Below, in pieces: positions 1 to 64,000 of a stretch of 64,000 nucleotides of DNA. The position numbers were made by a program, and so were the translations under genes. The notes below the pieces were generated by a model. That model did no database searches. It was given only the letters and a program-made list of their open reading frames with translations, and was not told the DNA's origin. The stretch covers positions 186,001 through 250,000 of the forward strand of contig CANJMI010000005.1 of the NCBI GenBank assembly GCA_947475525.1. The letters are read 5' to 3'. Every line of letters begins with the position of its first letter. Position 1 is the first letter of the stretch. The stretch is from Polyangiaceae bacterium (lineage in GTDB: Bacteria; Myxococcota_A; Polyangia; Polyangiales; Polyangiaceae).

Positions 1-1
1 C

Positions 2-235
2 GTCCGCTGGCTCATGGAGCCGCGAGGCGTCCACGTGCGCGTCGCAGCGGCCTCGGCGACGAAGGGGGCGACGGTGCTGGTCATCGGACCGGAAGGCGGT
101 TTTGCGCCGGAAGAACTCGAGCTCGCCGAGCGCCTCGGATACCTGCGCGTCTCACTGGGCTCGTTCGTGCTGCGAACGGAAACCGCGTGCGCGGCGGCGC
201 TGGGAGCGATAGCCGCCCTCACCGATGCCGGGTGA
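2..235 (+). CDS. rsmE: RsmE 16S rRNA (uracil-1498-N3) methyltransferase, C-terminal part
   Basis: Only the last 77 residues lie in the window; the 5' end is cut by the window edge. The fragment carries the SPOUT-knot signature of RsmE: a GPEGGF motif followed by an EELELAERLG helix, then SLGSFVLRTETA before the C-terminal helix. In the family these segments form the trefoil knot that binds S-adenosylmethionine. The enzyme methylates N3 of U1498 in 16S rRNA of the small ribosomal subunit, in the cytoplasm. The stop lies 4 bases before the stop of the convergent FabV-like gene. Confidence 0.9.
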   Translation, partial: VRWLMEPRGVHVRVAAASATKGATVLVIGPEGGFAPEELELAERLGYLRVSLGSFVLRTETACAAALGAIAALTDAG

Positions 236-239
236 CGGT

Positions 240-1343
240 TCAGAGCGGGCTACCGTCGAACAACTTGCTGAAGCACGCTGGAAAGTCCTCCGACGTGAGC
301 GCGTCTTTGCGTCGATGCCACTCGGGGAGGCAGCGCTGGTACGCCTCGTCGAGCCGAAGCTCCGTCTCCGGATAGGGCTCACGCCAGAGATCGATCGTCG
401 CCGCGGCTAGCTGTTCGATCGTCTGGTATTCGCCGCGTTCCTTCAAAATTTGGGCTGAAATCGCGAACATCGCGAGTCCACCTGGGATGGCGCCGAGCGC
501 CGTCGTGCACACGGCCGGATAACAGAGGCGCACCGTGCGAACGCCGAATCGCTCGCGGATCTGCTGCATCGTCTCGCGTTGAATGACCTTCGCTCCGGCG
601 AGCGGACCCATCGCGTAAACCGGATCCTCGGCCTCGTAGTCGTAATCGCAAAACGCAACGACACTCTCCCCGGGCGCGATAAGTCCAGCAGCGGCGAGGG
701 GGGCGGCCCACAAGAGTGACGACGTGCCCATGAACTTGTTGGTGCGCTCGATCTCGAGGTCCGTCGCAACCTCGACTTCGACGAGCCCAAGCTTCCGGTA
801 AGCGGCTGCGTTCGCCGCATCGGGAACTTGGAGCACGGGGTCGAATGCGACATCGACGTCCATCACCGTCGTCGGACCGTGCTGCGCGTAGCGCTTGGTC
901 GCCCCGGCTGCGATTCCGTTGATGAGGTGGACCGCGCGGAATCTCCCTTTTAACTCGCCGATGACCTCTGCGATCGTGTCCTCGCGCGTGGCGTCACGGT
1001 TGAAGTACTCGCACACGAGCCCCTCGCTCGCGGCAGCCTCACGCAGCGCGGCGACATGATGTCCGCCGATCTGCATCTTCTCGCTGTCGTAGTGAACACC
1101 GAACACGGCCGCCCGCTCGCCAAACAAGAGCTGCACCGCGAGCTGCCGCGTGATGCCGTTTGAGCCTCCGAGAATCAGCACAGCGGTGTCCGCTGCGATG
1201 CGTGCACCTCGCGGCTTCACGCGCGGAAGCTGCCGCCCGAGGAGGTCGCGTGCGACAACGGCACCTTTCTCAGCGAGCTGACTGACGAGCGCGCGACGGT
1301 CGACACCGCCGAGCGGAAGCTTCTTGAAAATCTCGAGCCCCAT
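240..1343 (-). CDS. FabV-like trans-2-enoyl-ACP/CoA reductase homologue
   Basis: This 367-residue NAD(P)-dependent short-chain reductase resembles the FabV/TER enoyl reductases. A Rossmann glycine motif, VLILGGSNGITRQL, lies near residues 55-68. The FabV-type catalytic spacing Tyr-x8-Lys is present as Y243 to K252 (motif VYAMGPLAGAK). FabV proteins are usually about 390-400 residues and have a conserved segment after the first strands. Here that region is divergent (residues 135-165, LINGIAAGATKRY), so the substrate may not be a standard enoyl-ACP. A dehydrogenase of another SDR branch is the alternative. The gene is divergent from a small winged-helix gene across about 106 bp, which may hold a shared operator. 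Confidence 0.6.
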   Translation of the reverse strand: MGLEIFKKLPLGGVDRRALVSQLAEKGAVVARDLLGRQLPRVKPRGARIAADTAVLILGGSNGITRQLAVQLLFGERAAVFGVHYDSEKMQIGGHHVAALREAAASEGLVCEYFNRDATREDTIAEVIGELKGRFRAVHLINGIAAGATKRYAQHGPTTVMDVDVAFDPVLQVPDAANAAAYRKLGLVEVEVATDLEIERTNKFMGTSSLLWAAPLAAAGLIAPGESVVAFCDYDYEAEDPVYAMGPLAGAKVIQRETMQQIRERFGVRTVRLCYPAVCTTALGAIPGGLAMFAISAQILKERGEYQTIEQLAAATIDLWREPYPETELRLDEAYQRCLPEWHRRKDALTSEDFPACFSKLFDGSPL

Positions 1344-1398
1344 AATGTTCGGGTGTCACATGGGGCCGAGCGGCTGTAAATGCGGTGCGCCCGACATA

Positions 1399-1428
1399 CT
1401 GAATGTCAGAAACTGGACAGTCGTTCAG
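1399..1428. promoter_or_regulatory. Imperfect inverted repeat between the divergent reductase and winged-helix genes
   Basis: CTGAA at 1399-1403 is answered by TTCAG at 1424-1428. Nested inside, TGTC at 1404-1407 pairs with GACA at 1417-1420. The arms are not spaced symmetrically, because GTCG is inserted on one side. The element lies 21 bases before the ATG of the winged-helix gene and about 55 bases from the reductase start. That is a natural place for an autoregulatory operator. This is a visual call only. Confidence 0.25.
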
Positions 1429-1449
1429 TACATCGTGCATCGTGCGTGG

Positions 1450-1695
1450 ATGATCACTCAAACGCAGCGCATCGTGCTTCGTGCCCTCTTCGAACTGGCG
1501 AATGCCGACCAGCCCGCGGACCTCGCGAGCGTCACCGAGCTTGTCGCCCTCGACGCGGCCGAAACCGTGGCAATTCTCGGCATGCTCGAGCGGAGCGGGC
1601 TCGCCGATGCGAGACGCTTCCGCTTGACGATGGGCGGGCTTGCGCTTGCCGTGAACACGCTTGCCCTCGAACGGCGACGTGCCCAAGCCGCCTAA
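1450..1695 (+). CDS. Small winged-helix DNA-binding-like protein
   Basis: This 81-residue protein reads as a compact winged helix-turn-helix. An N-terminal helix (TQTQRIVLRALFELA) is followed by a helix-turn-helix stretch (ASVTELVALDAAETVAILGMLE) and a short basic wing and helix. The ATG at 1450 was chosen because residues upstream in the same frame are Cys-rich and look non-coding, and this start gives a complete domain. No effector domain is present. Its divergent position suggests that it regulates the neighbouring reductase, but this is inference. Its stop overlaps the stop of bioF on the other strand by 4 bases (CTAA). Confidence 0.55.
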   Translation: MITQTQRIVLRALFELANADQPADLASVTELVALDAAETVAILGMLERSGLADARRFRLTMGGLALAVNTLALERRRAQAA

Positions 1696-2846
1696 CGTCC
1701 ACCGAGCGGGAGGACGGCTAAGAGCCGCTCGACCGTGAACGCCACGTCGGCGTCGCTCAAAAGCGCGTGCAACGTGATGCGCAATCGGGACGTTCCGACG
1801 GGCACCGTCGGAGGCCGGATCGCTTGGACGAAGAGGCCCTGGTCGAGCAACCGATCGCGGAGGTCGATCGCTCGCCGTTGGTCACCGACGAACCACGGCA
1901 CGATGGGCCCTTGCGAAGGCACGAGCGGTGCACCGGCAGCGGCAAGCTCCGCTCGAACGCGACCGACGATTGCATCGAGTCGAGCTCGGCCGGCATCGTC
2001 CGCGATCACGCGGCGAACGCGCCTTTCCGTCATGGCGCTCAGCCATGGTGAGACGCCCGTCGAGAACACGAAGCTTCGCGCACGATTCCAGAGCCAAGCC
2101 TTTAGCGGCTTCGCGCCCGCGACGAACGCACCTTGCAGACCAACGGACTTGCCGAGCGTCCCTACGAGCACATCGGGAACGATCCCCGCTTCTTTGCAGG
2201 CACCCGCGCCTCGCGGTCCGACAATACCGAGCGAGTGGGCCTCGTCGACGACGAGGGCGGCATCGAAGCTGTCACACAAGCGGCGAAGTTCCGCGAGGGC
2301 GGGCACGTCACCGTCCATGCTGAAGTACGCTTCGGTCACGACGAAGCGCCGCCGCGCCGATTGGGATGCTGCAAGCGCACGCTCCACGGCGCCAAGATCC
2401 AGATGAGGAGTCACCGTCACGCGGGCTCGACTGAGTCGGCAACCATCGATGATCGAGGCGTGGTTGAGGGCATCGGACACGATGACGTCGTCGCTCGTCG
2501 CAAGTGCCGCGAGGGTCCCGACGTTGGCCGCGTAGCCGGACGAAAAGACGAGTGCATCTTCGAGACCGACCCAATCGGCCAGAGTGCGCTCGAGCACCGC
2601 GTGAGCCTCGTACTCGCCGCTGACGAGGCGCGACGCGCCGGCCCCACTCGCGTGGGCACCGACTAGGGTGTCGGAGGCGTCAAAGGGCTCGCGTGCGTAA
2701 CCGAGGTAATCATTCGCGCAGAGCACGAGCGCGTCACCAGAATGCAACGCCGTGCGCAGAAGGTCCTGCCGTTGCAGCGCTTCGAGTTCTTCCTCGAGAT
2801 AAGCGAGCGCTCGTCGGGGTGGCGCTATTGGGTCACTCGCTGCCAC
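1692..2846 (-). CDS. bioF: 8-amino-7-oxononanoate synthase (biotin biosynthesis)
   Basis: This 384-residue PLP enzyme of the alpha-oxoamine synthase family has BioF length. Visible landmarks are the glycine-rich SGAGASRLVSG segment (about 67-77), LNHASIIDG with the cofactor-stacking histidine near 129, DEAHSLG (201-207), and the PLP-lysine motif GTLGKS with Lys near 233. BioF condenses pimeloyl-ACP or -CoA with L-alanine to give KAPA, the first committed ring-forming step of biotin synthesis. The GTG start at 2846 overlaps the end of the upstream ZapA-like gene by 14 bases and matches the family N-terminus; the frame stays open further upstream but does not look coding. No other bio genes are adjacent. 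2-Amino-3-ketobutyrate CoA ligase is a close relative, so the exact substrate is inferred. Confidence 0.82.
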   Translation of the reverse strand: MAASDPIAPPRRALAYLEEELEALQRQDLLRTALHSGDALVLCANDYLGYAREPFDASDTLVGAHASGAGASRLVSGEYEAHAVLERTLADWVGLEDALVFSSGYAANVGTLAALATSDDVIVSDALNHASIIDGCRLSRARVTVTPHLDLGAVERALAASQSARRRFVVTEAYFSMDGDVPALAELRRLCDSFDAALVVDEAHSLGIVGPRGAGACKEAGIVPDVLVGTLGKSVGLQGAFVAGAKPLKAWLWNRARSFVFSTGVSPWLSAMTERRVRRVIADDAGRARLDAIVGRVRAELAAAGAPLVPSQGPIVPWFVGDQRRAIDLRDRLLDQGLFVQAIRPPTVPVGTSRLRITLHALLSDADVAFTVERLLAVLPLGGR

Positions 2847-3306
2847 GTTCTTTTTCGGCCGGGCGCGAGCGCGCCTTGTCCGTGCGCACGACGTCACGCA
2901 ACCTATCGACTGTAACGTCGGGCAGCGGGCGGCGCGGTTTCGGCTCTTCGCGGAAACGCTTACGGGGCGCGCCTCTCCCCTCGATCGACACGTCACCGTG
3001 CCTCTCGAGTGCAAGGTCGTCGCTGGTCGACAGAACGCCGTCGACGCGCTCGAGCAGCTTCGCCAACGTCGTGCGGGCACGGTCCGCAAGGGTGCGGGCG
3101 CGCGTGCGTTCTTCGTGGACCTCGTGGGCGAGCGCGATCGCGACGAGAAGGATCGCCTGTTTGGTGACCGGGCGACCGGGCTTCAAGATCGTCCCGAGGC
3201 GCTCCTCGACCATCGCCGCCAGCATCGCGAGCTCATCATCCGCGGCGGAGGTGACGACGCGGCACGTCATCCCCGCAACGTTGAGATCCACCCCCCGACT
3301 TGCCAT
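2833..3306 (-). CDS. zapA: ZapA-like cell division protein
   Basis: Residues 1-90 match the ZapA pattern: a short beta N-terminus (RGVDLNVAGMTCRVVTSAADDE) is followed by the AMLAAMVEERL helix and a long helix with AILLVAIALAHEV, typical of ZapA dimerisation. ZapA binds FtsZ and bundles protofilaments at the division ring. The protein has 157 residues against about 100 in most ZapA proteins. The extra C-terminal 65 residues are Arg/Lys/Glu-rich and low in complexity. The ATG at 3306 is preferred; a GTG six codons upstream is possible. The gene overlaps the bioF start by 14 bases. Confidence 0.65.
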   Translation of the reverse strand: MASRGVDLNVAGMTCRVVTSAADDELAMLAAMVEERLGTILKPGRPVTKQAILLVAIALAHEVHEERTRARTLADRARTTLAKLLERVDGVLSTSDDLALERHGDVSIEGRGAPRKRFREEPKPRRPLPDVTVDRLRDVVRTDKARSRPAEKERGSE

Positions 3307-3369
3307 CAGGCGGGAAGCTACCACGAGTGCGCGCCCATGTAAGCGCAGGTTGTCGCCCCTACGAAGGGC

Positions 3370-4107
3370 TCATTCGCAGGTCGCGCCGCTCGAGTCCTTG
3401 CAGACGAATTTCCCGCCGGTCGCGGCCTTGATCTCGCGGCAGTCGTGGGGGACATCTTGCCCCCTTTTGCACGCGAAGTTGAGGTCATCCTGGCATGAGG
3501 TCGGCCGCACCTCGGCGATGCACGGAATCTTGTTCGCGCGGTCGCCGCACACGAAAATCGGGAAGTCGAAGACGCCGCTCTTTACGTCGGTGCCCCCGAG
3601 GGTGATGCCATGGACCGAAATGCGCGCGACGACGAAGACGCCTTGAGGCCCGTGCTGGTTCAACACGGCATCGACCGTATTCGCGGTGAGGATCGGATTG
3701 ACTTCGACCAGGCCGAAGCTCGGCGTCGTGTCGGAGGCGTGGTCGACGAAACCTGAGCCGGGGACCGTAAACGAGTCGACTTGAACTGCACCATCGTAGA
3801 TCTCAACGGCCGTCTCGTAGAACTGAACGCGTGACGTCTCAGGGCGCAACCGGGCCGCGTCGCCTCGCGGGACCATCTGATTGCCGACCAAGAAGAACTG
3901 CCGGTAGGTGGTCGCGAGCACCGCGTCGAGGGTCCCTGAAAAGAGCGCCGGCCCGCTTGGATCGGGAGCCACGACGCACTTGTCTTCGGGATCGGGCACA
4001 GGAACTTGTCGAATGAAGAGGGTCTGACCGTTGTCGGCGCAGCCCGCGCCAAACAACAAGGCCGTCAATCCGAGAACGACCGCAACGCCGCAGAGATGGT
4101 TCTTCAT
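3370..4107 (-). CDS. Hypothetical lipoprotein
   Basis: The 245-residue product starts with a lipoprotein signal peptide: a short basic start, a hydrophobic VAVVLGLTALLF core, then lipobox GAGC with Cys at about residue 22. The mature part is a predicted beta-rich domain followed by a C-terminal section with six cysteines (CGDRANKIPC, SCQDDLNFAC, DCREI, CKDSSGATCE), which suggests disulphides outside the cytoplasm. I recognise no family. It sits between aroK and zapA in a minus-strand series with gaps of about 50-60 bases. Confidence 0.6.
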   Translation of the reverse strand: MKNHLCGVAVVLGLTALLFGAGCADNGQTLFIRQVPVPDPEDKCVVAPDPSGPALFSGTLDAVLATTYRQFFLVGNQMVPRGDAARLRPETSRVQFYETAVEIYDGAVQVDSFTVPGSGFVDHASDTTPSFGLVEVNPILTANTVDAVLNQHGPQGVFVVARISVHGITLGGTDVKSGVFDFPIFVCGDRANKIPCIAEVRPTSCQDDLNFACKRGQDVPHDCREIKAATGGKFVCKDSSGATCE

Positions 4108-4159
4108 AGTTCCGCAGTCCAAAGTGTATCGACTTCAATCGACGACGGCAAAAAAGCGT

Positions 4160-4705
4160 TTACGAGCGTTGCCCGACCCACGACTCCTTGACAGCTTCGA
4201 CGACCAAGTCGATCGAAAGACCATCGGTCGAGACCTGTGCGTGCGCCTCGCCGTAAGCCGCGGCGCGGTCTCGGGAAAGTTCGTGAATTGCGGCTTCGGG
4301 GTCGTCGCCAAGAAGGGGGCGGTTCGTGCCGCGAACTCGAGCGAAAAGGGTCTCCCGCGACGCGTGGAGAACGATCACGAAGGAGCGTCGAAGGGCTTCC
4401 TCTCGGAGCGCGTCATCGAGCAGCGTGCCACCACCGAGCGAGACCACGCGCGGCCCCGAAAACGCTAGTAGACGGCGCAATTCGATTGCCTCCATCGAGC
4501 GAAAGTCCGCCTCGCCGTGCGCCACGAAGGCCTCGTGAACCCGGAGCCCGGTCGCGGCCTCGATGCACTCGTCGAGGTCGTCGAATGGCAAGCCGAGCGT
4601 GCGAGCGAGCGCTCGGCCGATGGTGGTTTTTCCAGCGCCCATGAATCCCCAGAGGCAAAGGATCGGTCGTGCTCGCGGCTCGTCACGTGGGGCTCGGGTT
4701 GGCAT
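4160..4705 (-). CDS. aroK: Shikimate kinase
   Basis: This 181-residue kinase transfers phosphate from ATP to the 3-hydroxyl of shikimate, the fifth step of the chorismate pathway. The Walker A motif GFMGAGKT lies at residues 20-27, followed by the shikimate-binding DLDECIE (43-49), the RSMEAIELRRL helix after the conserved FR, the GGGT loop (VVSLGGGTLLD) and the lid motif RGTNRPLL. All diagnostic motifs are intact. The ATG at 4705 overlaps the TGA of the upstream L,D-transpeptidase by one base (TGATG), so the two are probably translationally coupled. No other aro genes are adjacent. Confidence 0.93.
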   Translation of the reverse strand: MPTRAPRDEPRARPILCLWGFMGAGKTTIGRALARTLGLPFDDLDECIEAATGLRVHEAFVAHGEADFRSMEAIELRRLLAFSGPRVVSLGGGTLLDDALREEALRRSFVIVLHASRETLFARVRGTNRPLLGDDPEAAIHELSRDRAAAYGEAHAQVSTDGLSIDLVVEAVKESWVGQRS

Positions 4706-6009
4706 CAGCGCACCCGCACCGGCGTGCCTCCATCGAGCCGCGTAGGCAGAGCGGCCGACCAGCCGCTCGGGACGACGGGGCCGGTGAACGCGAAGAGAAA
4801 CGCCGCGTCGGACGGGGCGACGTTGACACAACCATGGCTTCGAACGTGGCCGAAGCTGCGGTGCCAAAAGGCCGCGTGGATTCCTACGCCTTTGGCGAAG
4901 AACTGCACGTACGGGACGTCTTCGATGCGGTAGTAGCTCGACGCGCTCTCGTCCTCGAGGTTGTCCATCGTGGTTGCGAGCAGTTTTACCCAAATCCGGT
5001 GCAGCCCAAGCGGTGTGGAGAGCGGCGAGCCTTCTTTTCCGCGCCCCGTAGACACGAGCGTCGCGAAACGGGGCCGGTCCCCCTCGTAGGCGACGAGGGT
5101 CTGACTCGCGAGGTCGATGTCGAGCCAACGTGAGCCGCGCGCGATGCGTTCGTCGGCCGGCGGCTCCGCGCGAGTGGGGTGACGCACGTCGCTCGAGCGA
5201 ATCCAAACTTCAGCGTCGATGCGTGCATAAGCGGAGAACGGGGTGCGCACTTCCTCGAACCATCCGACGCGCTCGAAGCGTGCCTTTGCATGACCCGTCG
5301 GCACAAAAGTCGAGCCAACGCGGCGGTAGAGGGGCGCGCGATCGACGACGACCCAGGCGAAAGAGAGGTCCCGTTCGGCCTCCGTAAGCTCGCTTCCGCG
5401 AAAAGTGGAGGGTCGTGCAGGGACGAATTCCGCAAGGCGCACCCACAAGCCGCGGCGGGTCCGCGCGTAGCGTTCACCTTGAACGATGCGTTCTTGGACG
5501 ACGGCAATTGCAAACCCTTCGTCGAACTCAAACGCGGGCTCAGCGACGTCGAACTCAAGCAAGTTGCGATAGCCGCGAGCACCTGAGGGGCCGGCAAAAT
5601 AGTATCGAAACGGGAGCCCGTCGCCGCTGGGCGCGGTCGGTAGAAACCACGGGGGTGCAGGCCGGGTCGAGAACGCGACCACATCACTGCAGAGCCAGGC
5701 CTCGGGGCCGACCTGAAACCAAGCAGACCGGCAACCGGTCCCGAGTTGCGCGGCGAACGCAGGCAGCGACCCACCCTCGGCGACGGAGCCTCGGCGAGGT
5801 GCGCTCGAAGTTGGAGCAAAGTGGAGCGACTGTTCGCCTTCCTGCACGTGCAACGAGCTCGGCCAAGGTTGAACCGGAATCGGAGACCAAGGCGGAAGGG
5901 CAAGCCGCACGCTGTCAGGAGCATCTTCCGCCCGCGCCGTACCAACGACCAACGAGGCCGCCAGCACGCTAGCGCAACGACGACGCCAACGGTGATGGCC
6001 CGAAGCCAT
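4705..6009 (-). CDS. L,D-transpeptidase (YkuD domain), secreted
   Basis: The 434-residue protein has a basic N-terminus, a hydrophobic ASVLAASLVVGTARA signal peptide and a long N-terminal region without a recognised fold. The C-terminal half is a YkuD domain, recognisable from WLDIDLASQTLVAYEG, TPLGLHRI and the catalytic motif HVRSHGCVN, with Cys near 394. Such enzymes form 3-3 cross-links in peptidoglycan or attach lipoproteins to it. The ATG at 6009 is preferred over one 13 codons upstream because it begins directly at the signal peptide. The next gene, aroK, overlaps its stop codon. Confidence 0.85.
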   Translation of the reverse strand: MASGHHRWRRRCASVLAASLVVGTARAEDAPDSVRLALPPWSPIPVQPWPSSLHVQEGEQSLHFAPTSSAPRRGSVAEGGSLPAFAAQLGTGCRSAWFQVGPEAWLCSDVVAFSTRPAPPWFLPTAPSGDGLPFRYYFAGPSGARGYRNLLEFDVAEPAFEFDEGFAIAVVQERIVQGERYARTRRGLWVRLAEFVPARPSTFRGSELTEAERDLSFAWVVVDRAPLYRRVGSTFVPTGHAKARFERVGWFEEVRTPFSAYARIDAEVWIRSSDVRHPTRAEPPADERIARGSRWLDIDLASQTLVAYEGDRPRFATLVSTGRGKEGSPLSTPLGLHRIWVKLLATTMDNLEDESASSYYRIEDVPYVQFFAKGVGIHAAFWHRSFGHVRSHGCVNVAPSDAAFLFAFTGPVVPSGWSAALPTRLDGGTPVRVR

Positions 6010-6042
6010 CAAATCCGGTCGAGCTGGGGGGTCAAGCGGAGC

Positions 6043-6112
6043 GCCCAAAAGAAGAGCCGAGAGCCGTCAGGCGATGAGCCCAAAAGAAGAGCCGAGAGCC
6101 GTCAGGCGATGA
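6043..6112. repeat. 35-bp tandem repeat, two copies plus a partial third
   Basis: The unit beginning GCCCAAAAGAAGAGCCGAGA occurs at 6043-6077 and again at 6078-6112 without a mismatch. A degenerate third start, GCCCCAAAAAAGAGC, follows from 6113. The repeat fills the gap between the stop of the FHA gene (6128) and the start of the L,D-transpeptidase gene (6009), so on the minus strand it would lie in the leader between the two genes. No clear hairpin was found. Confidence 0.8.
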
Positions 6113-6127
6113 GCCCCAAAAAAGAGC

Positions 6128-7417
6128 TCACTCGACGACGAACTGGAACTCATGCTCGCAGATCGCGAACATATCACCGTGAGCGATCGGCTTACGCTGC
6201 AGACGCTGGCCGTTGAACTCGACGCCATTGGTCGAGCCCATATCGACCATGAAATACTGGCCGTTCAGACATTCGACCATCGCGTGCTGACGCGAGACAT
6301 TCGGGTCCTTGATCGTGAGATCACTGGACTGTTTTCCACGACCGATGATGAAGCGGTCCTTGTTTACCTCGGTGCGACTTCCCCGATAGTAAACAACAAG
6401 CTTCTTGCCACTGGCGAGCATCACAGGCCCGCCTGCTCCCTGTTGGGGCGGCGCGGCACCGTAAGGTTGCTGTCCAGGCGGAGCGGGAGGGGGAGCTCCG
6501 TAAGGGGACGGGGGCGGCATCATTCCGCCCATCGGTGCCCCAGGTGGCGGGGGAGGAGGAGCGCCCGGCATCATGGGGCGCTGAGGCATGTGCTGCTGCG
6601 TGGGAGCCTGATGCGCGTGCTGCTGCTGCTGAGGCATGTACGCCCCGGGCGGCGGAGGCGGAGGCGCACCCATGCCCATCGCTCCGCCATGCGGAGGCGG
6701 CGGAGGAGGAGGAGCACCGGGCATCATGGGGCGCTGCGGCATCGGCTGCTGCATCGACTGTTGCTGCGGAGGCTGCCCGTACGCGACAGGCTGCTGCATC
6801 GGCTGTTGCTGCGGAGGCTGCCCGTACGCAACAGGCTGCTGCATCGGCTGTTGCTGCGGAGGCTGTTGCTGCATGTAGCCACCGGGAGGAGGCGGAGGTG
6901 GGGGCGCGCCAGGCATCCCGGGACGCATCCCGGGAAGCGGCGGCAAGGCCCCGATCGGGGGCGCCATGCCCATTCCGGGAGAAGGCGGCCCGGGTGGTCG
7001 CGAAGCCCCTGGAGGCTTCGGCGGCATGCCAGGAAGGGGAGCCATTGGGGCGCCTTGAGGCATCATTGGTGCTGGCGGGCGCGCACCCGGCATCATGCCT
7101 GGGGGCGGCATGCCTGGGCCTGGACCATAGGCACCGGGGGGAGGAGGCGGAGGCGCGTGCGGGGCGCCTTGTGGCTGCATGCCGGGTGACGCGGCATTCT
7201 CCGGATACGGAGCGCGGGCTTGTTCGGCGGCATTCGAGCCGGTCGGGAAGGGCGAGTGCCCACCCTGCGTACGCTGTCGGGCGTACTGCTTCATCGACTC
7301 GTTGATGAGGTAGTCGACCGAGCACTCAAGGTCGCGAGCCATCTGCTCGAACGTCTCCCAAAGCACGTCGCGGCACTGGAAGTTCCGAGAACTCTTCTTG
7401 TTCGGATCGCCGCTCAT
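6128..7417 (-). CDS. Ribbon-helix-helix-like N-terminus, Pro/Gln/Gly-rich linker and FHA domain
   Basis: This 429-residue protein has three parts. Residues 10-50 (NFQCRDVLWETFEQMARDL, then CSVDYLINESMKQYARQR) read as a ribbon-helix-helix-like unit: one strand and two helices. Residues 55-330 are a linker of Pro, Gln, Gly and Met with many polyproline runs and repeated PPQQQPMQQPVAYGQ units. Residues 340-429 form an FHA domain with the canonical FIIGRG, SRQHA and STNG motifs that bind phosphothreonine. The mix suggests a phospho-dependent DNA-binding or scaffold protein, which is inference. The ATG at 7417 lies 79 bases after the HEAT-like lipoprotein gene on the same strand. The nearby FHA gene at 58.4 kb lacks the first two parts. 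Confidence 0.75.
   Translation of the reverse strand: MSGDPNKKSSRNFQCRDVLWETFEQMARDLECSVDYLINESMKQYARQRTQGGHSPFPTGSNAAEQARAPYPENAASPGMQPQGAPHAPPPPPPGAYGPGPGMPPPGMMPGARPPAPMMPQGAPMAPLPGMPPKPPGASRPPGPPSPGMGMAPPIGALPPLPGMRPGMPGAPPPPPPPGGYMQQQPPQQQPMQQPVAYGQPPQQQPMQQPVAYGQPPQQQSMQQPMPQRPMMPGAPPPPPPPHGGAMGMGAPPPPPPGAYMPQQQQHAHQAPTQQHMPQRPMMPGAPPPPPPGAPMGGMMPPPSPYGAPPPAPPGQQPYGAAPPQQGAGGPVMLASGKKLVVYYRGSRTEVNKDRFIIGRGKQSSDLTIKDPNVSRQHAMVECLNGQYFMVDMGSTNGVEFNGQRLQRKPIAHGDMFAICEHEFQFVVE
6771..6860. repeat. Two 45-bp in-frame repeats inside the FHA-protein linker
   Basis: Units at 6771-6815 and 6816-6860 differ at a single base and encode the 15-residue unit PPQQQPMQQPVAYGQ on the minus strand. Partly matching units flank them on both sides. 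As the unit is a multiple of three, copy-number change would alter linker length without a frameshift. Confidence 0.75.
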
Positions 7418-7495
7418 TCCTGAATCCACTTTCCTACCCGCACGGTTGAATGATCGAAGTGTGGCTGCCGACGTGAACCGAAGGCAAGCTTGGCG

Positions 7496-9211
7496 TCATT
7501 GTCCACCCGCCAGCGTCCCTCCCTTGGGCGCATCGGCGGGCTTGTCTTTCGGCTTCTCGTCCTTCTTCGGGTCGCGATTCGCGATCTGCGGAAGGATGCA
7601 ATAGGTAACGAAATCGCCGACATCCTCGACGGCCTTCTTCTCGTCCTTCTTGTCCGCGCCGACGACGATGCACTCCCACGCGCAATCGTCCTTATCCTTC
7701 TCATCGCATTTCGGAACCTTATCGGGGTCCGGCGCGTAGGACTTGACGGTCGCGACGTCGAGCTTGCTCCCGTTGACGAGGTAGTACGACAGCGCGGTCA
7801 CACGTGTCGTGACGCGCTCGCTTTTGAAGTAGGGCTTCAGCTTCTCGAGCGGCGAGCCGTCCTTCAATTCTGCGATGTAGGCCGCGTAAGCACGAGCCTC
7901 CATCGGGTTGAAGTTCTTCTTCGCTCGCTTGCCGAGTTCTTCCATGAACTCCGCAATGTGCTCGACCTTCGACATCTGCAAAATGGTCGTACCGGCAAGG
8001 CGGCGAACCTTCCAGTCCTCGATGTCGAGCAGCGGATACAGCTGCTTTACGACAGAATCGCGAGGCAATTGCTTGAGCAGCCGGAACGCGAGATCGACGA
8101 CGGCGCCCGGGGCCTCCTTCGCCTTGGCGAGCTCGACGAGACGCTTGATGCTCTCCGCGTCCTTCTTGTCGATCCGATTCTCCAGCGCCGTGAGGGCGCC
8201 AGTACGAAGCTTCACGCTGCGGTTTTTATCCGCGCCGAGCTTCAAGCAATACGAAGTGGACGCCTGGCCACCGACCTTCTTCATCGCGACGAAGATCTTG
8301 GTAATCGTCTCCTCTTGGTATTCGCTCAGTTGCTGGATGAATTGCTTCTCGGTCGGCTTCAGCTGGCGCGCCTCGTTGGCCGCATTGACCTCGGGCTCTT
8401 TGTCCTTTCGCCACTGCTCCGAGCTGATGTAGTCGACGATCTCGACGAGTTTCTTGCTGGCCTCTTCCTTCGTCTTTTGGTCGGCCAGCTTGTCGATCAG
8501 ATCCGCCATCTTGCTCAGATCGCGGATGGCATTCCGGTCCATCACCGTCGGCAACTTCTCGACCGACGTCGGACCGATGAGGCGGAGCAACTGCTCCATG
8601 CCGTACATCTGGGTCTGGTCGTTGAGCTTGCGCGTGAAGTCGATCATCGCCCAATCACGCAGCGCGTCGAGCAACTGCTGCTTTAGCGCAGGGTCTGAAA
8701 CGAGCGGGGTCTTGTCGTAGGTGAGCAGCATCTGCGCTGCGTCCTTGTACTTGTAGGACGGGTCGGGCGCGGCTTGGCCATTCTGAGCCAGCTGGGGGGG
8801 AGCTTTCTTGAGCTCCTCGATGATCCGGGGGACGAGGGCTTCCAGGAGTTTTGCGCGGGTCTCTGGCGACAAGCTCGTCTTCGAGCACGGCTCGTCTTGC
8901 TTACGCTCCATCCAGGCGGAGTCGCAGGCGAGCGAACCTTTAACGAGCCTGTCGATGCCGACGCGTTGCCCCTTCTGCGGCTTCATGTTGATGAGCGCCA
9001 TCGCTGCATCAACTCGAAGCGGCTGCGGATACTTGTCAAAGAGGACGACCGCCGAGAGGCGCTTCGGCCCTTCGCTGGTCTTCTCCCACCGTTCCAAATC
9101 GGACGGAGTGACGGCGCATCCCAGGAAGCTGGTTGCCACGGTCGCGAGGGCAATTGCCCCTGCGGAGATCCTAAGCGCGCTGCGGCGCGTACGCGTTTGT
9201 CGAGCAGCCAT
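7496..9211 (-). CDS. Lipoprotein with HEAT-like helical repeats
   Basis: The 571-residue protein begins with an Arg-rich n-region, a hydrophobic ISAGAIALATVATSF core and lipobox FLGC (Cys near 32). The mature part is almost wholly alpha-helical, with repeating pairs such as DSVVKQLYPLLDIEDWKVRR and AEFMEELGKRAKKNFN, the pattern of HEAT/armadillo scaffolds. It has many Lys/Asp/Glu residues and ends in a Lys-rich tail. No enzyme motif was seen. It is the first gene of a minus-strand series that continues with the FHA protein and the L,D-transpeptidase, so an envelope scaffold role is plausible but unproven. Confidence 0.65.
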   Translation of the reverse strand: MAARQTRTRRSALRISAGAIALATVATSFLGCAVTPSDLERWEKTSEGPKRLSAVVLFDKYPQPLRVDAAMALINMKPQKGQRVGIDRLVKGSLACDSAWMERKQDEPCSKTSLSPETRAKLLEALVPRIIEELKKAPPQLAQNGQAAPDPSYKYKDAAQMLLTYDKTPLVSDPALKQQLLDALRDWAMIDFTRKLNDQTQMYGMEQLLRLIGPTSVEKLPTVMDRNAIRDLSKMADLIDKLADQKTKEEASKKLVEIVDYISSEQWRKDKEPEVNAANEARQLKPTEKQFIQQLSEYQEETITKIFVAMKKVGGQASTSYCLKLGADKNRSVKLRTGALTALENRIDKKDAESIKRLVELAKAKEAPGAVVDLAFRLLKQLPRDSVVKQLYPLLDIEDWKVRRLAGTTILQMSKVEHIAEFMEELGKRAKKNFNPMEARAYAAYIAELKDGSPLEKLKPYFKSERVTTRVTALSYYLVNGSKLDVATVKSYAPDPDKVPKCDEKDKDDCAWECIVVGADKKDEKKAVEDVGDFVTYCILPQIANRDPKKDEKPKDKPADAPKGGTLAGGQ

Positions 9212-9393
9212 GACCTGAAGAGGGGGGGTTCGAGCCCCCGGGATGGTACCGCTCGCCGCACCGGGATTGGAAGATTTCTAGAGTGATTTTCCTTTTAAGG
9301 TGCCGAATGTGAATGTCCGTTCAGCGCTTCACATCGCAAACTTGCGTTCCGCCAGCCGCCCGAGGTACACGCACTATGTAGGCAAGTGTAGGT

Positions 9394-12153
9394 ATGACAA
9401 TTTCGTTGGCGGCATTCCGGTCCTTATGGCCGAGCAAGCAAAACGACGGCGAGAGCGGACACCGCGATCGCACGGTCGACCACGGTACCCCCGAGCGGCG
9501 CGCGAACGCGAGCGTCCCAGCGGCGCGCACGGCCCGCACGTACGCGCGTGAAGCAGCAGCATTGACGTTCATCGCGTCCGGGCTGTACCTCGCCCTCGCG
9601 CTGGCCTCATACGAAGCAGACCCCATGCGTCTGGAGGTCGCCGGCCCCGACTGGGTCGGCCCGGTTGGCGCCATCCTCGCGCGGGCTCTGGTGCAGGCTG
9701 TCGGCATCGTCGCGTGGCTCGCTCCACTCGAGTTGATGCTGGTGTCGCTCCCGTTGCTTGGGGACCGCAAGCTGGAGTTCCGCATCACCCGCGTGAGCGG
9801 CGACGTCCTGATTGCGGTGACGCTCGCGGGACTCGTGCACATCGGCTTCCCTCGAGCCACATCGTTCGGCGAGTTGCCGCTCGGAGGGCTCGTTGGGGAC
9901 CTTTTCGGCAGCGTGATGCGCAGCCTGTTCTCGACCGTGGGCTCGTACCTCATCGGACTGACCGTGGTCGGTCTGATCCTGGTCGAACGAGCGACGTTCT
10001 CCTTCATCGAGGCGATGCAACGTCTGAGCGTCTGGCTCGGCGCTGCCCGCCGTGGCGCGAATCGTGGCGCGGGCGTCGTTGCAGCCGCTTGGGCGAGAGC
10101 GCGTGCGGTTGACCAGGAGCGACGCGAGCAAGAACGACGCGACAATGAACCCATGATTGTCGCGCCGGAGACGGCCGATGAAATCATCGCAGCCTTCGCC
10201 GATGAACACTCCGATGACGAGCCGTTCGCGCGCGTCCTCGCGAGGCGGCGCGCCGATGCAAGGGCGAGCGATGTGCTCGCGCGGGGCAGGACGCCCGTGG
10301 CCCCGCGGCCCGACCCACTGGACGCGGAGACGCCGGCTCCGGACTTTCCGGTGAGCGAAGCCCGTACGCCTTCACCCGTCGCGGCGATCCCAGTCGAGAG
10401 CGCCTTGCCACCCGTCGAGAGCGCCTTGCCCATAGCGGCGATCCCGAGTGCGTTCGCGGCGACTCCGATCGCGAGTGCGCCCGACGACGACGTCCCCATC
10501 GAGCCGCCGACCGCAGCCGCCACTCGCGCAAGCATCGCGAAGAAGCTGGAAGAGCCCGTCATTGTCGACACGGCGCAGGTGACGAAGACCGAAAAGGCGA
10601 AGCGCACGCGAGCCGGCACGACGACGAAGACCGGCTTCGTGCTGCCGTCCACCGAGCTGCTCGAGCCTATCGTTCTCGATTTCAATGCTCCCAGCAAAGA
10701 GCTCTTGCACGAGACGGCGCGCCTGCTCGAAAAGACGCTCAGCGATTACAAAATCGAAGGGAAAGTTCAGGAAATATGGCCGGGACCGACGGTCACGATG
10801 TACGAGGTCGCGCCCGCGCCCGGCACCAAAGTGTCGCGCGTCGTAAGCCTGGCTGACGACCTCGCGCTCGCACTCGCACGCAAGGTGCGCATCGTTGCGC
10901 CTATCCCTGGAAAGAACCGCATCGGGTTCGAGGTACCGAACGAGCGCCGCATCGCGGTGAGCCTGCGGGAGCTCTTCGAGTCAAAGAACTTCATGTCGAT
11001 GGACGCACCCCTGCCCTGCGTTCTCGGGCGAGACAGCATCGGCAACCCGTGCTTCGCCGATCTCTCGTCGATGCCGCACGTGATCGTGGCGGGAGCCACT
11101 GGCGCGGGAAAGAGCGTCGGCCTGAACGTGATGCTTCTCAGCATGCTCTACCGCCGTACACCCGACGAGCTGCGCATGCTGATGATCGATCCAAAAGTCG
11201 TCGAGCTCGCGCCGTTCGACAGGATCCCCCACCTGCTCTTCCCGGTCGTCACCGACATGAAGCAGGCCGCGAACGCGCTGAAGTGGACCGTCGACGAGAT
11301 GGAGCGGCGCTACCAGCTATTCGCCGACGCCGGCACGCGCAACATCGGCTCCTACAACAAGTGGGTGGAGGCCGTCCTCGACGGCGAGAAGCCGATGCCA
11401 CCCAGCCCGAAAAGGGTCGAGGCCGTCGCGCCGGACGGAACCGGCTGCGAGGTTCTGGCGGCGAGCGACGGAAGCGATGTGGTGGTGCCGAAAAAGCTGC
11501 CGTTCATCGTCGTGGTCGTCGACGAGTTCGCCGATCTCATGATGACGCACGGGAAAGACGTCGAATCCTCGGTCGCGCGACTCGCTCAAAAGGCTCGTGC
11601 CGCCGGCATTCACGTGATTTTGGCGACGCAGCGCCCGAGCGTGGATGTCATCACCGGCATGATCAAAGCGAACTTCCCTTCGCGCATCGCCTTCCGCGTC
11701 GTACAGCGAAACGACAGCGCGACCATCCTCGACCAGCAGGGCGCGGAGCACTTGCTCGGTAAGGGCGACATGCTCGTGAAGCTAAACGGCACGACCGACG
11801 TGAAGCGCGTGCAGTGCCCGTTCGCGACGGAAGACGAGGTGCAGCGCGTCACCGACTACCTGCGCACGCAAGGCGAGCCCGAGTACGACGAGAGCATCGT
11901 TCGCTCGCGGGACGACGACGACGATGACGGCGGAGGCAACGCGAGCGCGGGCGATGCCGAGAGCGATCCGCTCTACGACGCGGCCGTGCGCGTGGTCGCG
12001 GAGACGCGCCGCGCAACGACGTCCTTCATTCAGCGGAAGCTCGGCGTCGGCTACAACCGCGCCGCAAAGATCATCGAAACGATGGAAAAACGCGGGGTCA
12101 TCGGACCCGCCGTCGGCACGCGCCCCCGCGAAGTGCTGATCTCGCAGATGTAA
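9394..12153 (+). CDS. ftsK: FtsK/SpoIIIE-type DNA translocase
   Basis: The 919-residue protein pumps DNA through the closing septum and helps resolve chromosome dimers. The N-terminal 200 residues hold about four membrane segments (for example ALTFIASGLYLALALASY and SYLIGLTVVGLILV). A disordered Ala/Pro-rich linker follows (about 240-400), then the alpha domain and the RecA-like motor with Walker A GATGAGKS at 567-574 and Walker B IVVVVDEFADLM. The C-terminal 60 residues (DPLYDAAVRVV to PREVLISQM) are the gamma winged helix that reads KOPS-type polarity sequences. An insert of about 30 residues sits within the motor before Walker B. The ATG at 9394 has only a weak ribosome binding site. Confidence 0.93.
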   Translation: MTISLAAFRSLWPSKQNDGESGHRDRTVDHGTPERRANASVPAARTARTYAREAAALTFIASGLYLALALASYEADPMRLEVAGPDWVGPVGAILARALVQAVGIVAWLAPLELMLVSLPLLGDRKLEFRITRVSGDVLIAVTLAGLVHIGFPRATSFGELPLGGLVGDLFGSVMRSLFSTVGSYLIGLTVVGLILVERATFSFIEAMQRLSVWLGAARRGANRGAGVVAAAWARARAVDQERREQERRDNEPMIVAPETADEIIAAFADEHSDDEPFARVLARRRADARASDVLARGRTPVAPRPDPLDAETPAPDFPVSEARTPSPVAAIPVESALPPVESALPIAAIPSAFAATPIASAPDDDVPIEPPTAAATRASIAKKLEEPVIVDTAQVTKTEKAKRTRAGTTTKTGFVLPSTELLEPIVLDFNAPSKELLHETARLLEKTLSDYKIEGKVQEIWPGPTVTMYEVAPAPGTKVSRVVSLADDLALALARKVRIVAPIPGKNRIGFEVPNERRIAVSLRELFESKNFMSMDAPLPCVLGRDSIGNPCFADLSSMPHVIVAGATGAGKSVGLNVMLLSMLYRRTPDELRMLMIDPKVVELAPFDRIPHLLFPVVTDMKQAANALKWTVDEMERRYQLFADAGTRNIGSYNKWVEAVLDGEKPMPPSPKRVEAVAPDGTGCEVLAASDGSDVVVPKKLPFIVVVVDEFADLMMTHGKDVESSVARLAQKARAAGIHVILATQRPSVDVITGMIKANFPSRIAFRVVQRNDSATILDQQGAEHLLGKGDMLVKLNGTTDVKRVQCPFATEDEVQRVTDYLRTQGEPEYDESIVRSRDDDDDDGGGNASAGDAESDPLYDAAVRVVAETRRATTSFIQRKLGVGYNRAAKIIETMEKRGVIGPAVGTRPREVLISQM

Positions 12154-12170
12154 CGATCTCGCAGCCGAAC

Positions 12171-12800
12171 TCAGCGCGCGTCGGCGAGTTGCCAGGTCAG
12201 GTCCGTGTTCCCAAGCGGGCCTGCGAAGCGTAGCCCGAACCAATCGGCGGTTGGCGCGATCGTCGGATGACCGTCGCTCGTCTGCATGGGAAACCGGACA
12301 CGAAACGCTTTTCGCCACACCGTGCTGTACGGGTAGAAGCGCGACTCGAGCGCGCCGGGCTTATGCAAAGGCTCGATTTCTTCGGGGGCAATCTCGTTTC
12401 CGGTCGAGTCGATCAGCCGGACGATCCACGCACTATCGGGTCGGGAGAGATCGTTCTGCTTGTCCGTGGCGCCGTACAGCGCGAGGAAAAACTCGTGGCG
12501 CTCGCGCGTCTTTTCGAGTCGCTTGCGGAGCATGTCCTGGCGCTCGGGAATGGTGAGGCGAAAGTCCTGCCCGTAGCGGATGACGTACGCCCAGCGAAAG
12601 TCCCAGGACTCGAAGGTCGCCGTCACGGTGAGCGCGCGCGTCAACTCGTCGAACAACAACACGCTCTCGGTGCGCGTCCACCGATCGAGCACGCTCTGGT
12701 AATCGGTCGCGACGTACTCGCGAGCCCCACCGCCGAGGCTTACGGCGGGCGCACCACAGCCAACGAGCGTGGTAGCGATAAGGAGCGCTACAGACCGCAT
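12171..12800 (-). CDS. Hypothetical lipoprotein
   Basis: The 209-residue product has a short signal peptide, MRSVALLIATTLVGC, with lipobox LVGC and Cys at 15. The mature protein is a mixed alpha/beta domain with many aromatic residues (ESWDFRWAYVIRYGQDFRL) and a basic helix (RQDMLRKRLEKTRERHEFF). I recognise no family, but its layout resembles other myxobacterial outer-membrane lipoproteins. It is the last gene of a minus-strand series, 4 bases after the next lipoprotein gene, and its stop lies 17 bases from the convergent ftsK stop. Confidence 0.6.
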   Translation of the reverse strand: MRSVALLIATTLVGCGAPAVSLGGGAREYVATDYQSVLDRWTRTESVLLFDELTRALTVTATFESWDFRWAYVIRYGQDFRLTIPERQDMLRKRLEKTRERHEFFLALYGATDKQNDLSRPDSAWIVRLIDSTGNEIAPEEIEPLHKPGALESRFYPYSTVWRKAFRVRFPMQTSDGHPTIAPTADWFGLRFAGPLGNTDLTWQLADAR

Positions 12801-12804
12801 GGCG

Positions 12805-13509
12805 TCACCAACTCACGGGCCACAGGATCGCGTAGACGCCGTCACCCGCGTGCGAACGACTCGGCGACCGACGCACGAGCATCAGCCGCTGGTTCGAGCG
12901 CGCGCAAAGGTACGCACCGCTACCGGTCGCCACGTAGAGCTGGTTGTCCTCGGCCGCCATCACGGGTGCATCCGACCACTCGGTTCGCTCCTTCACGTAG
13001 TGGATTGCCGTGTTCGTCGGCAACGCGACGTCACCTCGCTCGAATGCGTTCACGGCCTTCTCGGCGTTGCTCTTCTCGCCACCGCGGTCATCCGGAATGT
13101 TGTCTATCGCCACGAGCGCCGGCAGTGCTCCGGCTGCAACTTGTGAGGTGGCAACGCCCTTGGTTCGAACGAGCGTGTACTCGTCGATGAACGCGCCATT
13201 CTTCACGACGTAACCTTTCCCCATCCAGCGGCCCTCACCGGACTTCGTGACGGGATTCCATGGAATGCACTCCTTGAAGTCCTCGAGGACCGCGCAGGGA
13301 CCGCTCGCCTGGCCGCATTTCAGTGAAGCCTTCAGCGCGCTCACGTCGAGCTTTTCCGGCTTCGCAAGCGGGACCGCCGAGACGGGCTTCAGTGTGGCCG
13401 TCGCCGCGGACCCAGCGGGCACGGACGAGGCCGCGGCATCGCCCGCGGCAGGCTGAGCCTTGCAGGCAGCGAGCGCGAGACCGAGCGTGGCGACGAGTGG
13501 CATTCGCAT
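12805..13509 (-). CDS. Hypothetical lipoprotein
   Basis: This 234-residue protein has the signal peptide MRMPLVATLGLALAACKA with lipobox LAAC, then an Ala/Ser/Pro-rich linker and a globular C-terminal domain with paired cysteines (LKCGQASGPCAVL, DFKECIPW, AYLCAR). No catalytic motif is recognised. The ATG at 13509 places the signal peptide directly at the N-terminus. It follows the TonB-like gene and precedes another lipoprotein gene by 4 bases, so the two lipoproteins are probably co-transcribed. Confidence 0.6.
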   Translation of the reverse strand: MRMPLVATLGLALAACKAQPAAGDAAASSVPAGSAATATLKPVSAVPLAKPEKLDVSALKASLKCGQASGPCAVLEDFKECIPWNPVTKSGEGRWMGKGYVVKNGAFIDEYTLVRTKGVATSQVAAGALPALVAIDNIPDDRGGEKSNAEKAVNAFERGDVALPTNTAIHYVKERTEWSDAPVMAAEDNQLYVATGSGAYLCARSNQRLMLVRRSPSRSHAGDGVYAILWPVSW

Positions 13510-13551
13510 GGCGGCATCAAACGGCGTCACGTGCGGCGGGTCAAGGGTCGG

Positions 13552-14520
13552 TCACTCGAGCGGCTTGGCATTGAAGCTCATCGAGACGACGCGCACGGGC
13601 TTCGCGCCAATGTCCGCAACGTCGAAGCTGAACGATGCGCCCTGGCGACTCATCCCGCCTCCCGGCATTTTGTGTTCCGAACGAATGGTCACCCCGACGA
13701 GCGCGCCGCGGGAGAAGCTCGACTTCATCTCGAAACTTCGGGACGAGAGCTGAGCCAACGCCACTTTACGCACGATCTGCCAGGTAGCGGGGTCGCCGCC
13801 CGAAAAGCCTCCGAGGCTCACGGCCGTGACTTTTCCGGCCGCGTTGACGGTAACGGTGAAGCTGCCACGGCACTCGAACGGCGCGTCCGAACCGCGCACA
13901 GCTTCGCGCACGACCGCGGCTATCGCAGAGGCCGCCGGAAAATCGAGGCCGAGTTCTGCGTCTTTTGCGCGCATGCCTTTGTCGATCGAGCGGCGCGCAG
14001 CATCGACCTCGACGGAGCGCTTCGTGGTCTCGGTAGGAGCCGGGCTGCGTCCACCATGATCGGGCGGCAACGCATCGAACGGGAGGCCTCCGAGACCGGG
14101 GCGCAAACCCAAGCCGGGGCCACCCACCTCGTACTGCGAAGGAGGCCGACTCATCGGATCGAGCTCCGCCCCCGGCTCAGGAGAAGGAAAGCTATCAGGC
14201 GAAGACTCAGCACCGTTCGCTACCGGCTCGGGCTCGCCTGCAGGCACCGGCTCAGGCGAAGCGACTTCTCGCGAGGCGTCCAATTGGCGTTCGCGGGCCG
14301 CGGCGCGACGCTCGGCCAAGGGCGCATCCCGTCGCTCGTCCGGCTGCTCCGCCGGCGACGCCTCGTCCGACGCGTCGATCTCAAATTCTGCGGTCTGTGT
14401 CAGCTTTGGAGTGGCTGGCGCACGACGCCACGAGGAATCCGGAGCGACCGCCGCAGCCACGGGGAGCGCGAGATGCAGCACAAACGCTGCGATCACGAAC
14501 TTCTGATCGGCGAGCCACAC
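13552..14520 (-). CDS. TonB/TolA-like protein with one membrane anchor
   Basis: The 322-residue protein opens with a single hydrophobic segment (FVIAAFVLHLALPVAAAV). A long Pro/Glu/Ala/Ser-rich region spanning the periplasm follows, about residues 50-170. The C-terminal region contains GSFTVTVNAAGKVTAVSLGG, the strand pattern of TonB C-terminal-like domains found in many myxobacterial gliding (AgmX/PglI) proteins. It may couple an inner-membrane motor to the outer membrane, but no ExbB/ExbD genes are nearby. The GTG start follows the TAG stop of the E1 alpha gene with no base between, which suggests translational coupling. Confidence 0.55.
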   Translation of the reverse strand: MWLADQKFVIAAFVLHLALPVAAAVAPDSSWRRAPATPKLTQTAEFEIDASDEASPAEQPDERRDAPLAERRAAARERQLDASREVASPEPVPAGEPEPVANGAESSPDSFPSPEPGAELDPMSRPPSQYEVGGPGLGLRPGLGGLPFDALPPDHGGRSPAPTETTKRSVEVDAARRSIDKGMRAKDAELGLDFPAASAIAAVVREAVRGSDAPFECRGSFTVTVNAAGKVTAVSLGGFSGGDPATWQIVRKVALAQLSSRSFEMKSSFSRGALVGVTIRSEHKMPGGGMSRQGASFSFDVADIGAKPVRVVSMSFNAKPLE

Positions 14521-15708
14521 CTAGTGACCGCTTCCTTGTGGCGGTGCCGGCGGGGTTTTCAGCAGCTCGTCGCGTTGCTCTTTCAAGTGCCACGGAAGTT
14601 CCGCGTACACATCGTCGAAGAGCGTCTCGCGCGCGGGCATCGGTTGCGTCTCGGCTTCATGGATGGCGAGTCCGATTGCGGCGTTCAGCTCGGCTTCGAG
14701 CGCCTCATCGCGGGCGTCATCGAGCTGCCCCGTCTTGACGAGGTGGCGTCGCAGCCGCTGCAGGGGGTCACGGGCGAGCCAAGCATCCACCTCTTCTTGT
14801 TGGCGGTAGCGGCTCGGATCGTCGCTCGTGGAGTGCGCACCAATACGGTACGTGACCGCCTCGATGAACGTCGCACCTTCACCGCGGCGCGCTCGCGCGA
14901 GCGCACGCGACACGGCGTGGTAGACGGCGAGCACGTCGTTGCCGTCGATCCGCAGCGACGGCACACCATACGCGCGACCCTTGACGGCGTAGGTCTGTGA
15001 CGCGGTCTGCCGATCGGGACGGACGCTGATGGCGAACTGGTTATTTTGGCAGACGATCACGCAGGGGACCTTGTAAACACCTGCAAAATTCATCGCATTG
15101 TGAAAGTCCGGCTCGCTCGTGCCGCCGTCGCCGATGAACCCCACGACCGCCACGTCATCGCCACGGAGCTTCGCTGCCCATGCGGTGCCAACAGCTTGCG
15201 GAAGCTGGGTACCGATGCAGCTCCCCCACGACACTTGATGGACCTCGCGCGCGCTCATGTGCGAAGGCATCTGGCGACCCTTCAAGAGATCGCCCGCGTT
15301 TCCGAAAACCTGACAGAGGTAGGTGCTGAGCGAGAGCCCGCGCACAAGCATGACCGAGCTCTCGCGGAGCGCGGGATAGACCCAGTCCTGGGTGGCGAGC
15401 GCGAGACCGGTGCCGATCGGCGTCGCCTCCTGGCCGGTGCACGCACCGTAGAAGCCGACGCGCCCTTGACGCTGGAGCAAGATCATCCGCGCGTCGAGCA
15501 GCCGCAGCTGCTTGATGTAGCGGTATGCCTGCCATGCAAGCTCGGGGGTGATCGACGGATCCGCGGCTGGCGCAAGCGAGCCATCCTCGCGAAGCAACGA
15601 GAAAAGCCCGAGGTCGGGGGCGACATCGTCGCTGACGTTGGTCGGAGGCAACACGACCGGCACGAGGACCATGGCTCCGTGCATAGCGCAATCGCCGCAA
15701 GGCTGCAT
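14521..15708 (-). CDS. Thiamine-pyrophosphate 2-oxoacid dehydrogenase E1, alpha subunit
   Basis: The 395-residue protein matches the E1 alpha subunit of branched-chain 2-oxoacid or pyruvate dehydrogenase. The TPP-binding motif runs from GDGGTSEPDFHNAMNFA to CQNNQFAIS. The phosphorylation-loop region RIGAHSTSDDPSRY is present, as is YGACTGQEATPIG near the N-terminus. With E1 beta it would decarboxylate the 2-oxoacid and pass the acyl group to E2-lipoate. No E1 beta, E2 or E3 gene is adjacent, which is unusual. The branched-chain type is favoured by the overall motif set. Starts at 15684 and 15672 are alternatives. Confidence 0.85.
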   Translation of the reverse strand: MQPCGDCAMHGAMVLVPVVLPPTNVSDDVAPDLGLFSLLREDGSLAPAADPSITPELAWQAYRYIKQLRLLDARMILLQRQGRVGFYGACTGQEATPIGTGLALATQDWVYPALRESSVMLVRGLSLSTYLCQVFGNAGDLLKGRQMPSHMSAREVHQVSWGSCIGTQLPQAVGTAWAAKLRGDDVAVVGFIGDGGTSEPDFHNAMNFAGVYKVPCVIVCQNNQFAISVRPDRQTASQTYAVKGRAYGVPSLRIDGNDVLAVYHAVSRALARARRGEGATFIEAVTYRIGAHSTSDDPSRYRQQEEVDAWLARDPLQRLRRHLVKTGQLDDARDEALEAELNAAIGLAIHEAETQPMPARETLFDDVYAELPWHLKEQRDELLKTPPAPPQGSGH

Positions 15709-15776
15709 GTTTCAGGCCCGGTTCAGGCGCATCGAGGCCGGAAGCGGCGTCTCGCTTGCGGCCCCATCGGGCGGGC

Positions 15777-17531
<1,755 letters not shown>

Positions 17532-17561
17532 GGTGACCGTACGTAGCACGGACACGGTGCC

Positions 17562-18311
17562 TCAGAACTTCAGGCGCAGCGTAAAGTCGCCCACGGAGCC
17601 CCCGTGACCCGAGATGACGACGTGAAAGGGTACGCCAGCCGTAGCGTTCTGCACCGTGTAGCTGAGGAGCGTGTTCTGGTCGGTGCAGACAAGCGTATTC
17701 GCATCCGAATTGCACGTCGGGCGAACCGCCAAGATGCGGTCAAAAAGCACCGAGGTAGTGAGCTCCACCGTGAGCGGCGCCGTCTTCCCTGGGACGACCT
17801 GATAGACCATGTCTCCCGCGCTCGTGCCGCCGCACGTCGTCTTGACGACGTTCTGTTTGCCCGTGGTCGTGCCGACGATCGTCACCTGCTGGGCAACCTT
17901 GATCACGGCGCCACTCGGGCATTGGTTGGCAGAGCCCTCGACGAGGCAGGTCGGCCCGCAGCCATCCATCGCCGCCGTGTTGGAATCATCGCACTGCTCT
18001 TCGCCTGAAACGACACCGTCTCCGCAAACCGCGCCGCCACCCGTCGTCGAAGGCCCACCGCCGCCACCCGTCGTCGAGGACGCACCTCCACCGCTGGTCG
18101 ACCCTGTCGACGAGCTCATCGACGAGCCCCCGGTCGAACCGGTCGACGACATTGAAGAGACGCTGCTCGTTACGGCCGCGCTGAAGCCGCCGCCAATTCC
18201 AGTGGACGCCAAGGCTCCGCCCGCACCGAGCCCCGGATCGCCGAAGAGGGGGCTATCGAGGTTGCACGCCGTCGCGCAAATTCCCAGCGAAACAAGAAGA
18301 AAAGCACGCAT
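17562..18311 (-). CDS. Lipoprotein with Ser/Thr/Gly linker and Myxococcus Cys-rich repeat
   Basis: The 249-residue protein starts with MRAFLLVSLGICATAC (lipobox ATAC). A low-complexity Ser/Thr/Gly linker follows (about 45-95), then one copy of the Myxococcus Cys-rich repeat, CGDGVVSGEEQCDDSN with a following DGCGPTC. That repeat is common in Myxococcota surface proteins. The C-terminal 120 residues are beta-rich (VYQVVPGKTAPLTVELTTSV, FHVVISGHGGSVGDFTLRLKF) and resemble a carbohydrate-binding-like sandwich. The ATG at 18311 is supported by the signal peptide. Function is unknown; surface location is inferred. Confidence 0.7.
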   Translation of the reverse strand: MRAFLLVSLGICATACNLDSPLFGDPGLGAGGALASTGIGGGFSAAVTSSVSSMSSTGSTGGSSMSSSTGSTSGGGASSTTGGGGGPSTTGGGAVCGDGVVSGEEQCDDSNTAAMDGCGPTCLVEGSANQCPSGAVIKVAQQVTIVGTTTGKQNVVKTTCGGTSAGDMVYQVVPGKTAPLTVELTTSVLFDRILAVRPTCNSDANTLVCTDQNTLLSYTVQNATAGVPFHVVISGHGGSVGDFTLRLKF

Positions 18312-18426
18312 GGTCGAAGTGTACGGCACATTGAGCAAGCAGGCGACAGTTCCGCGCAATCAGGCGGAAGCAGCCTAGGTCATGTGCGCACGACGACGCC
18401 AAGGCGGCTTCTGCCCGAACCGCACC

Positions 18427-18448
18427 TGCTCGGCGAGTGCTCGGCGAG
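18427..18448. repeat. 11-bp tandem duplication upstream of rmlA
   Basis: TGCTCGGCGAG occurs at 18427-18437 and is repeated at 18438-18448. A diverged third copy, CGCTCGTCGA, follows. It lies about 60-80 bases before the rmlA start, inside the 197-bp gap between two divergent genes, where a promoter is expected. No promoter consensus was recognised. Confidence 0.5.
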
Positions 18449-18508
18449 CGCTCGTCGAACGCCGGGCGAGGAGCGACGCGTGCGATGAGCTGTGATAAGC
18501 CAGCGCGC

Positions 18509-19390
18509 ATGATCGACAAGGGGATCATCCTCGCGGGCGGCTCTGGGACACGCCTCTACCCGGTCACGAAATCGGTAAGCAAACAGCTCGTCGCGCTCTA
18601 CGACAAGCCGATGATTTACTATCCGCTGACGACGCTGATGCTCGGCGGACTGCGTGACATTCTCATCATCACGACGCCCGAAGATCAGAGCCAGTTCATC
18701 CGCCTCCTCGGCGACGGCTCGGCGTGGGGGATCCGCCTTCGCTACGAGGTTCAGCCGCGACCTGACGGCCTCGCGCAAGCGTTCATCATCGGTCGAGAGT
18801 TCATCGGTGACGGTGGCTGCGCGCTGATCCTCGGCGACAACGTGTTCTACGGTCAGGGCCTAACCGAGAGCCTCCGGCGCGCCGCGAACGGCGGTGAGGG
18901 CGCCACGGTGTTTGCGTACCCAGTCAAGCACCCGGAACAGTACGGTGTCGTCGAGTTCGACAAGAGCGGGCGCGCCATCGGCGTCGAAGAAAAGCCAACC
19001 CACCCGCGGTCACACTTCGCGATCACCGGCCTGTATTTCTACGACAACGACGTCGTCGACATCGCCAGCAACCTGAAACCGTCCCCGCGCGGCGAGCTCG
19101 AAATCACGGACGTGAACCGTGCCTATCTCGAGCGTGGCAAATTGCGCGTCGAGACCCTGGGTCGCGGCTTTGCGTGGCTCGATACCGGAACGCACGAAGA
19201 CCTGTTCAATGCCGCGAGCTTCGTGCACGCCGTCGAGTCCCGTCAGGGCTTGAAGATCGCCGCCCCGGAAGAAGTCGCGTTCCGCATGGGATGGATCGAC
19301 GCCGACGAGCTGCTCGCGCTCGCCGAACCGCTGAAGAAAAACGGCTACGGCCAGTATTTGCTCGACGTCGCGACGGGCAGGCTCGCATGA
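18509..19390 (+). CDS. rmlA: Glucose-1-phosphate thymidylyltransferase
   Basis: The 293-residue enzyme makes dTDP-glucose from dTTP and glucose-1-phosphate, the first step of dTDP-L-rhamnose synthesis. It shows the nucleotidyltransferase signature [13 protein letters not shown] near the N-terminus, the KPMIYYPL segment, LGDNVFYG with the metal-binding Asp, and [10 protein letters not shown]. Family length is about 290, which supports the ATG at 18509 over the ATG eight codons upstream. The stop overlaps the rmlC start by 4 bases (ATGA). rmlB and rmlD are not in this window. Confidence 0.95.
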
Positions 19391-19935
19391 ACGTCGAGCC
19401 ACTCGCCATTCCGGAAGTCCTGCTGCTGCGCCCACGCATCTTTCACGATCCGCGCGGCTACTTCCTCGAGCTCCATCACCGCGAGCGTTACGAGGCGCTC
19501 GGGATCGCGGGGCCGTTCGTGCAGGACAACGCCTCATGGTCACGCCGTGGCGTTTTGCGCGGCCTGCATTTTCAGCACCCCTCGCCGCAAGGCAAACTCT
19601 TGATGCCGCTCGTAGGAGACATCTACGACGTGGCCGTCGACCTCCGCCGCAGTTCGCCGACTTTCGGCACGTGGGTGGCCGCGACACTGCGCGCCGAGAC
19701 GCACGACCAGCTCTGGGTACCGCCTGGCTTCGCACACGGATTTTGCGTGGTCTCGGAGACTGCGTTCGTCGCTTACAAATGCACGGACGTCTACGATCCG
19801 AAGAGCGAAGCCACGCTGCTCTTTTCGGACGAAGACCTCGGGATCCCGTGGCCTGTCGCGCAGCCCATCGTGTCGGACAAGGACCGTGCGGGTCTCCGAC
19901 TTCGAGACTTCGGGGTCGACCGGCTACCGGGCTGA
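19387..19935 (+). CDS. rmlC: dTDP-4-dehydrorhamnose 3,5-epimerase
   Basis: The 182-residue cupin is full length for RmlC. The conserved [41 protein letters not shown] and [12 protein letters not shown] motifs are all visible and include the catalytic His of the RGLH segment and the active-site base region. The enzyme epimerises C3 and C5 of dTDP-4-keto-6-deoxyglucose. It is coupled to rmlA by an ATGA overlap. The product would feed the glycosyltransferases of the neighbouring minus-strand operon, whose 3' end lies 32 bases away. Confidence 0.95.
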
Positions 19936-19967
19936 ACGCGCGACGGCGAAGACCGAGTGAGCCCACC

Positions 19968-21701
19968 TCAGGCGCGACCGCTCCTCACCACCCAGCGGCG
20001 CTCGATGTCACGACGCAGCACACGGGCACGCAGACTGACGGCGGCACGCTGGCGAAGTCCGTCGTGCAGCGCCCTGGCGTAATCCTCGATGGCCTTCGAG
20101 CCGTCGATCCTCACCAACCACAGAAAGTCTGCAACGGTGCGCGGAAGCCCGCGGAGGAACAGCGTTCCCGAGCCGTTCTTGACGAGCATCCGCAACCGGT
20201 TGCGTTTGCAGTGGAGCGCGACGAAGTGGCGGCCCCGCCGCTTTGAGCTCCCGTGAAACGCGTGCAGCACGATGGCGGACGGCACATAGACAGCCTGCCA
20301 ACCAGCGAGGCGGCAGCGCCACCCAAGATCGACATCCTCAAAGTACATGAAGAACGTTCGGTCGAAGACGCCTGAGGGCAAACGCGTCTCGTCCAACATC
20401 CGGCGGCGATAGAGCGCGGCGCCCGCGGACGTGCAGAAAATCTCCGCCGGAGCGTTCGCTTCCTCGACGGGCACATCGTAGTGACGGTCCTTGGCGCTCG
20501 CGTCACCGAAGAGCAGCACACCGGTGGAGTTGGTGCGGTCGGTGCGCTCGCGGAAAACGATTTTCGATTGCAGCATGCCAAGCCAGGGATCCCCCGCCGC
20601 GACGGCGCGCCGAAGCTCGGCGATCCACTCGGGAGCCGCAACGGCATCGTTGTTCAACGTCGCGACCCATTCCCCCTCAGCCACCGCAATGCCTCGGTTG
20701 CAACCCTCAGCGAAACCGAGATTCTCCCCCGTCGCAACCAAGGTCACTGAGGAAAATTCCTCGCGAACCATCTCGACGGACCCATCCGTCGACCCGTTAT
20801 CGACAACGATCACCTGAAACTCTTGCTCGCTCTGAACCGCGAGAGAGCGAAGGCACGCGGCGAGATCAGCCTTCGAGTTCCAGTTGACAACGACAACGCT
20901 GATGTCGATTTTTGCGCGTTCTGATTGAGGGTCGACCGGAGCCGGAGGCGCACCGGTGTCATCGCCCTCAGCGAACAACTCAGACAGCCACGTGCGGGCA
21001 ACCGCGAGCGGTTGAGCGGCGAACTGGCGCCAGTGCAGCGCTGGATAACGGAGGATCAACTGACGTCGCAGCAGGCGCAACTGAGACTCGGAGAGCGAAT
21101 TGCGACTCGACGCGTGGCGCCGATACTGCAGCGCGACATCGCCAAGCAACACGCCTTCGTAGCCTCGATCCAGCAATCGCAGCCACAGGTCGTAGTCCTC
21201 GTAACCGCTGCGCAGCGCAGGATCAAAGCCTCCCGCCTGAAGAAACACGTCTCGATGGACCAGCGCCGAGACGTGAACGAAGTTGCCTCGAAGCAGCGCC
21301 CGCGCGTCAAACGGACGAGATGCGAAACGCCCCGTTTCCGCCCCGAATCGGTCCATGGGCGTGTAGACGTAGGCAACCTTTTTTCCAGCAGCCTCGAGCC
21401 TGGCGAGGCAACGCTCGGCGTAATCGGAGGGGAGTCGATCATCGGCGTCGAGGAAGAGGAGGTAACGACCCGTGGCGAGTTCGGCCCCTCGGTTGCGCAC
21501 GCGACACACCCCGCCGCGATCGAGCGTCACGGTCTTGACCGGGTACCGGCGAGCGACCTCGAGACTTTCGTCGGTGGACCCGTCATCGACGACGATGATC
21601 TCGACGGGGATCGTCTGTGCCAAGGCCGACTCGATCGCCTCCGCGAGAAAGCGCCCGTACTGAAACGAGGCGATAACGATGCTGACGGCCGCGGTCGTCA
21701 T
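19968..21701 (-). CDS. Fusion of two GT2 family glycosyltransferases
   Basis: The 577-residue protein holds two family-2 glycosyltransferase domains. The first (about 1-235) has VSIVIASFQYGRFL, DDGSTD at 39-44 and LDADDRLP. The second (about 268-540) has ISVVVVNWNSKADL, VDNGSTDGS, LNNDAV and FEDVDLGWRCRLAGW, which is typical of rhamnosyl-type GT2 enzymes. There is no membrane segment. Both active sites look intact, so it probably adds two sugars in succession to a cytoplasmic-face lipid-linked glycan. Its start overlaps the stop of the upstream GT2-methyltransferase gene by 4 bases. Confidence 0.88.
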   Translation of the reverse strand: MTTAAVSIVIASFQYGRFLAEAIESALAQTIPVEIIVVDDGSTDESLEVARRYPVKTVTLDRGGVCRVRNRGAELATGRYLLFLDADDRLPSDYAERCLARLEAAGKKVAYVYTPMDRFGAETGRFASRPFDARALLRGNFVHVSALVHRDVFLQAGGFDPALRSGYEDYDLWLRLLDRGYEGVLLGDVALQYRRHASSRNSLSESQLRLLRRQLILRYPALHWRQFAAQPLAVARTWLSELFAEGDDTGAPPAPVDPQSERAKIDISVVVVNWNSKADLAACLRSLAVQSEQEFQVIVVDNGSTDGSVEMVREEFSSVTLVATGENLGFAEGCNRGIAVAEGEWVATLNNDAVAAPEWIAELRRAVAAGDPWLGMLQSKIVFRERTDRTNSTGVLLFGDASAKDRHYDVPVEEANAPAEIFCTSAGAALYRRRMLDETRLPSGVFDRTFFMYFEDVDLGWRCRLAGWQAVYVPSAIVLHAFHGSSKRRGRHFVALHCKRNRLRMLVKNGSGTLFLRGLPRTVADFLWLVRIDGSKAIEDYARALHDGLRQRAAVSLRARVLRRDIERRWVVRSGRA

Positions 21702-23335
21702 TCAATAGGCTCGGCTGTGAAGAGGAACTGAACCGTGTCGAGGTCGGCCAGCCACGCGAGGGCATCCCCACCGCGAAGGGAGCGCCTCGGGAGCACGCGC
21801 TCGGCGGCGCGCCCGAGGCGGGACACGGCCGCGCGAGGTCCATCGATCACGCGCTCGAAGTGAGTGACCCGAAAGCCCGCCTGTTCGATGAGGTCGATGG
21901 CCGATGCCCGCGTGAAGAAACGCAGGTGGGTGCGGTCGAGCACGCCAGCGGGCACATAGCGGAACGCGCCCCGAACGAGGCCGCCCATGACGCTGCGGTG
22001 ACCGACGTTCGGCAGGCTTATAACGAGCGTTCCACCTGGCGTCATGCGTGCACGCCACGCACGCAGAGTCCCCCAAGGATCGACGAGGTGCTCCAGGACA
22101 TCCGCGAAGATGACGCAGTCTGGCGCAGGCCAAGATGGGGGGAGTTCGTCCTCCGCCCCACCTTCGAGCACGTCGTCCAGAACGACGCGCGCCCGAGCGG
22201 CCGGCCCTGCGGTCGGCTCCACCCCGCGCACCTGCACATGGGGTCGAGCGCGCTTGAGAGCCGCACCCAGGTGCCCCGCCGCGCACCCGACATCCACCAC
22301 GTACCGTGCGGCCACCGGCACAAGCCCCGCGACCTCCGGGCGCTCGTGGCCGTAATAGGTCGCGCGAGCCTCGACCGCCTCGACGACCTCGTCATAACGC
22401 TGGCCGCCGCGCATCGTCCTCGAGCGTTGACGCACGAGCAACGGGCGGTTGCGTAGGAGCCACAGCCAGGCATCGCGCCGCGCGCGCCGCTCCTCGTCCT
22501 TGCCGGCGAGTGCCGCTAGCGGGTGTGAGAGCCATTCGTCCGCGGCACGGCGAGCCGTGCGCCGCAGCTCGGCTTCGAGAACATCGTCCGGAAAATTGCG
22601 CCATGCGAGGAGCAGACGATTTCGCTCCATGTGGAAATGATAAGGGTACACCCTCGAGTTGCTCGATGCGCGAAGGCGGTGCCAGCCCACGGGTTCGTCG
22701 GTGTACCAGAGCTTCCAGCCCCTTCGGATAGAGCGCGCGAAGAAGTCGGTCTCCTCGTAGTACGTGAAGAACGTTGGCTCGAGGAACGGAAGCCCCACCT
22801 CCTCGATGGCGCGCCGGCGGATCATCACGAGCGCCCCGGAGAGCGTCGCGACCTCGCGAATGCCGTCTTTTGCATCGAGATGCGCGGTCGTGAAGGCCGT
22901 TTTCGGATCGACGGTCGTGTGCGCCCAGTAACGATTCGAGGTCGCCGCGAGCGGATTCTCGTCGTCCCAGAAGTAGACCTTGCCGCCCGCCGCAGCCGCA
23001 TCGGGGCGCGCTTCTAGAAACGCGACGAGCCCTTCGATCCAGTCCCGCGCGACCACCGCGTCGTTGTTGATGAGCGCGACGTAGTCACCCGTCGAAAGAG
23101 CGTAGGCCTGATTGACGCCCTCGGCGAAACCGCGGTTGTCCGAGTTGCGTACAACCTGGACGCCGGGGAACGACTCGGCGACAGCGGCCGCGCCGTCGCT
23201 CGATGCGTTGTCGACCACGATGATCTCGAGCGAGGGCCACTCGGTCGCGAACAACGACGCGATGCTGGTACGCAGATCGTCCTCTCGGTTGTAGCTGACG
23301 ATGAGGGCGGAGACAGTAGGGATAGGCATGGTCAT
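21698..23335 (-). CDS. GT2 glycosyltransferase fused to a SAM-dependent methyltransferase
   Basis: The 545-residue protein has an N-terminal GT2 domain (about 1-260) with SALIVSYNREDDL, VDNASSD at 41-47, INNDAV and YYEETDFFARSIRRGW. A helical link precedes a C-terminal class I methyltransferase with motif I VVDVGCAAGHLG (near 346), VIFADVLEHLVDPW and a GGTLVISLPNVGH strand. It may transfer a sugar and methylate it, a common way to cap O-antigen chains; capping is inference. The ATG at 23335 overlaps the stop of the flippase gene by one base (TGATG). Confidence 0.88.
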   Translation of the reverse strand: MTMPIPTVSALIVSYNREDDLRTSIASLFATEWPSLEIIVVDNASSDGAAAVAESFPGVQVVRNSDNRGFAEGVNQAYALSTGDYVALINNDAVVARDWIEGLVAFLEARPDAAAAGGKVYFWDDENPLAATSNRYWAHTTVDPKTAFTTAHLDAKDGIREVATLSGALVMIRRRAIEEVGLPFLEPTFFTYYEETDFFARSIRRGWKLWYTDEPVGWHRLRASSNSRVYPYHFHMERNRLLLAWRNFPDDVLEAELRRTARRAADEWLSHPLAALAGKDEERRARRDAWLWLLRNRPLLVRQRSRTMRGGQRYDEVVEAVEARATYYGHERPEVAGLVPVAARYVVDVGCAAGHLGAALKRARPHVQVRGVEPTAGPAARARVVLDDVLEGGAEDELPPSWPAPDCVIFADVLEHLVDPWGTLRAWRARMTPGGTLVISLPNVGHRSVMGGLVRGAFRYVPAGVLDRTHLRFFTRASAIDLIEQAGFRVTHFERVIDGPRAAVSRLGRAAERVLPRRSLRGGDALAWLADLDTVQFLFTAEPIE

Positions 23336-24903
23336 CACGTCGCGGTTGGCTTCCGCCGCACATTGTCGAAGGCGGCCTTGGCGCCGCGAAAGTCCATGGC
23401 GGCGTAGAGTCCGCCGAAGGCCGCAGCGCAGAGCAAAGTAGCTCCGGCGAGCGTCATTGGACCCTTTAGCCAGGGTAACACGAGCCATCGCGCGCCGACC
23501 GAGACGACCGCGCAGGCGGCCACACAGGTGCGCACGACGGCGAGGAAGCGCGCCTCCGGAAACATGCGCTTCATGACGTAGACGACCGCCAAATTTCCGA
23601 AGACGACGTGGACGCAAAGACCGAGTGCAAAGGCGAGCATGGTGGGGGAGATCATCATCGCGACGCGAACGGCAACCCAGTTGAGGAGCGTCCACGCGAA
23701 CGCTAGGCGCATCACGATTTGGGGCTTGCCGATGGCGTCGAGCGCACCGGCGAGGATCGGACTCACGAACCCGATGGTGATCACCACCGCGAACACGTAG
23801 AGCGTCGGAAGCGCGGGCAGCCACTTTGCTCCGTAGAGCACTTCGACGATCCCCGGACCCAAACCGAGAAAAAGCGCCACCATGAAAAAGGTCGCGACGG
23901 CACACAGGCGAACCGACGCCTCCAGCGTCCGCGCGAACTCGACCGGGCGATCCTGAAGCCGACTAAAGAGCGGGAAGTTCACGCGCGACAGGATCTCGAC
24001 CACTTTGAGAGAGAACCACGCGGTGTTCTGCGACCAGCTCACGAGGCCGAATTGCTCGCGTCCGAGGATGCGCCCTCCGAGGATCGGGGTGACAGCCCCG
24101 TTGACGAAGCCGACGGCAGCCTTCGTTTGAAACGCCACGCCAAACCGAAGCATCGGCATGAGGCCGCGACGGTCGAACACCAAGCGCGGCACGAAGGGTC
24201 GCATCCAATACGCGACGACGAGGCCGACAAGCCCCTGCAAAAGCACGGCCGCGATGAGCGACTTCACGCCCCAGCCGAGTGCAGCAAGGGCGACGGCCGA
24301 ACCATAGAACGTGATCGACAACACAACCTCGAGCACCGCGAGACGACCGAACTCGAGGTTGCGCTCCATGAGGATCGCCGGGAGTCCGCGCAGCGATACG
24401 AGCAGAAACCCGCCCGAAAGCGCCCGCATCAGATTCTCGCTGGAGGGCGGTAAATCAGGCCAGAATCGCAGGACGAATGGAGCGGCCGCGAAGACGATAG
24501 CGACCACGGCGCAACCCATCGCGAGCTGCGCCCAGAAGATCGTCGACAGTTCCTCGCGCGTCGGCGCCGAGCGCTGCTGCACCAACGCCGCACCGAGGCC
24601 CGCGTCCCCGAACAGGGTGAAGAACGAGAGCGCAAACTGCACGAGCCAGAAGGTCCCGTAGTCCGTCGGACCCAGCAGCCGCGCAAGGTAGACCATGCCG
24701 CCGAGGACAATGAATTGCTGCGCGATCGTGCGGAGGGTGAGGAGAACAACCCCAATCCGCGCACGGCGGCGAAGCTGCGCAGCGTCGACCGTTGGAGCGT
24801 CCGTGTTTTTTCGAGCGTCCTCGCCGCTGGGGGGCGTAGGGGCAGGTGTCTCCCGTGCAATAACGTTCGCTACCGCGACTTCGTGTTTCTCCGCGTCGCT
24901 CAC
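23335..24903 (-). CDS. Wzx-type polysaccharide flippase (MOP superfamily)
   Basis: The 522-residue protein has about 12-14 membrane helices after a 45-residue cytoplasmic N-terminus. Conserved family features are VYLARLLGPTDYGTFWLVQ in the first helices and FGDAGLGAALVQQ, both typical of the oligosaccharide flippase (RfbX/TuaB) family. Such proteins turn lipid-linked oligosaccharides across the inner membrane. Its position directly before two multidomain glycosyltransferase genes supports export of a surface glycan. It overlaps both neighbours (4 bases upstream, 1 base downstream). Confidence 0.85.
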   Translation of the reverse strand: MSDAEKHEVAVANVIARETPAPTPPSGEDARKNTDAPTVDAAQLRRRARIGVVLLTLRTIAQQFIVLGGMVYLARLLGPTDYGTFWLVQFALSFFTLFGDAGLGAALVQQRSAPTREELSTIFWAQLAMGCAVVAIVFAAAPFVLRFWPDLPPSSENLMRALSGGFLLVSLRGLPAILMERNLEFGRLAVLEVVLSITFYGSAVALAALGWGVKSLIAAVLLQGLVGLVVAYWMRPFVPRLVFDRRGLMPMLRFGVAFQTKAAVGFVNGAVTPILGGRILGREQFGLVSWSQNTAWFSLKVVEILSRVNFPLFSRLQDRPVEFARTLEASVRLCAVATFFMVALFLGLGPGIVEVLYGAKWLPALPTLYVFAVVITIGFVSPILAGALDAIGKPQIVMRLAFAWTLLNWVAVRVAMMISPTMLAFALGLCVHVVFGNLAVVYVMKRMFPEARFLAVVRTCVAACAVVSVGARWLVLPWLKGPMTLAGATLLCAAAFGGLYAAMDFRGAKAAFDNVRRKPTAT

Positions 24904-25295
24904 GGACGGGCTCGCCCTTCACTGACATCGACGAGCTGGGACGGGCAGCGCACCGGCAAACTTCGATGGGCGTTTCCGCTCTCGCGAAGACACGCACGCC
25001 CCGCGAGGCGGATACGCTCACCGTCTTCAAGGTCGCCTGGGCAGTCCACCGGATCCCCGAGGGCGCGCTCGCTCCCAAGGACGCTAAAAAGAACACAGCT
25101 GTCGCCGGCACGCTCGAGGACATGCTCCTTACGCGGCATCGATTGGGAGCTCGCGATGGGGGCAAACGAGGACGCGACGAGCGACGAGACCGGCTTGGCG
25201 TCATCGCGCAGTTTGCCCTCGCAACCCACGAGAGCGAACGGCACAACGAACATGCGCAATCGCCCGGTGTAGAGAGTGCCGCGGCGCAAGCTCAT
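24900..25295 (-). CDS. Small hypothetical lipoprotein in the glycan operon
   Basis: The 131-residue product has a basic N-terminus, a hydrophobic MFVVPFALVGC stretch and lipobox LVGC with Cys near 25. The mature part contains two further cysteine pairs (DSCVLFSVLG, DPVDCPGDL, RACLRE, VRCPS). It is short and unlike known families. It is probably real, because its ATG overlaps the mlaE stop by 4 bases and its stop overlaps the flippase start by 4 bases, the same coupling seen along the whole operon. A start at 25253 would begin directly at the hydrophobic stretch. Confidence 0.5.
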   Translation of the reverse strand: MSLRRGTLYTGRLRMFVVPFALVGCEGKLRDDAKPVSSLVASSFAPIASSQSMPRKEHVLERAGDSCVLFSVLGSERALGDPVDCPGDLEDGERIRLAGRACLRESGNAHRSLPVRCPSQLVDVSEGRARP

Positions 25296-26134
25296 GTCAC
25301 GGCAGGCCAGATCAGCATGGTGAGCTTCGTCAGCACGAAGTCGCTGACGAGGATGGCCACCGAAATCGCCACGACGCTGCGCGTAGTCGCATCACCCACG
25401 CCCTGGGTGCCGCCGCGCGTGATGAAGCCGTAATGGCAGCCAACGAGAGCCGTGATCGCACCGAAGAAGGGCGTCTTGAACATGCCGCTGAAATAATCGG
25501 CGAAACGGACGGACTCGAGCGCCGTCTGAAGGAAAAAGCCCATAGGCAAGCCGAACTCGATGTCGGTTATCACCATGGCGCCCGCGAATCCCAGGACGAG
25601 GGCGAAGGCCGCGAGCACCGGCATGACGACGACGCTCGCGAGCAAACGAGGCACGACGAGCTTCTTTATAGGATCGGCGCCGAGCGCGCGAATCGCATCA
25701 ATTTGCTCGGTCACGGCCATCGAGCCAATCTCGGCGGTGATGCCGGAGCCGATGCGTGCGCCCACGACCACCGCGGTGAGCGAAGGGGCAAGCTCGCGTG
25801 AGAACGACAGGCCGATGATGCGGCCGGTGTATTCCATTCCGCCAAACTTTTGCAGACCGTAGGCAAACTGCGTTGCCATCACGAGACCGGTGAAGAGCGC
25901 GACCACCGAGGCGATACCGAGCGAGCGAACGCCCAGCGCTTCCATCTGATGGATGGTCTCGCGCCCCTCGAATGGCGCGCGAAAAATCGCGAACAGGGTG
26001 GACCACGTCATCTCAGCCACCTGGCCGAGGTGCTGAAGCAGACGTACGAAAGCACGCGGTTGCGCCGTGACAGACGTGACGTACGCCGCTCGGGAGGAGG
26101 GCGGCGGAACCGAAGGCGGACTCACGTCACTCAT
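25292..26134 (-). CDS. mlaE: MlaE-family ABC transporter permease
   Basis: The 280-residue protein has the MlaE (YrbE) pattern: a 45-residue N-terminus with an amphipathic helix, then five or six membrane segments including SLGIASVVALFTGLVMATQ, SFSRELAPSLTAVVVGARIGSG, the EIGSMAVTEQIDAIRALG coupling helix and VVPRLLASVVVMPVL. MlaE works with the ATPase MlaF and the MCE protein MlaD in phospholipid transport between the two membranes. No mlaF or mlaD is adjacent. Here the permease sits inside a glycan-export operon, overlapping the upstream lipoprotein gene by 8 bases and the downstream one by 4. Confidence 0.9.
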   Translation of the reverse strand: MSDVSPPSVPPPSSRAAYVTSVTAQPRAFVRLLQHLGQVAEMTWSTLFAIFRAPFEGRETIHQMEALGVRSLGIASVVALFTGLVMATQFAYGLQKFGGMEYTGRIIGLSFSRELAPSLTAVVVGARIGSGITAEIGSMAVTEQIDAIRALGADPIKKLVVPRLLASVVVMPVLAAFALVLGFAGAMVITDIEFGLPMGFFLQTALESVRFADYFSGMFKTPFFGAITALVGCHYGFITRGGTQGVGDATTRSVVAISVAILVSDFVLTKLTMLIWPAVT

Positions 26135-26627
26135 GAGGTACGACCGTCGTGAAGCTCTGAACGAACTGGGTAAAAGCGGCGGCGCCACGCTCGAAGCCGC
26201 TCGGCGGGGCGAAGTAGAGCAGATCGTAGACGCAGCCGTCTTTCTTCAGCACCCACACGTCGTAGCGCATCGGCACGCCGTCGAGGTCTGCCGTCATTCT
26301 GGAGTGAAGCGCCTCGCGACCGTCGAACGGCAGCAGCGTTTGCTCATCGATGGTGCGTCGCGTGAACTCGATGAAGAGGTGCTGCGTCAGCGCCGTGAGG
26401 GGGACATCATCCGAGGTGAGTCCGCAGCGTGCGTTCACTAGAATCGTCGCGTGCGCCGCTGGGTCGCGAAACGCCAGCGCCGCATCCCGATCGGGCAGTG
26501 GCTGCCATGCGGCCGGCACCGCCGACACGGCAAATGCGACCCCCTTCGCGCGGTACACGCGACCGTCGAAGTGGGCGCCACAGGCGACGCACGCGAGCAA
26601 AGCCAAGCCACAGAGCAAGCGGACCAT
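26127..26627 (-). CDS. Hypothetical lipoprotein
   Basis: The 166-residue protein begins with MVRLLCGLALLACVACGA (lipobox VACG). The mature domain, with FDGRVYRAKGVAFAVSAVP near the N-terminus and FVQSFTTVVPHE at the end, has the strand pattern of small beta-sandwich or PsbP-like lipoproteins. It carries two cysteines that could pair. The ATG at 26627 was chosen for the signal peptide. The stop overlaps the start of mlaE by 8 bases, so the two are very likely co-translated, and it may work with the MlaE system; that link is inferred from position only. Confidence 0.6.
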   Translation of the reverse strand: MVRLLCGLALLACVACGAHFDGRVYRAKGVAFAVSAVPAAWQPLPDRDAALAFRDPAAHATILVNARCGLTSDDVPLTALTQHLFIEFTRRTIDEQTLLPFDGREALHSRMTADLDGVPMRYDVWVLKKDGCVYDLLYFAPPSGFERGAAAFTQFVQSFTTVVPHE

Positions 26628-26658
26628 TCGCCCGCACGCTAGTACACAGGCGCGCGCG

Positions 26659-27432
26659 TCACCAGCGCGGGTGCCGCCCTGGCCCTGCGCGAGGGGGCCA
26701 ATCCGGGGTGTCGACGTCGATTCGAGGCGGCGGTTGCCACGCGTCGGCCGCTTCACGCCGGCGTCGCGCCTTCTCGTCGAAAAGGAGCCGGACAAGGACG
26801 AGGCCCGCCACGAAGCCGCCGAGATGCGCGAAAAACGCGACGCCACCGCGCGCCGAGCCCACGGTCGAGAGCCCGCTGAACAGATTGACGACGAAGAACT
26901 CCAGAATCACGAGCCAAGCCGGCAAGCGGAAGACGGGCCCGAAGAGCAGCCACAGGGGCAAAATCGGGTTGAATACGGTAATGGGCGAGGTCGGATGAAG
27001 GGAGCCGTAAGCGGCAAGAACGCCCGCGATGGCGCCCGACGCGCCCACCATCGGCACCATTGAGGAGGGGTCGATGAGGACTTGCGCGAGTCCGGCGCCG
27101 AGTCCGCAGAGCATATAAAACGCTGTATAGCGAACACGCCCGAGAGCGTCCTCGACGTTGTCGCCGAAGATCCAGAGAAAGAGAATGTTGCTGGCGAGGT
27201 GCCACCACGTGTCCGGCGCATGGAGGAACATGCTCGACAAGACGGTCGGAAGTTCGGCGAGAGGGTTTTGGAGGAAGCGGGCCGGTACGAGCCCGAGGTC
27301 GAACAGGAGCCGCTGCTTGCCCGATGCGATTTCGGCCGATTCCCAAATGTAGGCCAGCACGTTCAGCGCAATCAGCGCGTACGTAACGACCGGCCTCCGC
27401 TTGGTGGGCAGGTGATCCCGGAGCGGCAACAT
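26659..27432 (-). CDS. Rhomboid family intramembrane serine protease
   Basis: The 257-residue membrane protein carries the rhomboid signatures: HLASN (78-82) in the second helix, GASGAIAG with catalytic Ser132, and FFAHLGGF with catalytic His203. Six membrane helices are expected, with a short Pro-rich cytoplasmic tail. It cuts membrane proteins within the bilayer; its substrate here is unknown. It is first in the minus-strand operon and divergent from the DnaJ-like gene across about 90 bases. The distance to the next gene in the operon is 31 bases. Confidence 0.92.
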   Translation of the reverse strand: MLPLRDHLPTKRRPVVTYALIALNVLAYIWESAEIASGKQRLLFDLGLVPARFLQNPLAELPTVLSSMFLHAPDTWWHLASNILFLWIFGDNVEDALGRVRYTAFYMLCGLGAGLAQVLIDPSSMVPMVGASGAIAGVLAAYGSLHPTSPITVFNPILPLWLLFGPVFRLPAWLVILEFFVVNLFSGLSTVGSARGGVAFFAHLGGFVAGLVLVRLLFDEKARRRREAADAWQPPPRIDVDTPDWPPRAGPGRHPRW

Positions 27433-27522
27433 GGTCGGGAAACGTTAACCACCAACCGAGCGCGGCGCCAGTCGAGGACGGGGCGTGGACGAATGCCGCG
27501 GGACGCATTAGTTTTGGAGTCC

Positions 27523-28464
27523 GTGTCGGACCTCTATTCCACCCTCGGCGTCACCCGCAGCGCTACGCCGCAAGAAATCAAAAAAGCGTACCGAAAGCTC
27601 GCCTCAAAGCTTCACCCGGACAAAAACCCAGGGCCGGCGAACGAGGCAAAGTTCAAGAAACTCACCGAGGCCTACGAGGTCCTTTCCAACGAAACGCGGC
27701 GCTCGGCCTACGACGAGTTCGGTGACATCGCGCTCCGAGGAGGCTTCGACGTCAACCGCGCGCGCGCGATGAAGAACGGCTTTCCTGGCGGTTTTCCAGG
27801 CGGCGGCATGCCGGAGGGCGTCGATATGGGCGACCTGTTCGGCGGCGCGGGGGGACAAGGGCAAGGTGGCCTCGGCGACATGCTCGGCGACCTTTTTGGG
27901 CGGGCCCGCGGTCGAGGCGGCCCCCGCCCAGGACGTGGCTACGACATCACGAGCACGGTCTCGCTCGAGTTCGCCGACGCCGTGTGTGGCACGACGGTCA
28001 AACTTACGCCGACTGGGGGCGGCGAGGGCATGTCGGTGCGGATCCCGCCAGGTGCGCAGGACGGCGGCAAAATGCGACTACGCGGCCAGGGTGGCGCTGG
28101 CCGAAGCGGAGGCCCCCCGGGCGATCTGGTGCTCACGGTCGAGGTGAAGGCCCACTCGCATTTTCGGCGCGAAGGTGACGATTTGCACCTCGATTTGCCG
28201 CTCACGCTCGCCGAGGCGTACCACGGCGGGCAGGTTCCTGTTCCGACGCCGCACGGTGAGGTGAAGCTGAGAGTGGTGGCCGGCACGCAGAGCGGGCAGA
28301 AGGCTCGTCTTAGGGGCAAAGGCGTGCACCGCAAAGACGCGGAGCCGGGCGATCTCTACGTGCGTTTCCTCGTGACGTACCCCGACGCGAGCGAAGCGAT
28401 GGCGAAACTTGTCGACGAGATTTCGGCGGGTGCCCCGGACCCACGAGCCGGGATTGCGTTCTAG
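27523..28464 (+). CDS. DnaJ-like co-chaperone without zinc finger (CbpA type)
   Basis: The 313-residue protein has a J domain (residues 1-70) with the HPD motif at 31-33, then a Gly/Phe-rich segment (FPGGFPGGGMPEGV), and two C-terminal substrate-binding domains starting near YDITSTVSLEFADAV. The four CxxCxGxG zinc repeats of DnaJ are absent, so it is the CbpA/class B type. It stimulates the ATPase of DnaK. The GTG at 27523 gives the family N-terminus MSDLYSTLG and has a GGAG box just upstream; an ATG ten codons earlier is the alternative. Its TAG stop shares CTAG with the convergent TrpE-like gene. Confidence 0.85.
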   Translation: MSDLYSTLGVTRSATPQEIKKAYRKLASKLHPDKNPGPANEAKFKKLTEAYEVLSNETRRSAYDEFGDIALRGGFDVNRARAMKNGFPGGFPGGGMPEGVDMGDLFGGAGGQGQGGLGDMLGDLFGRARGRGGPRPGRGYDITSTVSLEFADAVCGTTVKLTPTGGGEGMSVRIPPGAQDGGKMRLRGQGGAGRSGGPPGDLVLTVEVKAHSHFRREGDDLHLDLPLTLAEAYHGGQVPVPTPHGEVKLRVVAGTQSGQKARLRGKGVHRKDAEPGDLYVRFLVTYPDASEAMAKLVDEISAGAPDPRAGIAF

Positions 28465-29618
28465 CGGCGTGCGTCGGCCGTCGCGTGGGCGATGGCGATC
28501 GCGTGCAACCGGGCAGCGACGCTGTCGCGTGTAACGTCGGCGACCGTGAGAGGAGACGTGGCCTCCGAGACGGCCGCCCCCGCCGTGCACCAGAAGCTGC
28601 CGTGCTGGGCTGTGACCATCTCGTCGCCGAGCACGAACGACGCCGCGCCCCCCGGCGCAATGAAGCCCACCGACCCGCCCCACGTCTGCCGACTCGACTC
28701 TTCGAGCTGACGCAACAAGCGCAGCGCATCGACGCCCGGAGCGCCGACAGCACTCCGATGCGGCAAAAGTTTCCGCATTGCGTCCGCCATGCTCGGACCC
28801 GCCTCACGATGACGGCGCTGGTGAATGAAGGTGCGGCCGAGGCCAAAAAGCTCGAGGCGAGCCTGAACCGGACTCTCACCGAAATCGAGGTAATATCCTT
28901 GGTTAGCGTCGCTCGACTCACCCTCGACACGGCGCACCGCACGGAGCGCGCGGTAGGCATCGAACGCCTCCGCGCCGGCGATCGGCGTGGTGAACGTGCG
29001 TGCGAGGGAGAAGGCGTCGAGCTCGGACACGAAGGCTTTGGCGCGGATCGCACGAGCCTGAAATTTCTCGTCGCCGAGGTCCGCGTGAACCGTCGTCGGC
29101 TGCGCGCTCGGTTCGATCGTCGCAAGCGGCCCGGGCTCCGGCCCGTTCTTCATCTCCCACACGCAGCGCTCGGCAACCCGACCTTTGGCGGGCCCCGCGA
29201 CGGTGATGGTGTGCTCGTGGTGATCGAATACCGCCACCGTTGCCCCCGTTGCAAACATGCCGGAAGGACCTTCATCCTCGAAGAGCCGAATGCGATTCCA
29301 GAGGCTCGCGACGCTACTCGAGAAGAAGCCCACGGCCCCGAGCGCGAGCGCCGCCGCAAAGGTCTCAGGCTCGGCTTGCGGATCGAACAGGCTCGACTGC
29401 ACGCCGATGGCGTCGATGCCCGGCGGAAGCACTTCACAACTTCGCACGCGGTAGCCGAGGACCGAATAGCGCCCCGCCTCGCCGTTCGAATCGAGGGCCT
29501 CGAACAGAAACGAAGCCCGCCCCGGCGTGTAGGTCCGCAAGCGGGCGTAGGCCGTGAACGCATCGAGACCGAGAGCGTCGACGGCAATGACCGCAAGCTC
29601 GCTCGCTTCGATGCTCAT
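28461..29618 (-). CDS. Truncated TrpE-like (chorismate-binding family) protein lacking the catalytic core
   Basis: The 385-residue protein follows the order of anthranilate synthase component I but is shorter by more than 100 residues. Matching parts are SFLFEALDSNGEAGRYSVLG (36-55), the GDEKFQARAIRAKAFVSEL helix (182-200), FDAYRALRAV (219-228) and YYLDFGES (242-249). Near the C-terminus, LLPHRSAVGAPGVDALRLL (284-302) stands where TrpE has the fPaGTvSGAPK motif, followed by GGSVGFI. The segment between them, which in TrpE carries the DEKERAEH and LVDLGRNDLG catalytic and Mg-binding motifs, is absent. An active enzyme is therefore unlikely; a regulatory or binding role is inferred. It follows the REC-XRE gene by 26 bases. 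Confidence 0.6.
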   Translation of the reverse strand: MSIEASELAVIAVDALGLDAFTAYARLRTYTPGRASFLFEALDSNGEAGRYSVLGYRVRSCEVLPPGIDAIGVQSSLFDPQAEPETFAAALALGAVGFFSSSVASLWNRIRLFEDEGPSGMFATGATVAVFDHHEHTITVAGPAKGRVAERCVWEMKNGPEPGPLATIEPSAQPTTVHADLGDEKFQARAIRAKAFVSELDAFSLARTFTTPIAGAEAFDAYRALRAVRRVEGESSDANQGYYLDFGESPVQARLELFGLGRTFIHQRRHREAGPSMADAMRKLLPHRSAVGAPGVDALRLLRQLEESSRQTWGGSVGFIAPGGAASFVLGDEMVTAQHGSFWCTAGAAVSEATSPLTVADVTRDSVAARLHAIAIAHATADARR

Positions 29619-29644
29619 CCTTGCAACACTCCTTTCACGTCGGG

Positions 29645-30253
29645 CTAGAAGGGGCCGAAGAGTTCGCGAACCTTCACCTGGAGGCCCGCGGAAATTTTGT
29701 AGAGCGACGATATCGATGCTGACGTCTCTGCGCGCTCGATTTGCGAGAGCAGCGAGACGCTGAGTCCCGTGCGACGAGCCATCTGCTTCAACGTCAAGTT
29801 GAGGTCTTTACGGTGACGCCGGACCGTCTCGCCGATCACTTTGTGGAGCTCCTCCTCGGGCGTGACGCTAAGGCCCTTCTCGCGCATCACGCGAGCTATC
29901 ACCTCGCGGAACTCGTCGACGTTGAACGGCTTCTTGATGTAGTCGACCGCATCGAGCTTCATCGAGGCCACCGCGGTGTCGAGGTTCGGATAGCCGGTAA
30001 AAATCACGACTGCGAGATCTTTGTCCTGCTTTCGGATGTCGCGGAGCACCTCGATGCCATCGCGTTTCGGCATCATCAAGTCGAGGATCACCAGGTGGTA
30101 GGCCTGCCTCTTTAGCTCCGCGGTGACGCCCGTTGCGTCGCTCATGACCTTGACGCTGTAGCCGTCACGTTCGAGGAGCGTCTGCATGTAATCGCAGATG
30201 GCGCGGTCATCATCTACGATCAGGATCCGCAGCGGAGGGAGCTCGATTGCCAT
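29645..30253 (-). CDS. Response regulator with XRE-type helix-turn-helix output
   Basis: The 202-residue protein has a receiver domain (1-125) with the acid pocket DDD near 14-16, phospho-acceptor Asp58 in LVILDLMMP, the switch Thr in VIFTGYP and the YIKKPF lysine. A C-terminal helix-turn-helix domain of the XRE/Cro family (about 135-200) follows, with LTLKQMARRTGLSVSLLSQIE. REC-XRE combinations are much rarer than OmpR or NarL types. It lies 79 bases after fbp, which follows the histidine kinase, so the kinase is a candidate partner. The DNA targets are unknown. Confidence 0.85.
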   Translation of the reverse strand: MAIELPPLRILIVDDDRAICDYMQTLLERDGYSVKVMSDATGVTAELKRQAYHLVILDLMMPKRDGIEVLRDIRKQDKDLAVVIFTGYPNLDTAVASMKLDAVDYIKKPFNVDEFREVIARVMREKGLSVTPEEELHKVIGETVRRHRKDLNLTLKQMARRTGLSVSLLSQIERAETSASISSLYKISAGLQVKVRELFGPF

Positions 30254-30332
30254 AGGGTTGTCTTCGATGGAGCCGAGGTGAAACTCTAACCGGCCGCCGC
30301 TGGGATTTCCACTGACACTGGATGCCGTGTGT

Positions 30333-31409
30333 TCAGGCGCCGCGAAGGAACGTCTCGTAGTCCGCAACGTCGAGCTTCGAGCCGAGCGCCAGCGGAATGC
30401 GCTGATGCAACGTCTCCGGCATGACGTCGAGGATCCGCCCGTAACCCGTGCTCGCGGCGCCACCGGCCGCCTCGAAAATGAAGGCAAACGGGTTGGCTTC
30501 GTAGAGGAGCCGGAGGCGCCCGGTCTTGTTCGATGAATCGGCGGGGTAGGCGAAAATGCCGCCGCGCAAGAGGGTGCGATGGGCATCCGCGACCAGCGTG
30601 CCAACCCAGCGGAGGGTCCGGCCTCGCTTGCCGTCGGCCTTCGGACGTTTGAGCGACGCGACCCAATCCCGAATGGCGGGCTCCCATAAGTCGGAGTTGC
30701 TCTCGTTGACGGAGTAGGTGTCGCCGCGCTCGGGGACCCGAAGGTTTTCGTGCGAGAGGAAGAACTCGCCGACGGTGGGGTCGTAAGTGAACCCATGCAC
30801 GCCCTCGCCGCTCGCGAGCACGAGCATCGTCGACGAGCCGTAGATGACGTAACCCGCCGCGAGCAACTCACGACCTGGGCGGAGAAAATCGGCTTCGGTC
30901 GGCGTGCGATCATGACGCTGACCGTCAGGAAATCGGTGCAAAATACCGAAGATCGTACCGATCGAGATGTTGACATCGATGTTGCTCGAGCCATCCAACG
31001 GGTCGAACACGACGAGGTACTTCGAGGACGGATGCGACGACAGCACGCGCACCTCCTCCTCTTCCTCGGTGGCCGCCGCCGCGCAGTGATGCCGACGACC
31101 GAGCACCCGGAGAATCGTCGAGTTCGCCTCTTCGTCGAGCTTCTGGACTTGCTCGCCCTGAACGTTGGTGACGCCGGTGTAGCCGAGCACGTTCGTGAGC
31201 CCAGCTCGCCGCACCTTCGAGGAGACCTGTTTTGCGGCGAACGCGAGCTGATTCAAGAGCGAGGTGAACGCCCCCGACGCCTGGGGCCGGCCAAGCATTC
31301 CCTCGAGGACGTAGGTCTCGAGTGTGACGCCGAGGCGCGACGAGCGGGTCGATGGCGGTTCATAGAGCGACATTGGGGGCAGCGTCTGCGCCTCCCGCTC
31401 CGTCGTCAA
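30333..31409 (-). CDS. fbp: Fructose-1,6-bisphosphatase class I
   Basis: The 358-residue enzyme hydrolyses fructose-1,6-bisphosphate to fructose-6-phosphate in gluconeogenesis. The metal- and substrate-binding motif DPLDGSSNID lies at 136-145. SNKTGRLRLLYEANPFAFIFEAAGG near the C-terminus is the FBPase I signature, and ATEEEE before the motif supplies metal ligands. Length fits the family (about 330-360), with a slightly long N-terminus. The ATG at 31409 overlaps the TGA of the histidine kinase gene by 4 bases, so kinase and metabolic enzyme are coupled. Confidence 0.95.
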   Translation of the reverse strand: MTTEREAQTLPPMSLYEPPSTRSSRLGVTLETYVLEGMLGRPQASGAFTSLLNQLAFAAKQVSSKVRRAGLTNVLGYTGVTNVQGEQVQKLDEEANSTILRVLGRRHHCAAAATEEEEEVRVLSSHPSSKYLVVFDPLDGSSNIDVNISIGTIFGILHRFPDGQRHDRTPTEADFLRPGRELLAAGYVIYGSSTMLVLASGEGVHGFTYDPTVGEFFLSHENLRVPERGDTYSVNESNSDLWEPAIRDWVASLKRPKADGKRGRTLRWVGTLVADAHRTLLRGGIFAYPADSSNKTGRLRLLYEANPFAFIFEAAGGAASTGYGRILDVMPETLHQRIPLALGSKLDVADYETFLRGA

Positions 31410-32866
31410 GGTGCGGACGCACTCCCGTTCGCGGCGAAGGGAAGCTCGACCACGAAGCGCGCCCCCGCAACGCCCGGTTCATGATGGATCGCGCCGCCCG
31501 CGTCCTCGACGAGGCCGCGGCAAACAGCGAGCCCGAGCCCGGTCCCCTTGCCGACGTCTTTCGTCGTAACGAACGGTTCGAAGAGCCTACCCGCGACACT
31601 CGGATCGACTCCCGCGCCGTCGTCTTCGACCTCGATTCGAACGCCACTCGGGATCACCTTCGCGCGGATGACAACCTTACCGCCCGGCTTCGGAGCGGCG
31701 TCCGCGGCGTTGAGGACGAGGTTTAGCAGCACCTGCTCGAGCCGCTCGGGCGCCATCGCGACGCGCGGCAACTCCGGCTCGACGTCCGCTGCGAGTTCGA
31801 CCTCGCGGAAGGTCCGCTGGGGCGTGACGAGCTGAAGCACGTGAAGCACCGCGGCGGCAACGTCACCATCTTCGGGCGGCGTATCCGTCCGCTCGAAGGC
31901 ACGCCCCGGACGCGCGAAATCCAACAAATCACGGAGTACCCGCTGCACGCGTTCGGTCTCGCGCTTCATCCGAACGAGGAAATCGCGTTCCTCCTCGTCG
32001 AGGTTCGGGCTCTCGAGCAAGAGCTCTTGAAACGAGGAGATCGCCGCGAGCGGATTGCCTATTTCGTGGGCGAGCCCGGCCGACAAGCGTCCGACCGACG
32101 CGAGCCGTTCGCCGCGCACGACCGTATCCTGGGCGCGCTCGAGTTCCTCCTTGCCCGCGCTCACTTCCGCGATGGTGCGGCGCAGTTCTTCCTCCTCGAA
32201 GCGCAGTCGGGCGGTCATCGTTGCGAGCGACGCTCCGAGCTCGAGGAGCTCGCGCGCACCCGACGCCGGAGCCGTAAGCTCCCGTGCCCCCTCCGCCACA
32301 CGCCCAGCCGCGTGCGACAAACGCTCGACCGGGCCGATGACGAAGCGGGTCAACACGACGTACGACAAAAGCATCAGCGTGAGACCGAGCAACCCAATGT
32401 AGAGCGCCACGAGTCGAACGACCGGGGTCGCCCGCAGCGCGGCCGCATCGACGAGCAAGAGTGCCGCGACCGGACCGTGTGAGCCAGGCACCAAAACAAC
32501 GAGACCACCTGCCGCGACCGACCCGACGCGCCGCACCTCCTCACGATCGACCGCGACGCGCTCCGAGAGCTCCACGCCTCGGCCGATGGAGCGCTCGAGG
32601 TTCCCCTGCCGGTCGTAGAGGCCCAATCCCGCAACGCTACCGACCTCCGCCCGAGCGAGCGCCACGAGGTCCTCCGAGCTGCGAGAGCTACGAGCCTCGG
32701 CCACGTGACCGGCAACAGACCGGCCGAGCGCGCGTGCATCAACTTCCCAAATTTGCTGTAAATTGGCCTGCGTCAGGCGCTCGACGACGAGAAAAAGCGG
32801 GAGCAGCGCAAGGAGGAGCAGCGCGCCCAGGGACAACAGCAACTGCGCGCGAATTCCGAGGCGCAC
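31406..32866 (-). CDS. Membrane sensor histidine kinase (NtrB-like)
   Basis: The 486-residue protein begins with a membrane helix (QLLLSLGALLLLALLPLFLVV), then a periplasmic sensor region of about 130 residues, a second helix (VRLVALYIGLLGLTLMLLSYVVL) and a HAMP segment. The phosphorylated H-box is GLAHEIGNPLAAISSFQ. The ATPase domain has the N-box LNLVLNAADAA, G1 DDGAGVD and G2 GTGLGLAV. The GTG at 32866 gives a signal-anchor start, with GGAG 12 bases upstream. No receiver domain is fused. The downstream fbp gene overlaps by 4 bases; the REC-XRE gene follows it and may be the response partner. Confidence 0.9.
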   Translation of the reverse strand: MRLGIRAQLLLSLGALLLLALLPLFLVVERLTQANLQQIWEVDARALGRSVAGHVAEARSSRSSEDLVALARAEVGSVAGLGLYDRQGNLERSIGRGVELSERVAVDREEVRRVGSVAAGGLVVLVPGSHGPVAALLLVDAAALRATPVVRLVALYIGLLGLTLMLLSYVVLTRFVIGPVERLSHAAGRVAEGARELTAPASGARELLELGASLATMTARLRFEEEELRRTIAEVSAGKEELERAQDTVVRGERLASVGRLSAGLAHEIGNPLAAISSFQELLLESPNLDEEERDFLVRMKRETERVQRVLRDLLDFARPGRAFERTDTPPEDGDVAAAVLHVLQLVTPQRTFREVELAADVEPELPRVAMAPERLEQVLLNLVLNAADAAPKPGGKVVIRAKVIPSGVRIEVEDDGAGVDPSVAGRLFEPFVTTKDVGKGTGLGLAVCRGLVEDAGGAIHHEPGVAGARFVVELPFAANGSASAP

Positions 32867-32927
32867 AGAGGGACGGTACTCCAACTTGGCCCCGTTCGGA
32901 CCCCTCTGATACCGAAGCCTGCTGCAC

Positions 32928-35051
32928 ATGGATCTGGAAGGGCTGTTCGTCAGACTGCGGAGGCTTGCTCGGCGAGCCGGTCCGCTCTTGGGGATCGCGG
33001 CTCTCGCCGCTGGCATCGGCGTTGACGCGGTGCAGCCGAGCGAGTGGCTCTTTGTGCCGATCATCATCCTGCTGGCGGCGATGATCAGCGTTCGCGCATG
33101 GCGTCGGACACACGCCGTCGACCTCATGCGTTCGCGCGACGTCGAGATAGGTGCCCTCGTCGCACTCGCGGCCATCGCCGTCGCCGTGCACACGGACCAC
33201 CAGACCGCGGGACCAACTGGCGCACTCGTCTACGTCGCGATAGGCCTCGTGAGCGCGTTCGCTCACCCGCTCGCAACCGGCGTCGTGACGTTGGGGGCCG
33301 TCGGCTTCGAAGCGGTGCTGCAAAGCGTGGCGTTTGACGGCGTGGCCACAGCCGAGCTCGGTCGCCACGCGGCGTTCATGACGGCGATCGCGGTCACCAA
33401 CATGATGTCGCTCCGAATGGAGGTCGCCCGCCTCCGCAAGGCGTCGCGCTCGGAGCTCACCGCCGAACGCGAGCGGGTTCGCGAAGAAGCGCGCAACTAC
33501 CGCCTCCTCCGCCCGGTAGCCGACAGCGAAACCGAAGGGGGCCGTGAAGACGATCGCCTGTTCCGGTCGGGCATCGAAGAAATCGAGCTTTCCGTCCTGT
33601 TCGCGTTACGCCTGCTACGCGAGTGCCTCGGCGCCCACACGGCGATTCTCCTCTGGCTGAACGAGCGCGGAACGCAACTGCGCGTGAGCGAGCTCGTCTC
33701 GGATGCGGACGACAATGAGCTCTCGGACGGGCCCTTCTCCGCGCGCGACGGCATCCTCGGAGCGGTGCTATCGCAACGCGCCCCGGTCAGCCTCATCGAT
33801 CTTAAGCCGACCTTCGTCCTGCCGTACTACGCCGACGGTTGCCCCGTGCAGACCGTGTGCGGAGTGCCCGTCTTCGAACGGGGCCAATTGCGCGGAGTGC
33901 TCGTCGTGGACCGCCGCGAGTCGAAAGCTTTCCAACCGGAAGAAGAAGAACTCTGTGAGCAGGCAGCCCGCTTCGCAGCGCGAGCCATCGAGAACGAGCG
34001 CATGTTCTTGCAACTCGAACGAACCCGAGTCGAACAAGGCAAACTCTACCGTGCAGCCGAGCGCCTCGGCGCAGCCACCACGGAGGAAGAAGTCGTGGAG
34101 GCAGGCGTGTCGAGCGCGAGCGAGATCGCCGCGGTGGACTTCGCGGCATTTACGTCGTTCGAGCCGAGCGATCATAGCCACCTCATCCGCGCGGTGCGTG
34201 GCGACCTCGCCCCGAAGCTCGAAGGGCGGCGCTTCCCCAACAACGCAGGCCTGGTGTCGATGGCCCTACAGAATCGCCATCCCTTACCCTATCGCGGCGA
34301 ATACGACCCGAGCCACCAGATGGTCTTCGCTCGCGACCTCGCGCCCCCTCAGGTGCCCTCCCTCCTCGTGTTGCCGCTCGCGGTTCACGACGAGCCTTTC
34401 GGAACGCTGGTCCTCGGCTCGAACACACCCCACGCGTTCGACGAGGCCGCGCGCGGACTCCTCGACGTGCTGGCGAGCCACCTTGCGGTCTCACTCTCGC
34501 ACGCGCGAATGGTCCGCCTGCTCGAGGAGCAAGCAACGACGGACGGACTGACAGGGCTGCTGAACAAACGGGCGATGCTCTCTGCGGCCGAACAAAAAAT
34601 CTCCGGCGCGCGGCGTTTCGGGCGACCGCTCAGTGTGCTCATCTGCGACATCGATCTCTTCAAGCGAGTCAACGACACCTACGGCCACGATGTCGGCGAC
34701 ATCGTCATCAAGGCACTCGCCCAAGTTCACCAACGCGAGAAGCGCGTGACCGATGCGGTGGCTCGTTTCGGCGGCGAGGAGTTCGTGACCATTTGCGAGC
34801 AGACGGACGCGGAAGGTGCGCTCTTGCTGGCCGAGCGCATTCGCGACGAGTTCAAGCGGATGACCTTCCACGCGAACGGCGAGGAGGTTCACTGCACCTG
34901 CTCGGTCGGCATCGCCACCTTCCCTGGCGGCGGCCGAACGTGGGAGGAGCTCTTCAAAGCGGCGGATGATGCGCTCTATGCGTCGAAGCGCGGTGGACGC
35001 GATCGCTCGACGATTTGGGAACCGAAGCTGCGCGATCACAGCGCCGCTTGA
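32928..35051 (+). CDS. Diguanylate cyclase with membrane region and GAF-like sensor domains
   Basis: The 707-residue protein starts with four or five membrane helices (about 20-160). A helical stretch follows, then two GAF-like regions (about 220-365 and 385-525), then a GGDEF domain (about 540-700). The active-site motif is intact as FGGEEF. The allosteric inhibition site RxxD is present as RVTD exactly five residues before it, so product inhibition by c-di-GMP is expected. It makes c-di-GMP from two GTP. No EAL domain is present. It is divergent from the histidine kinase gene with 61 bases between the starts. Confidence 0.92.
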   Translation: MDLEGLFVRLRRLARRAGPLLGIAALAAGIGVDAVQPSEWLFVPIIILLAAMISVRAWRRTHAVDLMRSRDVEIGALVALAAIAVAVHTDHQTAGPTGALVYVAIGLVSAFAHPLATGVVTLGAVGFEAVLQSVAFDGVATAELGRHAAFMTAIAVTNMMSLRMEVARLRKASRSELTAERERVREEARNYRLLRPVADSETEGGREDDRLFRSGIEEIELSVLFALRLLRECLGAHTAILLWLNERGTQLRVSELVSDADDNELSDGPFSARDGILGAVLSQRAPVSLIDLKPTFVLPYYADGCPVQTVCGVPVFERGQLRGVLVVDRRESKAFQPEEEELCEQAARFAARAIENERMFLQLERTRVEQGKLYRAAERLGAATTEEEVVEAGVSSASEIAAVDFAAFTSFEPSDHSHLIRAVRGDLAPKLEGRRFPNNAGLVSMALQNRHPLPYRGEYDPSHQMVFARDLAPPQVPSLLVLPLAVHDEPFGTLVLGSNTPHAFDEAARGLLDVLASHLAVSLSHARMVRLLEEQATTDGLTGLLNKRAMLSAAEQKISGARRFGRPLSVLICDIDLFKRVNDTYGHDVGDIVIKALAQVHQREKRVTDAVARFGGEEFVTICEQTDAEGALLLAERIRDEFKRMTFHANGEEVHCTCSVGIATFPGGGRTWEELFKAADDALYASKRGGRDRSTIWEPKLRDHSAA

Positions 35052-35092
35052 GTCGCTTCGCGAGCCTGCACGATCGAAAGCGATCCCGGCGA

Positions 35093-35118
35093 AGGTCTTG
35101 CGCTGAGGTCTTGCGCTG
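35093..35118. repeat. 13-bp tandem duplication
   Basis: AGGTCTTGCGCTG occurs at 35093-35105 and is repeated exactly at 35106-35118, with a further AGGTC start after it. It lies in the 133-bp gap after the GGDEF gene. No hairpin or promoter consensus was recognised. Confidence 0.6.
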
Positions 35119-35184
35119 AGGTCCGGGGCGACTCCGCGCGTCGGGGAAGTTTCTTCTCGGGCCCTCCTGAGTTAGCGTTTCTGC

Positions 35185-35391
35185 ATGCTTTCAGTTCGCG
35201 CTCCGTGGGTCCTCGCTCTCGCGTTCGGAAGCCTTCTCCTCGTGGCGTGTGCAGGCGAGGTGGAATCTCAGAGCGGACCTCCGGCGAACTGCGGCCCGGT
35301 GACGTGCGGCGGGGGCGAGTACTGTTGCGACGCGACCTGTGGACTGTGCGTCGCCGCGACGGTCGCATGTTCGGCTACTTGTTCGGAGTGA
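35185..35391 (+). CDS. Small Cys-rich lipoprotein
   Basis: The 68-residue product has a lipoprotein signal peptide, WVLALAFGSLLLVACAG (lipobox LVAC). The mature 46 residues contain eight cysteines, including the CC pair in GEYCCDATCGLC, which suggests a disulphide-knit mini-domain. The pattern resembles the C-terminal modules of the two lipoproteins at 57.4 and 57.9 kb. Its function is unknown. The 3' end overlaps a convergent small membrane-protein gene by 17 bases. Confidence 0.6.
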   Translation: MLSVRAPWVLALAFGSLLLVACAGEVESQSGPPANCGPVTCGGGEYCCDATCGLCVAATVACSATCSE

Positions 35392-35587
35392 CGCCCGGCT
35401 CCGGAACGGCGGGGAGCGGGAGCGGGAGCGGCGGGTCCTTGTGCCCGTGCGATGTAGCCGACGACGAGGCCAACGTGCGGACGACAATCGGCCTCGACTC
35501 ACGCTGAAAAATCGCAAAAAAGCCGAGAACAACGGCGATCATCGCGATGAGGATGCCAACGCTCTTCAGTCGGCCATCGTCCTTCAT
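35375..35587 (-). CDS. Small single-span membrane protein
   Basis: The 70-residue product has one clear membrane helix (SVGILIAMIAVVLGFFAIF, about 9-27) after a short charged N-terminus. A C-terminal tail ends in a Pro/Leu-rich repeat (DPPLPLPLPAVPEPGV). No family is recognised. The case for coding rests on the convincing membrane segment and on the absence of any other gene at 35392-35751. It is convergent with, and overlaps by 17 bases, the small lipoprotein gene. Confidence 0.45.
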   Translation of the reverse strand: MKDDGRLKSVGILIAMIAVVLGFFAIFQRESRPIVVRTLASSSATSHGHKDPPLPLPLPAVPEPGVTPNK

Positions 35588-35751
35588 CCCCTCCTCTTAA
35601 CCCCGCACGCATGAGGCTGCCCGCACATTCGTGCCGCGGCATTGGGCACCCAGAATGAGCGCGCACCGCGTACGCGTATTCGGTCCCCGGGAATTCTTGC
35701 GGGCAACGATTGTCTCCCTGCAGCCAACTGCGCTAAAAGCCAGCAGCCACC

Positions 35752-36738
35752 ATGCAAGATGTTCGAGCGTTGAACGAGTTCGTTGCCAGGGAGAGCGCCT
35801 TCGTCGACGACCTGATCCGGGAAGTCGGCAAGGTCATCGTAGGTCAGACCTACATGATCGAGCGCATCTTGATAGGTCTGCTCACCGGCGGCCACGTGCT
35901 GCTCGAAGGTGTACCCGGCCTCGCGAAAACCCTGACGGTCCGGACGCTCTGCGACGTCATCGACGCGGATTTCGCGCGGGTTCAGTTCACGCCCGATCTG
36001 CTGCCGGCCGACGTGATCGGAACGGTGATCTACAACCACCAGAAAGGTGAGTTCACCTCGAAGCTCGGCCCGATCTTCGCGAACCTCGTGCTCGCCGACG
36101 AGATCAACCGCGCGCCGGCCAAGGTCCAGAGCGCGCTCCTCGAAGCGATGCAAGAGCGCCAGGTCACGATCGGCGAGACGACTTACGCACTTCCGCAACC
36201 GTTCATCGTCATGGCGACGCAGAACCCGATCGAGCAAGAAGGGACGTACCGTCTACCCGAAGCCCAGATCGACCGTTTCATGATGATGGTGCGGGTCGGC
36301 TACCCCACCCGCGAAGAGGAGCGCGAGATCGTCGAACGCGCAACCAGCCCTATCGAACAACAGGTCAACCGCTGCACCGACATCGAGCAAATTCGAGCGG
36401 GCGCGCGCGCGACGAAGGACGTCTACATCGACGACCGCGTGAAGAACTACATCGTGGACGTCGTCTTTGCGACGCGTGAACCCAAGCAACGCGGCCTCAC
36501 CGAGCTTGCCGGACTGATCGAGCTCGGTGCGAGCCCTCGTGCGTCGATCGCCCTGGCCCAGGCCGCGCGAGCCCATGCGTTCCTTCGCCACCGTGGATAC
36601 GTGACGCCCGAGGACGTCAAAGCGGTCGGGCCGGACGTGCTGCGTCATCGTGTCGTTCTGACGTACGAAGCCGAAGCCGAAGAGGTTCGCGCCGAGGACA
36701 TCGTCCGGCGCGTGTTCGAGGTCGTCGAAGTTCCCTGA
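35752..36738 (+). CDS. MoxR-type AAA+ ATPase
   Basis: The 328-residue ATPase has Walker A in GVPGLAKT, Walker B in LVLADEINRAPAKVQSALLEAMQE and the family stretch VMATQNPIEQEGTYRLPEAQ, with sensor residues close by. MoxR proteins act as chaperones that assemble or activate partners with VWA domains, which are encoded downstream here. It is the first gene of the Bat operon, with 13 bases to the next gene. The helical lid region ends in a long coil. Confidence 0.95.
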   Translation: MQDVRALNEFVARESAFVDDLIREVGKVIVGQTYMIERILIGLLTGGHVLLEGVPGLAKTLTVRTLCDVIDADFARVQFTPDLLPADVIGTVIYNHQKGEFTSKLGPIFANLVLADEINRAPAKVQSALLEAMQERQVTIGETTYALPQPFIVMATQNPIEQEGTYRLPEAQIDRFMMMVRVGYPTREEEREIVERATSPIEQQVNRCTDIEQIRAGARATKDVYIDDRVKNYIVDVVFATREPKQRGLTELAGLIELGASPRASIALAQAARAHAFLRHRGYVTPEDVKAVGPDVLRHRVVLTYEAEAEEVRAEDIVRRVFEVVEVP

Positions 36739-36751
36739 GGGCCGTCGCTTG

Positions 36752-37645
36752 GTGCGTTCCAATTCCCCGACGGAGCTGCTCAAACAGCTGCGCACGATCG
36801 AGCTCCGTACCTCGCGTCTGGCGGACGAGCAGCTCGCCGGCAGCTACCATTCCGTCTTCAAGGGCCAGGGCCTAAGCTTCCGGGAAGTGCGCGCCTACTC
36901 GCCGGGCGACGACGTGCGCTTCATCGATTGGAACGTTTCGGCGCGCATGAGCGAGCCCTTCGTGAAGGTGTTCACCGAAGAGCGCGAGATGACGGTGATG
37001 CTCGTCGTCGACGTCTCGGCGAGCGGAGAGTGGGGCACCGTGCGCGCGAGCAAGTCGCACGTTGCCACGGAGGTGGCCGCCCTCTGCGCGTTTAGCGCGA
37101 TCAAGAACAACGACAACGTCGGGCTCATTCTCGGAACGGAGGTTGTCGAGAAAATCGTGCCGCCGAAGAAAGGCGACAAGCACGTGATGCGCGTCATCCG
37201 CGAAATCCTCGGATTCACGCCCGCGTATCTCGGCACTGACCTCGAGCTCACGCTCCAAACGCTGGTCAAAGTGTGCAAGCGCCGGAGCGTCGCTTTCGTC
37301 ATCAGTGACTTCTTCGCCGAAGGCTATGAGCGGGCCCTCGCGCTGGCCGCCGCAAAGCACGACATCATTCCTGTGATGCTCGTCGATCCCCGCGATGAAG
37401 AGCTCCCGGACATCGGCTTGGCGTCGCTAGAAGATCTCGAGACCGGCGAAGAGGTGCTCGTCGACACGAGCGATCCTGGCGTGCGGAAGCGTTTTAGCGA
37501 CTCGATGAAGGAGCTGCGCAACGAGCGCGAACGCGTCTTCCGAAAGCTCGCCCTCGACCGCGTGATCGTGAGGACCGATAAGGATTACGTGCGGCCGCTG
37601 CGTGAGCTCTTCGCGAAACGGGCGAAGAGAATGGGCACACGATGA
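36752..37645 (+). CDS. DUF58 domain protein of the Bat operon
   Basis: The 297-residue protein contains the DUF58 signature GLSFREVRAYSPGDDVRFIDW (about 42-62) followed by NVSARMSEPFVKVFTEERE. VVDVSASGEWG starts a VWA-like fold with a partly conserved metal site. It is soluble in appearance, with no membrane helix. DUF58 proteins are found with MoxR in nearly every Bat-type operon, where the ATPase is thought to act on them. The GTG at 36752 has GAGGG about 11 bases upstream. The stop overlaps the next start by 4 bases (ATGA). Confidence 0.88.
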   Translation: MRSNSPTELLKQLRTIELRTSRLADEQLAGSYHSVFKGQGLSFREVRAYSPGDDVRFIDWNVSARMSEPFVKVFTEEREMTVMLVVDVSASGEWGTVRASKSHVATEVAALCAFSAIKNNDNVGLILGTEVVEKIVPPKKGDKHVMRVIREILGFTPAYLGTDLELTLQTLVKVCKRRSVAFVISDFFAEGYERALALAAAKHDIIPVMLVDPRDEELPDIGLASLEDLETGEEVLVDTSDPGVRKRFSDSMKELRNERERVFRKLALDRVIVRTDKDYVRPLRELFAKRAKRMGTR

Positions 37646-38898
37646 ACGTGCCGCGTGCGACGGTCATGGCGCTCCTCTTCGCGAGCGCAAGCGGGCTCGG
37701 CGCGTGGAGTCTCAGCGAAGCCGCGCCGCCCGTGCCACCAACGGCGAATCCCGCCACCGTCGCAGCATCGCCATCGCCATCGGCATCGCCATCGGCATCG
37801 GCATCGCCATCGGCATCGGCATCGGCATCGGCATCGGCATCGGCATCGGCATCGGCATCGGCGGCCCCCGCCCCTGCGGTAAGCGCCAGCGCGGCGCCGG
37901 AGAAAACCTGGTCGTCTTGTGTCGACTACGTGCCCGAAGGTGCGATTCGGCCGCGACTCGAAGCGCACTTTCCTCCAAACGGAACGAGCGGTTACGAGCT
38001 CCGGTTGCTGATTACGGTCACGCACGGCCGCGGTGAGACCGTCCTCCCGGCCGGCTTTCATATCGACCGCGGAAGCGACGCCATGCGCGCGATCGAGGCC
38101 GCGAAATTTCGCATTCCAGAAGTCACGGGCGGCTCGCCCCCGAGCATCGATCGACCCAACCAGGCGGACGTCGAGAACGCGGATAAAAAGACGCTGACCA
38201 CGACGCTCAACCTCCCGTTCATCGCACTCCCCGACAAGCCGGGCCGGCACGTCTTGCGGCTACCTGCATTGCCGATCGCCGTCGGGCGCGCGAACGGGCA
38301 AGTGATGACCGTGTGCACCGCAGCGCTCGCGATCACGATCGAAGATCCGATCGCCAACGAAGCGCACGCCGAAGTCCATTCGAACGCGCCTCCGCGCTCG
38401 CAGCTCGAGGAATGGACCCTTGCGAAACAAGCGACGCTCGCCGGCCTCGCGGTGTTGATTCTCGCGGCGATCGGAGCCTGGCTTGCCACCCGTTGGAACC
38501 AGCGGCCAAAAGTCGTTGTCGCCGCCCCACGCGTTCCACCTTGGGTGACGGCGCTCGAGGAGCTCGCGGCCATCCGCAGCTCGCGCTTGCTCGAAGATGA
38601 GCAACTCGACGAATTCGCCGACCGCGTGAACAACTGTGTGCGCCGTTACCTCGGCGAACGCTTCGGCTTTGACGGACTCGAGTCGACAACGGCCGAGATT
38701 CGCCTCCTTTTACGGCGAATCGATACGCAAATCGTGGACCGTGCGGCCGTCGAGGCGTTCCTTGACGACACCGACCTTGTGAAGTTTGCGAAGTTCACGC
38801 CTGGGGCAGAGGACTGCGCCGAGATCTTGGCGCGCGCCGAAACGATCGTGCGCAGCACCATCCCGCCACGCTCAGCACGCGCGGAGGCAGCGGCATGA
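37642..38898 (+). CDS. DUF4381-like membrane protein with an (Ser-Ala)n repeat
   Basis: The 418-residue protein has a signal peptide (VMALLFASASGLGAWSLSEA). A run of alternating Ser and Ala or Pro follows (about 42-73), then a periplasmic beta domain containing a Cys pair, one membrane helix (TLAGLAVLILAAIGAWLATRW) and a cytoplasmic helical domain of about 130 residues (from LEELAAIRSSRLLEDEQLDEF). The topology and cytoplasmic part match the DUF4381-type proteins found between DUF58 and BatA in such operons. The start overlaps the DUF58 stop by 4 bases, and the stop overlaps batA by 4 bases. Confidence 0.6.
   Translation: MNVPRATVMALLFASASGLGAWSLSEAAPPVPPTANPATVAASPSPSASPSASASPSASASASASASASASASAAPAPAVSASAAPEKTWSSCVDYVPEGAIRPRLEAHFPPNGTSGYELRLLITVTHGRGETVLPAGFHIDRGSDAMRAIEAAKFRIPEVTGGSPPSIDRPNQADVENADKKTLTTTLNLPFIALPDKPGRHVLRLPALPIAVGRANGQVMTVCTAALAITIEDPIANEAHAEVHSNAPPRSQLEEWTLAKQATLAGLAVLILAAIGAWLATRWNQRPKVVVAAPRVPPWVTALEELAAIRSSRLLEDEQLDEFADRVNNCVRRYLGERFGFDGLESTTAEIRLLLRRIDTQIVDRAAVEAFLDDTDLVKFAKFTPGAEDCAEILARAETIVRSTIPPRSARAEAAA
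37765..37860. repeat. Hexanucleotide GCATCG/CCATCG array, 16 units, inside a gene
   Basis: Sixteen consecutive six-base units run from 37765 to 37860. Twelve are GCATCG and four, all in the first half, are CCATCG; the last eight units are identical. They encode alternating Ser-Ala or Ser-Pro. Since the unit is two codons, slippage would change the linker length without a frameshift. This is the most regular simple repeat in the window. Confidence 0.9.
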
Positions 38899-40106
38899 GC
38901 GCGCCGAGTTTTCCTCGTCGCCCGATGGTTGTTGCGCTCCCACGAGAGCACCGCCCGCGCCGCGCGATTTGGCGGGTACTCGGGTCACTCGGACTGACCT
39001 TGGTCATCGTCGTGCTGGCGCTGCTGCAACCCCTCATCGCGCGTGGCGCCGAGTGGCTCAGCATCCCGTGGGAGGAGCGCTGGGTCCTTCTCGGCTTGGC
39101 GCTTTTGCCGGTGCTCTGGTGGTGGACCACCTTCGGTCAGGATCGCCGTCGACCGCGACTCAAGATCGGCACCGTACGGCCGCTCGCCGGAGCGCGTACC
39201 GGATGGCGCACACGCCTCCGCGACGTCCCCGGGGTGTTTCGAACGGTCGCGGTCGCCATGTTTCTATTGGCGCTCGCGCGGCCGGTTGCGGTGCTCGGCA
39301 GCCAAGCCTCGGAGGACGAAGGCATCGACATCATCCTCGGGATCGATCTCTCCCACTCGATGGCCGCCATCCTCGATGGGGATCCGAAGGATTTACCCCG
39401 CGGTTCTCGAAACAAGGCCGCGTCGATACGCCCCTCGCGCATCGACACGGCGAAGCTCGTCGTCCAGGATTTCATCGGGCGCCGTCGCACCGATCGCATC
39501 GGCGCGATCGTGTTCGGCAAAGAGGCCTACATCCTCTCGCCGCCCACCCTCGACTACCAACTCTTGTCAAAGCTCGTCGGTCAACTGCGACTCGACGTCA
39601 TCGACGGTACGCGCACGGCGATCGGCGACGCCCTTGGAACGGCGGTAGCTCGCCTCGACCTCTCCGACGCCCGCAGCAAGGTGGTCATTCTGCTGACCGA
39701 CGGAGACAGCAACGCGGGCAAATACTCACCCGAAGAGGCGGCCCGCGAAGCTAGCCGTGTCGGCGCGAAAGTGTACGCCGTCCAGATCGGCAACGGCGAA
39801 GCGGCCGACGTCCAGGTCGGCACCGACCCGTTCGGGCAGCCGATCTACGAAAAACGCGTCGTCCCGGTCAACCCGAAGCTGCTCGACGAAATCGCAACAA
39901 AAACAGGCGGGAAACACTTCATCGCGACCGACGGCAAGGCCCTGCGGGAGAGCATGCACGCCATTCTAGATCAGCTCGAGCGGACCCGCTTCGAGGCGCC
40001 TGTCTCGCACCACGAGGAGCTCTTCCCGTTGTTCGTGTTCCCAGGCGTCATGCTCGTCGCCCTCGAGGCGTTGCTCCGCGCCTGGCTCCTCAGGAGGTTC
40101 CCGTGA
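38895..40106 (+). CDS. batA: BatA: membrane protein with VWA domain
   Basis: The 403-residue protein has an N-terminal region with membrane helices (LGLTLVIVVLALLQPLI, WVLLGLALLPVLWWW). A VWA domain starts near 150 with MIDAS motif DLSHSMA, threonine in DGTRTA and VILLTDGDSNAG, so the metal-dependent adhesion site is complete. A C-terminal helix (LFPLFVFPGVMLVALEALL) returns to the membrane. Bat proteins form an inner-membrane complex of uncertain role in envelope homeostasis. The ATG overlaps the previous stop by 4 bases (ATGA). Confidence 0.85.
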   Translation: MSAPSFPRRPMVVALPREHRPRRAIWRVLGSLGLTLVIVVLALLQPLIARGAEWLSIPWEERWVLLGLALLPVLWWWTTFGQDRRRPRLKIGTVRPLAGARTGWRTRLRDVPGVFRTVAVAMFLLALARPVAVLGSQASEDEGIDIILGIDLSHSMAAILDGDPKDLPRGSRNKAASIRPSRIDTAKLVVQDFIGRRRTDRIGAIVFGKEAYILSPPTLDYQLLSKLVGQLRLDVIDGTRTAIGDALGTAVARLDLSDARSKVVILLTDGDSNAGKYSPEEAAREASRVGAKVYAVQIGNGEAADVQVGTDPFGQPIYEKRVVPVNPKLLDEIATKTGGKHFIATDGKALRESMHAILDQLERTRFEAPVSHHEELFPLFVFPGVMLVALEALLRAWLLRRFP

Positions 40107-41212
40107 CCCTAGGCGGCATTCGCTTCGGCGCGTGGTACTTCCTGCCGATCGGGGTTGGGGTAGCCGCGCTCGTGACGCTCTTGCTCGTCCTTGGGGGTTA
40201 CCGCTTGCGACGCGCGACCCAAGCGATGGGCGACAGCGCACAAGTGAGGAGCCTCTTTACCTTCGATGCGACTCGGCGCCGTGGCTACAAAGGCGTGCTG
40301 CTCGTGCTGGCGACATTGCTCGCGTTCATCGCCGCCTCGCGTCCGCAGTTCGGCAAAGGTGAGCGCCTTATCCCGCGGACGAACCTCGACGTGATCATCG
40401 TGCTCGATTTTTCGAAGAGCATGTTCGCCCAGGACGTTCAGCCGTCGCGGATTTTCCGCGCAAAACTGGAGGTCGAGCGGCTCGTAAAATCCCTTCGGGG
40501 TGCGCGCTTCGGGGCCGTCGCATTCGCTGGCGATGCGATGAGCTTCCCGCTGACGTCGGATGGAGCCGCTGTCGCGCAATTTTTACGGCAGCTGAGTCCG
40601 AACGACATGCCCGTTCCCGGCACGGCGATCGCTCGCGCACTGAATCACGCCCGCGATCTGCTCGCGCGGGATCCTCACTCCGCGCAGCACGAGCGCGTGA
40701 TCGTTCTTGTGACGGATGGCGAGGATCTAGAGGGAAATCCCGTCGATGTTGCGCGCCAACTCGGCGAGAACAAGACGACCGTACACGTCGTTCAGATTGG
40801 CGGACGCACACCCGAGCGGATCCCCGAGATAAGCCCAGACGGTACGGTTCTGGGCTATCGAACGACGGCGGATGGGCACACGCTCACGACCTCGCTGTCG
40901 GCGGAGGGCGAGCTGCAACTCGAAGGTGTCGCCAAGGCCGCAGGAGGCCAGCTCGTTCGCGCCGAGAAAGGCACGACCGGCATCGACACCATCACGACGG
41001 CACTCCGGACCAAGATGGTCACCGAGCTCGGCGAGCGCGTCGAGAACGTCTACGCCGACGTCTTCCACTATCCGCTGGTGCTCACCCTCCTCTTGCTTCT
41101 GCTGGAGGCGTTCTGGCCCGAAGCTCCGAAGCGAATCTTCACCCGGGCCATCCCGCCACCGAAGAAGCCCCGAGGCTTGCGTCCGCTGCGCGAGGAGGGC
41201 CCCAGTGGCTGA
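40103..41212 (+). CDS. batB: BatB: membrane protein with VWA domain
   Basis: The 369-residue protein has two N-terminal membrane helices (FLPIGVGVAALVTLLLVLGG and GVLLVLATLLAFIAAS), a VWA domain with MIDAS DFSKSM, VPGTAIA and VTDGED, and a final membrane helix (PLVLTLLLLLLEAFW). Its layout mirrors BatA but it is a separate gene; the two are tandem paralogues as in other Bat operons. The GTG start overlaps the batA stop by 4 bases (GTGA). The last 25 residues are Pro/Lys-rich and cytoplasmic. Confidence 0.85.
   Translation: MTLGGIRFGAWYFLPIGVGVAALVTLLLVLGGYRLRRATQAMGDSAQVRSLFTFDATRRRGYKGVLLVLATLLAFIAASRPQFGKGERLIPRTNLDVIIVLDFSKSMFAQDVQPSRIFRAKLEVERLVKSLRGARFGAVAFAGDAMSFPLTSDGAAVAQFLRQLSPNDMPVPGTAIARALNHARDLLARDPHSAQHERVIVLVTDGEDLEGNPVDVARQLGENKTTVHVVQIGGRTPERIPEISPDGTVLGYRTTADGHTLTTSLSAEGELQLEGVAKAAGGQLVRAEKGTTGIDTITTALRTKMVTELGERVENVYADVFHYPLVLTLLLLLLEAFWPEAPKRIFTRAIPPPKKPRGLRPLREEGPSG
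41192..41199 (+). promoter_or_regulatory. Strong Shine-Dalgarno site for batC
   Basis: GAGGAGGG at 41192-41199 lies five bases before a GTG at 41205 and decides the batC start. It sits inside the last codons of batB, so translation of the two genes is coupled. Confidence 0.7.
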
Positions 41213-42236
41213 ACTTCGAGCAAAAAAGCGTGCGCGCCTTCGCGTGCCGCGGAGCGTGTGGGTGGGAGTCACCGTTGCCATCGCGCTCGCGAGCGGAGTC
41301 GCATTCGCTATGCGTCGCGGCTGGAACCCACGCGAGCCGTTCGCCCGCAAAGCACCGATGGTCGAGCAGGCCATCGCGACGTTGAACGCGAAAGACTACG
41401 AGGCGGCGCGGCAAACGTTGAGTGCGTACCTGGGCACGGGCGCCTGCACCGACGAGGGGTCACTGGCACTTAGCGAGCGAGTGCGTTTGCGTGCGGACGG
41501 CTCGTTCGATCTTGGACTCGCGCTCTTCCAGATCGCGGAGAGTTACGGCGGACCGTTCGGCGAGGAAGACGTCCCCGCGACGGATGGCAAAGAGCCCGAG
41601 ATCGATCCGAAGCGGAAGGCCTCGATCGAGTGCGGGCGAATCCTCGCGCTGGCCATCGCGAGTGATCCGGATGTTTCGCCCGAGCTCCGCGCGCGAGCCT
41701 CCTATCTCGCCGGCAATCTCGAATTTTTGGGCAAAAATTACGAGGAGTCGGTCAAGCACTACGACCGGGCCCTCGAGCTCGTGCCGGGGATTTCGGACAA
41801 GGCCCCTGGGGACTCGATCGGGCGCGACGCCGCCTGGAACCGCGCCATCGCGCTGCGCCGCATCGAAGAAAAAAAGCAGCGCGACGAAGAGAAAAAGAAG
41901 AACGAGCCGCCCGAGGACAAGAAGGACCAGGACCAAGACAAGAAGGACCAGGACCAAGACAAGAAGGACCAGGACCAAGACAAGAAGGACCAGGACCAAG
42001 ACAAGAAGGACCAGGACCAAGACAAGAAGGACCAGGACCAAGACAAGAAGGACCAGCCCGCCAAGCCGGAAGAGCCGAAGCCCGATCCGGAGGCCCTCGC
42101 CGAGCCGCCCGAAGCGAAAGCCCCGCCCTCGAGCCGCATGCTCGAGGACCTTCGCGAAGTGCCGACCTACCAGGAGGAGAACGCCAAGCGGGATGCCGCG
42201 CGCGGACGGCGCAGTTCCACGATGGAGGACAAATGA
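41205..42236 (+). CDS. batC: BatC: membrane-anchored TPR protein with an Asp/Lys/Gln repeat
   Basis: The 343-residue protein has a basic N-terminus and one membrane helix (SVWVGVTVAIALASGVAFA). A tetratricopeptide-like region follows (about 50-210), for example SYLAGNLEFLGKNYEESVKHYDRALELV. After that comes a highly charged stretch: Glu/Lys, then six full DKKDQDQ heptads (about 238-284), then a Pro/Glu-rich tail. Bat operons usually encode such a TPR protein at this position. The GTG at 41205 overlaps the batB stop by 8 bases and has GAGGAGGG five bases upstream. The stop overlaps batD by 4 bases. Confidence 0.8.
   Translation: MAELRAKKRARLRVPRSVWVGVTVAIALASGVAFAMRRGWNPREPFARKAPMVEQAIATLNAKDYEAARQTLSAYLGTGACTDEGSLALSERVRLRADGSFDLGLALFQIAESYGGPFGEEDVPATDGKEPEIDPKRKASIECGRILALAIASDPDVSPELRARASYLAGNLEFLGKNYEESVKHYDRALELVPGISDKAPGDSIGRDAAWNRAIALRRIEEKKQRDEEKKKNEPPEDKKDQDQDKKDQDQDKKDQDQDKKDQDQDKKDQDQDKKDQDQDKKDQPAKPEEPKPDPEALAEPPEAKAPPSSRMLEDLREVPTYQEENAKRDAARGRRSSTMEDK
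41916..42056. repeat. 21-bp tandem repeat in batC (six copies plus a partial)
   Basis: The 21-base unit beginning GACAAGAAGGACCAGGACCA runs six times without visible change from 41916 to 42041 and continues as a 15-base partial copy to 42056. It encodes DKKDQDQ heptads. The exact identity of copies at the DNA level, third bases included, points to recent duplication. There are no spacers, so it is not a CRISPR array. Confidence 0.95.
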
Positions 42237-44143
42237 GCCCGACTCGTAGCCTCGTCGTCGCGTTCGTGTGCGTGCTGATGGGGTTTGTGTCGCGCGCCGA
42301 AGCTCAGACGGCCGTCGAGGTGCACGCGTCGCTGTCGAGCGAATCGGTCGAGGTCGGTGAGATGTTCGTTGTGGAGCTCTCGGCCATGGCCGGCGACCGC
42401 ATCCGTTTCTCGGACCCACTCTTGCGCTTGCCGCCCGGCCTCAGCGCGAACGGCCCGTCGATCGGCTCCAAGACGCTCGTTCAATTGGGCGCGGCCGGCA
42501 CGATGTTCCGCCGCGGCATCAGCGCAAAATGGCGTCTTGTCGCGAGCGCCCCGGGAAAATACACGATCCCCGCTCCGAGCGTCCGCGCCGACGGTCGAGC
42601 CGTGACAGCTCCGTCGGCCCTGCGGGTGACCGTCGTCGAGCCTGGGCAAAAGCCCGCGCCCCGACGCAATCCGATGGATCCGTTCGGCATGGGGAGCCCG
42701 CTCGACGATCCACTGAGTGACTTCTTCAAAGAGTCGCAGAAAAAGCGCGAAGGCGAGTTGATCATCGATGAGCCTGTGTACGACCTGGAAGGACTTGGCG
42801 AGGCCGGTCGCGCGTTGACGCTCGCACGCGGTGACGACCCCTACTTGTTTCTTCGAATCGTGCCCGACAAAACGCGCATCGTCGTCGGCGAGCAGGTGAC
42901 CCTTCGGTACCTCGAATATTATCGCGTGACGAACGAGCGCTTCGAAGAACACGAGCCAAAACTCGAGGATTTCCTGCGGGTTCCGCTCGACGACGAACCT
43001 GGACAAGCGCAACGCGCGACGACCGCGGTCGCTGGTCGGGTGTGGTTCGTACAAGAGCTGGACCGCCTCGCTGTGTTTCCGCTGCGCACAGGTGAGCTGC
43101 ACACAGGCAAGCTGAGCGGGAAGTTCCGCATCCCTTACCTCAAGGATCCCGCCGCCCTTCGCGAGTCCAACGACGTGGTGCTCGACGTGCACGAGCCACC
43201 CCTCGACAAGCGCCCACCCGGTTACCGCATCGGCGACGTCGGACGGTTTCAGCTGACAGCCACCGTCACTCCGAAAGAGACCATTGCGGGCGACACCGTC
43301 AGCGTCTCGGTCCGACTCGAAGGACGTGGCATCTTGCCCGCTCAGCTCAAGGTTCCGGAGCGCACGGGCGTGGAGTGGCTCACGCCGGAAAAACAGGACA
43401 AGAACGATCTCCAAAACGGCCAGGTCGGTGGCTCGCGCACCTTCGGTTATGCCGTGCGACTTCTCGACCAGGGGGAGGTCGATCTCGGTTCGGTCGAGCT
43501 GCCGTACTTCGACCCAATTCTTGGTGACTACCACGTCGCCCGCGCCATTCTCGGCCGCGTAACGGTGAAACCGAAGGCCGGCGGTGGGGGTCCACCTACG
43601 GCCACCAATGCGGTCGATGGGGAACCGTTCGCGACGATGCCGAAAGTGCGAATGACCCTTCAGGCGTTCAACGCCGTTCGGCCGCGCGCCCCCGAGCTTC
43701 GCTGGTTTCTCGTTTGGCTTGTAGCCCCGTCGGTTGCGGTCCTCCTAGGCGGCCTTGCCGCGCGCGGCCTGCGAACACTGCGGCAGCGACGCGACGCGCA
43801 ACGAACGGAGCCCGAGCACCTCGCGCGCAGAGCTCTCGCCGAGCTCAAACGCGAAAACGATGCCCCAAACGCAGCGGCGATAGCCGAGCGAGCGGTGCAC
43901 CTCGCGATCGAGGCGGCGACCGGCGTGAAGTCGCGCGGCCTCTTGCTGCAGGACCTTTCCCAAGAGCTCGAGGCCCGTGGCCTACCGGCCGAGCTCGCCT
44001 CGCGCGCCCAGAGCACACTCAGCACCTGCGCCTCGTTGCGCTTCAAACCCGGTGCGAACGCCGATGACTCCGCGCCGCTCGTTCGTGACGTCGTCGCGCT
44101 CGTGCGGGACCTCCTCCACTCGGACGTCGAGGAGACGACGTGA
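42233..44143 (+). CDS. batD: BatD: large periplasmic beta-domain protein
   Basis: The 636-residue protein has a signal peptide (LVVAFVCVLMGFVSRAEAQ). Repeated immunoglobulin-like domains follow, including VEVHASLSSESVEVGEMFVV and YRIGDVGRFQLTATVTPKET. One membrane helix near 490 (FLVWLVAPSVAVLLGGLAARG) leads to a cytoplasmic helical tail of about 125 residues. This matches BatD in length and order. The start overlaps the batC stop by 4 bases and its own stop overlaps batE by 4. It probably projects into the periplasm while the tail contacts the VWA proteins. Confidence 0.85.
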   Translation: MSPTRSLVVAFVCVLMGFVSRAEAQTAVEVHASLSSESVEVGEMFVVELSAMAGDRIRFSDPLLRLPPGLSANGPSIGSKTLVQLGAAGTMFRRGISAKWRLVASAPGKYTIPAPSVRADGRAVTAPSALRVTVVEPGQKPAPRRNPMDPFGMGSPLDDPLSDFFKESQKKREGELIIDEPVYDLEGLGEAGRALTLARGDDPYLFLRIVPDKTRIVVGEQVTLRYLEYYRVTNERFEEHEPKLEDFLRVPLDDEPGQAQRATTAVAGRVWFVQELDRLAVFPLRTGELHTGKLSGKFRIPYLKDPAALRESNDVVLDVHEPPLDKRPPGYRIGDVGRFQLTATVTPKETIAGDTVSVSVRLEGRGILPAQLKVPERTGVEWLTPEKQDKNDLQNGQVGGSRTFGYAVRLLDQGEVDLGSVELPYFDPILGDYHVARAILGRVTVKPKAGGGGPPTATNAVDGEPFATMPKVRMTLQAFNAVRPRAPELRWFLVWLVAPSVAVLLGGLAARGLRTLRQRRDAQRTEPEHLARRALAELKRENDAPNAAAIAERAVHLAIEAATGVKSRGLLLQDLSQELEARGLPAELASRAQSTLSTCASLRFKPGANADDSAPLVRDVVALVRDLLHSDVEETT

Positions 44144-44958
44144 GCCCGCTCTCTCGACGGCTCGCGCGCGTCCTCGTGACAAGCGTCGCGCTGATGGCAA
44201 TCGTACTTCCCGGCGATGCGGCCAAGCCAGAAGCCTCCGACGACACCTTTCGCCGGGGCTCGACGGCGCTCGCGGAGGGCCGCTACGACGACGCCATCGC
44301 TGAGCTCGAAGCCTACGCGGATCGCGAGACTCCACACCCCGATGCGAGCTTCGACCGCGGCGCCGCCTATGTCCTCCGCGTGAAGAGCGGCGCCGAGCGC
44401 GCGGCCGATCTTGGGCGGGCCGCGGCGGCCTTCGAGGAAGCCCTCCTCCTTCGTCCGAACGACGAAGAAGCCAATCACGCACTCGAGCTCGTCCGCGCGG
44501 AGATCGCGCGCCGTCGCTCCCGCGGCGGAAAAGGCGTCGTTCTCGCGACTCCAAGCCTCGATCGCGCGCTCGTCCGTCTCGCTTCGCCAAGGTCATGGGC
44601 GTACGCCGCTATCGCGTGCGGCTCGCTGCTCGCCCTCGGCCTATGGCTTCGCCGTCGTCGAGGGACAGCCGAGCTCGCGGGGCTCTTGCTCGCGCCCGTG
44701 ACCGCCGTCTTTCTGGCCGCGCTCGTGCCGATCGCGCTTTGGTCCGACCACCTTGACCGCCATCGTCGACCCGCCGTCCTCGTCGCGCGCGAGGCCTTCC
44801 TAACCCATGAGGATGGCACGACCCTCGGCGGTGATCCGGTCGTTGAAGGAGCGCGGCTCGAGCTCGCAGAAACACGCGGCGATCGCTCGCGGGTGCGCTA
44901 CGGCGTACGCGAAGGCTGGGTGCCGGCCGAGACCATCCGAGTGCTCCGGTTTCGTTGA
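44140..44958 (+). CDS. batE: BatE: TPR and SH3-like membrane protein
   Basis: The 272-residue protein has a signal-anchor (LVTSVALMAIVLPG), a TPR unit (DTFRRGSTALAEGRYDDAIAE) and a second, more degenerate one. Two membrane helices follow (SWAYAAIACGSLLALGLWL and AGLLLAPVTAVFLAALVPIAL), then a C-terminal SH3-like barrel of about 60 residues (REAFLTHEDGTTLGGDPVVEG to VRYGVREGWVPAETIRVLRF). TPR plus SH3 is the BatE arrangement. The GTG overlaps the batD stop by 4 bases. It closes the operon. Confidence 0.82.
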   Translation: MSPLSRRLARVLVTSVALMAIVLPGDAAKPEASDDTFRRGSTALAEGRYDDAIAELEAYADRETPHPDASFDRGAAYVLRVKSGAERAADLGRAAAAFEEALLLRPNDEEANHALELVRAEIARRRSRGGKGVVLATPSLDRALVRLASPRSWAYAAIACGSLLALGLWLRRRRGTAELAGLLLAPVTAVFLAALVPIALWSDHLDRHRRPAVLVAREAFLTHEDGTTLGGDPVVEGARLELAETRGDRSRVRYGVREGWVPAETIRVLRFR

Positions 44959-45025
44959 CGCGGATCGGCCAAGCCTACGTGCGAGGCGCGGCGAGATTGA
45001 GACCCAGTCGTGGAACTGTTAGCTG

Positions 45026-45613
45026 ATGTGGATGTGGGTCCGCAGCGCGGCGATCCGACCGGTGCCAACATTCGCCCTCGTTCCTCGCGAAGCGCTCGAG
45101 CTCGTCGAAGAATGGCTAGGCAGCGACGAAGCCACGACCGAGAAGCGCCTGAACGAGATCTACGGGGCGCTCGAGACAAAACAGCCGCTCCTCGCTCAAC
45201 GGCTGAGTGACGCGTTCGCGAAGTGCCACGACGACGTCGCCGAAGCGCTCGGCTATTTCCTCGGTCTCACGATCTACAAAGCGTTCGAGGAAGCCTTCGA
45301 TCCGCTGATCGACACGGTGACCTCCGATGCACTCAGCAGCGTCGAGGAAGCGCTCTCGCTTGATGAACAACTCCGAGGCGAAGATCCTGCTGAAGCCGTC
45401 GATTCCGACGACGTGATCGCCATGGAGCAACCTTACGTTGTCGCCTACATCCACGAGCACCTCGACACGGCACTCGAGATGCACGCCGACAACGCCGACG
45501 TCGATGCCGTTCATGGAATTTATCGGACCTTGCTCGTCATGGTCCTTGCACTCAGCTACGCGGTCGGCGCGCCGAAAGGCGGGCGCTTCATCAGCGAAGA
45601 ACTCCAGGCCTGA
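45026..45613 (+). CDS. Hypothetical all-helical protein
   Basis: The 195-residue product is alpha-helical and acidic, with no signal peptide or membrane segment. Helices such as ALELVEEWLGSDEATTEKRL and EALGYFLGLTIYKAFEEAF are visible, followed by a Glu/Asp-rich loop and a helix with HEHLDTALEMHADNADVDAV. I recognise no family. The start at 45026 is the first ATG in frame, but the N-terminal 15 residues are weakly supported and later starts are possible. It stands alone between batE and the convergent alcohol dehydrogenase gene. Confidence 0.55.
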   Translation: MWMWVRSAAIRPVPTFALVPREALELVEEWLGSDEATTEKRLNEIYGALETKQPLLAQRLSDAFAKCHDDVAEALGYFLGLTIYKAFEEAFDPLIDTVTSDALSSVEEALSLDEQLRGEDPAEAVDSDDVIAMEQPYVVAYIHEHLDTALEMHADNADVDAVHGIYRTLLVMVLALSYAVGAPKGGRFISEELQA

Positions 45614-45686
45614 TGCTCTCGGGCCAAGCTTGCACGCGCATGCGCTAGCGACGACTGCGCAACGAACGCGGCGCGAGCGACCTCGG

Positions 45687-46727
45687 TCACTCGACCGCGA
45701 GGACGATCTTCCCAAAAGCCTCGCGGCGCTCGAGCACGCGGTGAGCCTCGGCGGCCTCCCAGAGCGGCATCACGCGATCGATCACTGGGGCGAGGCGACC
45801 GTCCAACATCAACGGCAATGCCGCCGCGAGATCGCCCTTCGAGCCCATGGTCGAGCCGACGATCTCGAGCTGCTTGAAGAACACGGTGCGTAGATCGATG
45901 TGCGGCGCGAAGCCCGAAGTCGCACCACAGAGGACGACGCGTCCGCCCCACCGAAGACACGCGAGCGTCTTCTCGAACAGCTCGCCGCCAACGTGATCGA
46001 ACGCGACATCGACCCCGGCGCGGTTCGTCATTCGGCGAATGGCGGTCGGCAGATCCTCCTCGGAGGTGAGCACGACCTCGTCCGCACCGAGCATCCGTGC
46101 CCGCTCGACCTTGTCCTTCGCGGTGGTCGTCGCGATTACGCGCGCCCCGGCGAGCTTCGCCAACTGAATCAGCATCGTTGAGACGCCGCTGCCTGCCGCG
46201 TTCACGAGCACCGTCACCCCAGGACGCAAGTCGGCTTTGACGTAAGCCATCTGCCACGCCGTCACGGCACAGAGAGGGAGCGCCGCCGCACGCACGAACG
46301 GCATGTCGCCAATCGGCAAGAGGGCGTCGTCCGCGACGACGAGGCGCTGGGAGTACCCGCCTTGCGTGTTCTCGCCGAGGATGAGGTAACGCTTGCACAG
46401 GTTGTCGCGGCCCGCCTTGCACGTCGCGCAAGTTCCGCACGAAACGCCAGGGTGTAGCATCACCCGATCGCCAACATTGCAGGCCCGCGCGCCCGGCCCG
46501 AGGGCTTCAACCTCGCCCGCGATGTCCGACCCAAGACGATGCGGAAAGTCGAGTTTGAACGCGGGCCCACCGCGCCGCACCCACAGGTCGAGGTGATTTA
46601 GCGCGACCGCGCGCACGCGTACGCGCACTTCGCGGGGACCAGGCTCGGCGATGTCGATGGTTCGCCGCACGAGGACCTCGGGAGCGCCATGCCCCTCGAG
46701 CACCATTGCCTCGGTCGCGACCATCAT
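45687..46727 (-). CDS. Zinc-containing alcohol dehydrogenase / quinone reductase family protein
   Basis: The 346-residue MDR-family oxidoreductase has a GroES-like N-terminal domain with HRLGSDIAGEVEALG and a structural zinc loop of four cysteines in CGTCATCKAGRDNLC. The nucleotide-binding motif VLVNAAGSGVSTMLIQLAKLAGA near 175-195 is followed by VAFDHVGGE. The catalytic zinc ligands look incomplete, as in many quinone-oxidoreductase-like members. The substrate is unknown. The ATG at 46727 overlaps the stop of the DUF6918-like gene by one base (TGATG). Confidence 0.85.
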   Translation of the reverse strand: MMVATEAMVLEGHGAPEVLVRRTIDIAEPGPREVRVRVRAVALNHLDLWVRRGGPAFKLDFPHRLGSDIAGEVEALGPGARACNVGDRVMLHPGVSCGTCATCKAGRDNLCKRYLILGENTQGGYSQRLVVADDALLPIGDMPFVRAAALPLCAVTAWQMAYVKADLRPGVTVLVNAAGSGVSTMLIQLAKLAGARVIATTTAKDKVERARMLGADEVVLTSEEDLPTAIRRMTNRAGVDVAFDHVGGELFEKTLACLRWGGRVVLCGATSGFAPHIDLRTVFFKQLEIVGSTMGSKGDLAAALPLMLDGRLAPVIDRVMPLWEAAEAHRVLERREAFGKIVLAVE

Positions 46728-47167
46728 CAGCTCCGCGCGTGCGTTTCGATGAGCTTGGCGAGACCGGCCACCGCCTCTTCGACGTGCTCCTTCGCGGAGG
46801 GCCGCAGCTTCTTGTACGTGCTGCCCACAATCGCGTGATCCGCCCGCTGCGCCTTCTCGTCGGTGACGGACAGCAGCGCCTCGGCAACAGCAGACTTCTT
46901 GGCGATCAGGTGCTCGACGGGGGGAGTGCCCTTTGCCTCGGCTTCGGACCAAAACGGTTCGAGGTTGACGGCCCAACGGTCGAAGAGTCCGTCGATCACC
47001 TTGCGAACGAAGCCCGGCTTGATGCCTTTTACCGCTCCGTAACCCGCCTTGATGACGATGCCGCCGAAGCCTTTTTTCTTCTCCACTTCGCCGTCGACGA
47101 GCAGAACGCAGGCATCGATCATCCGCGTGCGCTTCTTAGGTTCCTTAAATTTTTCGATGAGACTCAT
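46727..47167 (-). CDS. DUF6918-like helical protein
   Basis: The 146-residue protein is helical and Lys/Ala-rich. Features shared with DUF6918-type proteins are ACVLLVDGEVEKKKGFGGI, IKAGYGAVKGIKPGFVRKVID and LEPFWSE. It has no signal peptide or membrane helix, so it is probably cytoplasmic. The molecular role of the family is unknown. Its TGA overlaps the ATG of the dehydrogenase gene by one base, which ties the two genes together. The family call rests on memory of the motif pattern. Confidence 0.55.
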   Translation of the reverse strand: MSLIEKFKEPKKRTRMIDACVLLVDGEVEKKKGFGGIVIKAGYGAVKGIKPGFVRKVIDGLFDRWAVNLEPFWSEAEAKGTPPVEHLIAKKSAVAEALLSVTDEKAQRADHAIVGSTYKKLRPSAKEHVEEAVAGLAKLIETHARS

Positions 47168-47179
47168 GTGGTGTTTCTC

Positions 47180-47680
47180 TCAGGGTGTCTTCTGTCGAAT
47201 CCGCTCGGGGCCGACGTTTTCGTCCCACTCATTACCGTAGCCTTCGTAGTGCACTCGATACTTCTCGGGGCCGACGACACCGACGATCACCGAAGGGTAG
47301 AAGTGGCGGTGAAACTCAACGGTCACGCGATCGCCGATCTTGAACTTGTTGCTCTTCGCGGCTTCCACAGCCGCCCGGCGTACTTTTTCGGGCGGCTCGG
47401 GCACACTCGTCAGCCTGCCCTCGACGCGACCCTTGAGGCGCGCACGCGGCACGACCTCGTCCCACATCTCGTCGTAACCGTCGTAGTGAACCTTGATCTT
47501 GCCGGGACCGGGAACGTCGGTGATGACCCCTGCGTAGTTCTTCCCTTCCCACTCCACGAGGACATGATCACCAACGTCGTAGGCGCGAGTGCACGCCGCT
47601 AGCGTCAACGTGACGGCGAAGCGGACGGCGACGGCAAACCGGGATTGACGCCGCGCGGGAGATTGCGTCGTGGGATGCAC
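47180..47680 (-). CDS. Lipoprotein with two Tudor-knot-like barrels
   Basis: The 166-residue protein has a signal peptide (RRQSRFAVAVRFAVTLTLAAC, lipobox LAAC, Cys near 28). Two similar barrel units follow. The first reads GDHVLVEWEGKNYAGVI with KVHYDGYDEMWDEVV, and the second GDRVTVEFHRHFYPSVI with RVHYEGYGNEWDENV. Both end in the HYxGYxxxWDE signature of Tudor-knot/chromo-barrel folds, best known from eukaryotic chromatin and RNA-binding proteins. Export of such a domain suggests a peptide or polymer ligand, but that is inference. The GTG at 47680 was chosen because GAGGG lies 7 bases upstream and the signal peptide is complete. Confidence 0.7.
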   Translation of the reverse strand: MHPTTQSPARRQSRFAVAVRFAVTLTLAACTRAYDVGDHVLVEWEGKNYAGVITDVPGPGKIKVHYDGYDEMWDEVVPRARLKGRVEGRLTSVPEPPEKVRRAAVEAAKSNKFKIGDRVTVEFHRHFYPSVIVGVVGPEKYRVHYEGYGNEWDENVGPERIRQKTP

Positions 47681-48574
47681 ATGTTCGCCCTCGCGCTGTT
47701 CGCGAGCATCAGCCGTCTGCACATCGTGGCCATCGCGGCCCTCGGCACGTTCACGTTCGGCTGGGTGTTCACGGGACAACACCCGTGGCTCTTGGCGGCG
47801 GTAAGCGCGCTCGACTGGTTCCTCGTGAACCTCTTGAACCGCGTCGTCGACATCCCCGAGGACCGCGCCAACGGCATCACCGGCGCAGACTTCGCGGCCA
47901 CCCACCGACGAGTGATTCTCGTCGGCGGCTTCGCGCTGCTGTTTTCCTCGCTGCTCGCCGTTCATATCGTGGCGCCTCGGATTTTGGCGCTGCGCCTCGC
48001 GTACCACGCGCTTGGCCTTGCCTACAACTGGCCGCTGCTCGCCGGGCGCCGGCGAATCAAACAACTCTACTTCTGGAAGAACACGGCGTCAGCGATGGGC
48101 TTCGTCTTGACGGTGTTCCTCTACCCACTCGCTTGCGCCGGTTGGGGACTCGAGGCCGAGCGGCTCGCGCCGGGTGTCAACCTGATCACAATCGCAGTTT
48201 CAGCAGCGTTTTTCGTGCTTTTTGAGCTGAGTTTCGAAGTGATCTACGATCTGCGCGACGCGCCCGGGGACACGCTCGCGGGCATCGCGACCTACCCCGT
48301 CGTGCATGGTGTGCGAGGCGCGGTGCGCATCATCGACGGCCTGCTGGCGGCGTCCGTGGGCTGCCTCGTTTTCGGCTACGCACGGCACCTCATCCCGTGG
48401 CGCGTGTTCATCATGTTCACAGCTCCGCTTCTGCAGTTCGTCCTCTACAAGCGAGCGTTGCGGCGCGGCATCACCTCTCGAGACTGCATCGGACTTACCT
48501 GGCTCGGCGTCGCCTTGCTCACGACCTACCACCTCTGGATCGCCGCAGGACTTCCCGGCGTGGGGCTCGAATGA
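47675..48574 (+). CDS. UbiA family prenyltransferase
   Basis: The protein has 299 residues from the ATG at 47675, or 297 from the ATG at 47681, and about eight membrane helices. The first Asp-rich motif is NRVVDIPED (about 62-70), and the second is YDLRDAPGD, with Asp residues spaced as in the family. These bind the Mg-diphosphate of the prenyl donor. UbiA enzymes attach prenyl chains to quinones, hemes or carotenoids. The following gene overlaps by 4 bases and resembles carotenoid hydratases, so an isoprenoid pigment role is possible. The start lies within six bases of the divergent lipoprotein start. Confidence 0.85.
   Translation: MHMFALALFASISRLHIVAIAALGTFTFGWVFTGQHPWLLAAVSALDWFLVNLLNRVVDIPEDRANGITGADFAATHRRVILVGGFALLFSSLLAVHIVAPRILALRLAYHALGLAYNWPLLAGRRRIKQLYFWKNTASAMGFVLTVFLYPLACAGWGLEAERLAPGVNLITIAVSAAFFVLFELSFEVIYDLRDAPGDTLAGIATYPVVHGVRGAVRIIDGLLAASVGCLVFGYARHLIPWRVFIMFTAPLLQFVLYKRALRRGITSRDCIGLTWLGVALLTTYHLWIAAGLPGVGLE
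47688..47692 (-). promoter_or_regulatory. Shine-Dalgarno site for the Tudor-knot-like lipoprotein
   Basis: On the minus strand GAGGG at 47692-47688 stands seven bases before the GTG start at 47680. It lies inside the first codons of the divergent UbiA gene, so the two 5' ends interlock. Confidence 0.55.
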
Positions 48575-49392
48575 ATACGCTCGAAGGTGTCGCCCTAACG
48601 ATCGTCGCCTTGTTCGTATTCGGGCGAGCGCGCCTCGGAGACCCGCGCGGCTTTCTCGTTCGGCTTGGACTGCTCGTCATCGCAAGCTGGATCGCCGAAG
48701 ACACGTCGATCCGCGCTTATGGCTTTTATGCCTACGACGCGCGCTGGAGCCTATTTGTCGACAAGGTCCCGTTGGCCATCGCGCTTATCTGGCCCGTCGT
48801 CATCCACTCGGCTTGGGACCTCGCGCGGCACCTCTCGGGCAAAGGCCAGTCGAAGGTCGTATGGGTGGGCTCCGCGTTGGTGCTCGCCGACGCCTCGCTG
48901 ATAGAGCCCGTCTCGGTCGCGAGTGGACTTTGGCGCTGGACAGAACCCGGGCTCTTCAACGTCCCGCCGATCGGCATCCTCGGCTGGGTCTTTCACGCCG
49001 GCCTCTGCATGGCCGTTCTCGAGCGCGCAAAAGGTCGAGTAAAACAAGAGGCTCTCACGCTCTTGACACCCTTCGGCACGCACGCGTTGCTGCTCGGGGG
49101 CTGGTGGGGGTGCTTGCGTTGGATGAACGCGGCGGTGCCGCCGAACGTAGCCATCGGGGTCGTGTGGATTCTCTCGGTCGTCCTGACTTACGCCTCGCGA
49201 AGGTCGAGTGCGCGCCACCGCGTGAAGCTCGCAGAGTTTTTACTGCGCGTCCCCGCGGCGACATTTTTCTTCGTTTTGCTTGCAATTTACGGGCATTCGC
49301 AACCGCAGCTGGTGGCCTGGACGCTCGCGTTCGTCCCCCCCTACTGTTCACTCATGGACCTCCGGCGCGCAGCTACGAACGCGGCGTCGTGA
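48571..49392 (+). CDS. Carotenoid-biosynthesis (CruF/PF04240-like) membrane protein
   Basis: The 273-residue protein has about seven membrane helices. The core segment WIAEDTSIRAYGFYAYD, then WSLFVDKVPLAIALIWPVV, resembles the E-x-x-G-x-x-Y-Y and VPL...W pattern of CruF-type carotenoid hydratases. In haloarchaea and some actinobacteria a CruF hydratase works with a UbiA lycopene elongase in C50 carotenoid synthesis. Here the UbiA gene overlaps this start by 4 bases (ATGA). The homology is a visual judgement and the substrate is not proven. Confidence 0.5.
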   Translation: MNTLEGVALTIVALFVFGRARLGDPRGFLVRLGLLVIASWIAEDTSIRAYGFYAYDARWSLFVDKVPLAIALIWPVVIHSAWDLARHLSGKGQSKVVWVGSALVLADASLIEPVSVASGLWRWTEPGLFNVPPIGILGWVFHAGLCMAVLERAKGRVKQEALTLLTPFGTHALLLGGWWGCLRWMNAAVPPNVAIGVVWILSVVLTYASRRSSARHRVKLAEFLLRVPAATFFFVLLAIYGHSQPQLVAWTLAFVPPYCSLMDLRRAATNAAS

Positions 49393-49424
49393 TGACCGCG
49401 CGTGCCATCTGCTAGAGTTCTCGC

Positions 49425-50084
49425 ATGCGACGGTTTGCGTTCCTGCTGGGTGCTGCGTGGCTCGTCGGCTGCCAGAGCGGCATCGGTGAGCCGGCCGAGC
49501 CACTCCCCGGCTCCGGCAATCAGACGGTGAGCTCCGCGGACTACCCGACGGACAACATCGGCACGGCCGTCGGCAACGTGATCCCGAACTTTTGCTTCCC
49601 CGGATTTCCGCATCCACAAGTGTCGCTCGAGCCGATCGAGATCTGCTTCTCGAATTTCTACAACCCGACCGGCAACGCAACCTTCGGGCCCGACGACCCC
49701 TTCGCGGACGGCGATCCGCTACCGAAATTGCTGGTGATCGACGTCTCGGGAAAATGGTGCAGCCCGTGCAAATACGAGGCGCAGCACGTACTGCCGGGGA
49801 TCTGGTCGGAACTGCACCCCAAGGGGTTGATGCTGATGACCGTACTCGCGGACAGCAGCAAACCGAACGTGCCCGCGACCATCGAGGATCTCGCTCAGTG
49901 GGCGTCGGCGTTTCAAGCGGAATACCCGAACACGATCGACCCGAAGTACCAGATGGGTGCACTCTTCGATTCGAGCCAGTACCCGGCGTTCTTCATCGTC
50001 GACACCGTGACGATGGAAATCGTCCAGTTCGTCGGCGGCAAACCGCCGGAGACCTTCTGGGAGAAGGTCAAGGAGCTGCTCTAG
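49425..50084 (+). CDS. Thioredoxin-fold lipoprotein (TlpA-like)
   Basis: The 219-residue protein starts with MRRFAFLLGAAWLVGC (lipobox LVGC), then a 75-residue region with three cysteines (FCFPG, IEICF), then a thioredoxin-like domain. The redox motif is VSGKWCSPCKYEA (WCxPC), and the cis-proline region is SQYPAFFIVD. It probably acts on disulphides or as a reductant at the outer-membrane surface. Similar lipoproteins of unknown role are common in Myxococcota. It is convergent with pyrE, with 26 bases between. Confidence 0.8.
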   Translation: MRRFAFLLGAAWLVGCQSGIGEPAEPLPGSGNQTVSSADYPTDNIGTAVGNVIPNFCFPGFPHPQVSLEPIEICFSNFYNPTGNATFGPDDPFADGDPLPKLLVIDVSGKWCSPCKYEAQHVLPGIWSELHPKGLMLMTVLADSSKPNVPATIEDLAQWASAFQAEYPNTIDPKYQMGALFDSSQYPAFFIVDTVTMEIVQFVGGKPPETFWEKVKELL

Positions 50085-50110
50085 TGCACGCGGTGCTCTC
50101 ACTCACGCGG

Positions 50111-50725
50111 TCAGGGGTTCGACTCGGTGAGCGTCGCGCAATCGTCGTCCACGCCATCGACGACGAAATCGTGGCGCGTGTACAACGTCACGACCTCGAC
50201 CCCCACCGCGCGCACCGCCTCGACGCCTCCCTCGACCCTGTCGACCAGCACGGCGACCGCAACAACCTCGACCCCGGCCGCACGCAGCACCTCGATGGCG
50301 GCCAGCGTCGAGCCGCCGGTCGTCACCACGTCTTCAAGCAAAATGACTCGCATTCCTGATCGGACGGGCCCCTCGATCAGCCGGCGTGAACCGTGGTCCT
50401 TCGCCTCTTTACGAACGTAAAGGGCATCGAGCGCACGCCCCCGCGACACGCTCATCAGCGACACCGCGCTCGCCAGCGGGCAACCGCCGAGGGCGACCCC
50501 AGCTACGGCTTCGATGCCGTGCAGATGGCGGATCCCATCCAAGATGAGCTCGGCGGCGAGGTGATGGCCACGAGCCGTCAGCACCGTCTGTTTGCAGTCG
50601 ATGAAAAAGTCGCTCTCCTTGCCCGAAGCGAGGAGGACGCGCCCCTCACGGTAAGAGAGCGTGCGGAGCAACTCGAGAAGCTCCGGTCGGGCCTCTGCGG
50701 TTTTGTCGCGGCGCGAGCGGGCCAT
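50111..50725 (-). CDS. pyrE: Orotate phosphoribosyltransferase
   Basis: The 204-residue enzyme joins orotate to PRPP to give OMP in pyrimidine synthesis. The PRPP-binding motif is VILLEDVVTTGGSTLAAI (about 126-143). GKESDFFIDCKQTVLTARG matches the family N-terminal region, and LYVRKEAKDHG is the flexible catalytic loop. The ATG at 50725 comes one base after the TGA of the bactofilin gene at 50727. Coupling of pyrE to bactofilin genes is unexpected and may only reflect genome packing. Confidence 0.93.
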   Translation of the reverse strand: MARSRRDKTAEARPELLELLRTLSYREGRVLLASGKESDFFIDCKQTVLTARGHHLAAELILDGIRHLHGIEAVAGVALGGCPLASAVSLMSVSRGRALDALYVRKEAKDHGSRRLIEGPVRSGMRVILLEDVVTTGGSTLAAIEVLRAAGVEVVAVAVLVDRVEGGVEAVRAVGVEVVTLYTRHDFVVDGVDDDCATLTESNP

Positions 50726-50726
50726 G

Positions 50727-51362
50727 TCAACGGGAGCGGCGCTTGACCGCTTTCTTGGTACGTTTCTGCAGCACGGGAACCACCGGCTCTGGCGGTCGCT
50801 TAACCTGCGGCGCAGCCTTCGGTGCCTCCTTCACGGGAGCCTCCTTCACGGGAGCCGCCTTGAGCGGAGCGGCCTGCGCCGGCGCGGCCTTGACGGGAGC
50901 AGCCTTGACGGGAGCAGCCTTGACGGGAGCAGCCTGCACCGGGCGCGTGACCGGAACCGAGGGATTCACCGTCGTTCGTGGGGCGACCCGAGTGGCTGGG
51001 GCCGTTCGCGGGGCAGCGCTCGTCGACGCTTTGGGGGAAACCGCCCCCGTCGCTACGCGCCCGCGCAACTTCGCGCCGGGGCGAATGCCGATCGACGGAG
51101 CCGACACGTCACCGATGACCCGGGCGCCGTCTTCGAGAACGACACTCTCGGAGCCACGCAAGTTACCCGCCACCGCGCCGGCAACGATCAGATGTTCGGC
51201 TTCCAGATCGCTCTTGACGAGACCTTCAGGCCCCACCGTGACGGTACCTTCAGACGTAACGCTGCCTTCGACGTGGCCGTGAATCTCGAGGTCACCCGTG
51301 GCCGTAATGCGACCGCGAATGACGGTGCCCGCAGCGATGATGGAGGAAGAGTGTTGCGCCAT
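50727..51362 (-). CDS. Bactofilin with Ala/Pro/Lys-rich C-terminal tail
   Basis: The 211-residue protein has a bactofilin domain of right-handed beta-helix repeats (residues 8-105), with turns such as GTVIRGRITATGDLEIHGHVEG and GAVAGNLRGSESVVLEDGARV. The C-terminal half is a tail of repeated KAAPV/VKEAP units (about 140-190) ending in a basic RTKKAVKRRSR. Bactofilins polymerise without nucleotide into cytoskeletal scaffolds. The tail may bind the membrane, DNA or a partner. It is the third of three bactofilins in this cluster, 5 bases after the second. Confidence 0.92.
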   Translation of the reverse strand: MAQHSSSIIAAGTVIRGRITATGDLEIHGHVEGSVTSEGTVTVGPEGLVKSDLEAEHLIVAGAVAGNLRGSESVVLEDGARVIGDVSAPSIGIRPGAKLRGRVATGAVSPKASTSAAPRTAPATRVAPRTTVNPSVPVTRPVQAAPVKAAPVKAAPVKAAPAQAAPLKAAPVKEAPVKEAPKAAPQVKRPPEPVVPVLQKRTKKAVKRRSR

Positions 51363-51367
51363 CGCCC

Positions 51368-51682
51368 TCAGACCTCCATGTCGACGTTGCCCTTGAAGAC
51401 GGCACCGTCCGCGATGGTGAGTCGCGCCGCCTTGACGTCGCCGATGAGCTTGCCGCCCGAGAGCAAATCAACGCGCTCCGCAGCCGAGACGTTCCCGGTC
51501 ACCGTGCCGCCAATCGCGACCGACTGTGCATCGATGTCGGCCTCGACCACCGCGTCGCTCTCGACCGTGACCGCCCCTCCGGCGTCGAGCTTGCCTCGCA
51601 AGGTACCGCCGATGATCACTTCGTCGTCCGAAGAGACCTCGCCCTCGATCGTGATTCCGGCTCCGATGACTGTTGCTGCCAC
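51368..51682 (-). CDS. Bactofilin, core-only
   Basis: This 104-residue protein is little more than the bactofilin beta-helix, with units like GAGITIEGEVSSDDEVIIGG and GGTVTGNVSAAERVDLLSGG. It has almost no tails, so it could act as a capping or mixing subunit of the filament; that is inference. It sits between the other two bactofilin genes, 5 bases before the tail-bearing one and 32 bases after the upstream one. Confidence 0.92.
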   Translation of the reverse strand: MAATVIGAGITIEGEVSSDDEVIIGGTLRGKLDAGGAVTVESDAVVEADIDAQSVAIGGTVTGNVSAAERVDLLSGGKLIGDVKAARLTIADGAVFKGNVDMEV

Positions 51683-51714
51683 GCTGTTGCTCCGTCTATT
51701 ACGCGATGTGACGC

Positions 51715-52065
51715 TCAGGCGATCGCATCGGGCAATTCAAAATCCGATGCGATAGTTCCTTGGAAGTTTCCGCCCTCCTCGAGGACGAGACCACTGGCCT
51801 CGATGTCGCCACGCAGCGACCCGGTAGCAGTGATGACCACCTCACCACGCGAGGCGACGTCGCCTTCGAGCGCACCGGCGATCGTTATCGTTCGGGCGGA
51901 AACGCCACCTCGAACTTCGGCACCTTCGGCGAGCTCGAGTGCGCCGGACACCGTGACGTCGCCTTCGACGTGGGCCTCGATTCGGAGGTCGCCGTCGCCG
52001 TGCACGCGCCCGCGTACTCGCAAGCCACTCCCCAATACCGCCGCTTCGGTCGAACCCTTCGCCAT
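51715..52065 (-). CDS. Bactofilin
   Basis: This 116-residue protein has a short N-terminus (MAKGSTEAAVLGSGL) then bactofilin repeats RVRGRVHGDGDLRIEAHVEG, VTVSGALELAEGAEV and VVITATGSLRGDIEASG, ending with DFELPDAIA. It is the first of three tandem bactofilin genes. The ATG at 52065 was preferred over in-frame residues upstream, which are Arg-rich and not like bactofilin. It is divergent from the esterase gene across about 140 bases that probably hold the promoters of both. Confidence 0.9.
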   Translation of the reverse strand: MAKGSTEAAVLGSGLRVRGRVHGDGDLRIEAHVEGDVTVSGALELAEGAEVRGGVSARTITIAGALEGDVASRGEVVITATGSLRGDIEASGLVLEEGGNFQGTIASDFELPDAIA

Positions 52066-52205
52066 CGCCTTGTTACTCCGCGCGGAAGCTAACGCATGGG
52101 CTCCCCACAAGCAATGGCCGCTTCGCCTCAATGGCGGAGCGAAGCCCAAGGCTCTGCTACGCTTTCGACGAAAGGAGCGCGCCGCTAGGGGGCGCCTCGT
52201 CACCC

Positions 52206-53090
52206 GTGCCCCCAAGAACGCTCACCCGCCGCGACGCTGTCCTTGCCGCAATCGCGCTCCTCGCGCCACAAACGGCGGAGGCGGCGAGCCCTTACGAGGT
52301 GCGCGAGATCGTCGTCGCAGGGGACGGCAAATTTCCCCGGAGGTTTACGCTCGTCGTGCCACGCCACACGACGCAGCCCGTTCCCTTGGTCGTGCTGTTT
52401 CACGGCAAGGGCGAGAGCGTCGATGAACGTCTCGGCGTGCATGCCTGGACCGAGCGGTATGGCCTCACGAGCGCCTACGAGCGGCTGCTTCAGGCCCCGG
52501 TAACAGCAGGCGATGCGCGGTCGACGTACTGGAAACCCGAGCGCCTTCGCGAGGTAAATGAAAGTCTCGTGAGCCGGCCTTTTGGTGGGCTCGCCATCGC
52601 GTGCCCCTTCACCCCCGACGTCTTTCGGATCGGGGGACGCGAGAAATTCCTCGATGGTTATGCCGCCTGGATAACGGACGAACTTATCCCTCGCGCGCGC
52701 CGCGAGACGCCGATCCTCGAGGGACACCAGCATGTCGGAGTCGATGGTGTGTCCCTAGGAGGCTACGTCAGCATCGAGGTTTTTTTGAGGCGCGCCGAAC
52801 ATTTCGGTGCCTGGGGGAGCGTGCAGGGGGCGCTCGGCGGCTACCAAGCGAAGCGTTACGCCGAGGCTCTCGCCGCAACCCTGTCACGGGTTGGCGCGAG
52901 GCGACTGCACGTCGAGACGAGCCTCGCGGACGTTTACCGTGACGACAACGAATTGCTGGCGAAACGCCTCCGCGAGCTCGGCGTCGCACACGACTTCTCG
53001 GCGCCACCGGGGGCCCACAATCAACCATTCCTGCGCGACAGTGGCACGCTCGAGATGCTGCTCTGGCACGACCGAGCGCTGCGCGGCTAG
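52206..53090 (+). CDS. Secreted alpha/beta-hydrolase (esterase/depolymerase-like)
   Basis: The 294-residue protein has a twin-arginine-type signal (RTLTRRDAVLAAIALLA), so Tat export is likely. The hydrolase core shows an oxyanion strand (PLVVLFHGKGES), nucleophile motif DGVSLGG with Ser, and a late histidine in PPGAHNQPFLRDSG. These fit the esterase/PHB-depolymerase-like group. The GTG at 52206 places the Tat motif at the N-terminus; no other start in frame improves on it. Its stop shares CTAG with the convergent algH gene. Confidence 0.65.
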   Translation: MPPRTLTRRDAVLAAIALLAPQTAEAASPYEVREIVVAGDGKFPRRFTLVVPRHTTQPVPLVVLFHGKGESVDERLGVHAWTERYGLTSAYERLLQAPVTAGDARSTYWKPERLREVNESLVSRPFGGLAIACPFTPDVFRIGGREKFLDGYAAWITDELIPRARRETPILEGHQHVGVDGVSLGGYVSIEVFLRRAEHFGAWGSVQGALGGYQAKRYAEALAATLSRVGARRLHVETSLADVYRDDNELLAKRLRELGVAHDFSAPPGAHNQPFLRDSGTLEMLLWHDRALRG

Positions 53091-53665
53091 GCTTCGCCGA
53101 CGGAGCGCATCGACATCATGTTGCCGGGGGTGAGCCCCATCATCGCGAAAGCTCGCTCCCAACGCTCTTCCGCAGCGCACTCAAACAAGATGCGTTCATC
53201 AAGCGGTGTCGGCAGCCACGCTCCGCGCGCGATCTCGGACTCGAGCTGCGATGGCCCCCACCCCGAATACCCCAACACCACGAGACGCCGCGCCCCACCA
53301 TCACCAGGCGCCACAAGGTCCTGCGCGAGAGCGTCGAACGCCGAGCGCGAAGACGACACGCGAAGTCGGGCTCCGACCGCGATCACGCCCTCCGCCTCGA
53401 GCGACGCGTCGTCGCTGACGACCCAGCCCGATTGCGGCTGCACCGGCCCGCCGAGCCACACCTTCGAGCCATCCTCGAGACCGTGATCGTAGCCCGCGTG
53501 AGCGAGTAATTCGCCGAGCGAGAGCGGCGCCGCGCGATTGACAATGAAGCCTAATGCGCCTTCTTCATTGTGAATCGCGAGCAAGACGACCGTGCGATCG
53601 AAGTTCGGGTCACCGAGTGGCGGTGACGCAATGAGAAAGCCTGGTGCCAAACTCGAGAACGTCAT
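53087..53665 (-). CDS. algH: AlgH/YqgE family protein (UPF0301)
   Basis: The 192-residue protein matches the YqgE/AlgH family: LAPGFLIASPPLGDPNFDRTV at the N-terminus, GALGFIVNR, VWLGGPVQPQSGWVV and RLVVLGYSGWGPSQLESEI are characteristic. The family has a fixed fold but no firm biochemical role. The ATG at 53665 is chosen because the upstream in-frame residues do not resemble the family. It is divergent from the XPB-like gene with 24 bases between, and its stop overlaps the esterase stop. Confidence 0.9.
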   Translation of the reverse strand: MTFSSLAPGFLIASPPLGDPNFDRTVVLLAIHNEEGALGFIVNRAAPLSLGELLAHAGYDHGLEDGSKVWLGGPVQPQSGWVVSDDASLEAEGVIAVGARLRVSSSRSAFDALAQDLVAPGDGGARRLVVLGYSGWGPSQLESEIARGAWLPTPLDERILFECAAEERWERAFAMMGLTPGNMMSMRSVGEA

Positions 53666-53689
53666 CGTAACCTCACCCGCGCGGAGACA

Positions 53690-55093
53690 TTGTGCCACGC
53701 TGTCCCAGGCCTCGTGACCACGCAACCGAAAACCGACCGAGTGCGCCTCGCCTTCGAAGCTGGCACGCTGCGAATTGAACGAATCTCCGACGCGTCGGGG
53801 CTTCCGTGCGTTTTCGACGAGCGCTCGAATTGCCACCGCGCACAGGCTTTCCGTTACGCCGAAATCGTCCTCGCACTCCGCGCGCGCGGCATCCCGTACG
53901 ACGACGACGCGCGCAGCTACGAGGAACTTTCGCTCGGGGAGCTCACGCGGCAGGAGCCATTTTATTACCAACGCGAGGCCATCGCCGCGTGGGAACGCAA
54001 CCAGGGGCGCGGCGTCATCGTGCTACCAACCGGCGCCGGAAAGACGTTCGTGGCCGTGATGGCGATCGACCGGCGGCCCCGCTCGACGCTCGTGGTCGTG
54101 CCTACACTCGACCTCCTGCACCAATGGTTTGACCTCTTGCAGGCCGCGTTCGCGCGGACCGTGGGCATCGTCGGCGGCGGCTATTACGAGCCGGCTCCCA
54201 TCACCGTGACGACGTACGACTCGGCGTATCTGCACGTCGATAAATTGGGTAATCGTTTCGGCCTCGTCGTGTTCGACGAGTGCCACCACCTCCCGAGCGA
54301 ATCGTACGCGCTCGCATCGCGCGCGATGATCGCCCCATTCCGACTTGGCCTCTCTGCGACGCCCGAGCGCAGCGACGGCGGCGAGGCGCTTTATGCCGAG
54401 CTCATCGGGCCGGTCGTCTACCGCAAGGACATCGACGAGCTCACGGGCACCTACCTCGCGAGCTACGAGACGCAGCGCATCGAGATCGCGCTCACTGACG
54501 AGGAACGCGTGGAATACCAGGCGGAGCGCGACCTCTACCTCGCGTTCATTCGCAGCCAGGGGATCCGGATGGGCTCGCCGTCAGGGTGGGCGGATTTCAT
54601 CAGCAAGAGCACGCGCAGCGACGATGGGCGGCGTGCCTTTCGGGCCTACCGCCGACAACGCCAACTTGCGCTCACCGCCACGCGCAAGCTCGAGATGCTC
54701 GAGCGCCTGCTGCACGCGCACCGCAACGATCGTGTGCTCGTATTCACGGACGACAACGCGACAGTCTACGAGATCGCCGAGCGCTTCCTCCTCCCCGCGA
54801 TCACCCACCAAACGCGCGTCAAAGAGCGCAGCGCGATTCTGCATGCGTTCAACCGAGGCGAGCTCAGAGCCGTCGTCACCTCGAAGGTCCTGAACGAAGG
54901 CATCAACGTCCCGGAAGCAAACGTGGCGGTCGTGCTGTCGGGCTCGGGCTCGGTGCGCGAGCACGTCCAGCGTCTTGGACGCATCCTCCGCAAGCGGGAA
55001 CACAAGCGCGCCATTCTCTACGAGCTCGTCAGCGTCGGAACGAGCGAAGAAGGCACGAGCGCCAAGCGTCGGGAGCACCGTGCTTACCAGTGA
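53690..55093 (+). CDS. XPB/Rad25-like superfamily 2 DNA helicase
   Basis: The 467-residue helicase has an N-terminal damage-recognition-like region (about 1-85) that ends in FYYQREAIAAWERNQ. The two RecA domains then show Walker A LPTGAGKTF, DExH motif VVFDECHHLP, motif III LGLSATPER, and motif VI QRLGRILRK. This order fits the XPB/ERCC3 family rather than RecQ or UvrB. The next gene encodes a Bax1-like nuclease and overlaps by 14 bases, as in archaeal XPB-Bax1 pairs used in nucleotide excision repair. The start may be TTG at 53690 (GGAG upstream) or GTG at 53714. Confidence 0.85.
   Translation: MCHAVPGLVTTQPKTDRVRLAFEAGTLRIERISDASGLPCVFDERSNCHRAQAFRYAEIVLALRARGIPYDDDARSYEELSLGELTRQEPFYYQREAIAAWERNQGRGVIVLPTGAGKTFVAVMAIDRRPRSTLVVVPTLDLLHQWFDLLQAAFARTVGIVGGGYYEPAPITVTTYDSAYLHVDKLGNRFGLVVFDECHHLPSESYALASRAMIAPFRLGLSATPERSDGGEALYAELIGPVVYRKDIDELTGTYLASYETQRIEIALTDEERVEYQAERDLYLAFIRSQGIRMGSPSGWADFISKSTRSDDGRRAFRAYRRQRQLALTATRKLEMLERLLHAHRNDRVLVFTDDNATVYEIAERFLLPAITHQTRVKERSAILHAFNRGELRAVVTSKVLNEGINVPEANVAVVLSGSGSVREHVQRLGRILRKREHKRAILYELVSVGTSEEGTSAKRREHRAYQ
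55071..55075 (+). promoter_or_regulatory. Shine-Dalgarno site for the Bax1-like gene
   Basis: GGGAG at 55071-55075 stands four bases before a GTG at 55080 that is in frame with the Bax1-like protein. It lies within the end of the helicase gene and supports the overlapping start. Confidence 0.6.
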
Positions 55094-56297
55094 GTTGCTG
55101 CGCGTGCGCCGCCAGGGGCGCTCGATCGTCCCGCGTTTCTTGAGCGGTCCGGAACACGCGCGCCTAGGCGCTGTGGCCGACGCATTGATAGCTACGCTCG
55201 TCGCGGCCATCGGGTCGTGCCGCGTCGACCTGACGCTGTCTCTCTCGGCGATCGAGCACGCGCCACGCGATCGTCCGATCGTCCAAGGCCTGATCAAGTT
55301 GCTCCTCGACCGCGCGGAGTTCCTCGCGCCCGAAGGCGACTCGCCTACGGAGCTCCGTGACGTGGTCTTCCGAATCGCCGCCGAAGAACGCAAGGGGCTC
55401 GGCCCAACGGAACGCTTCGACCGAAGTCGCACCCTCGCGCTCGCATCCGAGCGCCTTGGCATCACAACCGAACGCATCGAGGCGCAGCTCTTCGCGGATC
55501 TCCATAATAACGAGCGAATCGTCAGCTTTCGCGCGATCACCGCCGAGCGACTGCTCCAACGCTACAACGTCGCCCTTGCCCAAGGCGTGCTGCTCCGGGC
55601 CCGCTCGGTCGAGGTCTCGTTGACTGGCGAAGAGCCCGGCCACGTGCGCCAACTGTTTCGCGCCGCGCGGTTCCACGGCTTGCTCCATCGAGTGCATGCG
55701 CACGCCGGCGGCTACCGCATCGAGCTCGACGGACCACTCAGCCTCTTCACTTCGGTGCAGCGGTACGGCCTCTCACTCGCACTCTTTCTGCCGGCCGTCT
55801 TGCGATGCCGCTCGTGGTCGATCGCCGCCGACGTGGCCTGGGGAAAGGAGCGCCAGCCGCTACGCTTCGAGCTCAGCCCCGCGCAGCGGCTCGTCCCCCA
55901 CGGCCGCCCGATCGAAGGCGTTGCGCCGGATCTCGAGCGTTTCATCGATGGTTTTCGCGAACTCGGCTCCTCGTGGGACGTCGCCGTAGCGGACGAAATC
56001 ATCGCGCTTCCCGGAGAAGCCGCCATTGTTCCCGACCTCGGTTTCACCAATCGCACGACAGGCGAACGCGTGTGGCTTGAGGCGTTCGGCTATTGGAGCC
56101 GGGCCGCGGTCTGGCAGCGGATCGAGACGATTCGCCGCGGATTTCCTGGTCGAATCGTTCTCGCGGTCGGCAAGCATCTGCGCGTGAGTGAAGAGCTCTT
56201 GGACGAATCCGAAGCCGGAGAACTCTACGTCTACCGTACGAGCCTCCAGCCGAAAGCGGTGCTCGAACGACTCGACGCGAGCGGCGCTACTTCTTGA
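55080..56297 (+). CDS. Bax1-like (DUF790) nuclease partner of XPB
   Basis: The 405-residue protein follows the DUF790/Bax1 layout: an N-terminal region (LLRVRRQGRSIVPRFLS), a helical middle, then a C-terminal nuclease-like domain with IVPDLGFTNRTTGERVWLEAFGYW, where the Asp and Glu sit as in PD-(D/E)xK-type sites. In archaea Bax1 binds XPB and cuts the bubble 5' or 3' of damage. The GTG at 55080 has a good Shine-Dalgarno site. The gene overlaps the helicase gene by 14 bases and overlaps the convergent lipoprotein gene by 11. The family call is by motif and context. Confidence 0.75.
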   Translation: MLTSELLRVRRQGRSIVPRFLSGPEHARLGAVADALIATLVAAIGSCRVDLTLSLSAIEHAPRDRPIVQGLIKLLLDRAEFLAPEGDSPTELRDVVFRIAAEERKGLGPTERFDRSRTLALASERLGITTERIEAQLFADLHNNERIVSFRAITAERLLQRYNVALAQGVLLRARSVEVSLTGEEPGHVRQLFRAARFHGLLHRVHAHAGGYRIELDGPLSLFTSVQRYGLSLALFLPAVLRCRSWSIAADVAWGKERQPLRFELSPAQRLVPHGRPIEGVAPDLERFIDGFRELGSSWDVAVADEIIALPGEAAIVPDLGFTNRTTGERVWLEAFGYWSRAAVWQRIETIRRGFPGRIVLAVGKHLRVSEELLDESEAGELYVYRTSLQPKAVLERLDASGATS

Positions 56298-57213
56298 CGA
56301 TCCCGTACGCGGCGAGAGTCGAGATCCCCTTGCCGTCGAGGGTCGACACCGTCTTGCCATCGTCGCTGACGACGCCATCGGCGGCCTTCGCCCACGTCCC
56401 GTATGGGGCCCAGTTGTCATACGTCTTCACGCCGTTCACCCAGAGCTCGACGGCCGTCTTCGGCGCCCAGCCTTCGCTGTTCGGGAACGTGAGCTTCGCG
56501 GGCGGGCAGACGTCGACGTCCGCGGGTCCCATGCCCACGACGAGGTCGAACGTTTGCGTCGTCGCATCGAGTTGCGGAAACTTTCCCGCGCTCGGCTTGA
56601 AGACCACGGCGGCGAACTCATCGTCCGGCGGGACGAGCTCCCGCTCGACGCGCGCGTCGGCCGCAAAGGTCACCGAGACGCCGTTGCTCGTGACGGTGGC
56701 ACCCTGCTCAAGTTTGCCGCCTGGCGCACCAAGCTTGACTGCGGTGACGACGCCATAATCGTAATCTGGGCCGCTCGGCAGAGAGCCGCCCCAGAATAGG
56801 TAGGTGATGCCACTCTGGCTGCCGACCTTCAGCGCGGGATCGACCAGGTTCTTGCCACCGTGAGTAATCACGTACTTCCCGTCGGTGCTCTTTCCAAAAA
56901 GGCAGAGGTCGCTGCCGCAGAGCTGCACGTCGATCTCGGAGTCTGGCAGCGCCTTGCCCTTGTCATCTTGCACGGTGACGGAGATGGTCCCAGTGGCGAC
57001 CTTCTTGTCGGCATTCGCGGCTCCCGTGCCCATGCAATCGGGCACGGTCACGATGCCGGTCGAAGAGGAGGCATCCGTCGCCGAGGAGGAGACGCTCGAG
57101 GAAGACGTCGACGATGTCGCCCCGCCGGACCCAGCGCCCGTGTCGTCCGTCGCCCCGCAGGCCAAAACCACCACTGCCGCCACACTGACCACCAAGAAGA
57201 GTTCGCGTTGCAT
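56287..57213 (-). CDS. Hypothetical lipoprotein
   Basis: The 308-residue protein has the signal peptide LFLVVSVAAVVVLACG (lipobox LACG), a Ser/Thr-rich linker (about 24-50), then beta-rich domains with VTVQDDKGKALPDSEIDVQLC and paired cysteines (VQLCGSDLCLFG). It ends with PYGTWAKAADGVVSDD and a GKGISTLAAYGIV stretch, like many secreted beta-propeller or carbohydrate-linked lipoproteins, but no family was recognised. A start three codons upstream (57222) is possible. It is convergent with the Bax1-like gene (11-base overlap). Confidence 0.6.
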   Translation of the reverse strand: MQRELFLVVSVAAVVVLACGATDDTGAGSGGATSSTSSSSVSSSATDASSSTGIVTVPDCMGTGAANADKKVATGTISVTVQDDKGKALPDSEIDVQLCGSDLCLFGKSTDGKYVITHGGKNLVDPALKVGSQSGITYLFWGGSLPSGPDYDYGVVTAVKLGAPGGKLEQGATVTSNGVSVTFAADARVERELVPPDDEFAAVVFKPSAGKFPQLDATTQTFDLVVGMGPADVDVCPPAKLTFPNSEGWAPKTAVELWVNGVKTYDNWAPYGTWAKAADGVVSDDGKTVSTLDGKGISTLAAYGIVKK

Positions 57214-57350
57214 CTCGACCATCGAGGCTATCACAGTGGCGCCCCCGAGCTGCACCTGCTCGGCGAACACGCTGGCTGACATTCGCCTTCCGCCGGACGA
57301 TTGAGCGCGATGGAGTTTTAAACCGGCTGACTTTCGTGTAGAGACGGATC

Positions 57351-57770
57351 ATGGCTTGGACCGGTGTTTACGGAATTGGTGCCTTCGCTGCGGGGTTCGG
57401 GCTGGTGATGAGCTGCGCGACGGGCTCCACCACGGACTTCGAGACGCAACCATCCGGGGTCGGCGGCGCGACCGCGTCGGTCACCTCGTCGACCGCGTCG
57501 GTCACTTCCTCCACGGACGCGTCCTCCGTAACGAACAGCTCCAGTGTGAGCAGCTCTGTGGCCTCCACGAACACCGTGGCCTCGACGGCGAACACGAGCG
57601 CCGCCTCGGGCTCGGCCAGCGGCGCGGCCACCGGCGGAAGCGCGGCGAGCGGCGGCGGCGACTCCTGTGTCGACTCGACGGACTGCGGCGCGGGGGGCTG
57701 CTGCTGCGACGCCTTTAATCAGTGCCTCGACCAGAGCATCTGCTCGCTCGTTAGCGGCGCCTGCCTCTGA
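57351..57770 (+). CDS. Small Ser/Thr-linker, Cys-rich lipoprotein
   Basis: The 139-residue protein has a lipoprotein signal (GIGAFAAGFGLVMSCA, Cys near 22). A long Ser/Thr/Ala-rich linker follows (about 35-100), then a C-terminal module with eight cysteines: CVDSTDC, GGCCCDAFNQC, DQSICSLVSGAC. The same layout recurs in the gene 124 bases downstream and, in shorter form, at 35.2 kb. A surface role with disulphide-stabilised tip is inferred. Confidence 0.6.
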   Translation: MAWTGVYGIGAFAAGFGLVMSCATGSTTDFETQPSGVGGATASVTSSTASVTSSTDASSVTNSSSVSSSVASTNTVASTANTSAASGSASGAATGGSAASGGGDSCVDSTDCGAGGCCCDAFNQCLDQSICSLVSGACL

Positions 57771-57801
57771 ATCGCCGAAGCTGTCTGAATCGCCGAAGCT
57801 G
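57766..57801. repeat. 18-bp tandem duplication at a stop codon
   Basis: TCTGAATCGCCGAAGCTG occurs at 57766-57783 and is repeated exactly at 57784-57801. The first copy contains the TGA stop of the preceding lipoprotein gene (57768-57770), so the duplication lies at the gene's 3' edge. Confidence 0.75.
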
Positions 57802-57894
57802 ACGGCGGCGCGTTCGGACGCAAATCCGAGGACCGGACGGGACCGCGCTCGATGGACTGGAATCCCGAGCGCAGATGCCGTATCTTACAAAGCT

Positions 57895-58329
57895 ATGACC
57901 TGGAAGCTTTGGCACACGGTTGCATCGGTTTCTATTGGCTTCGCTCTCGTCGCTGGCTGCGCGTCGAAGAATGACACGACCGCGACGAGCGCGGCGTACA
58001 ACTGCGGAGACGGCGGCGCGACCTCGACGAGCGGTACCGAAACGACAACGGACGCGACGACCACCGCCACGACCGCCACGACGGGGACCATGTCCGCCAC
58101 CACGGGGACCATGAGCGCCAGCACGACCGGCGGACCGGCCACAGGCTCATCGGTGAACAGCGGGTCATCGACGGTGGCCATGACGGGCGCAGGCCCGGCC
58201 AGCGGCGGCGGCGGCGGTACCTGCGACAAGGCGACCTGCAACGGCGCGAACTGCTGCTGCTCGTTCATGAACCAGTCGCTCTGCATCGCCGCCTCGATGT
58301 GCACCGCGGGCGGCGGCACCTGCAGCTAG
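57895..58329 (+). CDS. Small Ser/Thr-linker, Cys-rich lipoprotein (paralogue)
   Basis: The 144-residue protein repeats the design of the previous gene: signal SVSIGFALVAGCA (Cys near 22), a Thr/Ser/Gly-rich linker and a Cys module CDKATCNGANCCC, then LCIAASMCTAGGGTC. The CCC triplet and spacing are almost the same, so the two are tandem paralogues that have diverged in the linker. Function is unknown. The ATG at 57895 is the only start that puts the signal peptide at the N-terminus. Confidence 0.6.
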   Translation: MTWKLWHTVASVSIGFALVAGCASKNDTTATSAAYNCGDGGATSTSGTETTTDATTTATTATTGTMSATTGTMSASTTGGPATGSSVNSGSSTVAMTGAGPASGGGGGTCDKATCNGANCCCSFMNQSLCIAASMCTAGGGTCS

Positions 58330-58378
58330 TGACGGCGAGGCGCTGAATTCACCGCCTGCCGGGGTTGCTGCGAGCGAC

Positions 58379-58903
58379 TCAGGCAAATCCGTCGAGGTGA
58401 TGGGCGAAGGCGCCTGCGCCGTAGTAGATGAACACGAGCCGCGCGAGCGCGAGCCTGCAGCCACTCTGCAGGGGGTACCACTTGCGCGGACGTAACGCTG
58501 CTCCGTCGATCTTCGTCCCGTTGAGCGAGCCGAGATCTTGGACCGCGGCCGCGTCGGTCACGTTGAACGCGCAGTGACGCGACGACAGCGTGTACTCCGA
58601 GATGCGGACGTCGCACTCGGTCGCTTGTCCGACCAGGACATGCCGGTCGGGGCGCTCGACGACCGTGCGGCGTAGGAGCCAGACGCGCTCAACCAGGGAC
58701 TCGACCGGCGCATACTCGACCTCACCGAGCATGGGGTGGGTGCGCCGCCGGGGAAGCTTCGCCGGCGCAAGTTCCCCCACGATCGTGTGAACGACGAGTG
58801 CAGGAAAACTCCACTGGATGAGGAACTCTTGCTCGCCTAGCGCGCGGCGTAGCGCGACGAACTCGTGAAGGTAACGTGGGCCTTGGGCCGGCGCGTCGAC
58901 CAT
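58379..58903 (-). CDS. FHA domain protein
   Basis: The 174-residue protein has an N-terminal helical region (about 1-75) and an FHA domain (about 80-165), with HVLVGQATECDVRI, SSRHCAF and DLGSLNGTKIDG. The phosphothreonine-binding residues Ser-Arg-His are present. No DNA-binding or enzyme domain is seen, so it is probably an adaptor. The ATG at 58903 follows the purL stop (58911) by 7 bases on the same strand, so the two are likely co-transcribed. It is unlike the longer FHA protein near 6 kb. Confidence 0.85.
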   Translation of the reverse strand: MVDAPAQGPRYLHEFVALRRALGEQEFLIQWSFPALVVHTIVGELAPAKLPRRRTHPMLGEVEYAPVESLVERVWLLRRTVVERPDRHVLVGQATECDVRISEYTLSSRHCAFNVTDAAAVQDLGSLNGTKIDGAALRPRKWYPLQSGCRLALARLVFIYYGAGAFAHHLDGFA

Positions 58904-58910
58904 CTCCCCC

Positions 58911-61244
58911 TCATGCCTCGCCGACGAGCGCATCGAGGCAGGCCCGACGATGCGCCGCTAGCGCTTCGACCGCAACGTCAATGCACGCGCTTCCCCCCGC
59001 GCGCAGGACGAGACGCGCGCCACCGGAGATCCCAAGGCGATGCGCCACGAGGCCGACGGCCTCGGCAAGCCGGGCGAGTTGCTCGAAATCGGACGGAAGC
59101 ACGGTGACGATCACGCGCGTCGGAGCCTCACCGAAGAGCTGCTCGGCGAGGGACACCTTGGACGGCGGCAACTCGAGCTCCGCGCCGATGTCCTTGACGG
59201 CGACGCTCTCATTCGACGCGCACTCCGCGAGCGCCACCGCGAGGCCGCCGTCGGACACGTCATGCGCGCTCAGAACAAGCCGAGGCTCGCTTCGAATGCA
59301 GTCGAGGAGGAGCCGCTGCAGCAAAACTTCGTGCTCGAGATCGAGGGTGGGTGGCAGCCCTTTCACCTCACCGGTGTGCGCCGCCACGTATTCCGAACCG
59401 CCGAGCGGACCGGCTACGGCCTCGCGCGTCCCAAGTAGAACGACCACCAATCCCGCGTCGGGGAAACCCGCGGTCGTGGCGTGGCGCACATCGGCGAGCT
59501 GCCCAACGCCGGCGATCGTAGGGGTCGGCAAAATCGCGCGGCCGTCGGTCTCGTTGTAGAGGCTGACGTTGCCCGACACGATCGGCACCGCGAGCGCCCG
59601 ACACGCCGCGGCGATCCCGTCGATCGCCCGTGCCAATTGCCTCATGACGTGGGGCCGCTCAGGCGAGCCGAAGTTCAGACAATCGGAGAGGCCGACAGGC
59701 TCGGCTCCGACGCAGACCAAGTTGCGGCAGACCTCGGCCACGGCCATGGCCCCGCCTTGATACGGATCGAGTTCGCAGAGCCGACCGTTGCAGTCCGAGG
59801 TGAACGCAAGCCACTTGTCGATGGTCCCGGCCTCCGTCGTGCACGGGACCCGAACGATCGCGGCATCCCCGCCCGGGCGCGCCAGCGTACCGCCGCGAAC
59901 GATCGAGTCGTACTGACGGTAAACCCAACGTCGTGAACCGAGGTTGGGACTTCCGACCATGCGGAGGAGCTCATCGGAAAAGCTAGCAGGCTCGGGAATT
60001 TGGGCGGGATCGAAGGCGTGCCGAGCGGGGAGAGACGGATCATCACCTTGAGGGCGATCGTACTTCGGTGCGTCATCGGCGAGGAAACCAACGGGCAGAT
60101 CGCACACGACGATCGGCGCACGCGCGACCGGCGCAGCAGCGAGGGGATCGTAATCCGGAGTCGCGAGCACGACCCAGCGGCCCGTATCGGTGACGCGACC
60201 TATCACGGCGACATCGAGCTCCCACTTCTCGCAGATCTCGCGGACGCGCGGCTCCTTGCCGGGCTTGCAGACGAGCAGCATCCGCTCCTGCGATTCACTG
60301 AGGAGCATCTCGTAGGGTTGAAGGCCACGCGCTCGCCGAGGCACCGCGTCGAGATCGAGTTCGAGACCACTACCGGCGCGCGCCGCCATCTCCACCGACG
60401 AGCTCGTGAGACCGGCGGCCCCCATGTCCTGAATGCCGATCAACAGATCTTCGGCGAAGATCTCGAGACACGCTTCGATCAACAATTTCTCAGTAAATGG
60501 GTCACCAACCTGAACGGTGGGTCGCTGGCTCGGACCGGCCGCCGTGAACTCGTCGCTCGCCATCGTCGCACCATGAATTCCGTCGCGACCCGTCTTCGCG
60601 CCGACATACATAATCGGGTTGCCGACGCCGCTCGCGCGGCCATAAAAAATGCGGTCCGTTCGAACGACGCCGCACGTAAACGCGTTGACCAAAATGTTGC
60701 CGTCGTACGCGCGATCGAAGAACAGCTCCCCGCCAACGGTGGGCACGCCGACGCAGTTTCCGTAACCGCCGACGCCGGCCACGACGCCGCGCAAGAGCGC
60801 CGCGGTCCGCGGATGCTCGGGCCGCCCAAAGCGCAACGAGTCGAGGTTGGCGATGGGACGCGCGCCCATCGTGAACACGTCGCGAAGGATGCCGCCAACG
60901 CCAGTCGCGGCGCCTTGGAACGGCTCGATGAACGATGGGTGATTGTGCGACTCCATCTTGAACACAGCCGCGAAGCCGTCACCGATGTCGACCACGCCGG
61001 CGTTCTCCCCGGGCCCCTGAATGACACGCGGACCCGTGGTGGGGAGGCGCCCCAAATGCACGCGCGAGCTCTTGTACGAGCAGTGCTCGCTCCACATCAC
61101 GCTGACGACGCCGAGCTCAGCGTACGTCGGCACGCGGCCGAGCACCGAGACGACGCGCGCATACTCATCGCGGGTGAGTTTATGCGCGGCAGCAAGTGTG
61201 GCGTCGACGCTTGGATCCCCAGGAAACGCTTGGGCGAAGCTCAT
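58911..61244 (-). CDS. purL: Phosphoribosylformylglycinamidine synthase II
   Basis: The 777-residue protein is the small-type PurL subunit. It has [10 protein letters not shown] (51-60), the [15 protein letters not shown] stretch near 77-91, and [20 protein letters not shown] (99-118), followed by the second AIRS-like half. With glutaminase PurQ and PurS it converts FGAR to FGAM using ATP. PurQ and PurS are not adjacent. The ATG at 61244 is preferred over an in-frame start 35 codons upstream because the extra residues are not family-like. It is divergent from def, 72 bases away. Confidence 0.95.
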
Positions 61245-61316
61245 CTTCGTACGAGTCCTACGGTGCCGCGGGTCGAGCCGCAAGCCCCGCCCGCAAACTT
61301 GAATTACAGTACCCCG

Positions 61317-61892
61317 ATGGCGGTTCTTCCTATCCTGCACGTCGGACACCCGAACTTGCGGACCCGCGCGAGCGAAGTCCCGATGGCCGACCTCCTAGGG
61401 CCGGAACTGCAGCAATTCATCGACGATCTCGTCGAGACGATGCACCACGCAAACGGCGCGGGCCTCGCTGCGACGCAGGTCGATCGCCATGTTCGGATTT
61501 GCGCCATCGAAGTGAAGAACAATCCGCGCTACCCGTACAAGCCGAACATTCCGCTGACCGTTCTCGTCAACCCGGTGCTCACACCAATCGGAGACGCGCG
61601 GTTTGACAACTACGAAGGATGCCTCAGCGTGCCGAATCTACGGGGCCTCGTGAAGCGGCACGCCGAGCTCCGTGTAACGGGCTGGGACCGGGAGGGACGG
61701 CCTCTCGACCGCATCGTTCGAGGGATCACCGCGGGAACATTTCAACACGAGGTCGACCACCTCGACGGCAAGCTCTTCCTCGACCGCGTCGAAGACAGCC
61801 GCACGCTCGCCACCTTGGACCAATGGAAGGAGCATCACGAGGCGGGGTTCATCGAGAATGTTCGGGCGGTCGTCGCGCGGTACGGGAGCTGA
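61317..61892 (+). CDS. def: Peptide deformylase
   Basis: The 191-residue enzyme removes the formyl group from new protein N-termini. The three zinc/active-site motifs are intact: GAGLAATQ (47-54), EGCLSVP with Cys near 102, and QHEVDHLDG with His144, Glu145 and His148. Length and order are those of class I deformylases. No fmt or rlmN-type partner gene is adjacent; the next gene runs on the other strand. Confidence 0.95.
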
Positions 61893-61966
61893 CACCCGCG
61901 CGGCACGCTCCCAACGTGAAAACGAAGGACGCGCCACTCGAAGCGAAGTTGAGCCAGGTGCGTTGA

Positions 61967-64000
61967 TCAGGGCAGAGCGGGCGAGGTGACCGGCGCAGTC
62001 AGCAGGTGGTTCTTCACCTCGTCGACCACCACCTTGACGAGGTAGCCGAGGTCGTCGACCGCGTGGCGCGGGACAGAGAAACGCAGCGACACGGTAGGCT
62101 TCGGCCCGCGCGTCGCATCGCTGGTCAAGAGGATCGGAGTCGTGCCGCCGTGGGGCAACTGGGTCATCGCCGCGAAGAACTTGGCGACGGGTGCAGACAT
62201 GCTCGACGGCGCGAGCGCGAGGTAGGGCTTAAGCATGTCGAGCGAGGCGAGCGAGCCTTTCACCGTGAAAAACATACCCGAGCGGTGCGACTCGCGGCGA
62301 AACGCATCGAGTTCTGCAACCGTCGCGAGCGTCCCCGGGCCGGCGACCTGACCCTTCGACTTCGCCATCAGCGCGGCGAGTTTGTCGCGGTCTCCCCCGA
62401 GACCAAGGAACGTCCGCTTGCCGTCGGCCATTAGGAGAAGGTGCACGGACACCGAACTTGGCGCAGCCTTCGCGTTGGCCTTCGTTCCGCCACCCAAAAC
62501 GCCGAGCGCCGCCATCGGGTTCTCGATGTTCGACACCTTAAGCTCCACGTCGAGCGCACCCGGCCCAAGCGCCGCGGGCGCCGGCACGAGCTTCAACGTC
62601 GGCAGGTACTTCGCGTAGTCCTTCAGCTCGGCCTTCGCCCAGGTCTGAAGTGCCGGCCGATTGTAGACCTTCACGAGATCGCTCAACCACGCCGCGCTGC
62701 TCTTCGATTCGTCCTCGATACCCGTGACGTACCAGCCGACCCCGGTCGTAACGAGACTCTGGATGTCCGTCGGATCGGTGGCGCCGCCGTCGAAGCGACC
62801 ATGTGCGCTCATGGTCGGGACATACTTCTTGGTGGCGAGGCGGATGAGCCCCGCGATAGCCGTGCGATCGGCCGCCGTCGCGAATTTCAGCTCTTCGAGC
62901 TTGCCTTCCGCGAGCCCGCGGAGGACGCGAAAAACGCCCTCAAACGCAGCGGGGTCGCCACCGTAGCCGTAGGCCGCGGACGACGAGGCCATCGGCGCGC
63001 GAGCAACAATCTCCGGCGCACCCGTCGGGCCGTCGAGCAGTCGCTGCACGGTCCACGAGGTCGCCCCGGCGAAGTTCGCCTTCACGGCAACGCTCACGCC
63101 GGCCGCCGGATCGAGCCCGGCATCGACCTCGAACGAATCGAGATCGCTCACGAGATACCCGGCCTCGTCACCGAGGGCGGAGGCTGCCTCCATCAACGCA
63201 TTATCGAACGCCGGGATCCCGATCTTCGCCGCCCCCGCGATGAGCGGAACCGCCTTCGCTTTCATCGTGAGTTCAGGGCCGACCTTGTCGAGCAAACCAC
63301 GCAGGCGAACGTCGCCATGAAGCTCGCCACCTGGGACGTCGCGGCTCGCGAGCGTCGTCGCAAGCCATGGGCCAAGCGTCGCAACGTCGCGGAGACGATC
63401 GCCGCAAATGAGACGCGCCGGCGCGCGGCCGGACGCCGCAAAGAGACCACACGAGAGCGGCGCCGTGCCGTCCGTCGGAGCGAGCTGCCAAAAGCCGTCG
63501 GCCCGCCGCGTAGGCTTGGCTTTCGCCGTCGCGAGAGCACGAGGCAGCGAGGTCACACCGAGCGAGAATGCGGCCGCGTCCTTCAGCTTGGTCGCCTCCG
63601 TCCCCGTTACGGCCACCACGAAGTCCATCGGCGCCGACCAATCGATCAGCGCACCGAACGCGTCGGCGTCGACCGCGCCGCGCAAAAGTTCGCGCGCCAT
63701 CTCAACCGATCCCTTCTTGATCGCCTCGTCCAAGACATCACCCGGAAGGCCGGCTTCCGCCCAGAGGGTCGTCAGCGTCTTCTTCGCGTCGCGCGCGCGG
63801 ACGTGTACCAGCACGTCGCCGGGCGCAGGTGCAGGCGCGAGCGCGACCGCCTCGCCGCCAAAGCCACCCGACTGCGCCAACGCCGCGTCGGAACGGTGCC
63901 CTTCGGAATGCGCCCGCTCCCCTCCGCCCGCATCGGACGGCGCCGGAATCTGGACGAGCGCCGGCGAACCCGGTGCCTTCACGGCCTGCTCGGCCGGTTT
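61967..64000 (-). CDS. Large hypothetical protein, 5' end outside the window
   Basis: At least 677 residues are encoded and the frame stays open to the window edge, so the true start is not visible. The visible N-terminal part is Ala/Pro/Gly-rich with linker-like composition. The rest alternates strands and helices with many Ala/Gly/Lys residues, such as VLVHVRARDAKKTLTTLWAEA and FSLGVTSLPRALATAKAK. No family, membrane helix or catalytic motif was recognised. The layout suggests two related halves, but this was not proven. Confidence 0.5.
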   Translation of the reverse strand, partial: KPAEQAVKAPGSPALVQIPAPSDAGGGERAHSEGHRSDAALAQSGGFGGEAVALAPAPAPGDVLVHVRARDAKKTLTTLWAEAGLPGDVLDEAIKKGSVEMARELLRGAVDADAFGALIDWSAPMDFVVAVTGTEATKLKDAAAFSLGVTSLPRALATAKAKPTRRADGFWQLAPTDGTAPLSCGLFAASGRAPARLICGDRLRDVATLGPWLATTLASRDVPGGELHGDVRLRGLLDKVGPELTMKAKAVPLIAGAAKIGIPAFDNALMEAASALGDEAGYLVSDLDSFEVDAGLDPAAGVSVAVKANFAGATSWTVQRLLDGPTGAPEIVARAPMASSSAAYGYGGDPAAFEGVFRVLRGLAEGKLEELKFATAADRTAIAGLIRLATKKYVPTMSAHGRFDGGATDPTDIQSLVTTGVGWYVTGIEDESKSSAAWLSDLVKVYNRPALQTWAKAELKDYAKYLPTLKLVPAPAALGPGALDVELKVSNIENPMAALGVLGGGTKANAKAAPSSVSVHLLLMADGKRTFLGLGGDRDKLAALMAKSKGQVAGPGTLATVAELDAFRRESHRSGMFFTVKGSLASLDMLKPYLALAPSSMSAPVAKFFAAMTQLPHGGTTPILLTSDATRGPKPTVSLRFSVPRHAVDDLGYLVKVVVDEVKNHLLTAPVTSPALP

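Follow-up and report, generated by a model that had tools for sequence, protein, structure and literature searches.

In the Polyangiaceae, a standalone trpE gene has been stripped of the segment encoding its catalytic core, and the shortened product is almost certainly a non-catalytic descendant of TrpE that is maintained by selection. One such gene lies in the window, i.e., the whole 64,000-nucleotide stretch of Polyangiaceae DNA that was analysed, directly behind the gene of a response regulator with an XRE-type DNA-binding domain. The coreless proteins are referred to here as "gutted" TrpE, and the features of the locus are collected in Table 1.

Table 1. Features of the gutted trpE locus (window coordinates; residue numbers are those of the gutted protein)
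Feature	Position	Strand	Basis
DnaJ-like protein; convergent neighbour by which the trpE locus can be recognised across much of the family, start approximate	27493..28464	(+)	ORF, synteny
Coreless ("gutted") TrpE-like gene, 385 aa, ~80-residue catalytic core absent	28461..29618	(-)	ORF, profile searches, alignment
Remnant of the C-terminal chorismate-binding domain (PF00425 165-245); VGAPG for SGAPK, both C-terminal Mg-site Glu lost	28557..28799	(-)	Pfam, alignment
Former position of the core (residues 266-277), flanked by the strand that follows FGESP..LFG and by the SPxDAVRxxxP remnant	28788..28823	(-)	alignment
RCVWEMKNGP, residues 151-160; C-x-W-E-x3-G-P signature	29139..29168	(-)	alignment
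DHHEHT, residues 132-137; equivalent of HHEGT in M. tuberculosis TrpE	29208..29225	(-)	alignment
LFEA-X10-S, residues 38-52; counterpart of the M. tuberculosis allosteric LLES-X10-S	29463..29507	(-)	alignment
Response regulator of 202 aa ending in an XRE-type HTH; immediate upstream neighbour of gutted trpE, 26 bp apart	29645..30253	(-)	domain search
Fructose-1,6-bisphosphatase (FBPase); follows upstream of the regulator in the window's genus, neighbour only	30333..31409	(-)	synteny
Histidine kinase with HAMP, HisKA and HATPase_c domains; possible partner of the response regulator, true start uncertain	31406..33193	(-)	domain search

Among the open reading frames of the window, the gutted gene is an intact frame of 385 codons that opens with an ATG, in keeping with the original prediction, which had taken it for an intact gene and not for a frameshifted relic. 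A frameshift or an assembly artefact is ruled out by the occurrence of the same open frame in 19 genomes, and a true TrpE whose core had been overlooked is likewise ruled out, the core residues being absent from the alignment and from the open frames. A 387-aa ORF running antisense to the gene is the usual mirror frame in DNA of 65% GC. The stop codons of gutted trpE and of the convergent DnaJ-like gene overlap by 4 bp (window 28461-28464).

Profile searches point to both ends of TrpE. In the window protein, Pfam model PF00425 is matched over profile positions 165-245 of 257 only (E 8e-11; 42.4 bits, cut-off 27), and PF04715 over residues 21-56 only, at 20.8 bits, just below its cut-off of 23. 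Among the gutted members the N-domain model PF04715 is found in 14 of 16 at E 0.01 or better (best 9e-11), and the chorismate-binding model is matched by all 16. The top NCBIfam family for the window protein is trpE_most (TIGR00564), which is matched in three pieces at 59.4 bits against a cut-off of 517.7; its matches among solved structures are anthranilate and aminodeoxychorismate synthases, best over the C-terminal part. An AlphaFold2 model made from the window protein and a 74% identical relative has a mean pLDDT of 33, too low for the model to be of any use.

The extent of the loss was read from an alignment of the gutted members with 26 full-length TrpEs of the same order. The YR motif is separated from the GGxVG motif by 170 residues in the full-length proteins versus 95 in the window protein, and by 86-95 across all gutted members measured. 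The block that is missing in between contains PIAGT, DPKERAEH, LVDLARND and SHVMH, the last of which provides the catalytic His. In the Serratia enzyme, chorismate contacts Gly328, Thr329 and His398 (PMC10464499), and all three positions, in the numbering of that study, fall inside the lost block. The damage extends beyond it: in the window protein neither the lysine of SGAPK nor the second glycine in GAG has survived, and the two C-terminal glutamates are gone too. The initial description of a protein with TrpE-like ends, a missing catalytic segment and a degenerate SGAPK motif was thus accurate: the window protein is collinear with TrpE over both ends, the core is left out of the partial PF00425 match and falls into the alignment gap, VGAPG has replaced SGAPK, and the profile search yielded neither the active-site residues nor a full-length match.

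Across nearly all 19 members, as in the window protein, PIAGT, the Glu of KERAEH, the His of SHVMH, the Lys of SGAPK and the C-terminal Glu pair are absent or replaced. Judged by these residues, catalysis of the chorismate-enzyme type by the gutted protein can be excluded. Parts of the chorismate-enzyme C-terminus are still present, which might be taken to indicate a residual catalytic or chorismate-binding activity that dispenses with the core; however, with the Mg-binding Glu, the catalytic His, the PIAGT loop and the SGAPK Lys all gone or altered, such an activity is scarcely credible.

A scan of public genomes retrieved one close relative, a 74% identical protein from a Polyangiaceae MAG. 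When 183 genomes of the order were then searched, 19 proved to carry a gutted member, that of the window among them, and these represent seven genera (g1, to which the window belongs, g35, g13, g15, g47, g32 and g6), all of which fall into a single GTDB-style family, the Polyangiaceae; g47 is taken to be Sorangium. Orthologues sharing the gap had been named as evidence that would lend support, and the same gap within an open frame is indeed present in 19/19, so that the gutted form is more than a product of chance. When 377 genomes of the phylum were searched with a profile, the Polyangiaceae alone yielded matches that span the gap. Within the family, no divergent gutted copy adjoining the regulator was found in G080, G103, G112, G095, G110 or G129.

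The origin of the protein is apparent from its locus. Three sister genera (G148-153, G069, G130) have a full-length TrpE at the corresponding position, next to the same XRE response regulator, and DnaJ, rhomboid and MlaE-like neighbours are common to the G069 locus, where trpE is full-length, and to the gutted genera. The full-length protein at this shared locus is a complete TrpE: it scores 437 bits with trpE_most, under the strict cut-off of 518, and matches the anthranilate synthase 7bvd at 5e-84. Since the gutted group is nested within the full-length TrpEs of the same locus in the TrpE tree, and since the locus itself is shared, the gutted protein descends from TrpE.

What the hosts have kept of tryptophan biosynthesis differs among the gutted genomes. 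The window's genome (G000, 98.9% complete) encodes three PF00425 proteins, namely a PabB-like protein with a PIKGT signature, an isochorismate synthase-like protein and the gutted protein, and retains one TrpG/PabA-type amidotransferase. TrpA, TrpB, TrpC, TrpD and full-length TrpE are lacking in all five genomes of the window's genus (G000, G156-159); TrpA and TrpC are also lacking in the gutted genomes G115, G079, G082, G083 and G070, TrpB was not found in G079 and G070, and neither in these genomes nor in the window's genus did any TrpD exceed its cut-off. The gutted genomes G113, G114, G109 and Sorangium do have trp genes, but these are of another type and are located elsewhere in the genome. 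Their TrpD is 45-48% identical to the native protein versus 66-75% among native TrpDs, G113 has a proteobacterial-type trpE (trpE_proteo) within an operon, and a Sorangium genome encodes a TrpE-TrpG fusion (1090 bits to TIGR01815). Genomes with full-length TrpE retain native-type TrpD and TrpC. In the gutted genomes checked, core loss coincides with the loss or replacement of the native tryptophan pathway; some relatives have regained tryptophan synthesis via unrelated trp genes elsewhere, and the gutted gene is still present in them. Its retention is not automatic, since family members without TrpA and TrpC (G080, G103, G112, G095, G129, G088) have no trpE, or none beside the regulator. Few auxotrophies have been reported for the Myxococcota (PMC11988736), and tryptophan auxotrophy seems to be commoner in the Polyangiaceae than this.

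Several trp loci of these genomes stand out. In Sorangium, G163:C1:8714079-8716100 and the G163:C1:317571 region hold the TrpE-TrpG fusion and a long ORF resembling a fusion of PabB with an aminotransferase-class-IV (PabC-like) protein, and a second trpD-trpC-trpB-trpA set is found in G163 near 6.92 Mb. At G109:C2:14256-15553, a native-type trpG adjoins a partial TrpC in what looks like a leftover of the native trp cluster; the foreign trp operon of this genome is on contig C155.

The clearest sign of selection on the gutted gene is where conservation sits. Ordinary full-length TrpEs of the order have a mean pairwise identity of 0.477 in the N-domain versus 0.703 in the C-half, while the values for gutted TrpE in the window's clade are 0.51 and 0.42; the catalytic half has been released and the N-domain has not. 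Within the window's genus, NG86 gives dN/dS values of 0.15-0.27 for the gutted gene, and for Sorangium NG86 and YN00 give 0.4-0.67 and 0.09-0.16, respectively, all of them rough figures because NG86 is biased in GC-rich DNA and saturated pairs are unusable with YN00. In a simple neutral simulation that used the base composition of the window and counted stops only, 20, 5 and 1 of 2000 copies were still stop-free at 0.3, 0.5 and 1.0 substitutions per site. The catalytic residues have been lost and the gene is under purifying selection.

One might still regard the gene as a slowly decaying relic whose role vanished with the tryptophan pathway and in which a stop simply has yet to appear. Its rate of change exceeds that of the adjacent genes (74% identity with the nearest species versus 89-90% for the regulator and FBPase), NG86 gives dN/dS of 0.4-0.67 in Sorangium, and the gutted protein of G114 forms a long branch in the TrpE tree. 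However, neutral copies lose their frame quickly and 19 of 19 frames are open in seven genera, dN/dS is about 0.15-0.27 in the window's genus, there are invariant residues, the N-domain is conserved as in active enzymes, and other family members devoid of the pathway show no trpE, or none beside the regulator. A relic is therefore highly unlikely, and this explanation of the gutted gene can be considered largely refuted.

The number of core losses depends on the tree that is consulted. In the TrpE tree, which was built on shared columns, the gutted proteins form one clade (90/93) within the regulator-linked TrpEs (100/100), and a topology that groups Sorangium with a full-length genus fits less well, though it is not rejected (AU p 0.12). 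The RR-XRE tree did not resolve the species order, and rpoB was used instead; on the rpoB tree Sorangium, G070 and G109 fall among full-length genera, and a single clade of gutted genomes is rejected (AU p 0.025). This leaves two options: at least two losses of the core at one and the same place, or else a history of gene exchange or hidden paralogy. The chance is about even that two or more parallel losses with identical boundaries took place, explained by an additional non-catalytic job that the full-length protein had taken on beforehand; such a history is compatible with the regulatory role discussed below. The position of Sorangium and G070 with full-length genera on the rpoB tree argues for it, whereas the union of the gutted proteins in the TrpE tree argues for the alternative, a single core loss followed by gene exchange or hidden paralogy. 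Shared relaxation may attract the gutted proteins to each other in the TrpE tree.

Part of the N-domain that is conserved aligns with a known allosteric site. TrpE of M. tuberculosis binds tryptophan through LLES-X10-S (53-67) and HHEGT (170-174), and the S67A or H170N substitution raises the IC50 more than a hundredfold (PMC6437058). Glu40, Arg50 and Ser52 of the window protein, equivalent to M. tuberculosis Glu55, Arg65 and Ser67, are invariant in the window's clade (11/11). The counterpart of His170 is present in 11/11 genomes of this clade versus 1/22 full-length TrpEs of the order, so that it looks like a gain in the clade. Of the motifs that make up the allosteric site (LLES-X10-S, PYMF, GGxVGY and HHEGT), the Glu, Arg, Ser, His and Val are present in all 11, and PYMF is largely lost. 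This pocket floor is altered in every gutted member, its Tyr missing without exception, and the Ser67 position is occupied by Ala or Thr in the Sorangium gutted protein; in the M. tuberculosis enzyme, Ala at this site does away with inhibition by tryptophan. The tryptophan pocket is thus only partly preserved, which counts against a sensor role. An altered ligand site may persist in the window's clade; that it binds tryptophan is not claimed. The C-x-W-E-x3-G-P signature and several other residues are common to the gutted and the regulator-adjacent full-length TrpEs and absent from other TrpEs. The signature suggests a second function of TrpE that predates core loss; shared ancestry alone also predicts such common residues.

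The neighbouring regulator joins a receiver domain to an XRE-type HTH. Of the 108 family genomes, 100 encode it, nearly always in single copy and mostly without an adjacent trpE, and it thus does not need the gutted protein. In the window's clade the gutted gene starts 0-36 bp downstream of the regulator in 11/11 genomes; in Sorangium the two are ~0.9 kb apart, so the coupling is not universal. FBPase and, in two genomes, the histidine kinase lie farther upstream on the same strand in the window's genus. The regulator sequence itself is near-invariant in Sorangium and its neighbours (four genomes identical) and evolves several times faster in the window's clade.

Taken as a whole, a pseudoenzyme regulator derived from an ancestral trpE is the leading candidate for the function of the gutted protein, although its chances are somewhat below even. 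The sequence of events would start from documented steps: a standalone trpE adjoined the XRE-type response regulator gene before core loss, the core was removed in frame where the native tryptophan pathway was lost or replaced, the remainder stayed open and conserved, with the N-terminal regulatory/dimer domain replacing the catalytic half as the conserved part, and the gutted gene sits at tight spacing behind the regulator in the window's clade. Its product would then be a non-catalytic dimer in which the remains of the TrpE allosteric pocket bind tryptophan or a related small aromatic ligand, and it would in this way modulate the response regulator, for example to signal the supply of amino acids from prey. 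That the gutted protein acts with the XRE response regulator is possible, again with a likelihood slightly under one half; a joint action based on the sensing of tryptophan or a similar aromatic is more doubtful. Rather unlikely, in our estimation, is the boldest version, in which excision of the TrpE core, at least twice in parallel in one family, has created a class of sensors for aromatic metabolites, owing to a role that the full-length enzyme already had in serving the XRE response regulator, and in which the sensor outlasts the loss of the whole pathway and reports the amino-acid supply from prey.

The main alternative is that the gutted protein would be a pseudo-subunit with no link to the regulator, binding the remaining TrpG/PabA-type amidotransferase or PabB and tuning the flux from chorismate to folate or menaquinone. 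Natural partners do remain in the window's genome (the TrpG/PabA-type amidotransferase and the PabB-like and isochorismate synthase-like proteins), and a noncatalytic plant TrpB paralogue that controls TrpA provides a precedent (PMC12727527). However, the gutted gene is not adjacent to pabA or pabB, and conservation is lower in the catalytic half of the protein, which makes a pseudo-subunit improbable.

Among known systems, the gutted protein resembles TrpE (PF04715 plus PF00425; TIGR00564) in its locus, its probable N-domain, its collinear ends and its nested position in the TrpE tree; it differs in having lost some 80 residues of the core together with every key catalytic and Mg residue, and in that its gene stands beside an XRE response regulator in a genome, that of the window, without TrpD, TrpC, TrpB and TrpA. 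The TSB-like protein of eudicots, a noncatalytic TrpB paralogue that activates TrpA (PMC12727527), is likewise a tryptophan-pathway enzyme made non-catalytic and maintained by selection. However, point mutations gave rise to TSB-like, which has remained in the service of its original partner, whereas in gutted TrpE the core was deleted and the old pathway is gone. As in other regulatory pseudoenzymes (PMC5106787, PMC10211241), catalysis has been lost while a fragment of the fold and surfaces for ligands or partners have probably been kept. Pseudoenzymes derived from biosynthetic enzymes are already known. In the open-licence literature, no earlier pseudoenzyme from the chorismate-enzyme family, or one made by core deletion, was found, nor any report or earlier description of a TrpE without its core, an absence that is not proof.

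A practical consequence concerns annotation: a match to the N- or the C-terminal part would name an anthranilate synthase in bacteria that apparently do not make anthranilate. More generally, the gutted gene is a natural experiment in which the regulatory part of a textbook feedback-controlled enzyme has been separated from its chemistry. It suggests that trpE had a second job in these bacteria before the core was lost, and that the loss of a biosynthetic pathway can leave a sensor behind.
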